From positions 1 to 64,000 of the forward strand of contig NZ_FYEH01000017.1 of assembly GCF_900187945.1 (NCBI RefSeq): a stretch of 64,000 nucleotides of DNA, written 5' to 3'. The translations under genes were made by a program, and so were the position numbers. Shown in pieces: positions 1 to 64,000 of this stretch; within the stretch, counting starts at the first letter, position 1, and every line of letters starts with the position of its first letter. The notes under the pieces were generated by a model. The model did not search any database, was not told where the DNA came from, and worked only from the letters and a program-made list of their open reading frames with translations. The stretch is from Arboricoccus pini (lineage in GTDB: Bacteria; Pseudomonadota; Alphaproteobacteria; Geminicoccales; Geminicoccaceae).

Positions 1-252
1 CGTCATCAGCCTGGCCAGCCGCTCCTCGCGCGGCAGACCCGCCAACTCCTTGTAATGGCGAACGAGGGCCTGAAAGCCCTCCTCCCGCATCAGCCTTTCG
101 AGCTCAACCGGTGCGACGCGCTCGGCCGCCGCCACTCGCGCCACCTCGCGGCCGGCCCCCAGCGCCTGCGCCGCACGCCGCCGATCCCGCCTTGCCGCGA
201 AGGCATAGCGAGGAAAACGATGGCGAGACGCGCTGGGCTCATGCATGATCAT
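1..252 (-). CDS. Hypothetical protein, C-terminus beyond window
   Basis: An open minus-strand frame starts at ATG 252 (a second ATG lies at 246) and runs 84 codons off the left edge without a stop. The peptide is rich in Arg, Ala and Glu and looks helical. A basic N-terminus (RRDRRRAAQALGAGREV) is followed by a short stretch resembling a helix-turn-helix (VARVAAAERVAPVELERLM), as in small unnamed alphaproteobacterial DNA-binding proteins. That resemblance is weak, I do not recognise a family, and no function is assigned. An overlapping plus-strand frame at 55-270 looks like its shadow. Confidence 0.45.
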   Translation of the reverse strand, partial: MIMHEPSASRHRFPRYAFAARRDRRRAAQALGAGREVARVAAAERVAPVELERLMREEGFQALVRHYKELAGLPREERLARLMT

Positions 253-526
253 GAAATTATAGGAATATAAGCAGGGATGCAAGCTGGCATGCATGCCTGT
301 TGGTCAGCTGACATCAATACGACGATCAGGCTTGTCACTGACCTGTTCGAAAGCTCGCTTCATAAAACAAATCTATGAATCGATGCCATGTTCTCAGCGT
401 ATAAATCGGTGGTTGAGCCCTATCGCAGGGAGCCCCGCACACCGCCGCAACTAAGACACCCCAAAGGAACGATGCGAAAACGGTCGGCGCGTCCGCCCAG
501 GCATAGGTTCAACAGTCGACCTCACG

Positions 527-547
527 AATTTGTGCACCGCACAAATT
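527..547. promoter_or_regulatory. Palindromic operator candidate (AATTTGTGC-N3-GCACAAATT)
   Basis: Two perfect 9-bp inverted arms are separated by ACC in a non-coding, AT-rich stretch about 195 bp upstream of the RTX glycosidase start. The symmetry and size fit a dimeric regulator site. No regulator gene is adjacent, so the cognate protein is unknown. Confidence 0.5.
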
Positions 548-688
548 TCACTTGTTTTGTCTATCACCCTTGGGTTAGGAGGGCCAAATGCGGAAGCATC
601 GCGGTCTTGCCCATAATTGCCATGCTCCGCCCAACATCTGAATCGAGTGAGGCAAACCCGCTCAAGTCATTACAAGAAAGATTGTCAA

Positions 689-704
689 CAAAGTTTCAAC
701 TTTG
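689..704. promoter_or_regulatory. Short inverted repeat near the 741 gene
   Basis: CAAAGT-TTCA-ACTTTG is a perfect 6-bp stem with a 4-base loop, 36 bp upstream of the start codon at 741. It could be an operator or a 5'-leader hairpin. Confidence 0.3.
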
Positions 705-740
705 GGTTGAATGACGATCTAGGTTCTGAGTGTCCCCAAC

Positions 741-2522
741 ATGACGACTATGAGAACGTCAGACTTTATCGATAATATTGGCATTAATACGCATCTTTCT
801 TTTTTATGGACCGATTACGCTAACTATAAGGACGTGATCAGCGATCTGAATTACCTCGGAATCGATATGGTCCGTGACTCCGTCCCGAACGGTGATAGTG
901 GCGCGAACTACAAATATCTCGTCGAGGACGGCATCCAGTTCGACCTTGGCATCAAAAACGACGGTGCCGACTTTCAGAATGTGATGAACCGTCTGGTCGA
1001 CTTCGTCGAAACCTATCCAGACGCCGTGATCGGCATCGAAGGCCCTAACGAGGTCGATCTCTCAGGCGTCGATTTCGGCGGCAAGACGGGAGTCGAGGGC
1101 GGCATCGCGATGCAAAAGGCCCTCTATAGCTACGTCAACAGCAGCGATGTACTGAAGGACATTCCAGTCTATGATCTGACCGGCGCCAACGGCAAAGTCT
1201 ATGCCGCCGACATCGAGGCAGTTCATGTCTATCCCGGTTACGGCAAGCAACCCAACGACCGGCTGACGATCGTCGCCGACAGCTTGGACAGCTATGTGGG
1301 CTCAACGCCCATAGCCTTCACCGAACTTGGCTATTACACCGCTCCGACTCTTAGCACCGGTGGTGTCGACGAAAGTACCCAGGCGAAATATCTGATCAAT
1401 TCGATCTTCGACAGCGTCCGCTTCGGCATCGACCAGATCTTCCTCTACGAATTACTCGACGAGGGCGGCAGCAGCGATACGAAATATAGTCATCATTACG
1501 GGCTGTTCGACGACGACAACAACGCCAAGGCTTCGGCCGTCGCCGTCCACAACCTGACGACAATCCTAGCCGACGACGGTAGCACCGCCGAAAGCTTCAA
1601 GACGGGCACGCTCGACTATACGATCAGCGACATGCCTACGAGCGGGCATTCGCTGCTCTTCGAGAAGTCCGACGGCAGCTACGATATCGCGCTCTGGAAC
1701 GAAGTCACGATCTGGAACAATTCTACTCATACTAGTGTCCAGGCCACCGCTACAGCAATCACGCTGACCTTCGACGATTATTATGACGTCAGCTATTACA
1801 ACATCATCAACAGTTCCAAGGCCACCGCGACCTACGAGCACGTGAACGAACTCACCATCAGTCTCGGTGACAGCGCGCTTATTCTCGAGCTTACCAAGAG
1901 TAGCGATGCCGCCCTGAAGCTCGTCGGCACCAGCGGCGACGATACAATCACCGGCGCAGGCGGGGACGATAACCTAGCCGGCCGCGCAGGTAACGACACT
2001 ATAAAGGGCGGCGCCGGCAATGATCGCCTGAGCGGCGATGGCGGCAACGACACTCTCTACGGCGGCGATGGCAATGACACACTCATGGGCGGTGCCGGCA
2101 ACGATACGCTCTATGGCGAGGCGGGCAATGACACGCTGACCGGCGGTGGCGGGCAATATGACAAGCTAAGCGGCGGTGCCGGCGCCGACACCTTCATCCT
2201 GCGCGGCGACGTCACCAGCACGACGGCTACACTGTCGGGCCATCAGATCGTCGATAGGACCATCATCAGCGATCTGAACTTCACGCAGGGTGACCGCGTG
2301 CAGTTGCAGTATTTCTACGATGATCAGGGTGTGAGCCTTATCAAGGCAGCTGGCATTGGCGCCTCGATCACCTCAACGGCCGGCCTGCAGAAGCTTGTCG
2401 ATTTCATTGCCAGCGAGAACTCGAACGACGTCATCCAGGCCAATGGCAACACGACCATCTTCCTGCATGATTCAAGCGGCCACGAGCACGCGATCCAGTT
2501 CACTGGCTACGATCTCGCCTAG
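741..2522 (+). CDS. RTX-repeat protein with glycoside-hydrolase-like domain
   Basis: 593 aa, probably an exported polysaccharide-active enzyme. Residues about 10-275 resemble a clan-A (beta/alpha)8 glycosidase. GPNE at 101-104 would supply the acid/base Glu and FTELGYY at 193-199 the nucleophile Glu. A beta-rich section follows (about 275-390). Residues about 394-480 are RTX nonapeptide repeats of the GGxGNDTL type, then an unrelated C-terminal tail. There is no N-terminal signal peptide, which fits type I secretion through a C-terminal signal and calcium-dependent folding outside the cell. No type I exporter genes lie in the window, so it would use one encoded elsewhere. The ribosome-binding site before ATG 741 is weak; ATG 750 is a possible alternative. 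The substrate is unknown. Confidence 0.8.
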
Positions 2523-2699
2523 TGGCAACCCCCGGCAAAGGTCCTGGCTTCCGGACTGGGTCATCGGCCGGCCACCACCGGCGTTTACAACCAACAGGTT
2601 CCACGCCTAAGAGGGCCGGTTGATAACGGTCCTAGAGGCCATCCCGATGGCTTCCGGCCTGCCGAGGGGACCGGGCTCTCTGGATAATGGAGCCAATCC

Positions 2700-3215
2700 T
2701 TGGAGCTACGCCCTCTGGTCGCCGCCGATTTCGCCGCCATCAAGACCTGGTTCGCGAACGAGGCGGCCCTCGTGCAATGGGCCGGTCCCGGCATCCGCTA
2801 TCCGCTTGATGCTGTCCAAATCGATGCCATGCTCGCGGAATCGACCGGGCAGCCTCCAACCCGCCTGCTCTGGGTCGGGCTGGAGGGCCAGGCGGTGTCC
2901 GCCCATGCCCAACTCGCGATCGACTGGCGCAATGGGGTAGCAAGGCTCGCACGGGTAGCACTGGACCCGGCCAAGCGCGGCCGCGGCCTGGCCGCACCTT
3001 TTCTGGCAAAAATAAGGGATGCGGCCTTCGCGTTGGACTGCATCGAGCGGCTGGAGCTCAATGTCTACACGTTCAACGAGGCGGCGATCCGGACGTATCG
3101 TCGCCTCGGATTCGTCGAGGAAGGCGTGCGCCGCTCGGCCGTCAAGGTCGGCGACGCGCGCTGGGACACGGCCATGTTCGGACTTCTGCGCGAGGAATGG
3201 CAGCAGCAGAGCTGA
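2700..3215 (+). CDS. GNAT family N-acetyltransferase
   Basis: 171 aa, a cytoplasmic acetyl-CoA-dependent N-acetyltransferase fold of typical single-domain length. The pyrophosphate-binding motif is at about 85-102, with RGRGLA in the place of the usual Q/RxxGxG/A. The C-terminal NEAAIRTYRRLGFVEEG segment is the standard GNAT 'N..A...Y...GF' region. The start is TTG 2700, preceded by GGAG with about 7 bases of spacing; no in-frame ATG lies nearby. The gene is convergent with the PLP-enzyme gene, whose stop is 3 bp away. The acceptor substrate cannot be read from the sequence. Confidence 0.82.
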   Translation: MELRPLVAADFAAIKTWFANEAALVQWAGPGIRYPLDAVQIDAMLAESTGQPPTRLLWVGLEGQAVSAHAQLAIDWRNGVARLARVALDPAKRGRGLAAPFLAKIRDAAFALDCIERLELNVYTFNEAAIRTYRRLGFVEEGVRRSAVKVGDARWDTAMFGLLREEWQQQS

Positions 3216-3218
3216 AGC

Positions 3219-4328
3219 TCAGGCCATCGCACCTCGCGCCGCGACCGGCCAGAGGCATTCCACCCGGCCGCGGCGTACGCCTACATACCAGTCATAGCGA
3301 TCGACGGTCGGATCGCAGTGGCCAGGCACCAGACGCACGCGCTGATCGAGGCTAAAGCGCCGATCGCCGCTTTCCCAGAAAAGCTGGCCGTGCTCGTCGG
3401 ACGGGCCGGCATAGCGGACATCGTCGTGACCCCAGACCGCTGGCGGACCGCTATCCACGGCCACGGCCTTGTGACCCGCATCGACGACGGCCATGCCGTC
3501 GCGAGTAACACTCATCACCGAAGCCAGAACGAAAAGGGAATGCCGAAAGGGCGGAGCTGGCTGGTTGCGACCGTAATCGGCGTCCATGAAGATGTAGGAA
3601 CCGGCCTGCAGCTCATTATAGACACCACTTTTTGCCTCGAGCGCGAAGGTACCGGTCCCCGCACCACCCACCGTCCGGCAGGCAAGACCCGCCTGCCGCA
3701 GCGCCTCGACCGTTTCGGCCGTCAATGCCGAGGCTGAGGCGATGGCGGCGCGACGCTCCTCCGGAGTCCGCAGATGCTGGGCCTTGCCATGATAGGCCTG
3801 GAGTCCGCCGAAGGTCAGATGTCGACTGTCGGCCACGCGGCGCGCCAGTGCCACGGCCTCGGCGCCAGGCGACGTACCGCAGCGACCGGCACCGATCTCG
3901 ATCTCAACCAGGACCTCGATGCTAACGTCGGCCGCCGCCGCAGCAGCCTCGATGGCGGCGATACCGGCTGCCGAATCCGCGCAGACGCCGATCTTGCAAA
4001 AGCGTGCGAGCGCCGCCAGGCGCGCGAGCTTCCTTGGGCTGACGACCTCGTTGCTGACCAGAATATCCTCGATGCCGCCCCAGGCCAGGATCTCGGCCTC
4101 GGCGACTTTCTGCACGCATTGGCCGACTGCCCCGGCCCGGCCTTGCAAGCGCGCGATCACCGGTGATTTATGCGTCTTGGCATGCGGTCTGAGCCGCACC
4201 CCGGCTGCCTTGGTGGCCTCGGCCATCGTCGCGAGATTGGCCTCGAACGCGTCCAGGTCCAAGACCAGAGCCGGCGTGTCGATCTCGTCTTCGGCCATGC
4301 CGGGCTCGGCGGGTGGACGCTGAATCAT
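3219..4328 (-). CDS. DSD1/D-threonine-aldolase family PLP enzyme
   Basis: 369 aa with the fold-type III (alanine racemase-like) N-terminal domain of D-threonine aldolase and D-threo-3-hydroxyaspartate dehydratase. RPHAKTHKS at 47-55 carries the likely Schiff-base Lys51. The C-terminal domain ends with PGHCDPTVDRYD, where His337 and Cys338 match the metal-binding pair of the DSD1 group. Expected chemistry is aldol cleavage or dehydration of a D-3-hydroxy amino acid, needing PLP and a divalent metal. The LysR gene lies 123 bp upstream in the same direction, and the tarD gene lies just beyond it on the other strand. Aldolase and dehydratase activities cannot be told apart from motifs alone. Confidence 0.8.
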   Translation of the reverse strand: MIQRPPAEPGMAEDEIDTPALVLDLDAFEANLATMAEATKAAGVRLRPHAKTHKSPVIARLQGRAGAVGQCVQKVAEAEILAWGGIEDILVSNEVVSPRKLARLAALARFCKIGVCADSAAGIAAIEAAAAAADVSIEVLVEIEIGAGRCGTSPGAEAVALARRVADSRHLTFGGLQAYHGKAQHLRTPEERRAAIASASALTAETVEALRQAGLACRTVGGAGTGTFALEAKSGVYNELQAGSYIFMDADYGRNQPAPPFRHSLFVLASVMSVTRDGMAVVDAGHKAVAVDSGPPAVWGHDDVRYAGPSDEHGQLFWESGDRRFSLDQRVRLVPGHCDPTVDRYDWYVGVRRGRVECLWPVAARGAMA

Positions 4329-4451
4329 TGCCTAATCCTCATACGGCGAGCGACTTCGCACAACCCCCAAGGTCATGCGACCGGTCAGGGGATAGAGCCG
4401 AAGGGCTGCCATGCCAAGGCCGCGATGCGCACAACTGCCAACGGCCGTCGA

Positions 4452-5363
4452 TCAGGCCTCACGCGCGCCCATGTCCTGGGTGACCGTTTGCCAAAAGCTC
4501 CTGGCCGTCGCCGATTTCAGTTCCGGCGCGCAGAACAGGCAGATATCGACCGGTACCGCGAACTCGCTGCCACCAGCCAAAACCAGACTGCCGACTGCTA
4601 GATCTTCGGCTGCCAGCGAGCGCGGCAACCAAGCAACGCCATTGCCCTGCCGCGCCATCGTCAGGAGGGCTGCCGCCAGCGGCGAGGTGAACACCTTGTC
4701 CAGAAAAAGCCACGGGCTCGACACCCGGCCCGCCGTCTCCAAGATGCGGCCCAGGCCCGAGGCGCTGCTGTAGGCCAGATAACGCACGGGCCGGTTGGCG
4801 GTACCGGGCAAGTCCGGACCGGCCGCATCGCTTGGCGCCATGACCGGCACCAGGACGTCATGGCCGACAACGACAGAGCGAAACCGCGTCTGTTCGACGA
4901 GCGGGGGCGTGGCCTGATGGTAATGACATAGAAGGAAGTCCACCTCGCCCGCCGCCAGAATCCGCTCGCAGGCCGCCATGGTATCCGAGACGAGGTTGAC
5001 GCTGCCCAGCCTGTCCAGAGGCGCCCAGGCACGGATCCAGCTCGGAAAAAAGGTGAAGGACAGAGCATGCGTCGCGGCGATGGCAAGGGCGGTTCGCTCC
5101 CGCCCTGCCACCTTCAAGGTGGCGCGGCGGGCCTGGTAGAGGTCGCGGGTAATGTCGGCGGCCTGGGCGCGCAGATATTCGCCGGCCGCGTTGAGCGCGA
5201 CGCCATGTCCGGAGCGTTCCACCAGCTGCGTGCCGACCCAGGCCTCGAGCGCGCGGATTCGTCGGCTAAACGCCGGCTGCGTGACATGGCGTGCCTCGGC
5301 CGCACGGGAGAAGTTCCGTGTTTGCGCCAGCGCCAGGAAGTCCTCGAGCCAGTTCAGTTCCAT
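4452..5363 (-). CDS. LysR family regulator, YjiE/HypT-like
   Basis: 303 aa with an N-terminal winged HTH (residues about 1-60; LEDFLALAQTRNFSRAAE and TQPAFSRRIRALE) followed by a LysR substrate-binding domain. The HTH and the overall sequence resemble the YjiE/HypT/QuiR branch. It is divergent from tarD, with 407 bp between the starts, and upstream of the DSD1-like enzyme on the same strand, so it may control either or both. A small inverted repeat (ATCGG-TAATG-CCGAT, 5362-5376) with T-N11-A geometry overlaps its start codon and could serve autoregulation. The ligand is unknown; a C4 hydroxy acid is plausible only from context. Confidence 0.85.
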   Translation of the reverse strand: MELNWLEDFLALAQTRNFSRAAEARHVTQPAFSRRIRALEAWVGTQLVERSGHGVALNAAGEYLRAQAADITRDLYQARRATLKVAGRERTALAIAATHALSFTFFPSWIRAWAPLDRLGSVNLVSDTMAACERILAAGEVDFLLCHYHQATPPLVEQTRFRSVVVGHDVLVPVMAPSDAAGPDLPGTANRPVRYLAYSSASGLGRILETAGRVSSPWLFLDKVFTSPLAAALLTMARQGNGVAWLPRSLAAEDLAVGSLVLAGGSEFAVPVDICLFCAPELKSATARSFWQTVTQDMGAREA

Positions 5364-5770
5364 CGGTAATGCCGATCCTGCATAGGAAGGACTTAACTTA
5401 GCATTGGGCAGGCATGCCGCCCACTCCTATCAGGAAGGGCGAACGGTAAGAAATCCGGTGAAGGTCGGGGTGTGGGGAATATCTCTGGCGAGGCTCATGG
5501 CTGCGACCGCTCTATGCACTGGTCCCGATCGACATCATGCTCGGCGTCATCCTGAGATCTTCCGGCCGAGCATCGCAATGGCAGGGCTATCTCTCGCCGA
5601 TCATCACGTGCAACAGCATACTGCCGGCACCGATGATCTCGGCCATCGCCATAGCCCGATCCGGCGATGCGCTCGATACCGACCTTATCCTTCAGGCGAA
5701 CCGTGCGGCATAGTCCCGCCTGCAGAAATGACGTCGCCAGCCCTTGAATCGTTTCACAAGAGAAGAACCC
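5364..5770. other. Divergent intergenic region before tarD, possible gene relic
   Basis: 407 bp between the LysR start and tarD. The plus frame 5462-5713 (83 codons, no good start) reads like a hydrophobic membrane-protein tail: PLYALVPIDIMLGVILRSSG and, further on, LPAPMISAIAIA, ending in TAG at 5711. It may be a decayed transporter fragment or chance in GC-rich DNA. The tarD and lysR promoters must lie here, but I cannot place clear -35/-10 boxes. Confidence 0.3.
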
Positions 5771-6934
5771 ATGCGTATCCTTGACGTCCGCGAGATCACG
5801 CAGCCGATCGCCTCCCCCATCCGCAACGCCTATATCGACTTCACCAAGATGACCACGAGCCTGGTGGCCGTGGTCACGGACGTCGTCAGGGATGGCAAAC
5901 CGGTCGTCGGCTATGGCTTCAACTCCAATGGCCGCTATGGCCAGGGCGGACTCATCCGCGAACGCTTCCGGGCGCGCATCCTGGAAGCCGACCCGACGAG
6001 CCTCCTGGACGAGGCACGCGACAATATCGATCCCGCCAAGGTGTGGGCCACGATGATGCAAAACGAGAAGCCGGGCGGGCACGGCGAGCGCTCGGTCGCC
6101 GTCGGCACGCTCGACATGGCGATCTGGGACGCGGTGGCCAAGATCGAGGGCAAGCCCCTCTTTCGCCTGCTGGCCGAGCGCCATGGACGCGAGGCCAACC
6201 CCAGCGTCTTCGTCTATGCGGCCGGCGGCTATTATTATCCGGGCAAGGACAACTCGGCCCTCCAGGCCGAGATGCGCGGCTATCTGGATCGCGGCTACAG
6301 CGTGGTCAAGATGAAGATCGGCGGTGCATCGATCGACGAGGATCGCAGCCGCATCGAGGCCGTCCTCAAGGAAATCGGCGGCCAGGCGCAACTGGCGGTC
6401 GACGCCAATGGCCGCTTCGACCTCGAGACCGGCATCGCCTACGCCAAGATGCTGCGCGACTATCCGCTCTTCTGGTACGAGGAGATCGGCGATCCGCTCG
6501 ACTTCGCCCTTCAGGCGGCGATGACGGAATTCTACCCCGGCCCCATGGCGACCGGCGAGAATCTCTTCTCGCACCAAGACGCGCGCAATCTGCTGCGCTA
6601 TGGCGGCATGCGCCCCGATCGTGACTGGCTACAGTTCGACTGCGCTCTCTCCTACGGCCTGGTCGAGTATCTCCGCACCCTTGACGTTCTCAAGCAGTTC
6701 GGCTGGTCACCCTCCCGCTGCATTCCCCATGGCGGTCACCAGATGTCCTTGATGATCGCCGCCGGCCTGGGGCTGGGCGGCAATGAAAGCTATCCGGACC
6801 TGTTCCAGCCCTATGGCGGTTTTCCGGACGGCGTGCGCGTCGAGGACGGCCGCGTGACGATGCCCGAGATTCCGGGCATCGGCTTCGAGGGTAAGTCCGA
6901 CCTGATCAAGGTCATGCGCGAGCTCGCCGCCTGA
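5771..6934 (+). CDS. tarD: D(-)-tartrate dehydratase, enolase superfamily
   Basis: 387 aa, predicted to dehydrate D-tartrate to oxaloacetate with Mg2+ in the cytoplasm. It closely resembles Bradyrhizobium TarD as I remember that sequence, and the residues line up with a constant offset of 2: Lys100, the KMK pair (Lys180/Lys182), metal ligands Asp211, Glu237 and Glu263, and His320. NEKPGGHGERSVAVGT and GYGFNSNGRYGQGG are near-diagnostic stretches. The start is ATG 5771, preceded by AGAAGA; an upstream in-frame ATG at 5744 lacks such a site. A divergent YjiE-like LysR gene is the likely regulator. No tartrate transporter is adjacent. A hairpin follows the stop. Confidence 0.88.
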   Translation: MRILDVREITQPIASPIRNAYIDFTKMTTSLVAVVTDVVRDGKPVVGYGFNSNGRYGQGGLIRERFRARILEADPTSLLDEARDNIDPAKVWATMMQNEKPGGHGERSVAVGTLDMAIWDAVAKIEGKPLFRLLAERHGREANPSVFVYAAGGYYYPGKDNSALQAEMRGYLDRGYSVVKMKIGGASIDEDRSRIEAVLKEIGGQAQLAVDANGRFDLETGIAYAKMLRDYPLFWYEEIGDPLDFALQAAMTEFYPGPMATGENLFSHQDARNLLRYGGMRPDRDWLQFDCALSYGLVEYLRTLDVLKQFGWSPSRCIPHGGHQMSLMIAAGLGLGGNESYPDLFQPYGGFPDGVRVEDGRVTMPEIPGIGFEGKSDLIKVMRELAA

Positions 6935-6978
6935 CGCCTCGCCAAAGATCGCCGACCGTCCTCGCAACCTAAAGTGCG

Positions 6979-6996
6979 CCCCGGCGATGGCCGGGG
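6979..6996. terminator. Hairpin between convergent tarD and lysR
   Basis: CCCCGGC-GATG-GCCGGGG is a 7-bp perfect GC stem, 44 bp after the tarD stop and 22 bp beyond the stop of the convergent LysR gene. There is no T-tract on either side, so it would be an atypical, possibly bidirectional terminator. Confidence 0.4.
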
Positions 6997-7018
6997 TGAG
7001 AGCGCAACGCCGCTTATT

Positions 7019-7885
7019 TCAGGCGCTCAGACCCGGCTCTTCGGCCAGGGTACGCGCAACAAAATCCATCACGGCGCGCACTGCTGGCGTCTTACGAAGA
7101 TCTTGATGAACGGCGAGCCAGATCTCGCGCGAGAATGGCGGCGCGTCCTCTCCCACGCGGACCAGATCGGGCTCTCGATCCGCGAGAAAACACGGCAGGC
7201 CGGATATGCCGACTCCGGCACGCGTGGCGATCAAAAGCCCACTGATGTCGTTCAGTTCACACGCTATCCCGCGGTCGGCGGCAATGCCGAGGAGCCACGC
7301 CTGTTGCGGCATGTCGGCGAAGCTTTGATCGTAGGCGATGAATTGCCACCGCTCCGGCGCCACCCGATTGGCGTAGGCACGGTGGGCGTAGAGTGCAAAG
7401 TCCATCGCGCCTACCTTGCGTACGACGCTGCTCGTCTCAATCGGCCGTACCAGCCTTAAAACAATATCCGCCTCCCGGCGGCGCAACGAGACCTGTTGCG
7501 CTTGAGCAGAAAGGGAAAGACGGATGTCTGGATAGTCGGCGCGGAAACGCGGCAGGCGGTGCGCCAGCAGGTGTGTCACGAGGACCGGCGGCGCGCTCAG
7601 CGTCACCCGACCGATAAGGGGAAACTGGGCAGCCCTTGCCAACCGGACGATGTCGATTGCCCCCGCATCCATCTCCGCCGCCCGCCCCGACACCTCCTTG
7701 CCGATTGCCGTCAGTCGGCAGGATCGTGGCAGACGATCGACGAGCCTAACATCAAGCGCGGTTTCAAGCGCCGTCAGCCGACGGCTGACGGTCGCATGAT
7801 CGACTTTCAGGCTTCTGGCCGCCCCGGAGAGGGTGCCAATCCGCGCCACCGCTAGAAAATGACGGACATCTTCCCAGTCGAGCAT
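7019..7885 (-). CDS. LysR family regulator of the adjacent MFS exporter
   Basis: 288 aa from ATG 7885. The mature start MLDWEDVRHFLAVARIGTLS fits the family; the open frame extends upstream but would overlap the divergent promoter. The HTH (about 1-60) includes GTLSGAARSLKVDHATVSRR, typical of the AlsR/CrgA-like branch, and an effector domain follows. It is divergent from the DHA2 transporter, and a T-N11-A palindrome (7898-7924) lies 12 bp from its start codon. This is the usual arrangement for a regulator that controls its neighbour and itself. The inducing compound is unknown. Confidence 0.85.
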   Translation of the reverse strand: MLDWEDVRHFLAVARIGTLSGAARSLKVDHATVSRRLTALETALDVRLVDRLPRSCRLTAIGKEVSGRAAEMDAGAIDIVRLARAAQFPLIGRVTLSAPPVLVTHLLAHRLPRFRADYPDIRLSLSAQAQQVSLRRREADIVLRLVRPIETSSVVRKVGAMDFALYAHRAYANRVAPERWQFIAYDQSFADMPQQAWLLGIAADRGIACELNDISGLLIATRAGVGISGLPCFLADREPDLVRVGEDAPPFSREIWLAVHQDLRKTPAVRAVMDFVARTLAEEPGLSA

Positions 7886-7897
7886 CTGTGCAAAAAC

Positions 7898-7924
7898 TCC
7901 AGTATCACTGGGGAATATACTGGA
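7898..7924. promoter_or_regulatory. LysR-type operator (TCCAGTAT-N11-ATACTGGA)
   Basis: A perfect 8-bp inverted repeat with an 11-base spacer gives the classic LysR-box T-N11-A core. It lies between the divergent lysR (start 7885) and MFS gene (start about 7985), and is the best-formed operator in the window. Confidence 0.7.
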
Positions 7925-7984
7925 TTTTCGCGCAGATCTGGCAAGCCTATTTTGCTGCCAAGAGCAACTTCCGGGATCGCCGCC

Positions 7985-9361
7985 GTGCCAGCTTCCATTT
8001 CCCGACCACAATTGACGCTGATGGGTTCCGCGCTCGGTTTTGCCGTCGTTCTTCTCGATGTCAGCGTGGTCAATGTTGCTCTCGATGCATTCCGCGACGG
8101 TTTCTCCGCCAGCGTCGTCGGCCTCGAATGGATCGTAAACGCCTACACGCTGACGTTTGCAGCCCTGCTCTTGATGGCTGGCGCGCTCGGTGACCGTTTT
8201 GGCGCCCGGAAAATCTTCCTCGCGGGATTCGTTCTGTTCACCTTGGCATCCCTGGCTTGCGGCCTGGCATCCACCTTAACGGCACTCATAGGCGCGCGGA
8301 TCGTCCAAGGAGCAGGTGCAGCACTGCTCGTTCCCAATTCCTTATCGCTGATACGCCACGCGTTCCCCGACCACGAGCAGCGCAGTCGCGCCTTAGGCTT
8401 GTGGAGCGCGACCGGCGGAATCGCCCTCGCAGCCGGCCCGCTTGCCGGGGGCCTCCTCGTCGCCCACTTTGGCTGGCGCAGCATCTTTCTCATTAATTTG
8501 CCGATTGGTCTGATCGGCTTGACGATGACACTTCGGTTTGCCCCTCCCTGCCCCGCTCATGCACAAAGGAAGCTCGACGTGCCGGGGCAGACGGCGGCGT
8601 TTGTCGCATTGGCCGCACTGGCAATCGCGCTGATCGAGGCTGGCAATCTCGGCTGGACGCACCCGAGAATCGTCGGCGCGTTGCTGACCGCAGTCGTTGG
8701 CACCCTGGCCTTCGTCGCCATAGAGGCGAAGCAGGCCGACCCCATGCTGCCATTGGCCTTGTTCCGGTCACGAGATTTCAAGATAGCATCCGTGAGCGGT
8801 ATATTTGTGAATTTTGCCTATTACGGCCTGATCTTCGTCTTCAGCCTGTTTTTCCAATGGCAACTGAAGTTAACCCCGGAACAGACGGGCCTCGCCTTTT
8901 TGCCGATGACAGTCGTTCTCATGCTGGCGAACATCATTGCCAGTCGGCTGATCACACGCCTGGGAGCGCGTCGGTTAATGGTGGCCGGACAAGCACTCGC
9001 GGCGCTCGGGTATCTGCTTTTGATCCCGGCTCTTGTTGCAGATTCCTACGCCATGCTGATCGTACCGATGCTCATGGCAGCCAGCGGCATCGCGCTCGTG
9101 GTGCCAACCATGACCAACATTACCCTTTCGTCGGTCGATCCGTCCCGCTCGGGCATTGCTTCGGCTGTTCTCAACACCGCTCGCCAAGTCGGTGGCATGC
9201 TGGGGGTGGCGGTTTGCGGGTATCTGATTCGGGACACGGCGCCGTCCGCTTTCGCGCATGGTATCCAGCTCTCACTCCTGGCTGCCGTGGCGCTCTTGGT
9301 GTTGGGCGGCCTGCTTTCCTTCTTTGGTCTGGAACGACGGCGAAAGCTCGTCGCAGCATAA
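7985..9361 (+). CDS. DHA2 family MFS drug exporter (EmrB/QacA-like)
   Basis: About 458 aa with the pattern of a 14-helix H+-coupled exporter of the inner membrane. DVSVVNVALDAF in helix 1 and the region around GALGDRFGARKIFLAG (motif A) mark the DHA2 family, and RIVQGAGAALLVPNSLSLI is the motif-C region. I chose GTG 7985 because the open frame upstream runs through the LysR operator; ATG 8021 is an alternative. It probably exports a toxic hydrophobic compound, with expression controlled by the divergent LysR protein. No membrane-fusion partner is adjacent, so it may act alone. Its substrate cannot be predicted. Confidence 0.83.
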   Translation: MPASISRPQLTLMGSALGFAVVLLDVSVVNVALDAFRDGFSASVVGLEWIVNAYTLTFAALLLMAGALGDRFGARKIFLAGFVLFTLASLACGLASTLTALIGARIVQGAGAALLVPNSLSLIRHAFPDHEQRSRALGLWSATGGIALAAGPLAGGLLVAHFGWRSIFLINLPIGLIGLTMTLRFAPPCPAHAQRKLDVPGQTAAFVALAALAIALIEAGNLGWTHPRIVGALLTAVVGTLAFVAIEAKQADPMLPLALFRSRDFKIASVSGIFVNFAYYGLIFVFSLFFQWQLKLTPEQTGLAFLPMTVVLMLANIIASRLITRLGARRLMVAGQALAALGYLLLIPALVADSYAMLIVPMLMAASGIALVVPTMTNITLSSVDPSRSGIASAVLNTARQVGGMLGVAVCGYLIRDTAPSAFAHGIQLSLLAAVALLVLGGLLSFFGLERRRKLVAA

Positions 9362-9605
9362 GCAGGCCGCAACCCGTTGGCGGCGCCGATCCGGCTGCTT
9401 ACCGTTGCCGAAGGACTCTGCCTCCATCGCGCGATACGACCATGACCGCTTGTCGGCGCCAACCTTCCGAGTGCCCTGCCGCCACACCGTGCCGCAAGCG
9501 GCTCTGATACCTGCGGCCGGTTGGCGCGACCGCATGATGACCATCTACGATGGCGACGGACATCATGCGCGGCTCAGCGAAGGAAACGCACGGGGCAGCG
9601 TCGCG

Positions 9606-12600
9606 CTACCATTTGTAGCGCAGGCCCAAGGTACCGTTCAGCCCGTAGCTGTCGCCAGGATTGGCAAGGCTCGTATCGACGCCGGCCTCGGCATAGAGCG
9701 CGTAGCGGCCATCGGCCCAGCTGACAGAACCGCCGAGGCCTACACCACCCCAGAGGCGCTCATTGTCGTTGGCAAGGTTGGTGCCCGACACGTCCACCTT
9801 AACCCCGTCCAGCATCTCATAATAGAGATTCGAGATCCCATAGAGATGGACCTTGCCGGTACGGCCGTCCGGCTGCTTCCACGCGCTCTCGTAATCAGCC
9901 GCAAGGCCAAGGCGGCTGTTCAGGCTGGATGCCTGGCGCCGCTCGACCTTGGCGCCGAAGGAATCGCTGAAGCTGTCGAAATCGACGCTCGAGAAGGGAA
10001 GCTGCACCTGGGGCGTCAGCGTCCAGCTGTCGTTCAGGCGAATCCGCTTACCCGTCTCGAGGCTGAGGCCGTAGCCAAAGCCGTCGTTGCCGCTGGCCAT
10101 ATTGCGGCCGAGCGTGTCGGAATGCAGGTCGCTGTCGTAGCGGGTGAGCTGGCCCTGACCATCAACATAGACGCCGTCTTGCCCGTACCAGGTCAAGGTA
10201 CCGCCGAAACCATAGCCCTTGACGTCGATCTTACCGTCGCCGTTGAAGGACCGGATGTCGGCCGTCAGCGTGCCGTAATGGACGTTGACGCCGCCGATCA
10301 GCTGACCAGCCGTGCCTTCCCACAAGCGGGTATCCAGACCGCCCTGAAAACGCCAGAGATCCTGGGTATACTCGCTGTCGCTGGTCGAACTGCGGGGGTC
10401 GATCCGCGAATGGCCGGCCTCGACCCGCGCCCATGCGCCCTGGCCCTCGACGAGCGGCGTGGCGGCGGTGCCGTCGCTCTGCCCGTCGCCGTCGTCCTCT
10501 GCTGCGGGCGTGCTCGTCACCCAATAGCGATTGCCCACGCGCTGTTGCAGCGTCGGCATCTTGTTGAGCGTCAAAAGAGCCTGACCATAGACCTCATACA
10601 GGGGAACACCCGGCTGATAGAGCGGCTTGCCAGACGACGAATCGCCATTGCCGCCGCTCCCAGTCGAGGTGCCTGTTTCGGTTGTGTCCGCGTCGGCCGT
10701 CAGCGAGGTGGAGCGCAGATACCAGTCGCCGTCGCCTGGTGCCGCCGGCGATCCCTGCACCAGGGAGTAGGCATAGGCGCCGGCGACGATGGCCGGCCGG
10801 CCGGTCTTGGCGTTGTAGTCGCCAAGCAGGGTGAAGCTTCCGTTCGAGGCGCCGTCCACATCGATCAGGCGAATGCCCTGGTTTGTCTCGGCGCCCGTGC
10901 CACCGACATTGGTGACCCGCACGTAGGTGCTGCCCGCGGTATCGCCCGTGACATGCAAAAGATCGGTGGGCGAGTTGTCGCCGTCCAGCCGGCTCTTCAT
11001 CGCAAGCAGGCCGCCCTGCCCTTCGTAGCTGCCGGCCACGAGCCGCGTGCCCAGGGCGCCATTGCCCCATTGCACCTCGCCCGCATTGACCACGCCGCCG
11101 ACGTTCTGGTCATTATCCATGAGCGCGACCAGCGCACCTGGCGAAATTGCGTAGACCGAGGCAGGGCTGAATGTCCCGGGTGCTCCGGCCTGTAGCTCGC
11201 CCGCCTCGACCCTTGTGATGCCGCTATAGGTGTTGGCGGCCGTGGTGACGAGCCGGCCTGTGTCGGCCTTGGTCAAAGCGCCTGGACCCGTCATGACGCC
11301 CTCATAGACGAGCGTCGTCCCGGCTACCGGTGCCAGGGTTCCCCCACCAGCGGCGAGGGTGGCAGCCCGGCTCGTCGTCAGGTCGACCGTGGTGCGCAGG
11401 CCGCCACCATCGAAGGTGATGCCGCCGCTGCTGGCGCCCAGTGCATTGTCGGCGGCGATGGCGATCATGCCTTCCTTGATCGTGGTCCCGCCCGAATAGC
11501 TGTTGCCGAGACCTGCAGCCGGTGCCAGCGTCAACGTGCCGCCGCCGGTCTTCTCGACGGCGCCCGAGCCCACGATTTGACCGACATAGGTGCCATCATC
11601 GGGCTGTGCGAACCGAACGAGCCCGTTATTCTGGATATTGTTCGTATTGTCCGCAGCGTTGGTCTTGGCCGGCAGGTTTTGCGCGCGCCCCTCCAGCGTC
11701 CCATCCGGGTCGACGACGACGACGACGCTAAAGTCCTCATTGTTGCCGCTCAGCGCCAGCGTGCCCTGCCGCACATCGACCGTGGTAAAGCCCTCAAGGC
11801 TACCAGTGACAGTCCAGCGGCCATCGCCCTGCTTCGTCAGGTTCGGAAAATTGGTGACATAGCCCGCGAGCGTGCCGGCCGAGCCGGCCTCGCCCTGCAA
11901 ATAGAGATTATTGACCCCGCCGCCGCCGTCGACCACGCCGGTGACAAGTGAGTTTGGCTCGAAATAAAGGTCGTCATCACCATCGCCAAAATTCAAATCG
12001 CCCAGGACTTTGGCACCGGCGCGATTATAGAAGACGATGCCGGCCGCGGCATTCGTGCCGATGATGTAGCCCTTCCCGCTCGACCGCTGCAGCGTGCCGT
12101 AATTGTCCAGGATATTCTTCGTTCCAGTCTGCTCGTCCTGGAACCAGACCGCCCCGCCCGGACCGCCTTCGATAACGCCATAGTTGATGATCTTATTGCC
12201 GTAGCCATGCACGTTCACCCCTTCGTCGAACGGGTTCGATCCATTAGCGACGACTTTACCGGTCGATGTAACGACGATCGTACTATTTGAATTGGCCTCT
12301 ATCGTATTGATGCCGCTGCCATAATTCCCCATGCCTGTATCCGCGGTCGTGCGAACGGTGCCGCTGACTGTCACCGAAGCACCGTCGCCCAGGCTGATCG
12401 CCGTTACATCCTTCGTATCGACAGTGGCACCATCTTGAACGATAACGGTTTTTCCGTCGTCCCCTCGACCCGTACCAATGGTCGTGGTCCATGGATTCGT
12501 CCCAGCCGAGCTGCAGGTCGTCGTCGAGCCCGACTCGACGCAGTCCGCCCGGACCGGCTGTGCGGCCAGCACGCCGATCGATGAGATCGCAAGTCCGAGG

Positions 12601-12641
12601 CCGCGACGAATCGAGCGGCCGCCAGCAATCAAATAAACCAT
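9606..12641 (-). CDS. Type Va autotransporter, pertactin-like
   Basis: 1011 aa. A basic N-terminus and hydrophobic core end in an AxA-like site (PVRADC, near residue 32), giving a Sec signal peptide. Residues about 33-730 are a Gly/Thr/Asn-rich beta-helical passenger. It contains autotransporter-associated beta-strand repeats such as GGTTIKEGMIAIAADNALGA and GSGAVEKTGGGTLTLAP. Residues about 735-1011 form the autotransporter barrel, ending in the aromatic LRYKW needed for BAM-mediated insertion. The passenger would sit at the cell surface, probably for adhesion or biofilm formation; I see no protease or lipase triad. A short GAC-triplet run near 11713 encodes a poly-Val tract. The gene is monocistronic. 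Confidence 0.9.
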   Translation of the reverse strand: MVYLIAGGRSIRRGLGLAISSIGVLAAQPVRADCVESGSTTTCSSAGTNPWTTTIGTGRGDDGKTVIVQDGATVDTKDVTAISLGDGASVTVSGTVRTTADTGMGNYGSGINTIEANSNSTIVVTSTGKVVANGSNPFDEGVNVHGYGNKIINYGVIEGGPGGAVWFQDEQTGTKNILDNYGTLQRSSGKGYIIGTNAAAGIVFYNRAGAKVLGDLNFGDGDDDLYFEPNSLVTGVVDGGGGVNNLYLQGEAGSAGTLAGYVTNFPNLTKQGDGRWTVTGSLEGFTTVDVRQGTLALSGNNEDFSVVVVVDPDGTLEGRAQNLPAKTNAADNTNNIQNNGLVRFAQPDDGTYVGQIVGSGAVEKTGGGTLTLAPAAGLGNSYSGGTTIKEGMIAIAADNALGASSGGITFDGGGLRTTVDLTTSRAATLAAGGGTLAPVAGTTLVYEGVMTGPGALTKADTGRLVTTAANTYSGITRVEAGELQAGAPGTFSPASVYAISPGALVALMDNDQNVGGVVNAGEVQWGNGALGTRLVAGSYEGQGGLLAMKSRLDGDNSPTDLLHVTGDTAGSTYVRVTNVGGTGAETNQGIRLIDVDGASNGSFTLLGDYNAKTGRPAIVAGAYAYSLVQGSPAAPGDGDWYLRSTSLTADADTTETGTSTGSGGNGDSSSGKPLYQPGVPLYEVYGQALLTLNKMPTLQQRVGNRYWVTSTPAAEDDGDGQSDGTAATPLVEGQGAWARVEAGHSRIDPRSSTSDSEYTQDLWRFQGGLDTRLWEGTAGQLIGGVNVHYGTLTADIRSFNGDGKIDVKGYGFGGTLTWYGQDGVYVDGQGQLTRYDSDLHSDTLGRNMASGNDGFGYGLSLETGKRIRLNDSWTLTPQVQLPFSSVDFDSFSDSFGAKVERRQASSLNSRLGLAADYESAWKQPDGRTGKVHLYGISNLYYEMLDGVKVDVSGTNLANDNERLWGGVGLGGSVSWADGRYALYAEAGVDTSLANPGDSYGLNGTLGLRYKW

Positions 12642-13183
12642 CTGACGAATTCCCGTAAAATTTTATGCGAATCTGGCGGTCCACATAATTCGGGAAGTCC
12701 GGGCAGGCCACTTTGTTTGCTTTCGTTAACCGTGAAACCTGCGCGATGGCGGCCAGGGGTATGACAGAATCGTCATGCGGGCGATCCGAGTGGTTGAGAA
12801 TCTGGCAAGAAGCCGGATCTCGGGCCGAACGGAGAGAGCGCCATAGGGGCAATAGTGCCGCCGGTGTGCTGGCGATGGTGGTCATTCAGCGCGCATCGCC
12901 CCCCCCCACGGCCCGGCGATCGCCATTGCGTCCTCCGCCTGCAGAACGTTAAGGGTCGGGTAAATCGGCAATCACGACTGAGGAGGTTCGTTTGACAGCG
13001 CGCAGAATGGCGCCTGGCCGCCGGCTCGCCGATTACCGACTGCGCCTGCAGGCTCGCCGGACGTCTAAGGGCGCGCTGCCGCGAGCTCGGAGCGCAACAC
13101 GATCCAGTTCGGCCGTGGGTCTATCCAGCGGGGTATAAGCCCGCGCCCCGCCGGCGAACCGGCGGGGCTGGTCGGCCAGGGCG
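12642..13183. other. Intergenic region upstream of the autotransporter
   Basis: 542 bp. It holds the autotransporter promoter region (AT-rich near 12650-12670), a run of nine C at 12899-12907, a possible 48-codon TTG-started frame at 12992-13138, and the hairpin at 13143-13166. That frame encodes an Arg-rich peptide and follows a good GAGGAGG at 12980-12986, but nothing else supports it as a gene. The C-run lies about 260 bp before the autotransporter start, far for a phase-variation tract. Confidence 0.5.
13143..13166 (-). terminator. Hairpin after the GMC oxidoreductase operon
   Basis: GCCCCGCCGG-CGAA-CCGGCGGGGC is a perfect 10-bp stem with a GNRA-like tetraloop, beginning 17 bp after the GMC gene stop. 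It lacks a strong U-run on the minus strand, but the position fits the end of the long operon starting near 22.2-23.4 kb. Confidence 0.55.
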
Positions 13184-14809
13184 TCAGGCCGCGACAGACT
13201 TGGTCGAGCCTTTCAGCTCCTGGAAATGGTCGCGGATATAGGCGGCGGCGCGCAAGGCCAGGGCCGAGATGGTGGGGGTGGGGTTGACCACCCCGCCCGT
13301 CGCCAGAACGCTGCCATCAACGATAAAGAGATTGGGAACGTCCCAGCTCTGCTGCCACTTGTTGACGACCGAGGTCTCCGGGTCGTCGCCCATGCGACAG
13401 GTGCCGATCATGTGCCAGGCAGGCGTACGGTAGACGCCATTTTCGTCCTTGTAGTCCTGGAGGCGGTAGTCGAAGGCGCCAGCGGCCTTGGCGATGTCCT
13501 CCAGGCGATCCAGCATGTAGTTCATCATGCGGCGGTCATTCTCGCCGGGCTCATAATGCATGCGGGCGACGGGCATGCCGTTCGTGTCGGTAACAACGGG
13601 GTCGAGAAAGACCCGGTTATTGGGATTGGGCAGGTCGTCACCGATGGCGTGGATGCCGATGCCGTGGCCGAAATGACGCTCGAACCAGCGATGATGCCCC
13701 TCTCCCCAGGGCGCTCTCCTGTCGCTGATCCAGCCGGCAGCCACCTCGCCAGCCGACGAAGTGCTCGTCAGGCAGTTAAAGTTGAAGCCGTTGACAAAAC
13801 CCCTCGAGATATCGGTCTCGGCGAACTCGCGGCTGATCAGCGAGGCCACATAGCCCATATGGCCGTCGATCTGTTCATCGACCCACATCTCGGAGGAGAC
13901 CAGCGTGTGGTGGAGGAGGTTGCGACCGACCTGGTCCGACTGATTCGCCAGGTTGTCGGAGGCCAGAAGAAGTCGCGGCGTACCGACGCCATTCGCGGCG
14001 ACGATGACGATGGTGGCCGGCTGGAACTCGACGATGCCAGTATTTCGATCCTGGTAGAGAGCACCGGTAGCTCGGCCATCCCTGCCCTTCTCGATCTTGA
14101 GGACCCGCGCGTGGGTGCGCAATTTCGTGCCGGCCGAAAGTGCCTTTGGCCAGACCGAGAGCGAATATTTGCTCATCGAGCCGCGCGGGCAGCCGTTGCA
14201 AATGCCGCAGCCATTGCAGGCCGGGCGCCCGTCATAGTCCTCCGAGATGGTACCCGCCTCGGCTGGCCACCAGTGCCAGCCCAGTTTGTCGAAGGCGCCG
14301 GCCAGCGTGGCGGCCGCCTTCGTGAAGGGCAGCGGACCCGTCGGGCAAGGCTCGCGCGGCGGCATGGCGGGATCGCCCTCAAGGCCGCTTACACCCACCA
14401 GGCGGTCCGCCGCCTCGTAGAAGGGCGCCAGCTCCTCATAGCTGATCGGCCAGTTGGGCTGCAGGCCGTGCTCATCGCCCTTCCTGAAGTCGGAGGGCCG
14501 GTAGCGCGGCCAGATGGCGCCATAGACGTTGGTGGAGCCGCCGACACCGTTCCACATCAGGACTTGCGAACTGTCCGAGACGACCTTGTAGTCATCGGGA
14601 TGATGACGCTTGTTGATGTCGGCATTCCAGTTGGTACGACGCTGCCAGGTCCAGTCATTGCTGTAATGCGGGTGGTCCTCCCGCTCGACCCAGCCACCCT
14701 GCTCCAGGCAGACGACGTCGAGGCCGGCCTTGGCCAGGACGGTAGCGGCCAGCGAGCCGGTGGCACCCGCACCGATGATGAGAATGTCGCACGCTTCGTT
14801 CTGCTTCAT
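13184..14809 (-). CDS. GMC oxidoreductase with CxxCxxCxxC motif
   Basis: 541 aa flavoprotein like the large subunit of gluconate/glucose/fructose dehydrogenases. The FAD Rossmann motif GAGATG is at residues 13-18 and MWNGVGGSTNVYGAIWPRY is the second FAD segment. WHMIGTCRMG near the C-terminus supplies the catalytic His, and NPTPTISALALRAA closes the fold. Cys198, 201, 204 and 207 form a tight cluster where FAD-glucose and fructose dehydrogenases bind a 3Fe-4S cluster. The start is ATG 14809, which overlaps the subunit-3 stop as ATGA. It is the last gene of the operon and probably oxidises the imported polyol, sugar or its product. No cytochrome c subunit is encoded nearby, so the electron acceptor is unknown. 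Confidence 0.85.
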   Translation of the reverse strand: MKQNEACDILIIGAGATGSLAATVLAKAGLDVVCLEQGGWVEREDHPHYSNDWTWQRRTNWNADINKRHHPDDYKVVSDSSQVLMWNGVGGSTNVYGAIWPRYRPSDFRKGDEHGLQPNWPISYEELAPFYEAADRLVGVSGLEGDPAMPPREPCPTGPLPFTKAAATLAGAFDKLGWHWWPAEAGTISEDYDGRPACNGCGICNGCPRGSMSKYSLSVWPKALSAGTKLRTHARVLKIEKGRDGRATGALYQDRNTGIVEFQPATIVIVAANGVGTPRLLLASDNLANQSDQVGRNLLHHTLVSSEMWVDEQIDGHMGYVASLISREFAETDISRGFVNGFNFNCLTSTSSAGEVAAGWISDRRAPWGEGHHRWFERHFGHGIGIHAIGDDLPNPNNRVFLDPVVTDTNGMPVARMHYEPGENDRRMMNYMLDRLEDIAKAAGAFDYRLQDYKDENGVYRTPAWHMIGTCRMGDDPETSVVNKWQQSWDVPNLFIVDGSVLATGGVVNPTPTISALALRAAAYIRDHFQELKGSTKSVAA

Positions 14810-15327
14810 CGCTGACGCCCCCATGTCGTCGTGACCCGGCTCTCGAGTTCCAGGCTCGAGATGTCGACATGCCGCACCTGGTCGGTCGGCACGTAATGGC
14901 CGCGCTTTTGGGCCGGAACGTCCTTGGTCCGGTCGAATCGCGGCACGGCGTAACCCGTCAGATGTGGCCGCAGCTTATAGGGATGACCCTTGGCGTTGAT
15001 GGCGGCGGCGACGAACGGGCTCTCGTAATAGGCGATGAAGACGGCATCGCGCACCCAGGCGAAGAGTTCGGGCTCGCTTCTCTCCAGGGCACTGACGATG
15101 GCGTCCCGCTGCTTGTCCGCCTGCCCGGCGAACGGGGCGCCCGCCGCCCGCAACGCCTTCAGAAGACCTGGCAGCGCCGCCTCGCCCTGCTCTGCGATCA
15201 ACCGCGTTGCAAGCTGCCCCTGCACGCCGACGATGGCGGCCGATGGCCAGCCATCGCCGCTGGGGATCAAGACGTCGACGAGGTCCGCCAGCATGACGGC
15301 ATCGCTCGCCGCATCTACTTGTTGCAT
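14806..15327 (-). CDS. Gluconate 2-dehydrogenase subunit 3-like protein
   Basis: 173 aa from ATG 15327, which has a strong GAAGGAGGGGAG upstream. The sequence fits the subunit-3 family partnering GMC dehydrogenases: LADLVDVLIPSGDGWPSA at the N-terminus and FIAYYESPFVAAAI and RPHLTGYAVPRFD later. Family members often carry a twin-arginine signal that exports the complex; none is visible here, so the complex may stay cytoplasmic. Its stop overlaps the GMC start by 4 bp, implying translational coupling and a complex of the two. It lies 17 bp after the aldehyde dehydrogenase gene. Confidence 0.8.
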   Translation of the reverse strand: MQQVDAASDAVMLADLVDVLIPSGDGWPSAAIVGVQGQLATRLIAEQGEAALPGLLKALRAAGAPFAGQADKQRDAIVSALERSEPELFAWVRDAVFIAYYESPFVAAAINAKGHPYKLRPHLTGYAVPRFDRTKDVPAQKRGHYVPTDQVRHVDISSLELESRVTTTWGRQR

Positions 15328-15344
15328 GATGATACTCCCCTCCT

Positions 15345-16793
15345 TCAACGGTTGCGATGAAAGGAGATCATCTTGATCTCGGTCATGGCCTCGAGCGTCA
15401 GCTTGCCGCCGAGGCGGCCAATGCCGCTCTGGGTGCCCGAACCGCCGCCGAAGGGCAGGTGGATCTCCCAATAGGTGCTGCCCGAATTGATATTGACGAT
15501 GCCGGCCCGGATCGTCTCGGCGAAGCGGAAGGCCCTGTCGATGCCAGCCGTGAACACGCCGACCGAGAGTCCGTAGGCACTGTCCGTGGCGAGGTCGAGT
15601 GCTTCCTCGTCGTCGTTGAAGGCGATGATTGGAATGACCGGCCCGAACGTTTCCTCGCGGTTGAGACGCATCTCGCGCGTCACTCCGGTCATGACCGTTG
15701 GCTCGAAAAAGAGGTCGCTGCCAAGGTCGGGCCTCGGCTTGCCGCCCGTCAGCACCGTGGCGCCCTTGGCGACCCCGTCGTCGACATGCTCCTTCACCTT
15801 CAAGGCCAGCTTCTTGTTGTTGAGCGGACCCATCGTCGTCCCCTGATTGAAGGGATCGCCCAGGATCTGCGCCTTGGCCCGCTCGACCAACCGGGCTGCC
15901 AGCGGCTCGACGATGCTCTTATGCGCCAGCACCCGGCCCGTGGCGGCACAGATCTGGCCGCTATTGGAAAAGGCCCCACCGGCCGCCGCGTCCGCCGCCA
16001 GGTCGAGATCGGCATCCTCGAAGACGATGACCGGCCCGTTGCCGCCCAGCTCGAGCAGAAGAGGCTTGCCAGCCCCGCGCTCGGCGATCCGGCGCCCGGT
16101 GGCGGCGCTGCCGGTAAAGCCGATGCCCTGCGTGTCGGGATGGATAACGATTTCGTCACCCGCCTCCGGCCCCTCGCCCATGACGAGGTTGACGACGCCA
16201 GCCGGCAGGCCCGCCTCGGCGATGACGCGCATGAGTTCGACCGCCACCATCGAGGTGCTGGGTGCCGGCACCCAGACAATGGCATTGCCGGTGGCGATGC
16301 CCGGCCCCAGATACTCGACCGGAATATTGACCGGATAGTTCCAAGGCGTGATCACCGCGTAGACGCCACGCGGCTGACGGATCGTCATCACAAGCTTGGC
16401 CGGATCCTCGGCCGGAATGGTCTCGCCGCGCATCTCGCGCACCAGCGCCGCCGCCAGCCGAAACCCGTCCGCTGCCTTGGCCACCTCCCCCATAGACTGA
16501 ACGAGCGGCTTGCCTTGCTCCAGCGACAAGACGCGGGCGATCCGCTCGCGCGCTGCGTCGACGCCAGCTGCGATGGTTTCGCACATGGCGGCGCGCTCAA
16601 AGGCGGAAGTCGCGGCCCAGGCGGGCTGTGCCGCCTTGGCGGCAGCGATGGCTTCCCTCGCCTCAGCCCGGCTGCTCTTCGGCAGATGGCCGATCAGGGC
16701 ACCCGTCGCCGGATTGTGGGCCGGCATGGTGGCGGCCGCTTCCTTCCAGCCACCATCGATGAAATTCGCGAAAGTCTTGATTTCGTCCTGCAT
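15345..16793 (-). CDS. NAD(P)-dependent aldehyde dehydrogenase
   Basis: 482 aa, typical ALDH length. Catalytic Cys282 lies in SNSGQICAATGR and the general-base Glu248 in LLELGGNGP; TGSAATGR at 227-234 is the cofactor-binding turn and ITPWNYPV is at 148-155. The usual Lys that contacts the adenine ribose (KPA motif) is replaced: the sequence reads WVPAPST near 174-180, with Val at the Lys position. GAGGAG sits 6 bases before ATG 16793; a second ATG six bases upstream is less well spaced. It follows the amidohydrolase gene by 10 bp and likely oxidises an aldehyde made earlier in the operon's pathway. Confidence 0.88.
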   Translation of the reverse strand: MQDEIKTFANFIDGGWKEAAATMPAHNPATGALIGHLPKSSRAEAREAIAAAKAAQPAWAATSAFERAAMCETIAAGVDAARERIARVLSLEQGKPLVQSMGEVAKAADGFRLAAALVREMRGETIPAEDPAKLVMTIRQPRGVYAVITPWNYPVNIPVEYLGPGIATGNAIVWVPAPSTSMVAVELMRVIAEAGLPAGVVNLVMGEGPEAGDEIVIHPDTQGIGFTGSAATGRRIAERGAGKPLLLELGGNGPVIVFEDADLDLAADAAAGGAFSNSGQICAATGRVLAHKSIVEPLAARLVERAKAQILGDPFNQGTTMGPLNNKKLALKVKEHVDDGVAKGATVLTGGKPRPDLGSDLFFEPTVMTGVTREMRLNREETFGPVIPIIAFNDDEEALDLATDSAYGLSVGVFTAGIDRAFRFAETIRAGIVNINSGSTYWEIHLPFGGGSGTQSGIGRLGGKLTLEAMTEIKMISFHRNR

Positions 16794-16803
16794 GCCCATC
16801 TCC

Positions 16804-17949
16804 TCAGGCTGGATGCCACCAGCGCCCACCCACGACCACACCCTTGGCAAAGAGCCGCTCCTTCGCCTCAACGACCTCGCCCCTGACGTCGCTGAGCGGA
16901 AAGCTGCCCGCATCCAGCGAGAGGATGCTGGCGTCACCGACGCTGCCGGGCTTGAGCGTGCCGAGCTCCGGCTTTTGCAAAGCCTTGGCGGCGTTGACCG
17001 TCGAGGCGGCGATCACGTCGGACAAACTCATGCCCAGGACGAGGAATTTCGAGAGCGTGGTCACCTGGTCGAAGGCCGGGCCGTTAATGCAGAGTGCATG
17101 CACGTCGGAGGAGATCGTGTCCGGCGCAAAGCCTTCCTTCATCATTGCCCGCGCCGTCTTCCAGGCGAACGAGCCCTGGCCGTGGCCGATATCGAAGATG
17201 ACGCCACGCTCGCGCGCCGCCAGCACGGCGGGCTTGACCCGCCCTCTCCCATCGACCGGCGCGTTGGGGAACGGGCGAAAGCAGTGCGTCAGCACGTCAC
17301 CCGGGCGCAAGCGCTCGACCACGGCCTCATAGGAGGGCGGTGGCTCGTCGATATGGACCATCATCGGCAAGCCGGTCTCGTCAGCCACCTGCAGCGCGAT
17401 GTCGAGCGGCTGGATCCCGGAATCACCGCTGGCATGCCGGCCGATCCGGACCTTGATGCCGATGATGTGCTCGGGGTTAGCAAGGGCCACCTCGACCGCG
17501 TCGCGCGCCGCCATCAGCCGCATATCATGGCTCTCGCCCACCATGATCCGACTGGAGAACGCGTAGATGCCGGCAAAGGAGATGTGAAGATAAGCCAGGA
17601 TGCGGATCTGCGAGGGTTCGATGACGTGCTTCCTGAAGCCCGCGAAATTGCCCGGGCCGGCGCTGCCCGTATCGACGCAGGTCGTCACGGCACTCATGCG
17701 CGCGAATTCCTCGGCATCGATGCCGAGCGACGTGCCTCCCCAATAGACATGCGTGTGCAGGTCGATCAGGCCGGGCGTCACGATCTTGCCGCTGACGTCT
17801 TGGACGGTGGCCTGACCGCGATCCAGCCGGTCGCCCAATGCCGCGACCCTGCCGTCCTTGAAGGCAACCTCGGTCACCTCATCGATGCCCTGGGATGGAT
17901 CGACGACCCTTCCGCCGGTGAGAATGAGATCAAAGCTCATGGCATTCAT
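16804..17949 (-). CDS. Amidohydrolase/deacetylase family metallohydrolase
   Basis: 381 aa, amidohydrolase superfamily with a binuclear-type metal site. LIDLHTHV carries His65 and His67, and the Lys of GIKVRIG is the likely bridging carboxylated residue. Further ligands are in MVHIDEPPP, LTHCF and SSDVHAL. The closest group I recall is the Atu3266/EF0837 set, which hydrolyses O-acetylated 2-hydroxy acids such as acetyl-(R)-mandelate and is often misnamed dihydroorotase. In this operon it may remove an acyl group from the imported compound before oxidation. The start is ATG 17949; ATG 17940 is also possible. It is 25 bp downstream of the ABC ATPase gene. Confidence 0.8.
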   Translation of the reverse strand: MNAMSFDLILTGGRVVDPSQGIDEVTEVAFKDGRVAALGDRLDRGQATVQDVSGKIVTPGLIDLHTHVYWGGTSLGIDAEEFARMSAVTTCVDTGSAGPGNFAGFRKHVIEPSQIRILAYLHISFAGIYAFSSRIMVGESHDMRLMAARDAVEVALANPEHIIGIKVRIGRHASGDSGIQPLDIALQVADETGLPMMVHIDEPPPSYEAVVERLRPGDVLTHCFRPFPNAPVDGRGRVKPAVLAARERGVIFDIGHGQGSFAWKTARAMMKEGFAPDTISSDVHALCINGPAFDQVTTLSKFLVLGMSLSDVIAASTVNAAKALQKPELGTLKPGSVGDASILSLDAGSFPLSDVRGEVVEAKERLFAKGVVVGGRWWHPA

Positions 17950-17974
17950 GCTTCTCTTTCAAGGGCCACCCGGG

Positions 17975-18988
17975 TCAGACCCGCGCCCCAGTGGCCTCGT
18001 CGAACAGACAGATCATTCGGGCGGGCGCCTCCAGCGTCAGGCGCTGGCCGGGGCGGAACGCGGAAGGATCGGTAGTGGTGGCTTTGACAATCGTGTCGCC
18101 GATCAGGACGTCCAGAAAGGTGACCGGGCCGGCCGGCTCGATAAGCGCCAACTCGCCCTCCAGCCTTACGCTCTCTCCCCCTGCCCCATCGGCCGGTGAC
18201 AGATCATGCGGCCGAATGCCGACGAGCCGGCCGCCCCCATGACCGCCCACCATCGAACCGGGAAGGAAATTCATCTGCGGGCTGCCGATGAAGCTGGCGA
18301 CGAAACGATTGGCCGGCTGGCGATACACTGTCATCGGTTCGTCGAACTGCTGCAGTACCCCGCCATGCATGACCGCGATCCGGTCGGAGAGCACCATCGC
18401 TTCCTCCTGATCGTGGGTGACGAAGATGACGGTGATCTTGAGCTCGCGCTGCAGTCGCTTGATCTCGGTGCGCATCCGCACGCGTAGGGCCGCGTCCAGA
18501 TTGGAGAGCGGCTCGTCCATCAAGAGGGCCGCCGGATTGCGGACGATGGCGCGGCCGACCGCCACGCGCTGACGCTGGCCGCCCGAAAGCTCGGCCGGCA
18601 TGCGCTCCAAGAACTGCTCCAGACCCAAGAGCTCGGACGCCCAGGCCACCTGCTGCTGGATGGTGGCCTCGGCCACCTTCTGCTGGCGGAGCGCGAAGGC
18701 CATATTGTCCTTGACCTTCATATGCGGATAGAGCGCGTAATCCTGGAAGACGAGCGCGATGTTGCGATCGCGTGGGTCTAGCTCGGAGATGTCCCTGCCA
18801 TCCATGAGGATGCTGCCGGACGTGATGTCCTCAAGGCCGGCAATGCAAAAGAGCAAGGTGCTCTTGCCACAGCCCGATGGTCCAAGGAACGAGACGAACT
18901 CGCCATCGGCAATGTCGAGATCCAATCCCTTGAGGACCGGGAAATTGCCGTAGGTCTTGGCGACGGCGCGAATATTGATCGAGGTCAT
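17975..18988 (-). CDS. ABC importer ATP-binding protein (MalK/UgpC type)
   Basis: 337 aa cytoplasmic ATPase of a CUT1-class importer. Walker A GPSGCGKST is at 36-44, the signature is LSGGQRQRVAVGRA, and the Walker B/D-loop reads LLMDEPLSNLDA. A C-terminal TOBE region (about 235-337) contains VGIRPHDLSPADG. It serves the fused permease (19008-20906) and the binding protein (20932-22233) directly upstream; two copies would be expected per transporter. The start ATG 18988 lies 19 bp after the permease stop. Confidence 0.92.
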   Translation of the reverse strand: MTSINIRAVAKTYGNFPVLKGLDLDIADGEFVSFLGPSGCGKSTLLFCIAGLEDITSGSILMDGRDISELDPRDRNIALVFQDYALYPHMKVKDNMAFALRQQKVAEATIQQQVAWASELLGLEQFLERMPAELSGGQRQRVAVGRAIVRNPAALLMDEPLSNLDAALRVRMRTEIKRLQRELKITVIFVTHDQEEAMVLSDRIAVMHGGVLQQFDEPMTVYRQPANRFVASFIGSPQMNFLPGSMVGGHGGGRLVGIRPHDLSPADGAGGESVRLEGELALIEPAGPVTFLDVLIGDTIVKATTTDPSAFRPGQRLTLEAPARMICLFDEATGARV

Positions 18989-19007
18989 GGGGTGTCCAAG
19001 ATTGCCA

Positions 19008-20906
19008 TCAGCCCTTCACCGCGCCCGAGAGCGCGCCCTGCACGAGGTAGCGCTGGAACACGAAGGCGATCAGCACTGGCGGCAGGATGGAGAGAACCGA
19101 GGCCGCGAACATGGGGCCGTATTCATAAAACTGCGCCTGGCTGAGAAAGCCCGAAAGCACGACCGGAATGGTCTGCGAGTTCGGAGTCGAGGTCAAAATG
19201 AGTGCCATCAGGAACTCATTCCAGCTGGCAAGAAAACAGAAGATCAAGGCGGCGATGATGCCCGGCCGGACGACCGGGATGAGGATCGTCCACATCATCT
19301 TGAAACGTGAGCAGCCATCGATCAGCGCCGCCCTGTCCAGGCTCTTGGGCACGCCCTCGATGTAGCTCTTCATCATCCAGGCGCTGAGTGGCAGCAGGAA
19401 CGAACAGTAGGAGATGATCAAGGCGGTCCGCGTGTCGATCAGGTTGACCGTCCTGAACATGATGAAGAAGGGCAGGACCAGGGTCAGTGCCGGCGTCATG
19501 CGCGTCAGGAGCAGTGCCCAGAGGCTGTACTTGAAAAAGCGCAGCTTCTCATAACGGGCGAAGGCATAGCCGGCGAAAGTGCCAAGGACGACGCAGATGA
19601 GAGAGACCGCAGCGCCCACCAAGAAGCTGTTCAGGAGCGAATAGGGAACGCGCTGTGCCTGCACACTGCTCCCGCCTGTTCCCACCTGCGGCATCAGGAC
19701 GGCGCGGAAATTATCGAAGGTCAGCGTGCTCGGCACAATGCTGGGCGGCGTGCGAATGAGATCGCCTGCCGGCGATATGCTCATCAACACCAAGGAAAGC
19801 ACCGGCAGCGCCGACCAGATGAAGATGACGACTGCCAATAGGAAGAAGAGTGTCTTGCCTAGCGGCCTTGCCACATGGCGTGGCAGGTGCCAGCGCCTTG
19901 GCAAAGGCGGGATGATGGCCATGGCCCGACGCTTGAGCGTGCCCTCGAGCGAGGAGGACGGCAGCGGCCGGTCCTCGGCCGCACGCACGCGCCGGGGCCC
20001 GAGGACGACGAAATAGAAGATCGCCAGAAGGAAGCTCAGTATCGTCAAGACGTAGAGCATGGCTGCGCCCTCGCCGAACTTGAAGAACTGAAACGAATAG
20101 ACGTAGCCCAGCCAGGCGAAGACCGTGGTGGCACTGCCCGGTCCGCCGCGCGTCATGATCCAGAGAATGTCGAAGGCCATGAGCGCGTTGATCGTGGCAA
20201 TGATCGAGATGAAGAGCAGGTTGGGCTTCAGCCAGGGCAAGGTGATCTTGAAGAAGCGCGCCACGGGCCCGGCACCATCGAGCATCGCCGCCTTGTGCAG
20301 GTTGCCCGGCATGGATTGCAGCCCGGCCAGCACCATGAGGGCCGTGAGGGGCGCCTGATTCCAGACATGGGTCAAGGCCACGAGGTTCAAGGCTCGAAAG
20401 CCGTTGCCCAGCCAGGGCGTCGCCCACGAGGCAAGACCGAGATCCGTCAAGAGCGCGTTCAGCGTGCCGTAATTGCCGGCAAAAACGAAAGACCAAAGAA
20501 CGCCCACGGAGACCGGCGCCATCGCCCAGGGGACGAGAACGACGCTGCGCAGCAGGCCACGTCCGGGAAAGCGCTGATTCAAGACGAGCGCCAGGATGGT
20601 GCCGAGGATCGTCGTGCCGACCACGGCAAAGCCGGCGAAATAGGCCGTGCGCGCAATCGCCCACCAGAGATCCGGGCTCGTGAGCACGGTCACGTAATTG
20701 TTCAACCCCACAAAGATCCATTTCTTCGTGATGGGGTTGGTGCTGTTCAGGCTCAGATAGACGCTGTAGGCCAAGGGGATGCCGACCACCGCGCAGACGA
20801 TCAGGAGCGTCGGGGCAACCGCGGCATAGGCGAAGGCCGGCGTGCGCCCGATGCGGCGACGTCGGCCAGGCTTTGCGGTGTCAGAGCTGGCGAGCGAGAG
20901 CGACAA
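19008..20906 (-). CDS. Fused ABC sugar permease (UgpA-like + UgpE-like in one chain)
   Basis: 632 aa, twice the usual size of a CUT1 permease. Residues about 25-305 match an UgpA/MalF-type subunit with an EAA loop at 205-229 (KAAMLDGAGP...LPWLKP). Residues about 350-632 match an UgpE/MalG-type subunit with a second EAA loop at 525-549 (RAALIDGCS...IPVVRPG). A polar linker of about 45 residues (305-350) joins them with no stop or start between. Each half has about six membrane helices. The start is TTG 20906 with GGAG 8 bases upstream. The polypeptide should form the whole membrane pore for the neighbouring ATPase and binding protein. Confidence 0.9.
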   Translation of the reverse strand: MSLSLASSDTAKPGRRRRIGRTPAFAYAAVAPTLLIVCAVVGIPLAYSVYLSLNSTNPITKKWIFVGLNNYVTVLTSPDLWWAIARTAYFAGFAVVGTTILGTILALVLNQRFPGRGLLRSVVLVPWAMAPVSVGVLWSFVFAGNYGTLNALLTDLGLASWATPWLGNGFRALNLVALTHVWNQAPLTALMVLAGLQSMPGNLHKAAMLDGAGPVARFFKITLPWLKPNLLFISIIATINALMAFDILWIMTRGGPGSATTVFAWLGYVYSFQFFKFGEGAAMLYVLTILSFLLAIFYFVVLGPRRVRAAEDRPLPSSSLEGTLKRRAMAIIPPLPRRWHLPRHVARPLGKTLFFLLAVVIFIWSALPVLSLVLMSISPAGDLIRTPPSIVPSTLTFDNFRAVLMPQVGTGGSSVQAQRVPYSLLNSFLVGAAVSLICVVLGTFAGYAFARYEKLRFFKYSLWALLLTRMTPALTLVLPFFIMFRTVNLIDTRTALIISYCSFLLPLSAWMMKSYIEGVPKSLDRAALIDGCSRFKMMWTILIPVVRPGIIAALIFCFLASWNEFLMALILTSTPNSQTIPVVLSGFLSQAQFYEYGPMFAASVLSILPPVLIAFVFQRYLVQGALSGAVKG

Positions 20907-20931
20907 GCAGCGGTCTCCTTTGAAAGTCGGC

Positions 20932-22233
20932 CTACTGGTATTGCTTCTTGAGCTCGGCCACCTTGGCCGTCAGCTTGTCGACGAGCTCGTCGGTGCTGCC
21001 GCTTCCGCGAATATATTCCTGTACATTCTGCATCATGTACAGGTCCCACTCGGAGAACCAGATCATCTTGGCGACGTCGCGCGAGGTGGCGAGTTCGATC
21101 TGCTTGCTGGTGACGTCGAGGTCGCGCCATTTGGAGAAGCTGGCAACCACATCAGGGTCCGCCATGACCTCCTTATAGCCTGAGCCCAGCCCGAACTCGA
21201 GCGCCCAGCGCTTGATGACATGATACTGGCCATCCTTGGCCTTGCCACCGAAGAAGCGCATCAGGTCCCAGACGCGCGCCTCGTCGACAGGTTTTGCTCC
21301 CATCAGGTAGGCGGAGGTCCATCCCAGCGTCGAATGCGTCTTGCCCGGCATCAAGGCGTTCCTCACCTTGCCCGCAGCCTTCGACATCGAGGGGTCGTTC
21401 GTCACCTTCTGGTCATAGTCGTGGAGGATCATGAAGGTGTGTTGACCAGTGGCGTAGCTGGGAACGCCCTCGTCCGGCAGCGTCATAATGTCGGCCGTGA
21501 CCAGTCCTTCCTTGAAGAGCGAGCGATGTAGCTCCAGCACCTTGCGGAAGGCCTCGTCCGGCACGAGGTCGTTATTGGCATCGAAAACCTTGGCACCCTC
21601 GGAATACCAGCAGGCAAAGATGCTCCACGAAAGCTCGGGCCATTTTTGCCCCCAGGCGCTGTTATAGGGGGCGTCGGAAATGCCGTCCTTTTTCAGCTTG
21701 CGACAGGCATCGAGGAGAGCATCGAAAGAATCCGGCACCTCCAGCTTGGCCTTGGCCAAATGCTCCTCATTGTAGATGAAGGCATCGTGGCCCGCATAAT
21801 AAGGTAGGCCCGCGAGCTTGCCGTTCGGCAGCGAGAGCGATTTAACGCAGACCGGATAAAGCCCGGCCTTGATCGCCTCGACACCTTCCAGCCCCTCAAG
21901 GTCGCGGGTCCAATCGGCGGCATTCCAGCGGGCGATGTGGTCCTCCTCGCTGTAGAGCATGTCGATATGTTGACCGCCCATCAGCTTGGTCTCGGCCACG
22001 GGATGATAGTCACCCGTCACCAACTCGTAATTGACGTTCTCGTCATAGAGTTTCTTGAAGGTGGCGACATTGGCCTCGACGATCTGCGGCGCGAATTGCC
22101 AGCCGATGAAGGTCATGGCTTCGGCCGGAGCGGCCAGGGCCGGCCGAGCCAGCATGGTCGTGGCCGCGAGGCCGGCAGCACCTTGCAGCACGGCTCGACG
22201 CGAGGCCAGGAAGCGTTCCATTCTTTGACGCAT
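20932..22233 (-). CDS. ABC extracellular solute-binding protein (CUT1 family)
   Basis: 433 aa periplasmic binding protein of the bacterial extracellular solute-binding family 1. The signal region contains SRRAVLQGAAGLAATTMLA, a twin-arginine-like or Sec signal with cleavage near ALAAPA. The mature part is the usual two-lobed fold (for example LPYYAGHDAFIYNEEHLAKA). It probably captures a sugar, polyol or related compound for the fused permease 25 bp downstream. The start is ATG 22233 with AGGAAC upstream. It is the first structural gene of the operon, and candidate operators lie in the 251 bp between it and the RpiR gene. Confidence 0.9.
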   Translation of the reverse strand: MRQRMERFLASRRAVLQGAAGLAATTMLARPALAAPAEAMTFIGWQFAPQIVEANVATFKKLYDENVNYELVTGDYHPVAETKLMGGQHIDMLYSEEDHIARWNAADWTRDLEGLEGVEAIKAGLYPVCVKSLSLPNGKLAGLPYYAGHDAFIYNEEHLAKAKLEVPDSFDALLDACRKLKKDGISDAPYNSAWGQKWPELSWSIFACWYSEGAKVFDANNDLVPDEAFRKVLELHRSLFKEGLVTADIMTLPDEGVPSYATGQHTFMILHDYDQKVTNDPSMSKAAGKVRNALMPGKTHSTLGWTSAYLMGAKPVDEARVWDLMRFFGGKAKDGQYHVIKRWALEFGLGSGYKEVMADPDVVASFSKWRDLDVTSKQIELATSRDVAKMIWFSEWDLYMMQNVQEYIRGSGSTDELVDKLTAKVAELKKQYQ

Positions 22234-22274
22234 GGGCGTGTTCCTATGTCTTTGGTGCAGCCGAGCTGAAGACA

Positions 22275-22286
22275 GGCTCTAGAGCC
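22275..22286. promoter_or_regulatory. Palindrome GGCTCTAGAGCC and nearby AT-rich promoter region
   Basis: A perfect 12-bp palindrome lies 41 bp before the binding-protein start. About 90 bp further upstream, at 22370-22384, lies GAATT-TTTAT-AATTC within AT-rich DNA. Either could bind the RpiR protein encoded upstream; this is inferred from position only. Confidence 0.35.
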
Positions 22287-22484
22287 GGCAGGTTGGCGCG
22301 GATAGCGCGTCCGGCCAGGGCCGGCATCTGCCGACGATCATGCTGCCGCGAGATACTGTTCGCCAAGAGGAATTTTTATAATTCGATCATTTTTCAACGG
22401 CAAATCGCGGGATTCTCAGCGTATCGCCTTATGATGATGCAAAAGTAAAAGAAATTGGCAGAAATTGCCCGCTCAGTGAGCACC

Positions 22485-23405
22485 TCAGTCGCAGACGGGC
22501 TGACTGTCATCCTCGTCACGATACGTGATGAATTGCTGCTTGATCCGGCGCAGCTGCTCTTGTGCGGCCGGCCGCCGGCGAACGGCGCAGCCATAAGCCA
22601 GCATGTCGATCGCCGCCAGGAAGCCGTAACGCATCGAGGTCGGCCCCAGCACGTCGCCATCGTCCGTGAGCTCAATGGTAAGCGGCATCTGGACGGCGGC
22701 AGCCAGCGGCGTGCGAGGTGCCGTGAAGGCAAGAGTACGCGCGCCGTAGCCAGCAGCGATGCGAGCCGCACGCACCAGCTCCTGGTTGTTGCCGGTGAGC
22801 GAGCAGCAAAGGAGGAGATCCTGCTCGTTCATGGTAGCCGCCAGCATCATCTGCATCTGGTGGTCGGCATTGGGAATGACGTGGATACCCAGGCGGAAAA
22901 GGCGGTTTTGTACTTCTTCGACCAGCCAGCTCGATACGCCGCCGCCGCCGAAGGCATAGAGAATGCGACAGCCGATGGCCACGTCGATGGCGCGCTCGAG
23001 CATGGCAAGATCGATACTGCGCTGGGCGGCGACTATGGCATTTTGGGCGCGCATCGCGACGCGAAGCGCGATGTCCTCAGGCTGTTCTGGATGCTGATCC
23101 AAGGGTTCGAAATAACGCAGGCCAACGCGCATGCTCCCCATGATCTTAAGTTTCAGGTCGCGCAGCCCGTCGCAGCCGAGAAGACGGGCAAAACGTGTGA
23201 TCGTCGGGGCGGAGATACCGAGCCAGGGGACGAGTTCCTCGATCGGCCGGGCGGCGAATGCCTGGGGTTCGCGCAAGATGGCCTCGGCGATCTTGCGATG
23301 CGCCTTGGAGAGGGAGGTTTCCACCTTGAGGATACGGCCGATGATGTCGTCGCCGGCCCGCGTGGGCTCGCTAGCCTCCAGTCCGTCTATTTCATTATGC
23401 CGCAT
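22485..23405 (-). CDS. MurR/RpiR family transcriptional regulator
   Basis: 306 aa. An N-terminal HTH_6 domain (about 20-95) contains AHRKIAEAIL and LGISAPTITRFARLLG. A SIS phosphosugar-binding domain (about 125-260) contains ILYAFGGGGVSSWLVEEVQ and CSLTGNNQELVRAARIA, the latter replacing the usual SxSG(E/R)T loop. Such regulators sense phosphorylated sugars or related metabolites. It sits upstream of, and in the same direction as, the importer and oxidation operon, so it is its likely regulator. The start ATG 23405 has a strong GGGAGGG upstream. Confidence 0.87.
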   Translation of the reverse strand: MRHNEIDGLEASEPTRAGDDIIGRILKVETSLSKAHRKIAEAILREPQAFAARPIEELVPWLGISAPTITRFARLLGCDGLRDLKLKIMGSMRVGLRYFEPLDQHPEQPEDIALRVAMRAQNAIVAAQRSIDLAMLERAIDVAIGCRILYAFGGGGVSSWLVEEVQNRLFRLGIHVIPNADHQMQMMLAATMNEQDLLLCCSLTGNNQELVRAARIAAGYGARTLAFTAPRTPLAAAVQMPLTIELTDDGDVLGPTSMRYGFLAAIDMLAYGCAVRRRPAAQEQLRRIKQQFITYRDEDDSQPVCD

Positions 23406-23932
23406 CTACCCTCCCATCTGCATGGCCGCGCCTTCCTCGTACTTAGCGTGGCCACTCGCACCAGGCACTGGCGATGGCCCCTGACGCCAAGCGAGCAGCC
23501 CACCCGGCAGCGAAGGCGCGCCCTTGATCGCCTGTCCACCCTCTTTCTTCCCGGCCCCATGGCAGGGGACGCGAGCCTGGCTAGATAGCCCCGCCAGCAA
23601 GGCCGACGCGCGCCTTGCTGTTCCAGCGCCGAAACGGCGATTGGCGAGTTGGCCTCCGCAACGCCTTCCTTGGCGAAGGGGACGATCGGTCACCTGCATA
23701 TAGCTTTTCACTTCGCGGAGACGAGGATCGTTCGTCAAGGCGCAGACGGGATAGCTCGACGCCCTCGCCCGTGTCAGGCGACGAGATCCAGGTCACCCGG
23801 CCCCATTGGAACCTTGGCAAATCCTGTGCCCAGACTGGAGACCGCTGTCGACGCCCACCTTTCCACGGGGCATTCCCAGCCGGAGGGGTCCCTGTTCCGG
23901 TTGGCGTCCCCCAGCCAGCGCTGACCCGCGCT
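23406..23932. other. Spacer between the rpiR operon and repA
   Basis: 527 bp with no convincing gene. Several overlapping open frames (for example 23581-24042 minus and 23615-24055 plus) have low-complexity, Arg/Pro-rich products and run into repA. I see no iteron-like repeats or clear terminator. It marks the boundary between the catabolic operon and the replication region. Confidence 0.5.
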
Positions 23933-24877
23933 CTAGAGCGGCAGACGGACGACCCTGCCACGCGGCGCAACGGCGGGACGCGACGGCCTGAGCTCCACTC
24001 CGCGCTCATCCACGTCGATCTCAGCTTCGGGATAGACGGCAACAGCCTCGGCTAGCGCTTCCTTGAAACGCCGGCGAAAATCCCGCTCGCGGGTATATTC
24101 CGCCCCGAACTGCGCCTGGAGCGGTTTCCAGCCGACAATGGTCGGCTTCTTGATCGCGTGCAGCCGGTAGACCAGCCAGACATAGAGATCGATCACCAGC
24201 GGCTGGTTGCTGATGGCACGCAAAGCCGGCTCCCAAAGCGGCACGGGATGCGCCTTCAGGGCCTGGAAGAACGAATCCGTAAGCTCGATTTCGTCTTCCC
24301 AGAGACTTCCTTGATCGGGCTCGCGTGGCTGCGGGATGCTCATCATGCCGTCGATGATGTTCTCGCGCTTGAACCCTTCGGTGCCGTTGTCGCCGCGCCA
24401 AGCGATGGTCATGCGGCAGGCACTGATGCGATTGGCCTGCTCCCGGACGGCCGTGTAACTTTCGCCGCCGATGGCGATGCCAAGGCGGCCCAGCCACGCC
24501 CGCATGGAGCGGCCGATCTCGACGCGACGCGAATTGGTACGAATAGCCTCGGTGCAGAGATAGAGCAGGATCATGCGGGCCCGCGCTCCATAGGGGATGC
24601 CGTAGAAAACCGGCTGGCCCTGGCGGATGATCTTGCCGGGCTCGATCATCAGGCTGAACCGCCCGTTCTCGCGCAGCCATTCCCTCTGTTCGTCCTTGGG
24701 GCGCTTGTGTGGTAGCGAGGTCATGCAAAAGCCGGCATAGGTGATGCCCAGCTGATCGCTCTCCTCGCCCAGGACTCGCGCGGCCAGGTCGACGACGCGC
24801 CGCTCCTCGGGAGTCTGGGCTTTGGCCCGCGCTGACTCCAGGCCTTCGCGGATGACGAGCTCGTGGACCGCGCCCAT
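23933..24877 (-). CDS. repA: Plasmid replication initiator RepA
   Basis: 314 aa, matching the 'plasmid encoded RepA protein' family found on alphaproteobacterial plasmids. Recognisable stretches are GITYAGFCMTSLPHKRP, GIPYGARARMILLYLCTEA, RSMRAWLGRLGIAIGG and VIDLYVWLVYRLHAIKKP. This initiator should bind the iterons that begin 69 bp upstream of its start and load the host replication machinery. The start is ATG 24877. It reads away from the iterons, and parB and parA lie beyond them in the same direction. A fragment of a second relative lies at 59474-59722. Family assignment is by recalled motifs. Confidence 0.88.
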   Translation of the reverse strand: MGAVHELVIREGLESARAKAQTPEERRVVDLAARVLGEESDQLGITYAGFCMTSLPHKRPKDEQREWLRENGRFSLMIEPGKIIRQGQPVFYGIPYGARARMILLYLCTEAIRTNSRRVEIGRSMRAWLGRLGIAIGGESYTAVREQANRISACRMTIAWRGDNGTEGFKRENIIDGMMSIPQPREPDQGSLWEDEIELTDSFFQALKAHPVPLWEPALRAISNQPLVIDLYVWLVYRLHAIKKPTIVGWKPLQAQFGAEYTRERDFRRRFKEALAEAVAVYPEAEIDVDERGVELRPSRPAVAPRGRVVRLPL

Positions 24878-24946
24878 GGCAGCTTACCTGACTATATTCT
24901 TCCTCCAACGTCCACGAAGCTTAACAGCCCTTCCCTCGTCGTCCAA

Positions 24947-25097
24947 CATGGGTTCTTGTCGCGCACAGGCTCATCCCATGAGATCTTGTCGCGCTACTTT
25001 TCCCGTGGGTTCCTGTCGCGGCAAGGCTGGGGTGTTGTCGCGGATACCATGGGGCCTTGTCGCGGGCACATACCCTGCCCGCTGGGGTCTTGTCGCG
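24947..25097 (+). repeat. Iteron array, putative plasmid origin (oriV)
   Basis: Six direct 17-bp repeats with consensus CATGGGGTCTTGTCGCG lie at 24947-24963, 24977-24993, 25004-25020, 25026-25042, 25048-25064 and 25081-25097. The TGTCGCG core is invariant; the first ten positions vary slightly. Start-to-start spacing is 30, 27, 22, 22 and 33. The array sits just upstream of repA, and AT-rich DNA follows at 25100-25170, a candidate melting region. I did not find a good DnaA box. Iterons beside the initiator gene are the classic RepA-binding origin and copy-control element. Confidence 0.9.
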
Positions 25098-25166
25098 CAT
25101 AACCTATAACTAGATTCTCTTATAAACCCTTTAAGACCATGAACAGGCATGACTTTATTTTCTCTT

Positions 25167-25180
25167 GAAAATGCATTTTC
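25167..25180. promoter_or_regulatory. Candidate parS centromere site 1 (GAAAATGCATTTTC)
   Basis: Perfect 14-bp palindrome, imperfectly extended to 20 bp (CTT and GAG flanks). It is one of three identical copies confined to the repA-parB interval, about 70 bp beyond the iterons. Confidence 0.65.
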
Positions 25181-25894
25181 GAGGCAGCGGCGCACTCGCA
25201 TAAACCGTGGCCTTACAGCAAGACGAAAACCGGGCGGGCGTGCTCTTCGCCGAAGCTCGTGACCTGCGATGGCCGACGATGTGCGATGCGAAGGCTTTGG
25301 TCAAAGAGATTGCGCGCACGAGGTACTTTAGCCGTGGAGGCGGCAGACAGACGAAACCGCGCTCCGGTGATACCGACAGGCGGGCAATGCGGCCTCGATA
25401 TCTCGCCCTTGATCCAAGGCACGGCGCGAAGCGGTTTTGTCTGCCGCAACACGGATGCGCGACAAGTCCCCATCCCTGCGCGCCGTTGATTTATTCGAGC
25501 CTTAAGAGGTGGAATCGCGTGCGTGCTCGTCGGTGCCGTTTCAGGCATCGTCAATCCAAGGCGCGCCGGTCCAGCTTTAACCCCGGCCAGGTATTGAGTG
25601 TACGCAGGGTTAGGTGACCTGGTGCCGACCGAGCGGTGCTGCTCACCCGCATGATTCATATATGTAGGGCCGTAAATCGCTAACTCACTCCGTGAGGAAC
25701 TCGTTTCGGTCCCTGACTAAAGGTCATCCAGGCATTCCGGGGTCACTGCCCCTGCTCATACGTGACAACTATGCCTGCCGCCCCGCCGGGCGGAACGAAT
25801 AGGCGGGGTTCGCAGGAGTGCCTGCTTGCCCGACCTGTGTACGAAGCAAAGCCCGGCAAGCACGAATGAGCCTCGCCCAATCGGTCAGAGACGG

Positions 25895-25910
25895 AGAAAA
25901 TGCATTTTCT
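25895..25910. promoter_or_regulatory. Candidate parS centromere site 2
   Basis: Same 14-bp core extended to a perfect 16-bp palindrome, AGAAAATGCATTTTCT. It lies 729 bp from copy 1 in otherwise featureless non-coding DNA. Confidence 0.65.
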
Positions 25911-26852
25911 TCGCTGGGCGTGCGGGCAGCCGAGACCGCGTGGACGTGCCGGACTGGCGGACGGGTTAGGTGCAATCGGCGAGGGCGTTTTGAAAACGAT
26001 CGGCTGAGATACATAGTTGAAAAAACCAAAGGGCAGGAGGCCGGCCTATCGCTGCCCCGAGACCTGAGACCTGGTCTTGACGGCGATCTCTCAATTCCGG
26101 TTGACCGTGTTTTGCTTCGAGGCGTCGCGCAGTTCGGCCATTCCAGGCCCGACGCCATACGGAAGGTCGTGATCCGCCATCCGGGCTGTAGCTCGAGGGC
26201 GGAGCACCTTCACGGCCGAAAAAAAGGTGGTCTCTCTGTCAAGGGTCGGCCTTACGCGCGTGGCCGTGGGCGCCGGGGCGAGGTCGAGCAGGGACCAATG
26301 CTGGTCGTACTAACATCGGTATCGTTCATGCGATTCATTTTCGGTCATGGTGCCGGTGCCTCGCGGTTCCATCGGACCGTCATACGGGCCTGACCGGGAA
26401 ATGGCCGGTGGGCATTTGTCTTGAAGGCTAAAGCTAAGGCTGGAGGCGAGAGGTTATCGACGTTTATCGACCGGTATGGAGTCTTCGCGGCGTGCATGTC
26501 GTGGGCCACGGCCAAGCCGGGGGGCAGCCAAGCCGCTTGCCGCGTCGCTCGTTCTGTTGCCAAGGCCTCGGGGCTGCCATCCATCCAGGATCTGTCAGGG
26601 ACCGAGATGACGCTCATCTCGTCTTCATTGGTCAGTGCCAGGCAATTGGCCGCGCAAGCGACAAAGCGATGGGCCTTGAGACGGGTCTAAGACGGACATT
26701 TTGTTCGGTCACCAACCGGTTCTCAGCACGTGGTCTCCCGACGCGGGGGATGTTCGCCCGCATGGGGATCTGCGTGGGGAGCTCTCAACCTGGTGATGTG
26801 AGCCGTGCCGGGGATGGAGCTCGGCGGCTCGTCGCAGCAGGGAACAATGGGC

Positions 26853-26868
26853 CGAAAATGCATTTTCG
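26853..26868. promoter_or_regulatory. Candidate parS centromere site 3
   Basis: Same core in a perfect 16-bp palindrome, CGAAAATGCATTTTCG, 958 bp beyond copy 2 and about 185 bp beyond the parB stop. No fourth copy was seen elsewhere in the window. Confidence 0.65.
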
Positions 26869-26947
26869 TCGCCTAGCCTACGCGGTCACGCCTCTTTCCA
26901 GTCAGGGGTCTTGCGGGCGAGGACATCTGGACCTGTAGGCAGAAGAG

Positions 26948-27012
26948 TGATCCACGCCAAGCATGCAGGCAATTGGATTCCCGGACGTTGTTTCACGAAG
27001 TGGCGTGGATCA
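26948..27012. repeat. 12-bp perfect inverted repeat downstream of parB
   Basis: TGATCCACGCCA at 26948-26959 is exactly inverted at 27001-27012 as TGGCGTGGATCA, with 41 bases between. It lies 42 bp after the parB stop. It may act as a par-operon terminator or cruciform, as a recombination site, or as termini of a lost small element. No target-site duplication is obvious. Confidence 0.6.
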
Positions 27013-27053
27013 ACTTTCCGCAAAGTCCCCTTACATGTCGATTCGATCCCGAC

Positions 27054-28073
27054 CTATTCCTCGTCCTCGGCGACCTCGGCATAGAGTGAGGGGATGCGCG
27101 CGGCGAGGCGGCGGATGACGCGTTCGTCGAGACCGGGCTGGAAGCGAAAGACCAACTGACTGCCCGAGCGGGAGAGGCGACCGTAGCGGCGACCCTGCCG
27201 ATCGCGGATGAGGGTTCCATCCTTGTCTCCGGCAGTGGGTTGGGCGCCGTTGCCAAGCAGCCGGATCAGGTGCCGGGCCCTGGTCGTCGCATTGCCCTTG
27301 AGTGCACGCATGGCCTCGGCGTCAGCCTCGCTCAAGCTTCCTCCATGACGCTGGAGGACCGCTAGCAATTGCTTGCCGACACCGATGGAGAGATCGCGGG
27401 GATCGCCCAACATTTCCAGCACGTTCTCGGGGATATCGGCCAGGGCGGCCACATTGCTGACCTGTTGCGGCGTGACGCCCAAGAGCGCTGCCAATTCCGT
27501 GCGCTGGAAAAGGCCGGCTTTCAGCAGCCTTCGATAATGACGGGCTTTCTCAAGCGGCGACAGATCGATCCGCTGGGCGTTTTCGATCAGCATCTGGGCC
27601 ACCAGGCCCTGCTCGTCGAGCGTAACAATGACGGCGCGCACCGGGCGCCCCAGCGCCCGGCAGGCATGCACCCGTCGATGGCCAAAGACGATCTCGTAGC
27701 GCCCATCCTTGCCCTGGCGCAGGGCCGCGGGCGTGATCTGTCCATTGGCGGCGATTGACTGGCGAAGTGCTAAGAACGCATCGTCGGCAAATCCGCGATC
27801 GTCGCGATCCCGCCAGCTGGTGTCGTCAATGAGCCTGGTGTCGATCTCGACCACCATGCGGCCGGTGCTGACCGCCTCCTCCATCTGTCGGCGAAGGGCC
27901 TCATAGGCCTCAGCGGTGCCGCGCGAGACTTCACGCACCTGATCGCTGATCGGCACGACACCGGAGCGCCGCCTGGCACCGCCCTGCTCAGCCCGTTCCT
28001 GGCGTAGGCCGCTGATGGCAAGGTCGATTTCGTCCGTGGCACGTGCAGTCGGCGCTTTAGTCCGGGGCGGCAT
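27054..28073 (-). CDS. parB: Partition protein ParB (RepB-like, Spo0J family)
   Basis: 339 aa. ParB-box residues GHRRVHAC are at 131-138 and IENAQRIDLSPLEKA at 163-177, the CTP-binding and clamp region. An HTH (about 192-211, TELAALLGVTPQQVSNVAAL) follows, then a C-terminal dimerisation part. It should bind centromere sites and cooperate with ParA in segregating the replicon. ATG 28073 lies 5 bases after GGGAGG and is preferred over the GTG at 28076. It overlaps the parA stop by 17 bp. The likely targets are the three GAAAATGCATTTTC palindromes downstream. Confidence 0.9.
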   Translation of the reverse strand: MPPRTKAPTARATDEIDLAISGLRQERAEQGGARRRSGVVPISDQVREVSRGTAEAYEALRRQMEEAVSTGRMVVEIDTRLIDDTSWRDRDDRGFADDAFLALRQSIAANGQITPAALRQGKDGRYEIVFGHRRVHACRALGRPVRAVIVTLDEQGLVAQMLIENAQRIDLSPLEKARHYRRLLKAGLFQRTELAALLGVTPQQVSNVAALADIPENVLEMLGDPRDLSIGVGKQLLAVLQRHGGSLSEADAEAMRALKGNATTRARHLIRLLGNGAQPTAGDKDGTLIRDRQGRRYGRLSRSGSQLVFRFQPGLDERVIRRLAARIPSLYAEVAEDEE

Positions 28074-29277
28074 CACGTCCTCCCTTGCCGCTGGCGCTGC
28101 CGGGCCACTGGGCCAGGATCAGCGCTTCGATCTCGCCGTTGACGCCGTCCAGATAGTCGCGCGCCCGCTCGTAGCTCTTTCGGTTCTTCGACACTTCCAA
28201 CTCGTAGAGCGTGCGCTTGATATTTCCCGCCATGTCCAAGGCAGTCGTGATCGCCATTTTCTGGTCAAGGAGGCGATCGGCGAAGGTCGATACCATCCAG
28301 GCTGAGATGCGCTGATGATTCCGGTCGACGGTGTTGTACTTGGTAATGAGGATGCGCACGAAATCGAGCATCTTGCTCGACCCGCCCTCATATTCCGCAA
28401 TGTCGCGTAGCGTGTCGGCCATCATGCGGAAAAAGCGCCCCGTCGAGGCGAAATCCAGCATCGAGGGCGGTGCCGGCACGATCAGTGCTGTCGATGCGAA
28501 GATGGCATTGATGCTCAGATAGCCGAGCGAGGGCGGACAGTCGCAGACCACCACGTCATAGCGATCTTCAATGGTCTTGATGCCGTCCTCGAGCAGTCGC
28601 CAGAAGCGAAAATTGGTCTGCCGCATCTGTCGCACCGGCAATTCGAACTCGATCCGGTAGAGGCCCAGATTGGCCGGGATGATGTCGAGATTGGTCCAAT
28701 AGGTCGGACGGATCAGCGAGGCGAGGCTGTCGACGTCGCCGCGCAAAAAGGGATAGAGCGTTTCGGCCTCGCTGAAATCGTCGTCCGGCTGGAAACCGAA
28801 CTGCGTCGTAGCCGAGGCTTGGCTATCGAGGTCGAGCAGCAGTACTTTATAGCCCTTAAAGGCCAGGAATTGCGCCAGATGGACGGCCGTCGTCGTTTTG
28901 GCTGCGCCCCCTTTGAAGTTCGAGAGCGTGACGACCTGGAGCTTGTCCCCTCGCTCGCGGCGTCGGCCCACGCGGTAGCGGTCATCCCCGGTCTTCAAGA
29001 GGAGATGAGCGCGGATTCGGTTGACTTCCTCAAGCGTGAAGCCGCGCTGGGTCTTGCCGATGGGCTGACCCTTTGGAACGTCCTCCTCCTCGAGCACCAG
29101 CCGACGCAGATAGGAATCCGAAATCCCCAAAAGCCTTGCGGCCTCGCGCGTAGGCAAGAGCCGCAGCCGCTTCTCGCGATGCGGCTTGTTGTCGATCTCG
29201 ATGATCCGCCTTTGGACTGCCTCCGATAATTCGGCATAATCCTCAAAGGCGGCGATGAGGTCGACGGCGTCGCTCAT
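28057..29277 (-). CDS. parA: Partition ATPase ParA with N-terminal MerR-like HTH
   Basis: 406 aa from ATG 29277; the frame is open further upstream but that part contains an iteron-like repeat and is not protein-like. Residues about 40-95 form a MerR-like winged HTH (TREAARLLGISDSYLRRLV), usual for large plasmid ParA/RepA proteins that repress their own promoter. The deviant Walker A KGGAAKTT is at 122-129, and Walker B reads DVVVCDCPPSLGYLS. Together with ParB it positions replicon copies by ATP-dependent binding to nucleoid DNA. An iteron-like 17-mer lies about 120 bp upstream, so RepA may also influence this promoter. Confidence 0.92.
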   Translation of the reverse strand: MSDAVDLIAAFEDYAELSEAVQRRIIEIDNKPHREKRLRLLPTREAARLLGISDSYLRRLVLEEEDVPKGQPIGKTQRGFTLEEVNRIRAHLLLKTGDDRYRVGRRRERGDKLQVVTLSNFKGGAAKTTTAVHLAQFLAFKGYKVLLLDLDSQASATTQFGFQPDDDFSEAETLYPFLRGDVDSLASLIRPTYWTNLDIIPANLGLYRIEFELPVRQMRQTNFRFWRLLEDGIKTIEDRYDVVVCDCPPSLGYLSINAIFASTALIVPAPPSMLDFASTGRFFRMMADTLRDIAEYEGGSSKMLDFVRILITKYNTVDRNHQRISAWMVSTFADRLLDQKMAITTALDMAGNIKRTLYELEVSKNRKSYERARDYLDGVNGEIEALILAQWPGSASGKGGRDAAPD

Positions 29278-29393
29278 CAGGCTGGCTTTCTTTCGTTTCT
29301 CCTCAACGAACACGCTTAAACGAGAAAACGCAATAAGTCGATAAAATCCGTGCATGGAGAGAGACGGCCGGGTGTCGGTGTGTCCCGCCCTCC

Positions 29394-29410
29394 ATTGGGG
29401 TCTTGTCGCA
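29394..29410 (+). repeat. Seventh iteron-like repeat, upstream of parA
   Basis: ATTGGGGTCTTGTCGCA differs from the iteron consensus at three of 17 positions and is in the same orientation as the oriV copies, 4.3 kb away. It lies in the parA/antitoxin intergenic region, about 117 bp before parA. Confidence 0.65.
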
Positions 29411-29441
29411 TCCACGACTCTTGCCGTGCAAGCGGCGTGAA

Positions 29442-29460
29442 TGATATGTAGTCAATATCA
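29442..29460. promoter_or_regulatory. Toxin-antitoxin operator candidate (TGATAT-N7-ATATCA)
   Basis: Perfect 6-bp arms, overlapped by a second pair (GTAGT at 29448-29452, ACTAC at 29460-29464), lie 25 bp upstream of the antitoxin start. Antitoxins of this class usually repress their own promoter through such sites. Confidence 0.55.
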
Positions 29461-29484
29461 CTACTTGGCATGGGGAGGTGGCGC

Positions 29485-29724
29485 GTGGAGCGTCTTGTGA
29501 CGGCGGTTGATGCCAACCGACATTTCTCCGAGATTCTGCGCGCGGTGCGCGAGGGTGGCAGCTATGTTGTCACGGCCCACGGCAAGCCTGTGGCCCGAAT
29601 CCTGCCGATCGAAGAGGGGCCGGGCGGCCGCGACGAGGCGAGGCGCCGGCTTTTGCGGCGTCTTCGCGAGGAAACGCCCGTCGATGTCGGTCCCATCGGC
29701 CGCGACGAGCTGTATGAACGGTGA
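29485..29724 (+). CDS. Phd/YefM-type antitoxin
   Basis: 79 aa from GTG 29485, which follows GGGGAGG by 6 bases; an upstream ATG at 29470 overlaps that site. The N-terminal TAVDANRHFSEILRAV and VVTAHGKPVARILPI are the Phd/YefM DNA-binding fold. The charged C-terminus (about 50-79) would wrap the toxin. It neutralises the PIN-domain toxin encoded next and probably represses the pair. The reading frames overlap as GTGA. Placed beside parA, it likely stabilises the replicon by post-segregational killing. Confidence 0.85.
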   Translation: MERLVTAVDANRHFSEILRAVREGGSYVVTAHGKPVARILPIEEGPGGRDEARRRLLRRLREETPVDVGPIGRDELYER

Positions 29725-30167
29725 GGATCGCCCTCGACACCAACGTGCTGGCCTATGCCGAGGGGGTGAACGGCGTTTCGCGGCAGGCCGAGGCGCTGAA
29801 TTTGCTCGAGCGCCTGCCGCCGCATGACCTGGTGCTGCCGGTTCAAGTCGTGGGCGAGCTTATGACTGTTCTTGTCCGCAAGGCCGGGCGGACCCGTCCG
29901 GCGGCCCGCAGCGCGATCTTGAGCTGGCAGGAACTTTGCCACCTCGTGCCGACCTCCGTCCAGGTCATCCGCCGGGCGACCGATCTCGTCGCCGACCATG
30001 GGTTCAGCACCTGGGATGCCGTGATCCTGGCTGCGGCAGGGGAGGGGGGCTGCCGCATTTTGCTGTCGGAAGATATGCAAGATGGCTTCACCGCCGGCGG
30101 CACAACCATCGTTAATCCGTTCGCCAAGCAGCCGCACCAGCTTCTGACCACGCTGTTGCGAGACTGA
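29721..30167 (+). CDS. VapC-like PIN-domain toxin RNase
   Basis: 148 aa from GTG 29721. MRIALDTNVLAYAEG carries the first acidic PIN residue. VVGELMTVL carries the conserved Glu, and STWDAVILAAA plus LSEDMQDG supply the remaining Asp residues of the Mg2+ site. VapC toxins cut tRNA or rRNA; the target here is unknown. The start overlaps the antitoxin stop, so the two are translationally coupled. Confidence 0.87.
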   Translation: MRIALDTNVLAYAEGVNGVSRQAEALNLLERLPPHDLVLPVQVVGELMTVLVRKAGRTRPAARSAILSWQELCHLVPTSVQVIRRATDLVADHGFSTWDAVILAAAGEGGCRILLSEDMQDGFTAGGTTIVNPFAKQPHQLLTTLLRD

Positions 30168-30330
30168 TCGCTCGACCGGGCAGTCGCTGGAGCGAACTGC
30201 CGGTCCCATTCGTGACGGGCCCTTACCAGCCTCTGCCGACCGCTGTCGTGCGCCGCCAAATAGAGCTGTCCCGTTCATCAAATCTTAACTCGTCGAGTAC
30301 TTTGTCAGATGGCAAGCCGCTAGCCATAAG

Positions 30331-30972
30331 GTGCTGAAAACGTTGTCAGAGCAGCCCCGCGAGATTTTTAGCGACGATCATGTCGACTTGGTTTGGTCGG
30401 CGATATGTCGTTCACAGGCCGTCGTTGAATTCGATCTTACGGGCAAGGTGCTTGCAGCCAATGATGTCTTCCTGCGTCTCATGGGCTATGCGCCTTCTGA
30501 AATCATAGGAAAGTATCATCGAATGCTGTGCGATGCCGAGTTTGCGATGTCGGACGCCTATATTAAATTCTGGCACATGTTGGGCCAAGGTGAGTTCAGT
30601 GCCGGCGAATTTTATCGCATCGCCAAGGACGGGCGGGGCGTCTGGCTCCAGGCCACCTACAACCCCATCCTGGACCCGGCGGGCCGGCCGTTCAAGGTCG
30701 TCAAGGTCGCCACAGACGTCACCGACCGCAAGCTCGAATTGACCGCCAGCCAGCAGAAGCTCAAGTCCACGCTGCAGCAAATGGGTGAAATCGTCGCTGC
30801 CATCGGTCAGATCGCCAACCAGACCAACCTTCTAGCACTGAACGCAACAATCGAGGCCGCGAGGGCGGGGGAGGCCGGTCGCGGTTTTGCCGTGGTGGCG
30901 AGCGAGGTCAAAAAGCTGGCCGGTGACACGCGAAGCGCGACTCAAAGAGCCATAGCGATGGTCGCGGCCTGA
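30331..30972 (+). CDS. Small PAS/chemoreceptor signalling-tip protein
   Basis: 213 aa soluble protein. Residues about 16-130 form a PAS domain ([40 protein letters not shown]). Residues about 145-205 are the conserved hairpin tip of methyl-accepting chemotaxis proteins ([20 protein letters not shown] and [15 protein letters not shown]). There is no membrane segment, no HAMP domain and almost no methylation-helix length, so it is far shorter than a normal receptor. It could modulate CheA/CheW arrays or be a truncated aerotaxis-type sensor. The start is GTG 30331 with a poor ribosome site; TTG 30343 is an alternative. No che genes are near. Confidence 0.78.
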
Positions 30973-31230
30973 CCTGCCGGGCCGGCGATCCTCCTGGAGG
31001 GCCGAGCCGTCCTGAACCCTGCTGTAGCGGCGTGGAGAAAATCAGGCCCCGGGCTCCTGGGCGGTCGCTTCAGTGGCAGGCGGTCAATCCAAGCCGCACA
31101 TTGTCTCCAGGAAGTTCCCGGACGCCCCAAAGACAATGCTGATTTTCGGCCATGGCCAGTGTCAAAGGGCCTGGAGAGCCTGCACGGCCAAGCTCCGGCC
31201 CTATTTCGGCCAAGTGGGGGTATGCATTTT

Positions 31231-32613
31231 TCAGGCGGAGGCAGAAGGAGCACCGACCCGGCGGCCCCAGCCAGGCTGTCCTACCGGTCGCCCGTCCAGC
31301 GCTACCGTCCTGCCGCGCACCATCGTGCGAACGGGCATGCCGATGGTCGCGAAACCCTCGTAAGGCGTGGCGTTGCCGAGCGAGTGCAGGAGGGCGCCCT
31401 CGATCCGTCCCTCCGCCCGCAGATCCACCAGCACGATGTCGGCATCGACGCCCACCTCCAGCCGCCCTTTGTGCGCGAGGCCGAACGCATCGGCCGGAGC
31501 CCGGCAGGCCATGCGAACATATTGGCAAAGGGTCATGCGTCCGCGATTGACTTCGGTCAGCATCAACCGCATCGAGGTTTCGACGCCCGGAAAGCCCGGC
31601 GCGCAGTCCCAGATGACGGGGCGGCGCTTTTCATCCGGCAGATGCGGGGCGTGGTCGGTCGAGAGGATATCGATCGTACCGTCGATCAAGGCATCCCAGA
31701 GCGGTCCCGCATGACCGGGCTCGCGCACCGGTGGTTTCACCCGCAAGAAATTGGCACCCAGCCTGGAACTGTCATCCGTCGACAGAAACAGATAATGCGG
31801 GCAGGTCTCGACCGTGATGTCGACCCCGCGCGACTTGGCAAAGCGGATGTGCGGCAGCGAGTGGCGCGAGCTTTCGTGCGCGATGTGGATCTTGCAACCG
31901 GTCCATTCGGCGAAGATCGCGCTTCGGCTGACCGCCTCGACCGTGGCGATGTCCGCGTGCTGTTCCAGATGGGCTGCCGCGTCGACCCGGCCGCTCCGGC
32001 GCAGGCGTTCTCCCCGGCGCTTGAGAATGGGGGTGTTTTCCGCATGCACGGTGCAGCGAATACCGAGGCCCGCCAAGGTCTCGAACGCATCGACGATGGC
32101 GCCATCGCTCGGGCAGGGCGCCAGCGGATTCTCGCTGCCCATATAGAGCTTGAAAGCGCTGGCACCAGCATCGAGCATCGCTTTCAGCTCATCGCCATTG
32201 TCCTCACCGATGAGACCGTAGATGCCGTAATCGACGATCGCCTGCTTCGCCGCCAAGGCGTCTTTTTCCGCCACGGCGGCGGGGCTGGCCGTGGGGGGGC
32301 GCGTGTTCGGCATGTCGAAGACCGTCGTCACGCCTCCCACGGCTGCCGCCTGCGTAGCGGATGTCCAAGTCTCTTTGTGCGCGAATCCGGGTTCGCGGAA
32401 ATGGACGTGGACGTCGATGGCGCCTGGCAGCACGTGCAGGCCCCGCGCGTCGATGCGCTCACGCGCCGGCGGCATCGTCTCGAGCGGCCCGATCGCCACG
32501 ATCTTGCCCTCGTGGACAGCGACTGTATCCGGCCAGATGAGGCTGGGACTGACGAGCAGGCCGTTCTCGATCACGAGGTCGACCATCGGGATACCGACTG
32601 CTTCCGTGCTCAT
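31231..32613 (-). CDS. Dihydroorotase/allantoinase-type cyclic amidohydrolase (copy 1)
   Basis: 460 aa. All binuclear-metal residues of the hydantoinase/dihydroorotase group are present: His69 and His71 (DVHVHFREPG), carboxylated Lys155 (FKLYMG), His190 (VHAEN), His246 (IAHESS) and Asp320 (STDHAPH). The enzyme should open a cyclic amide or imide ring such as allantoin, hydantoin or dihydropyrimidine. It is the last gene of the operon and its start overlaps the preceding gene by 4 bp (ATGA). A paralogue lies at 42678-44126 in the same locus. The ring substrate is not readable from motifs. Confidence 0.87.
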   Translation of the reverse strand: MSTEAVGIPMVDLVIENGLLVSPSLIWPDTVAVHEGKIVAIGPLETMPPARERIDARGLHVLPGAIDVHVHFREPGFAHKETWTSATQAAAVGGVTTVFDMPNTRPPTASPAAVAEKDALAAKQAIVDYGIYGLIGEDNGDELKAMLDAGASAFKLYMGSENPLAPCPSDGAIVDAFETLAGLGIRCTVHAENTPILKRRGERLRRSGRVDAAAHLEQHADIATVEAVSRSAIFAEWTGCKIHIAHESSRHSLPHIRFAKSRGVDITVETCPHYLFLSTDDSSRLGANFLRVKPPVREPGHAGPLWDALIDGTIDILSTDHAPHLPDEKRRPVIWDCAPGFPGVETSMRLMLTEVNRGRMTLCQYVRMACRAPADAFGLAHKGRLEVGVDADIVLVDLRAEGRIEGALLHSLGNATPYEGFATIGMPVRTMVRGRTVALDGRPVGQPGWGRRVGAPSASA

Positions 32614-34046
32614 TGCGACGCCACCCTTGCTGCCGCCTCGAAGAGATCGGCATTTCGTCGACGCAGGCTTTGTATCATCGCCTCGATCTCAAGCCGAAGC
32701 TCGACTGGATCGAAGCGCCTGGGCCGCCCGCCGCTATAGATCACTTGGCCCGCCGCGATCACGGTGTCGACCGAGGCACCGGTCTCGGCAAAAACCATCT
32801 GTGCCACGGCGTCGTTAATCGGGAACCACCAGGGAGCATCCAGCCGGTACAGCACGACATCGGCCGGAGCCCCGGCCGCGACCTGGCCGAGGCCCGGGCA
32901 GCGCAAGGCCTTTGCGCCGCCGGACGTGGCGATCTCGAACGACTCCCGTGCCGACATCCATCTCTCATGGTTGGCCTCGTCTTGACGATGGGCGGTCGCG
33001 ATGGCGCGCATGGCTTCGTGCATGACCATATTGTCGTTCGAGCCGGCCCCGTCGGTGCCGAGGGCCAAGCGTACACCTTGCCGCCGCAAGGACGGGATGG
33101 GGCAGAGCCCCGTGCCCAGCCTGGCGTTGCTTTCGGGATTGAGGACGGCGATGACGCCCCGCTTGGCCATCAAGGCGATCTCGTCATCGTCCAGCCAGAT
33201 CGAGTGGGCGCAAGACCAGCGCTCCGAAAGGACTCCCAACTGCTCGAGATGCGCCAGAGTGCCGACACCATAGCGATCGATGGCTATGGATCTCTGCCGG
33301 GCGGTCTCCAGAAGGTGCGTGTGGATGCCCAGATCGTGGGTCGCCGCGATCTCGGCGCAAAACAGGAGTGCGGCATCCGAACAGCGATCGGGGTTGGAGG
33401 GGGCCGGGAAGACACCGATCCTCCCTTCATAGCCGTGCCAGCGGCCAACGGCGTCTCGGGTCAGCTCCGCCACGCTTTCAAGCGGCTGGCGCTTGAGAAG
33501 TTCCACCCGATCCAGCCGTCCGGCAAGGTCGTCGGGCAGATCGGTCGGGATGATGTCGGCGAAGGCCTGGTCGAAGAAGCGAACGCCCACGACGGCGCGC
33601 AATCCCGTTTCCGCCCAGGCACCCAGCACCGCGTCCAGATCGTCGCCCGAAAAGCGCTGGCCGGGAAAATGGTCCAGCACGGCGGTCGTCCCTGAGGCCA
33701 TCAGCCCATAGGCGCAGAGAAAGACGGCCAGTCTGATCTCGTCGCGCGTGCGCCCGGACGTATGGGCCTGCGTCAGCCACATGAAGGCTGGATGGCTCAG
33801 CCGATCGCCGAACCCGGCCAGCGTGCTGGACTGCGAATGTGTGTGCGCATTGACAAGCCCAGGAGCCAGGAGCCTATCCGTGCCTTCGAGGATCGTATCG
33901 CCGTCGCGGGCGACCAGGGAAGGAGCGTCGGCGGGCCCCACGGCCAGGATGCGATCTCCCTGGAGGATCACGGTCTGTCCCGGGCGCAGACCCGTCTCCA
34001 TCGTGGAGTCGAGGACGGAGACCCCTTGGATGACGAGACGGCTCAC
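32610..34046 (-). CDS. TrzA/AtzA-type amidohydrolase (deaminase or dechlorinase-like)
   Basis: 478 aa, amidohydrolase superfamily with a mononuclear-type site. LVNAHTHSQ carries His68 and His70, HTHLLET and CAHSIWL supply the other His residues, and GTDGAGSNDN the Asp. Relatives deaminate guanine, S-adenosylhomocysteine or cytosine, or hydrolyse s-triazines. In this locus it probably removes an amino or other group from the imported heterocycle. It overlaps the ornithine cyclodeaminase-like gene and the cyclic amidohydrolase gene by 4 bp each, so the three are tightly co-translated. Confidence 0.83.
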   Translation of the reverse strand: MSRLVIQGVSVLDSTMETGLRPGQTVILQGDRILAVGPADAPSLVARDGDTILEGTDRLLAPGLVNAHTHSQSSTLAGFGDRLSHPAFMWLTQAHTSGRTRDEIRLAVFLCAYGLMASGTTAVLDHFPGQRFSGDDLDAVLGAWAETGLRAVVGVRFFDQAFADIIPTDLPDDLAGRLDRVELLKRQPLESVAELTRDAVGRWHGYEGRIGVFPAPSNPDRCSDAALLFCAEIAATHDLGIHTHLLETARQRSIAIDRYGVGTLAHLEQLGVLSERWSCAHSIWLDDDEIALMAKRGVIAVLNPESNARLGTGLCPIPSLRRQGVRLALGTDGAGSNDNMVMHEAMRAIATAHRQDEANHERWMSARESFEIATSGGAKALRCPGLGQVAAGAPADVVLYRLDAPWWFPINDAVAQMVFAETGASVDTVIAAGQVIYSGGRPRRFDPVELRLEIEAMIQSLRRRNADLFEAAARVASQ

Positions 34047-35044
34047 GAGCGGGTTTCCTGCAAGGCGTGTGCGGCACCCGTGGGATCGAACCAGAGGCCG
34101 TCGTCGGCGCCTGCCCGTTCGATCAGTCGACTGGCCAGGAGCAGGTCCTGCACAGCGATGCCGATCGACTTGAAGACGACGATATCGTGGGTTCTGCCCG
34201 GCCTGCCATCCAGCGCGCCGATTTCACCCACGATCTGATCGCGATGTAAAATACCGGTCCCGAGCGGCAGGCAGAGATCACCGGCCCGCGCGAGGCAGCC
34301 CTCCAGATGATCGACATAGATTTCGGCCCGCCGGATCAGGCAATCGTCGGCCTCGCGGGCGGTGGGCCGGTTGGCCCCGGCCAGGACGACGGTCGTGCCG
34401 GAGCGCAGGGCAGCCCCGGGAAAGACGGGCTCGTCCGCGCTGGTGATGGTGACCACGATGTCGGCCGCCGCCACGGCGGCGGCGGGATCATTCTCGTAGC
34501 TGATGGTCGCGTTGGCGAGGTCGGGCCAGCTTCGCGCTGCATCGACGAGTGCGGCAGCGCGAGGCTGGCTCCGGCCGACAATGAGCACCGTGCGGATCGG
34601 GCGGATGGCCGCCATGTAGCGGATGGTCTCCGGCGCCATCGCGCCCGTCCCGAAGATCGTGAGCGTTGTCGCTTCGGGTGGAGCCAGGAGATCGCAGCCA
34701 GCCGCCAGGCCCGCGGCGGTGCGGTGCTGGTTGAAACGCGTGCCGGAGAACATCGCCAAAGGCTCCGCTTGGCGCGCATTCCACAAGGTCAGGAGGCTCG
34801 CCCCCCGGCGCGTACCATTCGGCCCGACGTGGCTGTGAACGTTCGTTTTCACGCTCAGCAGGCCATCGCTGTCCAGAGTCATCAGGCCCAGGACGCCATG
34901 CCTGGGGGTGTGTCCGCGCAGGTCGACCCGGGCGGAGGGCTGCGGCTCGTTTGCCGCCTGCAGTCGATAAGCGTCGATTGCGGCTTTAAGGGCCAGGTCG
35001 CGGGTGATCAGCCGATCCACGTCGGCGTCGGAGAACAGCCTCAT
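34043..35044 (-). CDS. Ornithine cyclodeaminase/mu-crystallin family protein
   Basis: 333 aa. The substrate-binding part includes LLSVKTNVHSHVGPNGTRRG, and the Rossmann segment TLTIFGTGAMAPETIRYMA is at about 128-146, with MA replacing the more common QA. Members are NAD(P)-dependent cyclodeaminases, imine reductases or amino-acid dehydrogenases. Here it may act on an amino acid or imine released from the ring compound. It overlaps both neighbouring genes by ATGA junctions, coupling it to the transporter and hydrolase genes. Activity cannot be fixed from sequence. Confidence 0.83.
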   Translation of the reverse strand: MRLFSDADVDRLITRDLALKAAIDAYRLQAANEPQPSARVDLRGHTPRHGVLGLMTLDSDGLLSVKTNVHSHVGPNGTRRGASLLTLWNARQAEPLAMFSGTRFNQHRTAAGLAAGCDLLAPPEATTLTIFGTGAMAPETIRYMAAIRPIRTVLIVGRSQPRAAALVDAARSWPDLANATISYENDPAAAVAAADIVVTITSADEPVFPGAALRSGTTVVLAGANRPTAREADDCLIRRAEIYVDHLEGCLARAGDLCLPLGTGILHRDQIVGEIGALDGRPGRTHDIVVFKSIGIAVQDLLLASRLIERAGADDGLWFDPTGAAHALQETRS

Positions 35045-35829
35045 GAGGAAAGGCCGGCGGCACCGACGCGGCGCCAGCGCGACAGGCGTTGCTCAAGGCT
35101 GGAGGTTATCCAGAACATCGAAAGTGCCAGTAGAATGGAGAGGAGGACCGCAGCCCAAAGGAGGGCGATGTCGCGCATCTCGCCGCTGTCCAGAATGAGA
35201 AGCCCCAGACCGCGTGAGCCGGTGATCCATTCCGACAGCATGGCACCGAGGAGGGCGGTCGTGCCGGCGATGCGCAGGCCGGTGAACAGATAGGGCATGG
35301 CGGAGGGCAGTCGGACATAACGAAGCTGCTGCCAGATCGAAGCGTTGTAGACGTGCAGCAGTTCCAAGGTGGTGGGCTCGGCCGCGCGCATGCCGCGCAT
35401 GAGGTTGATGAGCAGCGGGAAGATCGAGACGATGACGACCACCAGGATGCTGGCGCTGATGCCGCGACCCAGCATCATCATGATGATCGGGGCGACGGCG
35501 GCAACGGGGGCGGAGCGAAAGGCAAGGACGATAGGCATGGAGGCCTGCTCCGCGCGCGGAAAAGCCACGTAGAGGCCGGCAACTGCGGCAGCCAGCACCG
35601 TGCTCAAGGCAAGCCCCAAAAGCCCGGAAGTGAGCGTGAAAGCTGTCCGGCTCGCAAGCACGCCGCTATTTGCCAGAGCGCCTTCCAGCACCGTGGGTGG
35701 TTCCGGCACGAGATAAGGGGGAATCGCGAAGACCTTGATCAGCAGGTGCCAGACGACGCCGATCACAAGACAGGTCGCCAGGAAGAAAAGCGGCGTTTTG
35801 AACGCCGCCAGATTAAAGCCGCTCCTCAT
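35041..35829 (-). CDS. NitT/TauT-type ABC permease (second)
   Basis: 262 aa with about six membrane helices. The cytoplasmic coupling loop is recognisable near LHVYNASIWQQLRYVRLPSA. It belongs to the SsuC/TauC/ThiX-like group. Its start overlaps the first permease gene by 4 bp, and it should form a heterodimeric pore with that protein. Confidence 0.88.
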   Translation of the reverse strand: MRSGFNLAAFKTPLFFLATCLVIGVVWHLLIKVFAIPPYLVPEPPTVLEGALANSGVLASRTAFTLTSGLLGLALSTVLAAAVAGLYVAFPRAEQASMPIVLAFRSAPVAAVAPIIMMMLGRGISASILVVVIVSIFPLLINLMRGMRAAEPTTLELLHVYNASIWQQLRYVRLPSAMPYLFTGLRIAGTTALLGAMLSEWITGSRGLGLLILDSGEMRDIALLWAAVLLSILLALSMFWITSSLEQRLSRWRRVGAAGLSS

Positions 35830-36614
35830 GCGAGTTGCTCGCCGCTGGCCCAGAAAACGAGGCGTCGCTCGATCATGGCACAGATGGCATAGGCGCCGCT
35901 CGCCAGAAGGCAGGTGAGGAGAACCGAAAGCCAGACGGTGACGATGTCATAGGAAAACAGCGCATAGAGCATCATGGCACCGATGCCGCGATCCGCGCCG
36001 GCCCATTCGGCCGTGACAGTTCCGAGGACGGCTGAAGGTGCCGCAATCTTCAGTCCCGCGAAAACGAAGGGCAGGGCACCCGGCACGAGCAGGTAGCGAA
36101 AGGACTGGAGCGGGCTGGCCGAGAGGATGTGGAACAACTCCCGTTGACGTTCGTCCGCGGCGGCCATGCCCTGCATCATCCCGACCAGCATGGGAAACTG
36201 GCTGGACAAGGCCGCGATGACGATCTGCAGCGATGGGCCGGTGCCCAGCCAGAGGGCCAAGAGCGGTGCCAAAGCGATAATGGGGATGGCGCTCAGGATG
36301 ACGCCCAGATTGTAGACGACGCCGGATAAGCGACTGACCAAGGCTGCAAGGGCGGCCGCGCAGAATGTGGCCATGATCGCGGCCAGATAACCTTCTGCCG
36401 CCTTGACGGCGGTCGGGACGACATTCTGGATGACAAGGCCGGGCCGAGCGATGATTGCAACCACCAGCTGCGAGGGTGCCGGTATGAAGACCGGCAGCGC
36501 ATGGAGCCGCTGCAGGACCTCGGCAGCCAGCAGCAGGAGTGCTGCCGTAGCGCTGGGGAAGATGAGGGCCAATGTATCGCGGGAGCGGCCAGTGCGCGGT
36601 GGCGTTCCTCGCAT
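35826..36614 (-). CDS. NitT/TauT-type ABC permease (first)
   Basis: 262 aa inner-membrane protein with about six helices and the coupling loop FHILSASPLQSFRYLLVPGA. It has the same family and size as the next gene, suggesting an ancient duplication. It starts 3 bp after the ATPase stop. The N-terminal GTPPRTGRSRD is a short cytoplasmic leader before the first helix. Confidence 0.88.
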   Translation of the reverse strand: MRGTPPRTGRSRDTLALIFPSATAALLLLAAEVLQRLHALPVFIPAPSQLVVAIIARPGLVIQNVVPTAVKAAEGYLAAIMATFCAAALAALVSRLSGVVYNLGVILSAIPIIALAPLLALWLGTGPSLQIVIAALSSQFPMLVGMMQGMAAADERQRELFHILSASPLQSFRYLLVPGALPFVFAGLKIAAPSAVLGTVTAEWAGADRGIGAMMLYALFSYDIVTVWLSVLLTCLLASGAYAICAMIERRLVFWASGEQLA

Positions 36615-36617
36615 GCG

Positions 36618-37439
36618 TCAATACCCGTCCGTGGCGGCTGGGGCTGGCATCGCCTCATCGCTCGAAGCGGCTTGGCCCCCAAACAGGCCGTCGCGCACGC
36701 GGTTGACGCAATCGTAGAAGGCAGGCGTGCGCATCAGGCCCAGATGACGGGGGCGTTCGAGCGGCACCTCGATCGTCTGGGAGATGCGGCCTGGCCGAGG
36801 CTGCATGACGAAGACTTCGTCTGACATGAATACCGCCTCGGTGATCGAGTGGGTCACCAAGAGCGCCGTCGTGCCGCTTTCCGACCAGACGCGGAGCAGC
36901 TCGAGATTCATTCGCTGGCGGGTGATCTCGTCGAGTGCCCCGAAGGGCTCGTCCAACAGCAGCACGTCCGGCCGTAGCATCAGCGAACGGGCGATGGCCG
37001 CGCGCTGCTGCATGCCGCCGGACAATTCATTGGGCAATGCGTCCTCGAAGCCTTTGAGCCCGACAAGCTCGATCAGATCGGCGGCACCTTGGCTCCGTAC
37101 CCGCGTGTTGTTACGGCCCAGAATTTCGAGCGGCAGCTCGATATTCTGCCGCACCGTCCGCCAGGGCAGCAAAGTAGGCGACTGAAAGACGAAGCCCAGC
37201 GCGTTGGCGAGCCTGGCCTGCCTCGGCGATTCGTGGCCCAGGGTCAGGCTGCCCGAGGTTGGTTGGGCGATATCGGCGATCAGCCGCAACAAAGTGGATT
37301 TGCCGCAGCCGCTAGGTCCGATGATCGAGCCGAAACGCCCTGCATTCAGCCTGAGATCGACCTTGTCGAGAGCGACGACCGGCTCCTTGCGCCCTGCGAA
37401 ATGCATGGACACGTTCCTGACCTCGAGATCGCGCGACAT
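36618..37439 (-). CDS. NitT/TauT-type ABC ATP-binding protein
   Basis: 273 aa. Walker A is GPSGCGKST, the signature LSGGMQQRAAIARSL, and Walker B/D-loop LLLDEPFGALDE. It is a single ATPase domain without a regulatory extension, as in SsuB/TauB. It lies between the binding protein (12 bp upstream) and the two permeases and energises this importer. Confidence 0.92.
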   Translation of the reverse strand: MSRDLEVRNVSMHFAGRKEPVVALDKVDLRLNAGRFGSIIGPSGCGKSTLLRLIADIAQPTSGSLTLGHESPRQARLANALGFVFQSPTLLPWRTVRQNIELPLEILGRNNTRVRSQGAADLIELVGLKGFEDALPNELSGGMQQRAAIARSLMLRPDVLLLDEPFGALDEITRQRMNLELLRVWSESGTTALLVTHSITEAVFMSDEVFVMQPRPGRISQTIEVPLERPRHLGLMRTPAFYDCVNRVRDGLFGGQAASSDEAMPAPAATDGY

Positions 37440-37451
37440 GTCTAGAGGCCG

Positions 37452-38462
37452 TCAGCTCAGTGCCGCGTCGACGAAGCTTGGATCGCAGAGATCCGCGGCT
37501 TTCATGTCGGACTTGATGAGGCCCACCTTGCGGTAGAGGTCGATGATCTGCTGATAGAGGAGAGGGTCGATAGCCAGAAGACCTTTCGTCTGGCCGGCGC
37601 CGGCGACGATATAGGGCTTGCTCGCCTTGAGTTCGGTCAGCTGCGCCGTGTAGTCCAGTCCGGGGCTGCCATATTTGTCCACCATCAGGCGGGCGGTCTC
37701 TTCGGGGTGATTAAGCGCCCAGCCCCAGCCGGCGATGGCGCCTTTGAGGAAATTCACGACGAGCTGGCGGTTGTCGTTGAGAAAATCCTCGCGCGCGTAG
37801 ATCGTCCCGGCCGTCTCCGGCATGCCCAGATCCTGCGCGTTCAAGGCATAGATCTCGACCCCCCTCGTCTGCAGCATGACACCCTGGTTTGTCACATAGC
37901 CCGAATAGGCATCGAGCTGACCGCCGATCAAGGCCGATGGATCGGGCGAGGAGGGCACCATGTTGACCGATTCGGGATCGACGCCGGCATCGGTCAGAAG
38001 GTTCAGCATCAAGGGCTTGTTGGACGTCGCCACGGCGATGGTCTTGCCCGACAGTTCCTTCAAGCTCTTGATCGGCTTGGAGGCGAGACTCATGATGCTG
38101 AACGGACTTTTTTGAAAGACCGTGCCGATGATCTTGATCGGAATACCTTTTTCCCGGGCGATGATCAGGGGACCAGAGGGGCGGTCGCCGATCATCATCT
38201 GACCGCTCGCGACGTTGGCCACGGGGTCGATGTTCGGACCGCCGGGATTGAAACTTGCCTCGATGCCGAATTTTCCGAACGTGCCCTGGTCGATCCCGGC
38301 GAAATAACCGCCATATTGGATGCTCTTGATCCAGGAGAGCTGAAAATTCACGGGCGATGCGGCGGCGGCGCGCACCGTTCCGCTCAACGCCGCGGTCCCG
38401 GCGAGCGCGGCCGTGCCGGCTAAGAGAAAGTGACGTCGAGGAAGCGAGGCAGGCACGTTCAT
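37452..38462 (-). CDS. NMT1/THI5-like ABC substrate-binding protein
   Basis: 336 aa with an N-terminal PRRHFLLAGTAALAGTAAL signal (twin-arginine-like), cleaved near VRAAAA. The mature part begins VNFQLSWIKSIQYGGYFAGI, and PGGPNIDPVANVASGQ follows; these are signatures of the NMT1/THI5-like group that binds pyrimidines (ThiY), hydantoin-like compounds or sulfonates. It is the delivery protein of the importer. I used ATG 38462; a TTG six bases upstream is possible and neither has an ideal ribosome site. The pyrimidine-type ligand is suggested both by the family and by the ring-opening enzymes in the same operon. Confidence 0.87.
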   Translation of the reverse strand: MNVPASLPRRHFLLAGTAALAGTAALSGTVRAAAASPVNFQLSWIKSIQYGGYFAGIDQGTFGKFGIEASFNPGGPNIDPVANVASGQMMIGDRPSGPLIIAREKGIPIKIIGTVFQKSPFSIMSLASKPIKSLKELSGKTIAVATSNKPLMLNLLTDAGVDPESVNMVPSSPDPSALIGGQLDAYSGYVTNQGVMLQTRGVEIYALNAQDLGMPETAGTIYAREDFLNDNRQLVVNFLKGAIAGWGWALNHPEETARLMVDKYGSPGLDYTAQLTELKASKPYIVAGAGQTKGLLAIDPLLYQQIIDLYRKVGLIKSDMKAADLCDPSFVDAALS

Positions 38463-38558
38463 CTCCAAATGCGACCGCGCTGGCGCATGAGCGGGCTCTC
38501 AATGGGCGCCGGGACCTTCAGACCCGCAAGGAGTATGCCAGCGGGATATCTTAGCGGA

Positions 38559-39242
38559 TCAGGCGCATCTGGGCATCCGCTCGCCGAACATCTCGACGAC
38601 ACCTTGGCCGCTCTCCGCTATATGATCCCGCAAACGCAGGGCCGCCGTGACTTTGTCACGCTCCAGAGCTGCGTCGACGATCTTGCCATCCATGGGGGTG
38701 AGGATCGCGTGCTGCGCGCGTGCCAGCACGGCGATACGGCGATAGCGGTCGAACTGTGAGAGCAGCCCCGCGCAATAGGTGAAGAGGCGAGGCGAGCCGC
38801 AGGCGCCGATCAGACTGAGATGAAAGGAGCGGTGCAGATCTTCCCAAGTCTCGTCGATCAGGTGCTCCTGCGTCCGTTTGTGGCGGCTAAGTTTATGAAA
38901 CGAAGCGATAATTCGCGCTTCCCATTCGACGTCGCCGCAATCGATCGAGGCCTCGAGCGCCATCACTTCGAGGCGTGTGCGCATCGCGATGACGTCCATG
39001 AGGTCGGCAAGCGACACATCGGCCACCCGGAAGCCTCGCTGTCCTTCCTGCATCACCAAGCCTTGGCCTGCGAGACCGGCCAGGGCTTCGCGCAAGGGGC
39101 TCATGCCGATCGCATAGAGGGGGCCGATCTCGGCCAGTTTCAGCTTCGCACCCGGTCGCAGCCGGCCGAAGAGAATGTCGGCTGCCAGCTTACGCTGCAC
39201 GTCCTGCGCGCCGGTCCGAATTTCTATGTCTGGCAGCTTCAT
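38559..39242 (-). CDS. GntR family regulator, FadR/FCD type
   Basis: 227 aa from ATG 39242. The winged HTH (about 10-75) includes LAADILFGRLRPGAKLKLAE and MSPLREALAGLAGQGLV. The all-helical FCD domain (about 80-225) carries the FHLSLIGACGSPRL motif with metal-binding His positions. FCD regulators usually repress catabolic operons until a carboxylate binds. It sits between the amidohydrolase gene and the binding-protein gene on the same strand, with GTATAC just upstream. It is the probable specific regulator of the importer and hydrolase operon. GTG 39284 is an alternative start. Confidence 0.85.
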   Translation of the reverse strand: MKLPDIEIRTGAQDVQRKLAADILFGRLRPGAKLKLAEIGPLYAIGMSPLREALAGLAGQGLVMQEGQRGFRVADVSLADLMDVIAMRTRLEVMALEASIDCGDVEWEARIIASFHKLSRHKRTQEHLIDETWEDLHRSFHLSLIGACGSPRLFTYCAGLLSQFDRYRRIAVLARAQHAILTPMDGKIVDAALERDKVTAALRLRDHIAESGQGVVEMFGERMPRCA

Positions 39243-39298
39243 CGCGCACTTGCTCTCAATATCCCGTGCACAAGGCATAACCACAGGGAGGTCATAAA

Positions 39299-39304
39299 GT
39301 ATAC
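39299..39304. promoter_or_regulatory. GTATAC core, possible GntR/FCD operator
   Basis: Self-complementary GTATAC in AT-rich DNA (AAAGTATACCAAA) 57 bp before the GntR start. FadR-type FCD regulators often use TNGTATACNA-like sites; only the core matches here. Confidence 0.3.
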
Positions 39305-39357
39305 CAAATGCACAAATTAAGATGTTTGTAGAAAATATCGATTTTTTGCCGTTGCCG

Positions 39358-40812
39358 TCAGCCGCAGCGGTGGAAGCCGGCTTGATAGAAGTTGCGCAGT
39401 CGCGCTCCGAGCTTGTCGGAGACCTGCCGCCAGGCCTGATACGCGCCCAGGCCGTGGCGCACCTGAGCGTCCATCTCGGCGCGGGCGCCCGAAAGGTCGA
39501 TGCCGGTTAGACGCCCGTCTTCGACGACGGTCCGTCCGGCCACGACCATGCGCGTCAGGATACGGGAGGTGGCTCGGTGCACCAGCACGTTGACCGGATC
39601 GGCTGGCATCAGGATGTCGCTGGAGATCGCGCCGTAATCCAACGCCATGAGGTCGCCTGGCGCCCCGGCAGCCACGCCGCTGCCGGGGGCTAGGCCGGCC
39701 ACGCTATGGCGGCCGCCATAGCAGGCCGCCCGCAGGAGCGTGCCGAGTGGCAATCCGCCCTCAAGGCCGGTGCCCTTGTGGAGGAGGTAATTCAGCCGGA
39801 TTTCCCGAAAGCCATCGTCGTCGTCGTCGAAGGAAAACCCGTCCATGCCGATGGCTAGCTTCATCTGTCGGCGAACCATCTCCGCCACGGGTGGTCTGCC
39901 GGAGCGAAGGGACAGATTGGAGGAGGCATTGGTGGAGAGTGTTACCCCGCGCGCGGCCAGGAGTTCCATCTCGTCCTCCCGCAGCCAGACACCGTGTGCC
40001 ACGGAGAGCCGTTCGGAGAGCAGCCCCAGGTCGTCCAGGTGGCGGATCGGCTGGCCTTCGTGGAGATGATCGAGATATTCCCGCTGCAGGCCTGATTCCA
40101 GGAGATGCATGTGCACCCGGCGCCCCGTCTCGGCTGATCGCCGGGCTATCTGCTCCAAGAGTCCGTCGGAGCACCATTCCATGCCGTAGGGGCCGTACTG
40201 CACGCTCACCAGCGGCGATTCGAGTTGTTCCGCCAACGCTTCCACCAGCCTCATCTGTTCTGCAGGTGAGCGCATGGAGGGTATTAGCTTCTCGCTTATT
40301 TTGGCCTGATCCGACGGGTCCAGTCCCTCCAGAATCTGTTCGTCGGGGCCGTACCCCAGCGGGTTACGGTCGCGCATCGACACGGCGATGGCAACGCGCA
40401 CGCCGATGTCCTGCGCCGCTCGTGCCACGGACTGGAGCTCTACGGGCAGGGCGTTGGCGTCGTTGGGGCGCGTATAGTGGATCATTATGGTGCCGATCCC
40501 GCCTAGCGCCTGCCTCCCGAGGGCCGTGGCAGCCACCAGATAGGGATCGGGCTTGGGGATGTTGCTCATCGCCGTCAGCCACAATTCTAGGGGCAGGTCG
40601 AAGGCGCCTAACGAAATCGGCTTGATGCCCCGCAGATGATCGTGGGCATTGGCCAGTACAGGCATCAAGAGCGTGGTATTCGGCGCCGTGTCGTCGTCGA
40701 TCACGGAGCTGATCTCGGTGCCGGCGAAATGAACCGAGGCGGGTTTACAGCAAGGGCATCCTAAGGGTCCGAAATCGATGAGCTGGCCGCGCATGACGGA
40801 CTGAGAGTTCAT
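39358..40812 (-). CDS. TrzA-like amidohydrolase with NAHDH metal motif
   Basis: 484 aa from ATG 40812. ANAHDHLRG holds His57 and His59. HMHLLESG, VAHGVWLRED and AIGMDGFSFDDD supply the other family positions. It is related to, but clearly distinct from, the amidohydrolase at 32610-34046. The N-terminal CPCCKP (residues 19-24) is unusual and could bind an extra metal. It is encoded first in the minus-strand series, 49 bp after the LysR gene. It presumably hydrolyses or deaminates another intermediate of the same ring compound. ATG 40794 is an alternative start. Confidence 0.8.
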   Translation of the reverse strand: MNSQSVMRGQLIDFGPLGCPCCKPASVHFAGTEISSVIDDDTAPNTTLLMPVLANAHDHLRGIKPISLGAFDLPLELWLTAMSNIPKPDPYLVAATALGRQALGGIGTIMIHYTRPNDANALPVELQSVARAAQDIGVRVAIAVSMRDRNPLGYGPDEQILEGLDPSDQAKISEKLIPSMRSPAEQMRLVEALAEQLESPLVSVQYGPYGMEWCSDGLLEQIARRSAETGRRVHMHLLESGLQREYLDHLHEGQPIRHLDDLGLLSERLSVAHGVWLREDEMELLAARGVTLSTNASSNLSLRSGRPPVAEMVRRQMKLAIGMDGFSFDDDDDGFREIRLNYLLHKGTGLEGGLPLGTLLRAACYGGRHSVAGLAPGSGVAAGAPGDLMALDYGAISSDILMPADPVNVLVHRATSRILTRMVVAGRTVVEDGRLTGIDLSGARAEMDAQVRHGLGAYQAWRQVSDKLGARLRNFYQAGFHRCG

Positions 40813-40861
40813 TGTGTCCACGCTTTGAACTGAAATCGTCGTTCGGCCGATGAAGCATGTT

Positions 40862-41767
40862 CTATGCCGAGGCCTTTGGTGCGGCCAACTCCGCTGCCAG
40901 TGCGAGGGCGAAGGCGCGCGCCGCCAGGGGCAGTTCGCGAGCGCGCAGCTGGCAAAGAACAAGCTCGGCCAGCGGCACCTCGCCGCTGGCCAGCGGACGT
41001 GCGACCAGCGACTGCTCTTCTTTCGCGGGTTGGCCGATCTCGATCTGGAAGGAGACGAGATTTTCGTGCCGCACCGTGGCCCGCAGCATTTCGAACGAGT
41101 TCGATACCTGGGCCACGCAGAGATCGAGTTCCATGCGCGTGGCCGCGTCATCGATCAGGCGCCGCGTGCCCATGCCGGCCGAGGGAAGCGCCAGGGGATA
41201 GTCCGCGCAGGCTTTGAGCGACACCTCGGACTGGCTGGCCAGCGGGTGATCGGCCCTCAGGATCGCCACCAGGCGCTGCGGCAGCACCGCGAGGATGCGA
41301 AAGGCCGGCACCATTCCTTCCTTGACCACCAAGGCGAGATCGGCCTCGTAGTCGCTAAGGGCAGCGAGGGCCCGATCGTGCGCGCTGACCTCCACCTCGA
41401 ATGACAGTCCCGGATGCTGGGCGCGAAACCTTGCCGTGCTCATCGGCAGGAATTCATGGGCCACGGCCTGGCTGCAGGCGATCCGCACCGGCCCGCGTCG
41501 CAAGCCGGCCAAGGCGTCGATCGTCGCGCGCAGCCGCTCGGCCTCGGCCAGTTGGCCACGTGCGTAGCGCAGAAACGTCAGGCCGGCTTCGGTTGGCCGC
41601 ACGCCACGGGAATGCCGCTCGAACAAGTCAGCGCCGATCTCGGCCTCAAGGTCCTGCACCCGGCGGTTCATGGCCGAAGGGGTGAGGTTGAGATTAAGGG
41701 CTGCCTGCCGGATCGATTGGGTTCGGGCGATCTCGCAAAGATAATGCAGCACGCGCAGATGACGCAT
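40862..41767 (-). CDS. LysR family regulator of the heterocycle locus
   Basis: 301 aa from ATG 41767 (MRHLRVLHYLCEIARTQSIR); ATG 41797 would add ten residues. The HTH includes SIRQAALNLNLTPSAMNRRV, and the effector domain has the GbpR/CbbR-like look (RIACSQAVAHEFLP). It is divergent from the SDR gene and followed by the amidohydrolase gene, so it can control both arms of the locus. Confidence 0.85.
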   Translation of the reverse strand: MRHLRVLHYLCEIARTQSIRQAALNLNLTPSAMNRRVQDLEAEIGADLFERHSRGVRPTEAGLTFLRYARGQLAEAERLRATIDALAGLRRGPVRIACSQAVAHEFLPMSTARFRAQHPGLSFEVEVSAHDRALAALSDYEADLALVVKEGMVPAFRILAVLPQRLVAILRADHPLASQSEVSLKACADYPLALPSAGMGTRRLIDDAATRMELDLCVAQVSNSFEMLRATVRHENLVSFQIEIGQPAKEEQSLVARPLASGEVPLAELVLCQLRARELPLAARAFALALAAELAAPKASA

Positions 41768-41798
41768 GGTCGCTTTCCCGTGTTGCTTTTCCGGCATC

Positions 41799-41843
41799 GC
41801 CCCGAGGCAAATATAGCAGTGGATTGCTTCGCGCCATCGGGGC
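41799..41843. promoter_or_regulatory. Inverted repeat in the lysR-SDR divergent region
   Basis: GCCCCGA at 41799-41805 is inverted at 41837-41843 (TCGGGGC), with 31 bases between. The location suits a LysR operator, but the spacing is wide and a T-N11-A core is not clear. Confidence 0.3.
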
Positions 41844-41874
41844 TCCATGCGACGGCGTGCAAGAGGAGACAAGG

Positions 41875-42666
41875 ATGGATTTGGGGCTTCGCGATCGGGT
41901 GGCCGTCATCACCGGGCCGGCCAAGGGCATGGGCAGCGCAATAACGCGCGCCTTTGCTAAGGAAAACTGCCGACTGGCCTTATGGGCGCGCGACACCGGG
42001 GCCGTGGTACCCTTGCAGGCCGAGTTGGCGGCATCCGGCACCCAATCCCTCATCGTGGCCTGCGACCTTTTGGATTCGGCGGCCTGTGAGGCGGCGGCCC
42101 TGCAAACGCTCGAGGCGTTCGGACGCATCGACATCCTCGTCAATGTGGCTGGTGGCTCCGGACCGATCGGCAAGACGGGGGCGGAGACCAGCGCCGCGGA
42201 ATTCGACGAGATCGTCACTTTGAACATGAATGGCTGTTTTCATGCCATTCGCGCTGTCTTGCCAGCGATGATGGCGCAGCACGATGGCAAGATCGTCAAT
42301 GTCGGGGGCACATTCGGCATGCGAGGCCGGGCAGGGCGCATGGCCTACTCGGCCTCGAAATGGGGGCTTCGCGGCATCACCAAGAGCTTCGCCCTCGAGG
42401 CCGGACCACACAATATAAACGTTAATTGCGTCGCTCCAGGCATGGTGGATGGCCCCCGGTTTCGCGACAAGGTCTGCCGCAACATGGCGCGACAGCTGAA
42501 CATCACCGAGGCCGAGGCAGCCCGTCGCCATGCCGCCGACTATGCGCTCCAGCGCATCACCACCGACGTCGATGTGGCCAATGCCTGCCTGTTCCTCGCG
42601 AGCGACGCCGCAAGGCAGATTACCGGCGTCGATTTGCCGGTGGATGGCGGCTGGGCAGCCCTTTGA
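41875..42666 (+). CDS. SDR family oxidoreductase lacking the usual catalytic Ser
   Basis: 263 aa from ATG 41875 after AGAGGAGA. TGPAKGMG at 13-20 is the NAD(P) loop, NVAG at 90-93 the structural motif, and Tyr158 and Lys162 (YSASK) the active-site pair. The Ser normally 13 residues before the Tyr is Gly145 (VNVGGTFG), with Thr146 next to it. The protein may use Thr146 or a different proton relay. VDLPVDGGW at the C-terminus is typical of FabG-like SDRs. It is the first gene of the plus-strand arm, 11 bp before the second cyclic amidohydrolase gene. Confidence 0.87.
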   Translation: MDLGLRDRVAVITGPAKGMGSAITRAFAKENCRLALWARDTGAVVPLQAELAASGTQSLIVACDLLDSAACEAAALQTLEAFGRIDILVNVAGGSGPIGKTGAETSAAEFDEIVTLNMNGCFHAIRAVLPAMMAQHDGKIVNVGGTFGMRGRAGRMAYSASKWGLRGITKSFALEAGPHNINVNCVAPGMVDGPRFRDKVCRNMARQLNITEAEAARRHAADYALQRITTDVDVANACLFLASDAARQITGVDLPVDGGWAAL

Positions 42667-42677
42667 GGAGTAATTGG

Positions 42678-44126
42678 ATGACCCCTTCCATGACCGCCGA
42701 TCTCGTCATCAACGGTGGCACGCTCGTCTCCGAGAATGTCTCACTGCCAGCCAGCCTAGCGATCAAGGATGGTCGAATTCTGGCCATCGCCGACGAGACT
42801 GCCATGCCGCCCGCACGGGAAACCCTCGATGCGACCGGCCTGCACATTCTCCCGGGTGCAATCGACGCGCATGTTCATTTCCGCGATCCCGGCTATCCCG
42901 ACAAGGAAGATTTCGCCAGCGGCACGGCTGCGGCTGCCTTCGGCGGTGTCACCACCGTCTTTGACATGCCCAACACCCTGCCGACGGTCGCCACTGCCCA
43001 TGCGCTGGCGGACAAGCACGCGATCGCCGCGAGCAAGGCCCATGTGGATTACGGCCTCTATGCGGTTCTGGGTGAAGAGAGCCTTGCCAACGTGCAGGCC
43101 CTGATCGAAGGCGGCATCATCGGCTTCAAACTCTATATGGGCAACACGTTCGGGCGCATCCCTTCGCCCGACACCGGAGCGATGCTGGAGGCTTTCGAAC
43201 TCGTCGCCCCGACTGGCAAGCGCATAGCCCTGCACGCCGAGACGAACTCGATCATGGAGCGGCGGGAGGCGAGGCTGCGCGCGGCCGGCCGCACCGATCC
43301 CCTGGCCCATCTCGCCGCCCGTCCGGCCGTCGTGGCGATCGAGGCCGTCTCGCGGGCGGCCGTGCTGGCCGAATGGACGGGTGCTCGCATCCATGTCCTG
43401 CACATCTCCTCGGCCGCCGAGCTTCGTCCCTTGCGCGAGGCCAAGGCGCGCGGCGTCGAGATCACCGGCGAGACCTGCCCGCAATATCTCTTTCTCTCGG
43501 ATGCGGATTACGCCCGTCTTGCCGGTGTCATCCGCGTCAATCCACCGGTCCGCGAGGCCCAGAATCAGGAGCCGCTCTGGACGGCCCTGCAGGACGGCAC
43601 GATTGACATGATCGCCACCGACCATGCGCCACATACCCGCGAGGAGAAGACCCGCGCGGACATCTGGACGGTCGATTGCGGCTTTCCCGGGGTCGAGACG
43701 CAGATGCCGATAATGCTGACCGAGGCAGGCAATGGGCGCATGGCAATCGAGGATTATGTGCGCTGGAGCTCGGCCAATCCCGCCAGGGTCTGGGGGCTCT
43801 ATCCGCAAAAGGGCGCCTTGATGGTAGGCTCGGATGCCGACATCGCCATCGTTGACTTGAACCGCCCATGGACGGTGGACGATGCCCGCCTGCAGACCCG
43901 TGGCCGGATATCGCCCTGGCACGGGCGTCAATTGACGGCTTTGCCTGTCCACACCCTGGTCCGTGGCCGCTTCGTGATGAAGGATCGCGTCCTTCAGGAC
44001 GACACGCAGGGCTGGGGCCGCTCGGTGCATACCCTCCAGAACCTGCCGGCCCCGACCGTGCGCCACGCCCAATCCAGCATGGCCGAGATCACCCGGATGC
44101 CCGGCACGCCTGCCGCCGCGTTTTGA
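42678..44126 (+). CDS. Dihydroorotase/allantoinase-type cyclic amidohydrolase (copy 2)
   Basis: 482 aa from ATG 42678 after GAGGAG; ATG 42690 is a possible alternative. It has the full metal set: His65 and His67 (DAHVHFRDPG), Lys151 (FKLYMG), His186 (LHAETN), His242 (VLHISS) and Asp315 (ATDHAPH). It is collinear with the enzyme at 31231-32613 and shares long stretches such as GVTTVFDMPNT, so the two are paralogues that probably act on different rings or stereoisomers. The C-terminal 40 residues are Pro/Ala-rich and extra. Confidence 0.87.
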   Translation: MTPSMTADLVINGGTLVSENVSLPASLAIKDGRILAIADETAMPPARETLDATGLHILPGAIDAHVHFRDPGYPDKEDFASGTAAAAFGGVTTVFDMPNTLPTVATAHALADKHAIAASKAHVDYGLYAVLGEESLANVQALIEGGIIGFKLYMGNTFGRIPSPDTGAMLEAFELVAPTGKRIALHAETNSIMERREARLRAAGRTDPLAHLAARPAVVAIEAVSRAAVLAEWTGARIHVLHISSAAELRPLREAKARGVEITGETCPQYLFLSDADYARLAGVIRVNPPVREAQNQEPLWTALQDGTIDMIATDHAPHTREEKTRADIWTVDCGFPGVETQMPIMLTEAGNGRMAIEDYVRWSSANPARVWGLYPQKGALMVGSDADIAIVDLNRPWTVDDARLQTRGRISPWHGRQLTALPVHTLVRGRFVMKDRVLQDDTQGWGRSVHTLQNLPAPTVRHAQSSMAEITRMPGTPAAAF

Positions 44127-44220
44127 CCTTGATCGTCATCACCCTTCGAACCGTCCCTGGGCATCGTCGGACGGCCAGGTTTTATGCTGCAATGACAGGG
44201 CACCGTTCAAACGCGACTGG

Positions 44221-45153
44221 TCAATCTTCCGATCGATCCCAAGGCGGAACCGGCAGGAAGCCCCTGACCAACGCATCGACGACGACGCGCACCTTTGGCG
44301 TCATGTCGCGTGCCTTGGGCCAGAGGACATGTATCGGCATGTCGTCGACACCAGCGGCGGTAAGTACCGCTTCGAGGCGGCCGGCGCGGAGGTCAGGGGC
44401 GGCCAGCCAGGTTGAGAGATAGGCGAGCCCGGCGCCGGCTAGGGCCGCCTGGCGCAACGCCTCGCCGTGACTGACGGTATGCCGGGGTCTGACCCGTACG
44501 CTGACATGCTTGCCGGCCTCATCCAGCAACACCCAGGGCAAGGCGCGCCCGTCGCGGGCGTAAACGATGCAATCATGACCCGTGACATCGGCTGGCGTTC
44601 GCGGCCGTCCCCGGGTGTCGAGATAGGTGGGCGAGGCACAGAGCAGCGAACGCTGGGTGCCGATCTTGCGCCCGATCAGGCTCGCCATATCCCCGGGCCG
44701 GCCGAGCCTTACGACGAGATCGACGCCGTCCTCAACGAGGTCAACGTGCCGATCGGTGAACGAGATATCTAGGTCCAGGCCGGAATGCCGGCGGACCACA
44801 TCGAGCAGGACCGGCATGACCCATCGCGGCCCGAAAGAGACCGGAAGGCTGACGCGCAGCAGCCCCGAGACCTCCTGCCGACGTGAGGCCAGCAAGGCCT
44901 CGGCGTTGCTCAGCTCCGCCAGAACCTTAAGGCAGCTCTCGTAATAGGTCCGCCCTTCAGCGGTGAGTCCCAGTCGGCGCGTCGTGCGGTCGAGCAGGCG
45001 CGCGCCGATCCTGTCCTCCAGTCGCGCCACGTTCTTGGCGACGGCGGATTTGGAGAGGCCCATCCCGGCGGCCGCGGCGGTGAAACTGCCGAAATCCACC
45101 GAATGCACGAACGCGGCTATGCCGGAGAGATGCGAATGCGGGTCGGTGCTCAT
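44221..45153 (-). CDS. LysR family regulator (first LysR-oxidoreductase pair)
   Basis: 310 aa. The HTH FGSFTAAAAGMGLSKSAVAKNVARLE belongs to the CrgA/DsdC-like branch that often controls a divergent oxidoreductase. The effector domain follows (LLRVSLPVSFGPRWVMPVLL). The divergent quinone oxidoreductase-like gene starts 122 bp away. GGCGGC-N9-GCCGCC lies just before that start. The ligand is unknown. Confidence 0.87.
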   Translation of the reverse strand: MSTDPHSHLSGIAAFVHSVDFGSFTAAAAGMGLSKSAVAKNVARLEDRIGARLLDRTTRRLGLTAEGRTYYESCLKVLAELSNAEALLASRRQEVSGLLRVSLPVSFGPRWVMPVLLDVVRRHSGLDLDISFTDRHVDLVEDGVDLVVRLGRPGDMASLIGRKIGTQRSLLCASPTYLDTRGRPRTPADVTGHDCIVYARDGRALPWVLLDEAGKHVSVRVRPRHTVSHGEALRQAALAGAGLAYLSTWLAAPDLRAGRLEAVLTAAGVDDMPIHVLWPKARDMTPKVRVVVDALVRGFLPVPPWDRSED

Positions 45154-45274
45154 CTCATTGACGACAAATGGGAGGAAGTCTTTGCCGAAATCAGCGCCAC
45201 AACGGCCATTAGGTTGTCAATAGATTGCTTGTGGTGCGGCGGCCATTACGGAGCCGCCTGTTTGAGGATTTGCA

Positions 45275-46303
45275 ATGAACGATACCATGCGCGTATGGCA
45301 GCTTTCAGCCTTCGGCCTCGGCAACCTGAAGCTCGTCGAACATCCGATTCCGTCGGTCGGTCCACGCGACGTGCTGGTCAAGGTCGGCGCCGTATCGCTC
45401 AATTATCGCGACAAGCTGATCGTCGAAGGCCAGTTATTGCCGGATCGGCCTGCCATGCCTTTCGTTCCGGTTTCCGACATGGCGGGGACGATCGTCGCCA
45501 TTGGCGATGGTGTGACCCGTTTCGGCGTGGGCGATCGGGTGATGGGTAATTTCTGGACGCAATGGATCAATGGCGCTCCGCCACCTGAAATGCGCCGCCA
45601 CGGGCTGTCGCTTGGCGGGCCGCTGCCGGGTGTCCTGGCCGAATATGTGGTGATCTCGGAAGATGTGGCGGTGGCGGTCCCATCCTCGCTTTCCGACGAG
45701 GAGGCCTCGACCTTGCCGATCGCGGCGCTGACGGCTTGGTTCGCCCTGGTGGAGACGGGGCGGCTGACCGCGGGCGAGATCGTCCTTGTTCAGGGCACGG
45801 GTGGCGTCTCGCTCTTCGGTCTGCAGATCGCGGTGGCGCTAGGTGCTCGGGTGATCATTACTTCGCGCGACGCCGGCAAGCTCGAACGTGCGAAGGCCTT
45901 GGGCGCCTTTCACGGCATCGACACATCTGCCACGCCGGCCTGGGCTGCGGAGGCCATCGAGGTCACGAGCGGCGATGGCGTCGATCATGTTCTGGAACTA
46001 ATCGGAGGGGACAATCTGCGCCAGTCGCTGGACGCGTTGAGCAGCGGCGGCCGAATCGCCCAGATCGGTTTCCTCGGTGGGGCGGACATCTCGCTGACCG
46101 CCTTGCAACTGATGTTGCGGCGAGCGGTGATCCAGGGAGTCTCCGTCGGCCATCGACGCGGCTTCGAGCAGATGAACGACGCGATCGAACGCCACGGAAT
46201 CAAGCCGGTGATCGACCGGGTTTACCCCTTCGACGAAGCCCTCGCCGCCTACGCCCATCTGGATCGTGGCCCGTTCGGGAAGGTGGTCATCTCTATCGTC
46301 TGA
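45275..46303 (+). CDS. Zinc-free medium-chain dehydrogenase/quinone oxidoreductase
   Basis: 342 aa NAD(P)H-dependent MDR enzyme. The GroES-like N-terminal half ([24 protein letters not shown]) precedes a Rossmann domain with [15 protein letters not shown] at about 166-180. Zinc-ligand cysteines are absent. It could reduce a quinone, enone or reactive aldehyde. The start is ATG 45275 with GAGGA upstream. Its expression is probably set by the divergent LysR protein. Confidence 0.85.
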
Positions 46304-46315
46304 TCGCTGCGGGGT

Positions 46316-47221
46316 TTATGGCAGAGTCACGTGCTCGACGAGATGATCGAGTACCGCCCGAATGCGCGCGGGAAGCGGTCCGGCATGTCCCAGGTAGACA
46401 GCATGCACGGTTTCTGTATCGCGCGGATTCAGGTCTTCCAGCACGGGTACCAAGGTTCCGGCGCGGATGTCGGGGCCGATGTGGAACAGGTTCAGGCGGG
46501 TCAGACCCACACCGTCGAGCGCCAGACGGCGCAGGCTTTCGCCATTGCTGGCCAGCACGCCCGCGCTTGGCGGGAGTGTCACGATCTGTCCTTCATGCAG
46601 AACCTGCCAATCAGGCACGCTGCGGGTAAAGTCGAAAGAAAGGCGGGCGTGGCGTTCAAGCTCCGCCAGAGACCGTGGCGTGCCATGGCGTTCAAGATAG
46701 GCGGGCGAGCCGACGATCGCATAGCCACTCTCGCCAAGCTTGCGCGCCCGCAGCCGTGACGGCCGCAAGATGCCGGAGCGAATGGCCACATCGGCCCCTT
46801 CCATCGCGAGATCGACGATCCGATCGGTCAACACGATGTCGAGGTCCACTGCCGGGTACCGGGCCCGCAATCCCGGCACGAGCGGCAGTAGCTTGTGCAA
46901 GCCGAAGGGCACATTGGCGTTGATACGCACTGGCCCGCGCGGTACCGCGCCAGCCGAAGCCTCCCGCTCCGCCTCTGCAATGTCGGCAAGCACCCGAACG
47001 CAGCGGCCGTAAAAGGTGCGGCCTTCCGGAGTGAGTTGGAGCTGGCGTGTCGAGCGAAGCAAAAGCCGGACGCCCAGCCGCGCCTCCATCCGCGTCACGA
47101 GTTTGCTTACCCCCGAGGGGGTAAGCCCAAGAGCTTTGGCGGCCGCCGAAAAGCCGCCGCGATCGACGGCCTGGACGAAGATCTCCATTTCGCCGGACCG
47201 ATTGACCGTGGATAGACCCAT
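46316..47221 (-). CDS. LysR family regulator (second LysR-oxidoreductase pair)
   Basis: 301 aa. The HTH GGFSAAAKALGLTPSGVSKLVTRME and effector domain (VRINANVPFGLHKLLPLVPG) place it in the same branch as the regulator at 44221-45153. It is convergent with the preceding oxidoreductase (12 bp between stops) and divergent from the next one. AGTCT-N5-AGACT lies 34 bp from its start codon. Confidence 0.87.
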   Translation of the reverse strand: MGLSTVNRSGEMEIFVQAVDRGGFSAAAKALGLTPSGVSKLVTRMEARLGVRLLLRSTRQLQLTPEGRTFYGRCVRVLADIAEAEREASAGAVPRGPVRINANVPFGLHKLLPLVPGLRARYPAVDLDIVLTDRIVDLAMEGADVAIRSGILRPSRLRARKLGESGYAIVGSPAYLERHGTPRSLAELERHARLSFDFTRSVPDWQVLHEGQIVTLPPSAGVLASNGESLRRLALDGVGLTRLNLFHIGPDIRAGTLVPVLEDLNPRDTETVHAVYLGHAGPLPARIRAVLDHLVEHVTLP

Positions 47222-47255
47222 ATGACTTCAATTCACAAACAATTTTCCAATGACC

Positions 47256-47270
47256 AGTCTAATCAAGACT
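47256..47270. promoter_or_regulatory. LysR operator candidate AGTCT-AATCA-AGACT
   Basis: Perfect 5-bp arms with a 5-base spacer in the AT-rich divergent region between the LysR gene (start 47221) and the MDR gene (start 47386). Confidence 0.4.
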
Positions 47271-47385
47271 AGCAAAGCGGCTCAAGGTCAACTTCTTCGT
47301 GTCAGTCCGGGCGCGCGGAGGAGACGCTTGTGCCGATTACTGTTCCTGCGCTCATCGTCGGTGCCTGGCGTTTCGAGGACCAGCC

Positions 47386-48375
47386 ATGAGTGATATGCCA
47401 CTTCAAAAAGCATGGACGTGGGAGCGATTCGGCGAACCAGCCGCGCTTGTGCTTCGGGAAAAGCCTGTGCCGATACCAGGCACCGGGGAGATTCTCGTCA
47501 ACAACATGATTGCCGCGCTCAACCCTGTCGATTGGAAGATCATCGCTGCGGGTCATACGGCGTGGAAGCCCGGCCATGTGCCGGGTGTCGATGGTGTTGG
47601 CCAGGTGGTTGCGATAGGCGATGGCGTGCACCTGCCGCTTGGCACCCGTGTTGCCTACCACCAGAGTCTGGCGCGAGACGGCAGCTTTGCCGAATACACC
47701 TGCATTTCAGCAGACTCGGCTCTGCTTGTTCCGCCCGGGCTTTCGGACGAGCTGGCCGCAACAGTTCCATGTCCCGGCCTTACGGCCTGGCAGGCGTTGC
47801 AAAAGGTACCCCCGCTTCCTGGCCGTGACGTTCTCATCACTGGCGCAGGAGGTGCCGTCGGCCATTTCCTGATGCAGATGGCGCTGGCACGCTCCTGGCG
47901 CGTATGGGTGACGGCATCGCCGAAACGCCATCCTCAGCTTCTGTCGTTGGGCGTTTCAGGGTGCTTCGATTACCACGACGATGCATGGCAAAGACAACTG
48001 GAAGACCGGCTCGAGCCACGACGCCTCTTTGCTATCTTTGATACGACGGGCGGCGCCTACGCCGCATCGCTGGCACCGATGATTGGCTATAATGGACATC
48101 TGGTCTGCATTCAGGATCGGATCGAAACGCAGCCGCTTCCGCCTTTCACGACCTCAGTGTCGCTGCACGAGGTGGCGTTGAACGCGGTTTATGAGCACGG
48201 CACGGCGCAGGATTGGCAGGACTGGCGTGAAGCCGGTCATGAGGTTCTCCAAATGGTGGCGATCGGCAGGCTGCGATCCCCACGCATTCTCGTCATGCCT
48301 TTCAGCGGACTTTCGTGCGCACTCGAACTTTCAAAGAGCCGCAAGATCGAGGGCAAGGCGCTCGTCCGGTTCTGA
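47386..48375 (+). CDS. MDR family oxidoreductase (second pair)
   Basis: 329 aa from ATG 47386 after GAGGA. The GroES-like part (NPVDWKIIAAGH; GVDGVGQVVAIGDGV) is followed by the Rossmann motif LITGAGGAVGHFLMQMA. No zinc cysteines are present, and the C-terminus (SRKIEGKALVRF) is the usual MDR ending. It is divergently paired with a LysR gene exactly as the preceding oxidoreductase is, but the two enzymes are not close copies. The substrate is unknown. Confidence 0.85.
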   Translation: MSDMPLQKAWTWERFGEPAALVLREKPVPIPGTGEILVNNMIAALNPVDWKIIAAGHTAWKPGHVPGVDGVGQVVAIGDGVHLPLGTRVAYHQSLARDGSFAEYTCISADSALLVPPGLSDELAATVPCPGLTAWQALQKVPPLPGRDVLITGAGGAVGHFLMQMALARSWRVWVTASPKRHPQLLSLGVSGCFDYHDDAWQRQLEDRLEPRRLFAIFDTTGGAYAASLAPMIGYNGHLVCIQDRIETQPLPPFTTSVSLHEVALNAVYEHGTAQDWQDWREAGHEVLQMVAIGRLRSPRILVMPFSGLSCALELSKSRKIEGKALVRF

Positions 48376-48928
48376 TCAGAAGGTTTCACGCGGCGTGCCT
48401 GTCGAAGGGACTGCCACTTGGTCGTGCGAGCCAATGCGGAATTGATGATGGCGAGGGGGGATCTAGGCCTGGATCCCTGGCGAGAGGGTCTCATCCGTGC
48501 TGTCCGGAATTTCTTGCCGTAGCTTCGGTACTTGATTGAGCCCGCGGCCAGGTTCGGCGTGGCGTTGATGCGGTAGCGCGGCCCACGATCACGCATGGGA
48601 CTATCCCACCCGTGACCCTAACGGCACAGCTGCCGAAGTTGAGCGTTTGTCCGGTCTATCGTCACCGCGAGAGCCGGCTTCTTCCTGACCTGTCCCAGTT
48701 ACGCGTTGATGGCGAGGCACGGTGATTTGGGGAAGATCGAGCGACACCCAGTCGGCCGGGAGCAACATCGTCGGTACAGGTAACGCCGGCTTGTGTATTG
48801 AGCATTCGGTCGCCGCTGGACGGCGGCTGTTCGGCGCGGCAAATTTGTCTGCCAGTCGGTTGGCGTGGCCATGAGCCTAGAATAGCGGTGTGAAACCGCG
48901 CGGCTGTTAAGAAAAGGGAGGTAGTTTG
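48376..48928. other. Intergenic region upstream of kdgT
   Basis: 553 bp without a supported gene. A minus frame (48237-48596) overlapping the oxidoreductase end has a basic, low-quality product. I saw no strong palindrome; the kdgT promoter should lie near the end, where the sequence is somewhat AT-richer. It may hold decayed sequence. Confidence 0.45.
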
Positions 48929-49927
48929 ATGAAGATATTGCGGGCCGTTGAAAAGATACCGGGCGGGCTCATGCTCGTTCCTCTGGTCCTGGGCGCCTTA
49001 TGCAAGACATTCGCGCCCGGCGCTGGCGGTTATTTCGGTTCGTTCACCAATGGCCTCATTACCGGCACGGTCCCCATTTTGGCCGTCTGGTTCTTCTGCA
49101 TGGGGGCGACGATCGATCTCAGGGCCACAGGTCTCGTCCTGAAAAAGTCCGGAACGCTTGTCGTCACCAAGATCCTGGTCGCCTGGACCGCGACCTTGAT
49201 CGCCTCACACTTCATTCCGGACGGTGGCATCACGACCGGGCTCCTGGCCGGCCTCTCGGTTCTGGCCATCACGGCATCGATGGACATGTCGAATGGTGGC
49301 CTATACGCGGCCGTGATGCAGCAATACGGGACCAAGGAAGAGGCCGGTGCCTTTGTCTTGATGTCGATCGAATCGGGACCGCTCGTCAGCATGCTGATCC
49401 TGGGTGCCGCCGGCGTCGCCTATTTCGAGCCCCGCCTCTTCGTCGGCGCCGTCCTGCCTTTCCTGATCGGCTTTGGCCTGGGCAATCTCGATGCCGATCT
49501 TCGCGAGCTCTTCGGCCGCTGCGTCCTCCCGCTCATTCCGTTCTTCGGATTCGCGCTCGGCAACGGTATCGACCTTAACGTGATCGTGCAAAGTGGCTTC
49601 GCCGGCCTTGTCCTGGGGCTGGGTGTCATCGTCGTCACCGGAATCCCGTTGATGCTGGTCGACCGCTTCATCGCCGACGGGAACGGCACAGCTGGCATCG
49701 CCGCCTCCAGCACCGCTGGCGCCGCCATTGCCAATCCGACTCTGATTGCCGAGATGCTGCCCCAATTCAAGCCGCTGGTGCCAGCGGCGACGGCGCTTGT
49801 GGCGACGGCGTGCCTAGTTACGGCAATCCTGGTTCCTATCCTGACAGCGACCTGGGCCAGGCGAATGGCTGGCATGGCCGAGGAACCATCGGACCTCGCC
49901 TCGCCGCAGACCGTCGAACCCATGTGA
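48929..49927 (+). CDS. kdgT: 2-keto-3-deoxygluconate permease
   Basis: 332 aa, close to the usual length of KdgT. The very hydrophobic sequence has about ten helices and the family stretches [53 protein letters not shown] and [16 protein letters not shown]. It is predicted to import 2-keto-3-deoxygluconate, a pectin and uronate breakdown product, by H+ symport. ATG 48929 follows GGGAGG by 7 bases; an in-frame TTG three bases earlier is less likely. No KDG kinase or aldolase gene is adjacent, so it stands alone here. Confidence 0.9.
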
Positions 49928-50381
49928 CCCTCGCGGCGCGGTCACGCCCGATTTCAATGGCCCGCAAACATCACCCGCATGAGATTTTGTCTTGGCCAAT
50001 CGGCCTGATCAGGCGAACGGCATAAAGCAGATCGCCAACCAGGAGGGCTTGGCTGCCTGACCCGACTGCGCCAGCGACTTTCAGCGCCTTCTCATGACGA
50101 GCCGATATTGCCTGCATGATAAGGTGGTGCCAGAGTACCGCTGTATGGGCCTGGGTTCGATCTGCCGCTACCGGCCGGCTGGAATTTTCGGGTGCCATCG
50201 CGATCCAGATTTCGCTGATCGCCGCCTTATCCGAGAGTGAGCATGCGGAGCGACTCAACCAGCTGGCGCGTGCAGCCAAGGCCACGCCGTCGACCAGGAT
50301 CTGCAAACGAACAAGGTGGATCAACGCCGCGTCAGGCTCTCGACGTGCAGCCGCGGGCGACTTTTGCTCCGTCCCGGAGAG
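49928..50381. other. Intergenic region between kdgT and the HWE kinase
   Basis: 454 bp between convergent genes. A minus frame at 49971-50324 has a weakly protein-like product (for example IWIAMAPENSSRPVAADRTQ) that could be a remnant, but I recognise no domain. No terminator hairpin is clear. Confidence 0.4.
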
Positions 50382-51440
50382 CTAAGACGGAGAACTGGTA
50401 TAGATGTTTGGAACGTGCAGATTGACCATCAATCCTTCGGGGCACCAAGTGCGGTTGATGGTGCCTTGTGCAGATCGCACCATACGATCGACCATCTCGG
50501 TTCCAAAACCCCGATGCTTGGGTGTAGCCCAGACTGGGGGGCCACCTGTTTCGATCCACGTCAGATCGATCGTGCTGTCGCTGGCAACCCAGCGAATCAA
50601 TACGTTGCCTTCGTCCCTGCTGAGAGCTCCGTATTTGACGGAATTGGTCGCCAATTCGTGCAGGAATAGCGCAAATGTCGTCATGGAATCACGGCGGGTC
50701 AGTACCGAGTTGCCGATTACCGTACAACGATCACCATAGGGTTGCAGCACCGAGGGCACGACAAGCGCCACATCGACCGGATCAGCATCGCGCCAGCCGC
50801 CGGTCTGCCGGGCGAAGATCGCATCTGAGGCCCGCGACAATGCATCGAGCTTTCCGCGAAGAATGTCGGTAGCGGTATCTGTCGTATCAGCGGATGCCGC
50901 CTGTTTTTCTGCAATGGAGATCAATCCGGATACGACCGAGAAGATGTTCTTGATGCGGTGGCGCATCTCGCCGGCAAGCAGCTTCTCGCGCTGGACCGCT
51001 TCCTCGAGTTGCCGTTCGAGCAAGGTTTTTTCTGTCACATCGCGCGACACGCAAAGGATCGATAAAACCTGGTTGCCAGCGCCGATGAGGGGCGTGAGCA
51101 GATTGTCCCAATATACCGTGCCGATCGGCGATATGCTCTTGCCACCAAAACGCGCGTTTTGTCCCGCCGCTGCCAGGCGGAGCGCTTCCATGCCGGCCGG
51201 CCGCACGTCTTCTGGCAGCAATGACAGCCATGGCATGCCAAATCCGGACGTCTCTGGAACATTGAGAGCAACGCAGCCCGCCCTGTTCATCGTCAGCAAC
51301 TTACCGTCAACCGACACAACCTTAATGCAGTCGGGTGTCGCATCCAGCATTGCCTTTTGCAAATCGGACAGCTGCGGATCAACTAACGAGACAGCGTCAG
51401 AAAACATTATTCGCGCGTAAATTCCGGCAGCGGTTTCCAT
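50382..51440 (-). CDS. HWE-family sensor histidine kinase with PAS domain
   Basis: 352 aa soluble kinase from ATG 51440, which has a strong GGGAGGAGG upstream. A PAS domain (about 30-140) contains ATPDCIKVVSVDGKLLTMN. The HWE/HisKA_2 phosphoacceptor is EMRHRIKNIFSVVSGLI, with the His in RHRIKN. The ATPase N-box is FLHELATNSVKYGALS, and the region ending GGPPVWATPKHRGFGTEMV completes the domain. Such kinases often sense light or redox and feed PhyR-type general stress responses in alphaproteobacteria. No response regulator gene is adjacent, so the partner is encoded elsewhere. Confidence 0.9.
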   Translation of the reverse strand: METAAGIYARIMFSDAVSLVDPQLSDLQKAMLDATPDCIKVVSVDGKLLTMNRAGCVALNVPETSGFGMPWLSLLPEDVRPAGMEALRLAAAGQNARFGGKSISPIGTVYWDNLLTPLIGAGNQVLSILCVSRDVTEKTLLERQLEEAVQREKLLAGEMRHRIKNIFSVVSGLISIAEKQAASADTTDTATDILRGKLDALSRASDAIFARQTGGWRDADPVDVALVVPSVLQPYGDRCTVIGNSVLTRRDSMTTFALFLHELATNSVKYGALSRDEGNVLIRWVASDSTIDLTWIETGGPPVWATPKHRGFGTEMVDRMVRSAQGTINRTWCPEGLMVNLHVPNIYTSSPS

Positions 51441-51908
51441 GCGCGTTACCTCCTCCCTCCCAATAACTAATCGCCGACACCTAGCAGTTATGCATGCCCA
51501 ATACACTGTTTCCAACAGCGGGCTGTCGGCGGCTCGCGAAAGAGGGACACCTGAGCGCTCACAAGCGCCGGATGAGCCGTTGCTTTCATTCGTCGTCTTG
51601 CGCTGGCCGGCGGCATGCGGCCGTCGCCCGATGGCTCCGGGCCAGGGTCGCCGGTTCGGACGATTGCGGTCGGTAATGCCGTCATTTTGAAAATCTCATG
51701 CGCCCGTTCGGGCTCGCAACCGCGTCAGTCAGGAAATCTTCGTCTAGCGGCCGCGAATTAGGTGTCGACGTTAAAGGCAAATTCGACTGGGACTATGATC
51801 CTGTCATGGGTGCCGGCCAAACCCCGGTTTTGAGGCCTGCGCTGCTCACCCTTTGATCGGGCCGATGCGTCCGGGGGCTAAAGGCCCCATGCTTGGAAGG
51901 ATCATCTC
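51441..51908. other. Intergenic region, no gene seen
   Basis: 468 bp. It includes the kinase promoter region near 51450-51500, and GGGGCTAAAGGCCCC near 51875, which can form a small hairpin. I see no coding evidence. Confidence 0.45.
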
Positions 51909-52364
51909 ATGCCGACACTCTCTGTCAGCGGCAGCGATCAGACATCGCTTTTCCAAAAGCAAATCACCGCCTTGTCGGCCGACGCGCTTGCCAGACGATC
52001 GAGCATGACGCTCGACATCGTCGACGATCTCAAGATCAGTGCCACGATCGAGTATGATCCGGCCCTCGTCCATATCCGTTCGGACGGAAGGCGCATCGAC
52101 GCCTCGGGCCTGCCCCAGGGCGCGCCGTGTCTGCGAGCGCACCGCACGTCGAAGATCCCGGAACTCTCCAACCATGGTCGAACGGGCGGCTTCGTCGTCT
52201 TCGGTCCGCACATCCTCTCAAACCGCGATAACGGCAAGGGCGGGGGAGGGGTCGTCCTGATGCGCGGCGGCTGGATCGAGAGCCGTGTTGGAGACCAGGG
52301 GCCCCACACCCGCCAGGATGCCAGGCCCCCGACGGCCACTTCGTCGCCTTCGAAGCCGACGTGA
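51909..52364 (+). CDS. Hypothetical protein, possibly frameshifted near its end
   Basis: 151 aa. AAGGA lies 7 bases before ATG 51909, and the first 80 residues look protein-like (for example MTLDIVDDLKISATIEYDP). The last 30 residues in this frame are Pro/Ser/Thr-rich and poor. A different frame from 52319 to a TAG at 52421-52423 reads DGHFVAFEADVNVPPFRLCH and on to NVAGKAA, which looks more natural. The true gene may therefore extend to 52423 with a -1 shift. I do not recognise the family. It stands alone between the kinase gene and the aminotransferase gene. Confidence 0.35.
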   Translation: MPTLSVSGSDQTSLFQKQITALSADALARRSSMTLDIVDDLKISATIEYDPALVHIRSDGRRIDASGLPQGAPCLRAHRTSKIPELSNHGRTGGFVVFGPHILSNRDNGKGGGGVVLMRGGWIESRVGDQGPHTRQDARPPTATSSPSKPT

Positions 52365-52540
52365 ACGTCCCGCCATTTCGTCTTTGCCATGCGCCCACGA
52401 ATGTGGCCGGGAAGGCGGCATAGTACGGGTCCCGCCTTTCGCAATCGCGTCGCTCAGGCGCTATTGCCGGCTTGGTTATCCGTCTTCAGACGCGCCATCC
52501 CCGCACTCTTCCCCGACCATGGCCGAGGAAGGACTCAAGG

Positions 52541-53920
52541 TCAGGCGCTAAGGTGGACCTGCAACTGTTTCAGGCTCTTCTCGCAAAGATCGGCCACCTG
52601 GTCGATCTCGTCGGCCTCGATGATCAAGGGCGGCGAGAAGCCCAGCGTGTCGCCCATGCAGCGGCCGATCAGGCCATTGTCGTAGGCAATCCGGTCGAAG
52701 TTCTGACCGGCCAGCAGTTCCGGCGCGAAGGGCTGGCGCGTCTCCCGGTCGGCCACCAGCTCTATGCCCAGCATTAGGCCCTCGCCCCGGACGTCGCCGA
52801 TCATTGGGAAACGGGTGGCCATGTCGGCGAAATGGCTGCGCAGACGCTGGCCCATGGCGCGGACATGATCGACGACGTTCATCTCCTCATAGATCTTGAG
52901 CGCTTCCAAGGCTACGGCGACGCCCACGGGATGACCGGAATTGGTGAAGCCGTGCCCGAAGGCGCCGCCCTGCTTGTTGAATTCCTTGACCGCCTCATAG
53001 ACCTCGCCCGATAGGACGACGGCGGAGATCGGGAAATAGGACGACGAGAGTCCCTTGGCCAAGGCAATCATGTCGGGCTTGAGGCCAACGGTCTCCTTGC
53101 CGAACCAGTTGCCGGTACGGGCAAAGCCGCAGACGATCTCATCGTCGAGGCAAAGAATATCGTACTTCTTCAGGACCGCCTGGATGCGGGCGAAATAGGC
53201 GGCCGGCGGGACGATGATGCCGCCACCGGCATTGATCGGCTCGGCGATGAAGGCGGCAATCGTGTCCGGGCCTTCGCGCAGGATGAGCCGCTCGAGCTCC
53301 AAGACCAGGCGATCGACGAACTGCGCCTCCGTTTCGCCCGGCAACATGTTGCGGTAGCGATCCGGGCAGAGCGTGTGGATGAATCCTGAAATCGGCAAGC
53401 CGAACTCGCGATGCATGAAGGTGAGGCCGCACATCGACGCCGCCGCGATGGTCGAGCCGTGGAAGGCGCGATCGCGGGCGATCACCTTGCGCTTGGTGGG
53501 CTTGCCCCGGACCGTATGGTAGATCCAGGCGAGCTTGACCATCGTCTCGTTGGCTTCGGAGCCCGAGGTCGCGAAATAGGCCTTACCACCTTCCATGCCG
53601 GTCAGGGCGACCAGCTTCTCAGCTAGGTCGGTAGCCGGCGCATGGGTACGGTTGAAGAAGGTATGGTAGAAGCCGAGCTCGCCATATTGCTTGGTGGCAG
53701 CAGCAGCTAGGCGCGCATTGTTAAAGCCCAGCGAGGCGCACCAGAGGCCGGCCATGGCATCGATATAGCTCTTGCCGGCATCGTCGAATACCCGGATGCC
53801 TTCGCCGCGCGTAACCACCAGGGGACCGTCGGCTTCGAACCGGCTGGGGTTGGTCTGCGAATGCAGCTGCGAGGCGACATCACGGCTCGCAACGGAATTC
53901 GACTTGAGATGGGTTGTCAT
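52541..53920 (-). CDS. Class III aminotransferase (omega-transaminase)
   Basis: 459 aa PLP enzyme. The phosphate-binding loop is TSGSEANETMVKL (118-130), the cofactor-contacting Asp260 lies in LCLDDEIVCGFARTG, and Schiff-base Lys289 in MIALAKGLSSSYFP. It resembles omega-amino acid:pyruvate or putrescine-type transaminases (start region GLWCASLGF, ending IGRCMGDTLGFSPPLII). It follows the ABC ATPase gene by 24 bp and is the last gene of that operon, which suggests that the imported compound carries, or is converted to, a primary amine or amino ketone. Start ATG 53920. Confidence 0.9.
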   Translation of the reverse strand: MTTHLKSNSVASRDVASQLHSQTNPSRFEADGPLVVTRGEGIRVFDDAGKSYIDAMAGLWCASLGFNNARLAAAATKQYGELGFYHTFFNRTHAPATDLAEKLVALTGMEGGKAYFATSGSEANETMVKLAWIYHTVRGKPTKRKVIARDRAFHGSTIAAASMCGLTFMHREFGLPISGFIHTLCPDRYRNMLPGETEAQFVDRLVLELERLILREGPDTIAAFIAEPINAGGGIIVPPAAYFARIQAVLKKYDILCLDDEIVCGFARTGNWFGKETVGLKPDMIALAKGLSSSYFPISAVVLSGEVYEAVKEFNKQGGAFGHGFTNSGHPVGVAVALEALKIYEEMNVVDHVRAMGQRLRSHFADMATRFPMIGDVRGEGLMLGIELVADRETRQPFAPELLAGQNFDRIAYDNGLIGRCMGDTLGFSPPLIIEADEIDQVADLCEKSLKQLQVHLSA

Positions 53921-53944
53921 CTTTTTAGGCCGTTGTTTCGTTAA

Positions 53945-55006
53945 TTAGTTGAAAAGGGTACCGAGGGCGCGGTCGAAGACGAGGGTTTTTGCCGCGTCGA
54001 TCTCGAAACGGGTTCGGGTCCCGGGTGCCAGCCGGACGAAGCCCGGAATGCTGCAAAAAAGCGTGCCGACTTCCCATTCGAGGGTCACATGCGTGGTCGG
54101 GCCAACGGGCTGGACGAGGCGGACGATGGCGGGTGTCCCCTGCTCGTCGCTCAGGCGCACATATTCAGGCCGGATGCCCACCTCAACTTCCCGGCCAGCC
54201 TCGACTTTGGCGGCGAACGGGATGCGGGTCGAGCCGGCCTCGCAATAGGAGCGCCCACCTTCCTCGACCACGATGCCGGGCGTAAGCTCGATGCGGGGAT
54301 TGCCGATGAAGGTTGCCACATAGCGCGTGGCCGGACGGCTATAGATCTCCTCGGGCGTGCCCAGTTGCTCGATCCGACCCTTATGCATCACGGCGATCCG
54401 ATCCGAGATCGACATCGCCTCCTCCTGGTCGTGGGTGACGAAGATGGAGGTCACGCCCAGCCGCTGGTGCAGTTCCTTGATCTCGGCACGCATCTTCATG
54501 CGCAGGCTGGCATCGAGGTTCGAGAACGGCTCGTCGAAGAGAAAGACCTTGGGCTCGCGCACCAGGGCCCGGCCGATGGCTACCCGCTGCTGCTGGCCGC
54601 CAGAGAGCTGGGAGGGCAAGCGGTCCAGCATGTGTGAGAGCTCGAGCGAGGCCGCCACGGCTTCGACCCGCGCGCGGATACCGGCTGCCTCCATGCCCCG
54701 CATCTTCAAGGTGAAGCCGATGTTTCGCGCCACCGTCATATGCGGATAGAGGGCGTAGTTCTGGAAGACCATGGCAACGTCGCGCTGGACGGGCGAGAGA
54801 TCGTTCACCCGCTTGCCGTGCATCATAATGTCGCCGGTCGTAGGATCCTCGAGCCCGGCCAGCATATTGAGCGTGGTCGTCTTGCCGCAGCCGGATGCAC
54901 CGAGGAGCGTTACGAACTCGCCCGACTGGATGGCGAGGCTGACGTCCCGGCAGGCCGTATATTCGCCGAAGGTCTTGGAGATGTTTTTCAGCTCGATGGC
55001 ATTCAT
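53945..55006 (-). CDS. ABC importer ATP-binding protein (MalK/UgpC type)
   Basis: 353 aa from ATG 55006; the reading frame is open further upstream only as a shadow of the permease gene. Walker A is GASGCGKTT, the signature LSGGQQQRVAIGRAL, and Walker B/D-loop LFDEPFSNLDA. The C-terminal TOBE region includes VGIRPEYVRLSDEQG. It powers the two permeases directly upstream and lies 8 bp from the preceding stop. Confidence 0.92.
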   Translation of the reverse strand: MNAIELKNISKTFGEYTACRDVSLAIQSGEFVTLLGASGCGKTTTLNMLAGLEDPTTGDIMMHGKRVNDLSPVQRDVAMVFQNYALYPHMTVARNIGFTLKMRGMEAAGIRARVEAVAASLELSHMLDRLPSQLSGGQQQRVAIGRALVREPKVFLFDEPFSNLDASLRMKMRAEIKELHQRLGVTSIFVTHDQEEAMSISDRIAVMHKGRIEQLGTPEEIYSRPATRYVATFIGNPRIELTPGIVVEEGGRSYCEAGSTRIPFAAKVEAGREVEVGIRPEYVRLSDEQGTPAIVRLVQPVGPTTHVTLEWEVGTLFCSIPGFVRLAPGTRTRFEIDAAKTLVFDRALGTLFN

Positions 55007-55014
55007 GGGGCAAC

Positions 55015-55863
55015 TCAGCCTTTCATCATGCCGTCCGCGAAGCCGCGGATGATCTGGTTGCGGAACAGGACGGCCACGGCGATGACCGGGGCCACGCTTA
55101 TGGCGGCGGCCGCCATCAGCTGGCCGAACACGGTCTGGTACTGGCCGGCGAACTGGGCGATGACCAAGGGCACGGTCTGGGCGTGCTGACGCGTCAGGAT
55201 GAGGGCGAAGAAGAACTCGTTCCAGGCTTCGATGAAGGCGAAGACGGCCGAGGCGCAAAGCGGGGGCCATGAGATCGGCAGGATGATGTACCAGAAGGTC
55301 TTGAAGATGCCGGCCCCGTCCACGGCTGCGGCCTTCTCGATCCCGAAGGGAATGCCAAGGAAGAAGCCCCGCAGGATCCAGATCACGATCGGCAGGTTGA
55401 AGGACAGATAGACGACGCCCAAGGAGAGCACGTTGTCGATCAGGCCCAATCGGCTGATGACGATGAAGAGCGGGATTGCAATGGCTATGCCGGGTAGCAT
55501 CTGGGTCGCCAGGATCAAGAACGCGATGCCGTTCGCGCGGGGCACCGGCAGGCGGGCCAGCGCATAGGCGGCCGGTGCACCGACGCCCAGTGCAACTGAC
55601 GTCGAGAAGCTGGCCACGATCAGGGAGTTGACCATGCCATGGCCGAGCAATGCCGCGGACGCTAGGACGGTCGTGAAATTCGCAAGCGTGAAGCTGTGGA
55701 GGGCCAGATCGGGCGGCTGCTGAATCAGCGCCCGTTGCTGCAGGACGCTGGTCAAAACCAGCCAGACGATCGGGGCCGCCGACCAGATCACGAAGATGAC
55801 GAGACCGATCAGGACGATCAGCCGGCGCAAGGGGCCACCATGTTGCAGCCTCGCGTAGCTCAT
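55015..55863 (-). CDS. CUT1 ABC permease (UgpE/MalG type)
   Basis: 282 aa with about six helices. The EAA loop is KAAAVDGAGIFKTFWYIILP. It is the MalG-like half of the pore, overlaps the preceding permease gene by 4 bp, and precedes the ATPase gene. The domain order matches the second half of the fused permease at 19008-20906. Confidence 0.9.
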   Translation of the reverse strand: MSYARLQHGGPLRRLIVLIGLVIFVIWSAAPIVWLVLTSVLQQRALIQQPPDLALHSFTLANFTTVLASAALLGHGMVNSLIVASFSTSVALGVGAPAAYALARLPVPRANGIAFLILATQMLPGIAIAIPLFIVISRLGLIDNVLSLGVVYLSFNLPIVIWILRGFFLGIPFGIEKAAAVDGAGIFKTFWYIILPISWPPLCASAVFAFIEAWNEFFFALILTRQHAQTVPLVIAQFAGQYQTVFGQLMAAAAISVAPVIAVAVLFRNQIIRGFADGMMKG

Positions 55864-56762
55864 CGTCGACCTCCTGGCTCACGTGGCCAGAGCAGCCAGA
55901 CGTAAAGGGCGGCTATGAGTAAGGTCAGAGCAAAGATGACGTTGGCAATGGCCGAGCCGTAGCCGAGATCGAGGAAATTGAAGGTCACGCGATAGGCCAG
56001 GAAATTCATCAGGACGGTGGCATCGGCGGGACCGCCGCGGGTCAGGACGAAGACGAGGTCAAAGACGCGCAGCGACCAGATCGTCTGCAGGATGATAGCA
56101 ATGGCCAGGATGCCCCGCATGCTGGGCAAGGTCACATGCATGAAGCTCTGGAAGGGCCCCGCACCGTCCATGTAGGCCGCGCGATAGAGCGACTGCGGCA
56201 CGCGCTGGAGGCCCGCCAGCATCAGGAGGGCGACGAACGGAACGGATTTCCAGACATCGACGATCAGGAGGAAATTCAAGGCCGAAAAGGGTGAGCCCAG
56301 CCAGACATGATTGAAATCGATGACGCCTAACGAGACCAAAATACCGTTCAAGATGCCGTAATTGGCATTGAGGATCCATTTCCAGAGCACTGCATTGGCA
56401 ACCGGGGCAATGGCCCAAGGCACAATCAGCATGATCCGAAATAGGCTGGAATTGCCCATCGGGTGACGCAGCAGCAACGCGATCCCGAGACTGATCAGGC
56501 TGACCAGCAGCACCTCCATCACCGCGAAATAGGCGGTGTTGAACGCGGCCTTCCAGAAGACCGCATCGGTAGCCAGGCGCTCGAAATTGGCCAGGCCCAC
56601 CCAGGAATGGGAGACTTGGTCGCCGGTCAGTTGCACGCGTTGCAACGACAGGAGCAGCGAATCGACGATCGGAAAGCCCAGTATTGCCGCAAGCAACAGC
56701 AGGCCGGGGGCAACGAAGAGCAAACCTGCCCTGCGCCGCCGCTGCTCGAATGTCCAGATCAT
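55860..56762 (-). CDS. CUT1 ABC permease (UgpA/MalF type)
   Basis: 300 aa with about six helices. The EAA loop is RAAYMDGAGPFQSFMHVTLP. It is the MalF-like half, lies 17 bp downstream of the binding-protein gene and overlaps the next permease gene by ATGA. Confidence 0.9.
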   Translation of the reverse strand: MIWTFEQRRRRAGLLFVAPGLLLLAAILGFPIVDSLLLSLQRVQLTGDQVSHSWVGLANFERLATDAVFWKAAFNTAYFAVMEVLLVSLISLGIALLLRHPMGNSSLFRIMLIVPWAIAPVANAVLWKWILNANYGILNGILVSLGVIDFNHVWLGSPFSALNFLLIVDVWKSVPFVALLMLAGLQRVPQSLYRAAYMDGAGPFQSFMHVTLPSMRGILAIAIILQTIWSLRVFDLVFVLTRGGPADATVLMNFLAYRVTFNFLDLGYGSAIANVIFALTLLIAALYVWLLWPREPGGRR

Positions 56763-56779
56763 GTCGGTCAGATGCGAGC

Positions 56780-58066
56780 TCAGCCGCGCCGCTTGACGAT
56801 CGCCACGACGGCGTCATGCGCATCGGCCATAGCCTGGGCGGCCGTCTTTTGGCCCTGGAGGGCCTGCTGCACCTGAGTGCCGACGGCCACCGTCACCTCG
56901 TTGTAGTCAGGGGTCACAAAGCTGTCATAGGGATGCTTGGCCTGCTCCAGGACGACTGCAGCGTTGGGCGCCTTAGCCTGGACCTCGGGATCGGCCAGGA
57001 CGGACAGTCGGATCGGCAGCCAGCCGGTATCCAGAACCTGACGCTTTTGCACCTCGGGGCTGAGATAAAACTCGATCAGCTCACGCGCCTTGTCCTGGTT
57101 CTTGCTGGCCTTGGCCACCGTCCAGGCATCCGTGCCATCGATCGAGGCGGTCCCAGCTGGCCCGGCTGGCAGGACGGCACTTGAGACCTTGCCCACGATC
57201 TGAGACTGGTTCGGATCGTTGGCGGTATTCCACATGAAAGGCCAGTTCATCATCATCGATGCGCGCCCAGACAAAAGGACGTTGGTCGCATCGTTGATGT
57301 TGGCATAGGAAATCGAGCCCGGATCGGTCCAGGCCATCAAATCGACCATCATCTGCAGCGCATCGACGCCGGCTGCATTGTTGAAGACGGGCATGCGGTC
57401 CTCGCCATACATCTTGCCGCCAGCCTGCTGCAGGAAGACCATCCAGTAGCTGGCCGTCCCACCGATGCCGGCGGGATCGCCATAATTGAAGACCAGGCCA
57501 TAACGTCCGCCGCCGGTCAGCTCTTTGGCGTAGGCCTTGAATTCGGCCCAGTCCTTGGGCGCCTCCTTGAGGCCGACCTTTTCGAGATGTTCGCGATTGT
57601 AGAAGAGGGTCAACAGCGACAGGGTGAAGACCGCGCCATAGCGCTTGGCGTCGATGGTCACCGTCTTGAAGCTCGAAGGCGGCAGGTCGTCGACCACATC
57701 CTTCGGGAGTTGATCGGCATAGGGAGCCAGGAAGGACTGGAATTCGGGAACCCAGCCACAATTATAGATGATGTCCCAAGGGGCCGAGCCGGAGGCGAAC
57801 GCCGTTGCCATGCGATCATGCAGCTGCGACCAGCCCAGCTTCTCGTAAGTGACGCTAGCGGCATGATCGGCCTGCCATTTGGCAAAGGCCTCTTTGGCGA
57901 ATTCCGCAGCGCCCGGGGGCGCCGGATCAGGCGGCAGGGGACAGAACACATTAAGCGCTGCATCGGCGGCTCGAACAGGCCGTGTCCAGAACCCGGCCAT
58001 GGCCGCGCCCACGCCGGTGGCAGCGCCGTATTTGAGCAGATTACGGCGATTAAGAGAATCGAACAT
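56780..58066 (-). CDS. ABC extracellular solute-binding protein (CUT1 family)
   Basis: 428 aa from ATG 58066, preceded by GAGGGAC. The signal region NRRNLLKYGAATGVGAAMAG has a twin-arginine-like start and cleaves near VRAADA. The mature protein is a typical family 1 binding protein (for example FNYGDPAGIGGTASYWMVFL). It leads the operon binding protein - permease - permease - ATPase - aminotransferase. The divergent ROK regulator suggests a sugar or amino-sugar ligand. The frame is open upstream of ATG 58066 but crosses the divergent promoter. Confidence 0.9.
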   Translation of the reverse strand: MFDSLNRRNLLKYGAATGVGAAMAGFWTRPVRAADAALNVFCPLPPDPAPPGAAEFAKEAFAKWQADHAASVTYEKLGWSQLHDRMATAFASGSAPWDIIYNCGWVPEFQSFLAPYADQLPKDVVDDLPPSSFKTVTIDAKRYGAVFTLSLLTLFYNREHLEKVGLKEAPKDWAEFKAYAKELTGGGRYGLVFNYGDPAGIGGTASYWMVFLQQAGGKMYGEDRMPVFNNAAGVDALQMMVDLMAWTDPGSISYANINDATNVLLSGRASMMMNWPFMWNTANDPNQSQIVGKVSSAVLPAGPAGTASIDGTDAWTVAKASKNQDKARELIEFYLSPEVQKRQVLDTGWLPIRLSVLADPEVQAKAPNAAVVLEQAKHPYDSFVTPDYNEVTVAVGTQVQQALQGQKTAAQAMADAHDAVVAIVKRRG

Positions 58067-58184
58067 CAGCTGTCCCTCGTGCGCTTCCCGCATTTGCAGG
58101 ACAGACTGGCGAGCGGTCCACATATAGTCAATAATTAATCCGTCATACTGACTTACTAATCGAGAGTCGGCAGAGAAACCGGAC

Positions 58185-59366
58185 ATGATGCTGAGTGCCA
58201 CCAACGTCGTGAAAGCCAAGTTGATCAATCGCTGGCTCGTTTTCGATACGATTCGGAGGGAGAGCGGCATCGCCCGCGCCGGCATTGCGACGAGCACCGG
58301 CCTCTCCAAGCAGGCGATCTCCGACCTTGTCGACGAGTTGATTGCACTTGGGCTGATCAAGGAGAGCAAATCCGCCGAGCGGCGGGTGGGCAAGCCTCCT
58401 ACGCCTTTATGCATTAACCCGGAGGGGGCCTACGCGCTGGGGTTTCACGTCGATGTAGGGCAGATGTCGGCGATCGTCGCCAACCTTGCGGGCGACGTAC
58501 TGTGCCGCCGGGATCAGTCCTTGAACGATCTCGAACCGGAGCGGGCTGTCACCGAACTCTTCGCGGCCGCCAAGGCATTGATACGCGAGGTCAAAATCCC
58601 TAGGGATCGCTTCCTCGGCATCGGTCTCGCCACCCCGGGCCCGTTCGGCGTGGCCGGCCTCAGCCCGCCTCGCCTACCAGGCTGGGACGGTTTGCGCCTC
58701 AGGACCTTGCTGCACGAGGCCAGCGGCTTTCCGGTCTCGCTCAGCAATGACGGTCAGTGCGCCACCATCGCCGAATGGCGCTTTGGCGATGCCGCCCGCG
58801 GCCTGACCCATTTCGTCTATGTCTATTTCGGCATCGGCATGGGTAGCGGCGTCATGATCAATAGCGCCATCTTCGGCGGGGCCAGCGGCAATGCAGGCGA
58901 GCTCGGCCATCTGACCGTGGTTCCGGGCGGTCATGAATGCATCTGCGGTAAACGCGGTTGCCTTGAGACCTATGTCTCCGTTGATGCCGCGATCCGCCAC
59001 CTCTCGGCCGAGGGCATCGAGGTGGCATCGCCGGCAGCCTTCGCCGCCACCTTCGACGACAGTCATCCATTGATCAGCAGCTGGATCGGCGCCGGCGTCG
59101 AGCCTTTCCGCAACGCCTTGAACGCACTCGAAAACCTATTCGACCCGCAGACGATCATGATCGGCGGCAACGCGCCGGACTGGCTGATCGAGGTCTTCAT
59201 GGCTAAGGCCGAGCCGCTTTTGCCTTCGGTCGGCCGCATCGAGCGCACCCTGCCGCGCATCATCCGCAGCGATCTGGGCGTCGATGCGGTGGTTCGCGGT
59301 GCTGCCGTACTGCCGCTTCTTACTACTCTCAATCCGCAATATCGCGAACTGAACCCACATGCCTGA
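58185..59366 (+). CDS. ROK family transcriptional regulator (NagC/Mlc-like)
   Basis: 393 aa. The N-terminal HTH (about 20-70) contains GIATSTGLSKQAISDLVDELI. The ROK sugar-binding domain contains GIGLATPGPFGVAG, and the signature GGASGNAGELGHLTV precedes a zinc-binding CICGKRGCLETY. The kinase-type DGxGT phosphate loop is not evident, as expected for a regulator rather than a sugar kinase. It is divergent from the ABC/aminotransferase operon with 118 bp between starts; AGTCA and TGACT arms at 58126-58153 may be part of the operator. Confidence 0.88.
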   Translation: MMLSATNVVKAKLINRWLVFDTIRRESGIARAGIATSTGLSKQAISDLVDELIALGLIKESKSAERRVGKPPTPLCINPEGAYALGFHVDVGQMSAIVANLAGDVLCRRDQSLNDLEPERAVTELFAAAKALIREVKIPRDRFLGIGLATPGPFGVAGLSPPRLPGWDGLRLRTLLHEASGFPVSLSNDGQCATIAEWRFGDAARGLTHFVYVYFGIGMGSGVMINSAIFGGASGNAGELGHLTVVPGGHECICGKRGCLETYVSVDAAIRHLSAEGIEVASPAAFAATFDDSHPLISSWIGAGVEPFRNALNALENLFDPQTIMIGGNAPDWLIEVFMAKAEPLLPSVGRIERTLPRIIRSDLGVDAVVRGAAVLPLLTTLNPQYRELNPHA

Positions 59367-59473
59367 ACTGTCGACTAGGGCCGACGATCCTCAATGATTC
59401 TACCATTCGCCATACGGATGATCCGGTCGGCGACCATCTTTGACACTGGCGTTTCGAAGGGGTTCAGGCATGA

Positions 59474-59722
59474 CGACTCGACCGTCTGGTTGCCGACGGC
59501 CAAAAGAGCATCGAGCTCTGGTGCGGCCGCTGCCGCCAGCGCAATCGCAACATCCGGGCGGGCACACCGCATGTCGTCCTCGGCAGCTCGATGCGGCAAT
59601 GGCTGCTCTCCATGGGGGTCAAGATCGGCGGCGCCAATTACAAGGCAGTCGCCGAACAGACCCGCCGAATCGAGCAAAGCGTCATCCGCTTCGAATGCCG
59701 GACGCACGAAGGTGCGAGCTAA
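59474..59722 (+). pseudogene. Fragment of a second RepA-like initiator gene
   Basis: An open stretch between in-frame stops (TGA 59471, TAA 59720) with no proper start. Its middle part, SSMRQWLLSMGVKIGG followed by ANYKAVAEQTRRIEQS, lines up without gaps with RepA (23933-24877) residues about 123-153 (RSMRAWLGRLGIAIGG, then ESYTAVREQANRISAC). About half of the residues are identical or similar. RepA is 314 aa and only about 80 codons remain here, so this is a remnant of another replicon's repA. Confidence 0.65.
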
Positions 59723-60071
59723 TGGCAAGATCATATCATCCGCGGCCGACTGGATCCGGTCGAGGGATGTCTAAGTTGCATTCCCCGTCGCTCGACTAGT
59801 TTCCATAATGTAACTTATCGAGATAATTCGCTCCATCCCCAACTTTCGCTGCCCTGGTTAGATCACCTGTCGAGACGTTCGGTTTGGCCTAGACAATCTA
59901 TGCAATGCGCGTTCCGTTTTTGCGCCGTCATAGCGGAAAATTACTTAAATTTACGCGCGGATACTAAAAGTTGACGCGCGCAAATTCCAGTGCAAATGGT
60001 TGCCCCGTTCGCCGGCGGAGCGGGGCCAGCCGGAGGATTCAAGCTGACTGGCCTCGGTGACGGGAGGAACC
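59723..60071. other. Regulatory region before the RbsBAC-type operon
   Basis: 349 bp, AT-rich from 59800 to 60000 and without a gene. It contains the 12-bp inverted repeat described separately and must hold the promoter of the operon. Confidence 0.55.
59948..59986. promoter_or_regulatory. Operator candidate AATTTaCGCGCG-N15-CGCGCGcAAATT
   Basis: Two 12-bp inverted arms (59948-59959, 59975-59986) match at 11 of 12 positions around a 15-base spacer, 86 bp upstream of the binding-protein start. It is a plausible site for the LacI protein encoded after the operon. Confidence 0.5.
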
Positions 60072-60965
60072 ATGACCTATTTTTCCAAGACCAAGACGCT
60101 GCTGATGTCGGCGGCCCTGGCACTGATAGCCGCCAGCGCGCAGGCCGAGGGCATCGGCGTTTCGCTGCTGACCCAGCAGCATCCCTTCTACAATGAGCTC
60201 GCGAAAGCGATCACCGCCGAGGCTAAGGCGCAGAACGTATCGGCCGAGATCTCGATTGCAAATCAGGATCTGAACAAGCAACTGGCCGATATCGAGGATT
60301 TCGTCGTCAAGGGCGTCGACGTGATCATCATGTCGCCCGTCGACAGCAAGGGGGCGCTCGCCGCCGTCGCTCGCGCCCAGGCCGCCAACATCAAGGTGAT
60401 CACCGTCGACGTGCCGGTCGAGGGCGCCAAGGTCGCCTCCTATATCGGCACCGACAATTTTGTGGGCGGCGAGAAGGCCGGCGAACTGATGGCCGAGCAA
60501 CTGGGCGGCAAGGGCAATATCGGCATCATCGACTACCCGCTGGTCCAGTCCGTGGTGAACCGGGTGAACGGCTTCAAGGCGGCGATCGCCAAGCATCCCG
60601 ATATGAAGATCGTCTCGATCCAGACCGGCATCACCCGCGCGGAAGCTCTGGCCGTGGCGCAGAACATGCTGCAGGCCAATCCCGACATTAACGGCATCTT
60701 CGGCTTCGGCGACGATGCGGCCCTCGCGGCCTCGGTTGCGGTGAAGTCGTCGGGCCTGTCCGGCAAGGTCAAGGTGATCGGCTTTGACGGCATGCCCGAA
60801 GCGCGCGCTGCCGTCGACAACGATCCGGACATGGTTGGCGTCATCCAGCAATATCCGGATCAGATGGGCAAGCTTGCAATCGATACCGCGATCAAGCTTG
60901 AAAAAGGCGAGAGCGTCCCAGAGAGTCAGCCCATCGTCCCAGGCGTCTACACCAAGAAGAACTAA
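60072..60965 (+). CDS. Ribose-type ABC sugar-binding protein (RbsB-like)
   Basis: 297 aa periplasmic protein. The signal peptide TLLMSAALALIAASAQA cleaves near AQA-EG. The mature two-lobed fold carries DLNKQLADIEDFVVKGVDVI, SYIGTDNFVGGEKAGELM, the hinge-region GIFGFGDDAALAA and VIGFDGMPEARAAV. It belongs to the Peripla_BP_4 (CUT2) group that binds ribose, xylose, galactofuranose or autoinducer-2. ATG 60072 follows GGGAGGA. It begins an operon with the ATPase and permease genes below. Confidence 0.92.
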   Translation: MTYFSKTKTLLMSAALALIAASAQAEGIGVSLLTQQHPFYNELAKAITAEAKAQNVSAEISIANQDLNKQLADIEDFVVKGVDVIIMSPVDSKGALAAVARAQAANIKVITVDVPVEGAKVASYIGTDNFVGGEKAGELMAEQLGGKGNIGIIDYPLVQSVVNRVNGFKAAIAKHPDMKIVSIQTGITRAEALAVAQNMLQANPDINGIFGFGDDAALAASVAVKSSGLSGKVKVIGFDGMPEARAAVDNDPDMVGVIQQYPDQMGKLAIDTAIKLEKGESVPESQPIVPGVYTKKN

Positions 60966-61077
60966 GCCTGCCATCCGGCATTCGTGTGGGGCCCGCTCAA
61001 TAGCGGGCCGCTGAATATCGTTTTGCCCGCAGCGCCTTGGACCGAGTGCAGCGCGCCAGACTTACCGGAGAATTCCC

Positions 61078-62595
61078 ATGCAGGGGCTGGCAGACGACGT
61101 GATCCTCGAGATCCGCGACGTGTCCAAGCGGTTTGGACCTGTGGTCGCGATCAAAAACATGCAGCTGAAGGTTCGCGCCGGGCGCGTACATACCATTCTG
61201 GGCGAAAACGGGGCTGGCAAGTCGACCCTGATGAAGATCCTGGCCGGCGTCCATCAGCCAAGCGGCGGCACGATCAGCCTGGCAGGCCGACCATACACGC
61301 CAGCCAATCCGCAGGATGCTGCCCGAGCCGGCCTGACCATCGTCTTCCAAGAGCTCAGCCTCTGCAGCAACCTGACCGTTGCCGAGAATATCCTGGCGAC
61401 ACGCGAGCCCACGACCGCAGGCTTCATCAACGAAAAGGCGCTGGTGCGGACGGCAGCATCATTGGTCGAGGACCTCAAGCTCCCGGTCCGCGTCACCGAC
61501 CAAGTGGGCGATCTCTCGATGGCGCAGCGCCAACTGGTCGAGATCGCCAAGGGGCTGAGCATCGAGGCCAAGGTCGTCATCCTCGACGAGCCCACCTCCT
61601 CTCTCAGCGACAGCGAGGCCGAGATCCTCTTTGAGATCATCGCCAAACTGAAGGCAAGGAACGTCGCCGTCATCTATATCTCGCACCGCATGGAAGAGAT
61701 CATGCGGCTGAGCGATGACATCACGGTCGTGCGCGATGGCAGCTATATCACCACCAAGGACAAGACCGAGACCACGATCGACGAACTGATCGCGCTGATG
61801 GTCGGTCGTGATCTCGATGAAATCTACCCGCCGCGCGAGGTGCCAGCCCCGCCTGCCAGCACGAAACCCGTGTTGGAGATCAAGGGCCTCACCCGCCAAG
61901 GCGAGTTCGAGGACGTTCATTTCGCGGTCCGGCCAGGCGAGATCTTGGGCTTTTTCGGCCTGATCGGCTCCGGCCGCTCGGAAATCATGAATACCCTCTT
62001 TGGCATGCGCAAGCCGAGCTCGGGGACGATCGCGATCGACGGCCGGGAGGTCTCGATCAATTCCGCGGCCGAGGCGATCGATCTCGGGATTGGCTTCGTT
62101 ACCGAGAACCGCAAGGAAGAGGGCCTGGTTCTTTCCCACAGCGTCGAGGTGAATATCTCGATGGTGGCCCTGGATGACTATGCCAACCGGCTGGGCTTCT
62201 TGAAGCGGCAGGCCGAGCGGCAGGATGCGCAGGGCGGCGTCGATCGCCTTGCCATCAAGACGGCCTCGCTCGAGACGGTGGCCGGTACGCTCTCGGGCGG
62301 CAATCAGCAGAAGATCGTGATTGCTAAATGGCTTCTGACCCAGGCCAAGATCCTGATCCTGGACGAGCCGACGCGTGGCGTCGATGTCGGCGCCAAATTC
62401 GAGATCTACAAGATCATCCGCCAACTGGCGGCCGACGGGGCTGCCATCCTCCTGGTCTCCTCCGAACTTCCCGAAGTCATCGGCATGAGTGACCGCGCGG
62501 TCATCATGAGCGAAGGCCGCCAGACCGCCACGGTATCGGGCGATGAAATGACCCCGGAAAAAATCATGAGCTACGCTACGGGATTTGCACAATGA
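61078..62595 (+). CDS. Ribose-type ABC ATPase with two nucleotide domains (RbsA-like)
   Basis: 505 aa with two tandem ABC modules. The first has Walker A GENGAGKST (42-50), signature LSMAQRQLVEIAKGL and LDEPTSSLSD. The second has the degenerate Walker A GLIGSGRSE usual in RbsA, with signature LSGGNQQKIVIAKWL and LDEPTRGVDVG. The EIYPPREVP linker precedes the second module. It starts 112 bp after the binding-protein stop and overlaps the permease gene by ATGA. Confidence 0.92.
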   Translation: MQGLADDVILEIRDVSKRFGPVVAIKNMQLKVRAGRVHTILGENGAGKSTLMKILAGVHQPSGGTISLAGRPYTPANPQDAARAGLTIVFQELSLCSNLTVAENILATREPTTAGFINEKALVRTAASLVEDLKLPVRVTDQVGDLSMAQRQLVEIAKGLSIEAKVVILDEPTSSLSDSEAEILFEIIAKLKARNVAVIYISHRMEEIMRLSDDITVVRDGSYITTKDKTETTIDELIALMVGRDLDEIYPPREVPAPPASTKPVLEIKGLTRQGEFEDVHFAVRPGEILGFFGLIGSGRSEIMNTLFGMRKPSSGTIAIDGREVSINSAAEAIDLGIGFVTENRKEEGLVLSHSVEVNISMVALDDYANRLGFLKRQAERQDAQGGVDRLAIKTASLETVAGTLSGGNQQKIVIAKWLLTQAKILILDEPTRGVDVGAKFEIYKIIRQLAADGAAILLVSSELPEVIGMSDRAVIMSEGRQTATVSGDEMTPEKIMSYATGFAQ

Positions 62596-63554
62596 TGAAG
62601 ATGATGGAGAACAACCCCGCCTTGGCTCGGGCGGTCAGGCAATATAGCGGCATCTTCATATCGCTCATCGTGCTCTGCGTGATCTTTTCCACCATGAGCC
62701 CGCGTTTCATGTCGGTGGCGAATTTCCTCAACGTGCTGCAGCAGGTTGCGGTCATCGCCATCGCCGCGTTCGGCATGACATGGGTCATCCTTCTGGGCGA
62801 GATCGACCTGTCGATCGGCTCCATCATCGCCGTGGCCGGCATGGTGGCGGCACAGTGTTTTGCCTTCGGGATCGGCTTTGCGCCGACGTTCCTCCTTACG
62901 CTCGCCTCAGGCGCCATTCTGGGCCTGGCCAACGGTGTCCTTACGGCGAAGTTCTTCCTGCCCTCTTTCATCGTCACGGTGGCGACGATGGGCATCTATC
63001 GCGGTCTGGTCAGCCTGCCGACCAACGGTGCTCCCGCCATGATCATGGAGCCCACCTGGACGGCGATCGGTACCAAGAGCTTTCTTGGCCTGCCGATTGT
63101 CATCTGGTTCGTGGCCGTCCTGTTCCTCTTCAACCATATCCTCTTGAGCAAGACCAAGTTCGGCCGGCGCGTCTATCTGACCGGCGGCAACCGCGAGGCA
63201 GCGCTTTATTCCGGCATCAAGGTTGACCGGCTGAAGATCATCATCTTCATGATCTCAGGCGTGATGTCGGCGATCAGCGGCATCCTCCTCTCCTCACGCC
63301 TCTTCTCGGCCCAGACCAACGCCGGAATGAGCTACGAACTCGATGCCATCGCGGCGGCCGTTCTGGGAGGCACAAGCCTGGCCGGCGGTGTCGGCACGAT
63401 GATTGGCACCATCATCGGTGCGCTCATCATCGGCGTGCTCAATAATGGCATGAACATGCTCTCGGTCCCTTATTTTTATCAGCTGATCGTCAAGGGGCTT
63501 GTCATTCTAGTGGCAGTTTATCTAGACGCCCGCTCGAAGCGTGCCAAAAAATAA
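62592..63554 (+). CDS. Ribose-type ABC permease (RbsC-like)
   Basis: 320 aa with eight to ten helices. Typical stretches are TWVILLGEIDLSIGSIIAVA, the FGRRVYLTGGNREAALYSGI loop and AAVLGGTSLAGGVGTMIGTI. Two copies should form the pore for the RbsA-like ATPase. The start overlaps the ATPase stop. A GC hairpin follows 3 bp after its stop. Confidence 0.92.
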   Translation: MMKMMENNPALARAVRQYSGIFISLIVLCVIFSTMSPRFMSVANFLNVLQQVAVIAIAAFGMTWVILLGEIDLSIGSIIAVAGMVAAQCFAFGIGFAPTFLLTLASGAILGLANGVLTAKFFLPSFIVTVATMGIYRGLVSLPTNGAPAMIMEPTWTAIGTKSFLGLPIVIWFVAVLFLFNHILLSKTKFGRRVYLTGGNREAALYSGIKVDRLKIIIFMISGVMSAISGILLSSRLFSAQTNAGMSYELDAIAAAVLGGTSLAGGVGTMIGTIIGALIIGVLNNGMNMLSVPYFYQLIVKGLVILVAVYLDARSKRAKK

Positions 63555-63557
63555 GAC

Positions 63558-63571
63558 GCCTCCAGGGAGGC
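63558..63571 (+). terminator. Hairpin after the permease gene
   Basis: GCCTCC-AG-GGAGGC is a 6-bp GC stem 4 bp after the permease stop. The loop is short and there is no T-run, so termination would be partial; the LacI gene follows 85 bp later. Confidence 0.35.
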
Positions 63572-63656
63572 CGACAATATTTCGCCTGACAACGACAAAC
63601 CATCCATCGGGCTTCTTCATCATATCGGATCAATAATCAGGAGCGAGGCATAGATA

Positions 63657-64000
63657 TTGTCAGATAGACCGATAAAAACGATGGAAGATTTCGCCGAGTT
63701 TGTCGGGCTGTCCCGCCCGACCGTTTCAAAATATTTCAATAATCCGACGTCCGTTCGCCGCAGGACACGCAGCCTCATTGAGGTCGCGCTCAAGGAAAGC
63801 GGCTTCCGGCCCAACATGTTCGCTGTCAATCTCAATCGCCGGTACAGTAATATCATCGGGATCATCATCCCCAACTCGACCGATCCCTTCTACATGGCGT
63901 TGACGCGGCACGTCGAACTCATCGCCGACAAAGCGGGTTTCCTGACCTTCGTGCTTTCCTCGGACGGTAATGCCGAACTGGAGGCGCGGGCGATCAATAC
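63657..64000 (+). CDS. LacI family regulator, C-terminus beyond window
   Basis: 114 codons are visible. TTG 63657 follows GAGG by 8 bases and gives the usual short leader before the HTH; ATG 63681 would cut the HTH short. The HTH reads MEDFAEFVGLSRPTVSKYFN, with the hinge region RRTRSLIEVALKESGFRPNM next. The start of the periplasmic-binding-like effector domain is IIGIIIPNSTDPFYMALTRH. It probably regulates the RbsBAC-type operon just upstream. Confidence 0.88.
   Translation, partial: MSDRPIKTMEDFAEFVGLSRPTVSKYFNNPTSVRRRTRSLIEVALKESGFRPNMFAVNLNRRYSNIIGIIIPNSTDPFYMALTRHVELIADKAGFLTFVLSSDGNAELEARAIN

Follow-up and report, generated by a model that had tools for sequence, protein, structure and literature searches.

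A thrice-repeated 14-bp palindrome as candidate parS centromere of a RepA_C/iteron plasmid in Arboricoccus pini

Three copies of the perfect 14-bp palindrome GAAAATGCATTTTC, located beside the parAB genes of contig C24 of Arboricoccus pini, are very likely to be parS sites and hence the centromere of a RepA_C/iteron plasmid. This reading comes from sequence comparison and relies on (i) the confinement of the sites to a single locus, (ii) their conservation at an orthologous parAB locus, and (iii) the agreement between palindrome class on the one hand and ParB clade and recognition helix on the other. The features of the locus, given as positions in the window (the whole stretch of 64,000 nucleotides that was analyzed), are as follows.

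23933..24877, minus strand: repA, RepA_C-family replication initiator of an iteron plasmid (Pfam RepA_C, 102 bits)
24950..25097, plus strand: iteron array, six copies of approximately GGGNTCTTGTCGCG, 5' of the repA start (sequence repeats)
25167-25180, no strand: candidate parS 1, exact GAAAATGCATTTTC, conserved in the related genome G014
25458..25471, minus strand: stray copy of the iteron, inverted, located between palindromes 1 and 2 (iteron-like sequence)
25896-25909, no strand: candidate parS 2, exact GAAAATGCATTTTC, inside an ORF at 25818-26393 (plus strand)
26854-26867, no strand: candidate parS 3, exact GAAAATGCATTTTC
27054..28076, minus strand: parB, RepB-like, with ParB_N and HTH domains; recognition helix at about 203-211 (PQQVSNVAA region)
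28057..29277, minus strand: parA, RepABC-RepA-like ATPase (TIGR03453, 352.6 bits; alignment with G014)
29397..29410, plus strand: single iteron-like copy upstream of parA (iteron-like sequence)
29470-30167, plus strand: Phd/YefM-type antitoxin and PIN-domain toxin adjoining parA (side observation)

The palindromes and their replicon

The three exact copies, spread over 1.7 kb, were recovered where the original prediction had placed them, and its statement that the window holds no others stands even when two mismatches are allowed (none found; 0.18 expected in shuffles). Likewise, a scan of the whole genome (28 contigs, 4.07 Mb) returned no exact copies beyond the three, i.e., no genome-wide scatter of the kind that would speak against a centromere. 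Contig C24 (86,694 bp, no terminal overlap detected) contains 14 different perfect 14-bp palindromes, among which GAAAATGCATTTTC is the sole repeated one. The triplet had been proposed not to be a product of chance, and this is illustrated by 3000 dinucleotide shuffles of the region 24878-27053, none of which contained any 12- or 14-bp palindrome twice. The sequences flanking the three copies are mutually unrelated, hence the palindrome is not part of a longer repeat.

The gene order is repA (minus strand), six iterons, 1.9 kb with the palindromes, parB and parA (both minus strand), and the Phd/PIN pair, which is likely a plasmid addiction pair. No gene was recognizable in the 1.9 kb between the iterons and parB: a credible Pfam match was obtained for none of the seven ORFs scanned around the palindromes, and a comparison with 72,556 plasmids gave no DNA match to the palindrome region. 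The non-coding setting assumed in the original prediction thus appears reasonable, although ORFs do overlap the sites. Its placement of the palindromes between the iterons and parB is correct for the main array (24950-25097) but not for the stray copies at 25458-25471 and 29397-29410. No Rfam match was found at 24800-29600, and promoter and terminator scans around the palindromes remained at chance level. Just downstream of parB, an imperfect inverted repeat (26939-27021, 21-nt arms, 41-nt spacing) might function as a terminator or as a regulatory hairpin.

Stray iterons were also observed on another plasmid of the same genome, C22, where they are of its own type TGGACTCTTGCTGC (L044 5642, 6304, and inverted at 8352-8374). 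Together with the copies at 25458-25471 and 29397-29410, they suggest that RepA might be coupled to the control of parAB. Besides, this genome encodes at least four full-length RepA_C initiators (C24, C22, C5 and C17) and a fragment on C12. Several related replicons therefore share a cell, which would favor distinct centromeres.

ParA is a Walker-type ATPase (AAA_31, 127 bits) that passes the NCBI RepABC-RepA model TIGR03453 (352.6 bits for a cut-off of 348.45); its start was set at 29277 since the G014 homologue aligns from residue 1. ParB scored above the cut-offs for PF02195 (ParB_N) and PF17762, matched ParB structures and has a ParB-type fold, its AlphaFold model being weak (mean pLDDT of 58), and it fell below the RepB model TIGR03454 (137.5 bits for a cut-off of 201.5). 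The protein encoded at 27054-28076 also carries GHRR and ENAQR motifs, which we take to be those seen in CTP-binding ParBs. Hence, a ParA ATPase, a ParB with ParB_N and HTH domains and clustered, ParB-conserved palindromes near parAB, as expected of a ParABS system, were all found at this locus.

Conservation of palindromes with parAB in the family

Conservation in related replicons, proposed as a check of the centromere reading, was found at the nearest parAB locus. Within the family set (31 genomes from 16 genera, the named members being Geminicoccaceae), the closest ParB relative is encoded on contig G014:C200 (JAGRGG010000025.1), from another genus of the same family, with 57-59% identity depending on the alignment. 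This contig carries exact GAAAATGCATTTTC twice, at 1507 and 1541, in the gap that separates parA (1672) from the gene before it; the doublet is spaced 34 bp start to start, with 20 bp between the copies. A further site, AAAAATGCATTTTC, has one mismatch to GAAAATGCATTTTC and lies at 3850, directly after the parB stop. No RepA homologue was found on this 30-kb contig, and the sites thus travel with parAB and not with repA. The contig otherwise bears glycogen/trehalose-type genes (named by eye), and its parAB genes with their palindromes could represent a partition module that was integrated or relocated there. This is the one independent relative with exact GAAAATGCATTTTC at parAB: the exact sequence was absent from the other 29 of the 31 family genomes and occurred in three others among a sample of 386 genomes of the class, as one isolated copy each. 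A contig search with ParB alone returned no relatives, the same search with a two-sequence ParB alignment returned the G014 contig only, a class-wide ParB search (E 1e-25) gave no homologue outside the family, and viral contigs yielded only weak ParB matches.

At the parAB loci of six more distantly related ParB homologues (32-38% identity), the palindromes are of another type, ATC-N3-GC-N3-GAT, as listed below.

Own contig C5: ATCAATGCATTGAT
G023: ATCAGCGCGCTGAT, two copies
G021: ATCAGTGCACTGAT
G019: four variants of ATCAGTGCACTGAT
G026 (CP122394.1): ATCGATGCATCGAT, four copies, and three variants (seven in all)
G025: ATCAGAGCACTGAT in both orientations, the copies 35 bp apart

The seven TATCGATGCATCGATA-like palindromes of G026, a named Geminicoccaceae plasmid, lie within the 2.8 kb that follow parB (L092, CP122394.1 2492-5162) and carry no parS annotation. 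Among the 31 genomes, the 16-mer TATCRRYGCRYYGATA, with TA ends, matched such ATC-type parAB loci only; the pattern was derived from those same loci, and only its absence elsewhere counts as independent evidence. A looser pattern, ATCRRYGCRYYGAT, was rejected as class marker, being scattered in every genome and so not diagnostic alone. The repABC palindrome GTT-N4-GC-N4-AAC was present at four of the six alphaproteobacterial repAB loci examined, and the three classes, i.e., GAAAATGCATTTTC, ATC-type and repABC, have in common a GC center and the same 16-bp frame. No recognizable repeated palindrome was found at the C22 (parAB/repA) and C17 loci of the own genome, and the C22 locus indicates that not every related locus has a recognizable site; nor was one found at the betaproteobacterial and Shinella XGS7 relatives. 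On contig C8 of the own genome, a single palindrome GTTCTCGATCGAGAAC lies near a chromosomal-type ParB (L045, 5732-5747), with a classic GTTTCACGTGAAAC site at 13201 in the same locus.

In all 12 loci compared, the class of palindrome went with the ParB clade and with the recognition helix. In a maximum-likelihood tree of ParB, the two GAAAATGCATTTTC proteins group together (support 99/98), as do the six ATC-type proteins (100/100) and the RepABC proteins (100/100). The recognition-helix block of the HTH, GVTPQQVSNVAALA, is identical in both ParBs of the GAAAATGCATTTTC class and differs in the other classes: GLSQPSIVAYLKLG in the ATC class, where the block is G[LI]SQPSIV.YLKLG-like, and.VD[KR]AEVSKLIAVA-like in the RepABC class. 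Distances between helix blocks followed those between palindromes (Mantel test, r of 0.85, exceeded in 0 of 20,000 permutations), and as whole-ParB distance correlates equally well (r of 0.88), this agreement is partly shared ancestry. Caulobacter ParB/Noc specificity is switched by positions 173, 179 and 184 (PMC7383237); when aligned through chromosomal ParB, these positions would fall in or beside the HTH block.

Known parS systems and alternative explanations

The palindrome had been described as unlike both the Spo0J-type site and GTT-N4-GC-N4-AAC. Neither was matched, since the window contains no occurrence of the repABC consensus GTTNNNNGCNNNNAAC (GTT-N4-GC-N4-AAC) and none of Spo0J-type TGTTTCACGTGAAACA with up to three mismatches, but the 16-bp frame and GC center of repABC are kept. 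Like GTTNNNNGCNNNNAAC, GAAAATGCATTTTC is a perfect palindrome with a GC center in this frame, and ParA lies above the cut-off of the RepABC RepA model. In contrast, the outer GTT/AAC arms become (N)GA/TC(N), ParB lies below the RepB cut-off and in a separate clade, and RepC is absent, replication being assigned to an iteron RepA_C initiator. Indeed, repC (PF03428) had no match in the own genome and, within the family, was found in G026 only. A RepABC identity of the replicon was thus discarded on repC, the parS consensus and the ParB score, with ParA alone passing.

The arrangement, with three identical copies within some 2 kb of non-coding DNA, recalls 3parS of Paracoccus pAMI4, where RepB binds all three sites and partition is supported by them (PMC9040568). 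In RepABC compatibility groups of Rhodobacteraceae, 14-bp palindromes are tied to one partition-protein clade and often form doublets 11-42 bp apart (PMC5613091). The sites described here resemble them in length, in the G014 doublet spaced by 20 bp and in the common GC center, whereas their arms (TTAACAGCTGTTAA, TTCACAGCTGTGAA) differ from GAAAATGCATTTTC. As shifted-arm sites defining RepABC compatibility groups are already documented there, the surprise is limited. The chromosomal Spo0J/ParB site TGTTTCACGTGAAACA is also a palindrome on the 16-bp scale bound by the ParB HTH, as predicted for GAAAATGCATTTTC, but has a CG center instead of GC. The ATC-N3-GC-N3-GAT loci belong to the same family and have the same gene pair and GC-centered frame, with one to seven copies; they differ by their ATC/GAT arms and another conserved recognition helix (SQPSIVxYLKLG). 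The proposal of a distinct centromere is supported by the confinement of the sites to the locus and their conservation at the G014 parAB, with the reservation that they belong to a diverged RepB-like class and not to an unrelated one. The exact site strings occurred in none of the relevant papers searched.

Other explanations were considered. The palindromes could be operators of another DNA-binding protein, such as RepA or one that regulates neighboring genes, given their proximity to repA and the iterons and the two G014 copies in the parA promoter region, a possible place for an operator. This is unlikely, as the G014 contig keeps the sites without a RepA homologue and has one of them directly after parB, the sites of the window are not at promoters of recognized genes, and the site class tracks the ParB clade. 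Alternatively, ParB binding to the sites might serve mainly regulatory or incompatibility functions, such as autorepression or copy control, and the actual centromere would then lie elsewhere, since the function of repABC parS varies by position and stability can even drop when copies are added (PMC9040568). However, three copies over 1.7 kb, a promoter-like pattern not above chance and no other repeated 14-bp palindrome on contig C24 make it improbable. The non-coding setting and unconserved flanks would suit a chance or decayed repeat element, which is scarcely credible: the shuffles never reproduced such a repeat, the copies have unrelated flanks, and conservation at orthologous parAB in another genus refutes it.

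Proposed partition mechanism and plasmid compatibility

In ParABS systems, a palindrome is bound by ParB dimers, which then close into CTP-dependent clamps and spread, and nucleoid ParA moves the complex. The locus very probably works like, and is, a ParABS centromere. Judged from its sequence, GAAAATGCATTTTC is most aptly assigned to a divergent parS class of RepB type carried by an iteron replicon. By homology, ParB (27054-28076) would bind each palindrome as a dimer through its HTH, then load and spread on the flanking DNA as a CTP-gated clamp. ParA (28057-29277), on the nucleoid, would move the ParB complex, so that plasmid copies would segregate into the daughter cells. If the sites are parS, tight binding of this ParB is expected to GAAAATGCATTTTC only, as against ATCAATGCATTGAT and GTTGACAGCTGTCAAC. 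The arms of GAAAATGCATTTTC differ from those of the sister plasmids, probably because RepA_C/parAB replicons that occupy one cell need separate centromeres.

This locus provides a concrete, cheaply testable candidate ParB-parS pair that falls under neither of the two best-known site types, with a second candidate class in the same bacterial family. With repABC, the two classes form a natural series in which the arms of a GC-centered palindrome and the ParB recognition helix change together. This series bears on the evolution of centromere specificity and plasmid compatibility, and is a possible source of orthogonal ParB-parS labels. We consider it reasonably probable that, on plasmids of the Geminicoccaceae, two or more ParB-parS specificity classes exist that have not been described before, GAAAATGCATTTTC and ATC-N3-GC-N3-GAT among them. 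These classes would have arisen from a RepB-like ancestor through recognition-helix changes, would be mutually orthogonal and would be kept apart by the co-residence of several RepA_C replicons in one cell.

Follow-up and report, generated by a model that had tools for sequence, protein, structure and literature searches.

Does the molecule represented by contig C24 carry the remains of a second replication initiator gene and, if so, how did they come to lie there? The question is raised by a short plus-strand reading frame (59474-59722; 82 codons followed by a TAA) in which the first-pass annotation had noticed a resemblance to the RepA protein encoded elsewhere on the same contig. The frame lies in the window analysed here, bases 1-64000 of C24 (86,694 bp), which belongs to a draft genome of 4,065,473 bp in 28 contigs; coordinates given without a contig name refer to this window.

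The match to the local RepA is present (43% identity over residues 26-71 of the 82-residue frame, E 7.7e-7), and a better one is obtained with the RepA encoded on contig C17 (53% identity over residues 26-80, E 2e-12). The resemblance does not coincide with the frame as first drawn: its first 24 codons (59474-59545) are not RepA, but the homology found by profile hmmsearch and by phmmer with C17 RepA spans 59546-59770 on the plus strand. The TAA (59720-59722) falls in frame inside this segment; the alignment passes through it, and the translation continues in the same register for 16 more RepA-homologous residues, the majority of which match C17 RepA. The segment is 225 bp long (~75 codons), corresponds roughly to residues 176-249 in the frame of C17 RepA and represents the central part of a RepA_C-type initiator. 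The start, the N-terminal part and the C-terminal part are absent, the frame has no start codon 5' of the RepA portion, and no other part of RepA scores above 0 bits in any of the six frames of 59301-60100. Judged from its sequence, 59546-59770 is a broken RepA_C-type repA. We therefore retain the original description of a second repA, deprived of its start and of most of the gene and situated about 35 kb from the intact copy (23933-24877), as well as the view that this initiator has been destroyed, given the TAA inside the homology and the loss of both ends.

A fragment this short invites the objection that its resemblance to RepA is accidental, and the Pfam model alone gives that objection some footing: RepA_C (PF04796) matches the 82 residues at 13.6 bits (E 0.08), below the 26-bit cut-off, and a genome-wide search with the same model lists the four intact genes only, with the relic missing. 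We therefore turn to a family profile of 18 RepAs, comprising four from this genome (the local and C17 proteins included) and 14 from relatives, with the relic left out. The first-pass annotation had proposed a six-frame search for RepA. Run with this profile on the six frames of the window and of contig bases 60000-79999, read through stops, the search returns just two sites, the local repA (E 6e-136) and the relic (E about 1e-21), and there are no matches at E 10 in the reversed window. Within 59301-60100 the profile gives E 6e-24 (profile positions 132-203) and phmmer with C17 RepA gives E 1.4e-22, and a genome-wide alignment search recovers the relic at 59546-59761 on the plus strand (E 2.6e-20, one TAA inside, positions 124-195 of a 327-position model). 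The same annotation had agreed to treat the resemblance as chance if the best matches were unrelated to RepA; a search of the plasmid collection at E up to 1 yields 112 matching records, and all 30 of the 112 that were listed are replication protein RepA. Set against the empty reversed window, the profile score leads us to reject chance resemblance, to which we attach a negligible probability. Other searches were negative: the RepA alignment had no significant match among solved structures (best E 0.2), a related-locus search with the fragment gave 95 pattern-matching stretches with none confirmed, and the spacer DNA had no match in the plasmid collection.

Of the 18 RepAs, that of C17 is the nearest to the relic (40/72 residues identical; 82.0 bits, with the next best at 72.4). 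Identity to the local RepA is 20/47, and on this comparison we rejected the idea that the relic is a decayed copy of the local gene. By its sequence affinity the second initiator belongs to a different lineage from the resident RepA, as is looked for in a composite plasmid. Nucleotide differences between the relic and the C17 gene are distributed 28/18/43 over the three codon positions (73 codons). In a common alignment of 47 codons the third position is the most different in all 21 pairs formed by the intact RepAs and the relic, with counts of 17/9/27 for the relic and C17 RepA and 20/17/22 for the relic and the local RepA, the excess being less marked in the latter. This third-position excess suggests that the relic diverged while it was a working gene and died later.

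C24 has a resident replicon of its own. The intact local repA (23933-24877, minus strand; an open frame with a start, Pfam RepA_C 102 bits) is accompanied by five copies of an iteron-like direct repeat (24943-25097, from a repeat search), by parB (27054-28076, minus strand; ParB_N and HTH_ParB) and by parA (28057-29415, minus strand; AAA_31 and CbiA). A RepA_C initiator is present on four contigs of this one genome, each with its own direct-repeat family (24943-25097 on C24; L017, L018 and L019). The repeat unit is distinct for each intact repA, with five copies on C24 and other units on C17, C22 and C5, and we read these repeats beside the intact genes as probable iterons.

Evidence for further parts of a second replicon on C24 was sought in two ways. 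A genome-wide search with PF01656 found no second ParA-type gene on the contig, the sole C24 match being the local parA. In a tblastn search with the C17 open reading frames of at least 80 codons from 35 kb around C17 repA, the only replication or partition matches were the local parA, the local repA and the relic; the remaining matches were LysR-type and other paralogues, together with an open reading frame at the contig start. Neither search recovered a block of backbone genes from a second plasmid. C24 has no terminal overlap, and the contigs are draft and unclosed. Related open reading frames without a Pfam family occur at 7-276 of the window (minus strand), at C17:117332-118141, beside the C17 repeats, and at C17:133280-134089. 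C24 also codes, at 9606-12641 and 741-2522, for a large autotransporter and for a protein bearing RTX calcium-binding repeats.

The relic sits in a 690-bp spacer (59367-60056) between a gene for a ROK-family regulator (58185-59366) and a sugar-binding-protein gene. The latter side of the spacer is occupied by a sugar ABC operon (60057-63554) in which the stretch 60138-61500 shares 76% identity with DNA of Rhizobium plasmids, so that this region has likely been shared horizontally. The position between two transport-gene cassettes fits the earlier picture of C24 as a mosaic of independent cassettes. The spacer itself is a junction crowded with scraps. A 58-bp stretch (59473-59530) that is not RepA is shared at 81% identity with C20:48442-48499 and is fused in frame 5' of the relic; as protein (26 residues) it has no significant match among plasmids (E 5). 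Upstream of it is a weak, possible ABC-transporter ATPase tail on the minus strand (59375-59473), with E 0.3 to 6 in the eight matches listed of 31; two of these eight carry an annotated feature, in both cases an amino-acid ABC ATPase. Downstream of the relic, a 42-bp block (59777-59818) containing CATAATGTAACTTAT is 88% identical to C20:11798-11839. Searched as a check for a gene start or promoter, a pattern drawn from this block occurs in the genome at two exact sites and at a third with 3 mismatches. It is absent from the other 30 family genomes, and a related pattern has no match in the genome-contig collection. A minus-strand open reading frame (59375-59734) was discarded as a gene, having no Pfam match. 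Family matches to the ROK regulator are distant (26-38% identity), and there is consequently no orthologous spacer with which to make an empty-site comparison.

The first-pass annotation had also recommended looking for degenerate iterons near the fragment. No iteron array was found in 58800-60500; what is present is a single iteron-like 14-mer (59809-59822, plus strand), which lies 38 bp past the relic, on its downstream side, and is identical at 13/14 positions to one C17 iteron. Allowing at most one mismatch, the whole genome contains nine such sites. C17 accounts for seven of them, six among its repeats and one within its repA; the others are a site on C16 and the window site. The reversed-pattern control gives one. 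A weight matrix made from nine C17 iterons scores the window site at 20.3, within the range of the iterons themselves (19.9-25.2), the best score in 132,696 bp of other DNA from this genome being 12.1. Other results speak against a relic iteron. A scan confined to the window, tolerating up to 3 mismatches, yields a single site, against a mean of 1.8 in shuffled sequence. Within C17 repA itself, at codon 251 and directly after the residues that match the relic, there is an iteron copy with one mismatch, so that the site in the window may be a piece of repA coding sequence that has been displaced. On C17 the repeats precede repA, whereas the 14-mer lies on the downstream side of the relic. The site at 59809-59822 may accordingly be read, by its sequence, as a relic iteron, a displaced scrap of repA coding DNA or an operator-like coincidence.

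A 15-mer core, CATAATGTRASTTAT, has four exact sites in the genome (59804-59818, C17:81862-81876, C20:11825-11839 and C16:17713-17727) and none in the reversed-pattern control with one mismatch allowed (4.07 Mb). Its C17 copy lies 50 bp from a RepA relic on that contig, an association with relics that is post hoc because the pattern was widened once the C17 site was known. No RepA scrap was found near the C20:11825 and C16:17713 copies, which further weakens the iteron reading of the window site; searches around these two sites and around C16:29559, C18:85741 and C20:48452 gave negative-scoring RepA matches only. Near the C16 copy of the 15-mer there is a two-copy repeat (L061 1796-1890, C16 near 17800) which, by eye, we take to resemble a type I-E CRISPR repeat.

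The C24 relic is one of several. A search of 31 family genomes (this one and 30 others) with an alignment of 14 RepA rows gave eight matches in this genome, four of them near-complete (C22, C24, C17 and C5) and four partial. Besides the C24 relic the partial matches are at C12:223932-224162 (L056; one TAG), C8:218189-218278 (L057) and C17:81635-81811 (L058; two TGA), and these relics elsewhere are scraps from differing parts of repA. The other 30 genomes together gave 18 matches, comprising 16 near-complete genes, a single clear relic (G003:C767) and, at G003:C1008, a weak match to an open reading frame of another kind; 20 of the 31 genomes have no RepA match. The contrast between this genome and its family is only indicative, because fragmentation is greater in many of the others. 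For all four relics C17 RepA is the best of the 18 RepAs by modest margins: beside the C24 values given above, the best and next-best scores are 80.1 and 74.3 bits for C12, 51.6 and 45.8 for the first piece of C8, and 48.5 and 45.8 for the relic at 81.6 kb on C17. For the short second piece of C8, C17 RepA is level with one other of these proteins, both scoring slightly below the window relic. The C8 relic adjoins lolA and ftsK, which are chromosomal core genes. The C12 relic lies just 5' of an open stretch in which there are matches to a tyrosine recombinase and to a ParD antitoxin.

How did the relic reach C24? We consider it somewhat probable that it is the dead core of the repA of a second iteron-type replicon, a sister of that on C17, which would have arrived with the whole replicon or a large part of it by recombination at a cassette junction. 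DNA of a C17-type replicon would have recombined into the C24 plasmid by co-integration or by insertion of a large piece. The incoming initiator would then have been superfluous or harmful, since the resident module of repA, repeats and parAB already maintains the molecule, and would have been broken by a stop and by deletions until 225 bp were left. The same course was probably followed elsewhere in the genome with the same RepA type, the lolA-ftsK locus included. Both the route, co-integration, and the cause of the loss, redundancy or incompatibility, are our inference. Arrival in a large piece is favoured by the homology with its internal stop, the kinship with C17, the third-position excess, the existence of four relics, one of them beside lolA-ftsK, and the weight-matrix score of the iteron-like 14-mer, confounded as that site is. 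Against it, no second ParA-type gene, other replication match or iteron array was found on the contig, the 14-mer lies on the wrong side of the fragment by comparison with C17, and the contigs are draft. Of the replicon fusion suggested by the first-pass annotation, the second repA stands; no second ParA-type gene or iteron array was found that would bear out the fusion itself, which we regard as possible.

That no second partition gene or iteron array was found would also be expected had illegitimate recombination at a hot cassette junction captured just a few hundred base pairs of a C17-type repA, with no fusion and with a fragment that was never functional here. We rate such a capture as a substantial possibility, though less likely than not. 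The spacer does mix unrelated scraps (the 58 bp shared with C20:48442, the 42 bp shared with C20:11798 and the weak ABC-ATPase tail), and the other relics are likewise scraps from different parts of repA. Yet the presence of four relics that share one initiator type suggests that whole replicons of that type entered more than once, and the iteron-like site, if a real iteron, would mean that more than repA arrived. That the spacer is instead a misjoin, an artefact of assembly or contamination, is suggested by the draft state of the genome in 28 contigs, but it is very unlikely: the codon signal, the stop and the kinship with a RepA of the same genome fit a natural relic, the relic lies deep inside the contig and neither of two Illumina-adapter patterns occurs in the window. 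Adapter contamination had been suspected separately from a peptide near 58380 in an extended open reading frame, and was dismissed when the DNA there proved to be antisense to the ROK regulator and to match neither adapter pattern. Even harder to credit is a fragment that is still active, for instance through a short RepA-like peptide or through an antisense reading frame that tunes the C17 replicon. The 82-codon frame is open to its TAA and holds the conserved RepA core, but it has no start of its own before the homologous part, is interrupted by a stop and has unrelated DNA fused at its 5' side, and among the 26 matches in the 31 family genomes there is no similar short form, other relics aside.

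Composite plasmids in which a second replication module has been inactivated are known, and our preferred reading, a dead initiator from a second replicon, has a parallel among them. The mega-Ti plasmid of Agrobacterium AB2/73 likewise combines on one molecule a complete module and a second one, of another lineage, that is rearranged and in part deleted, but these are repABC modules and some 175 kb remains of the second plasmid, whereas here the initiator is a single-gene RepA_C protein of which 225 bp are recognised (PMC8554961). By this analogy the C24 case would be an event of the mega-Ti kind for a single-gene RepA_C initiator. Plasmid pMM259 of Martelella mediterranea is also an alphaproteobacterial plasmid fusion with more than one replication system on one replicon; both of its RepABC modules are functional, whereas the second initiator of C24 is broken (PMC5613091). 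RepA_C initiators (PF04796) on plasmids of Acetobacter, Roseomonas and Azospirillum share the core region homologous to the relic, but they are annotated replication proteins and the relic is 75 codons with a stop. Among the papers listed by our literature searches, none was on RepA_C relics in Geminicoccaceae.

A wider scheme can be put forward, which we hold to be speculative and on present evidence unlikely: C17-type replicons would have entered at least four loci (the C24 plasmid, C17, C12 and lolA-ftsK), with the initiator and origin purged every time and scraps of repA left behind, in places with relic iterons (TGTAACTTATCGAG, CATAATGTRASTTAT), charting past fusions. If this were true, repA scraps would chart which replicons were once fused. 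The family-specific profile recovers repA scraps of 30 to 77 codons that are absent from the list of the Pfam model, and such scraps can type past plasmid mixing. Occurring together in one genome of 4 Mb, the four intact initiators and the four relics offer a testable case in which replicons of a single type would have entered and been purged repeatedly.
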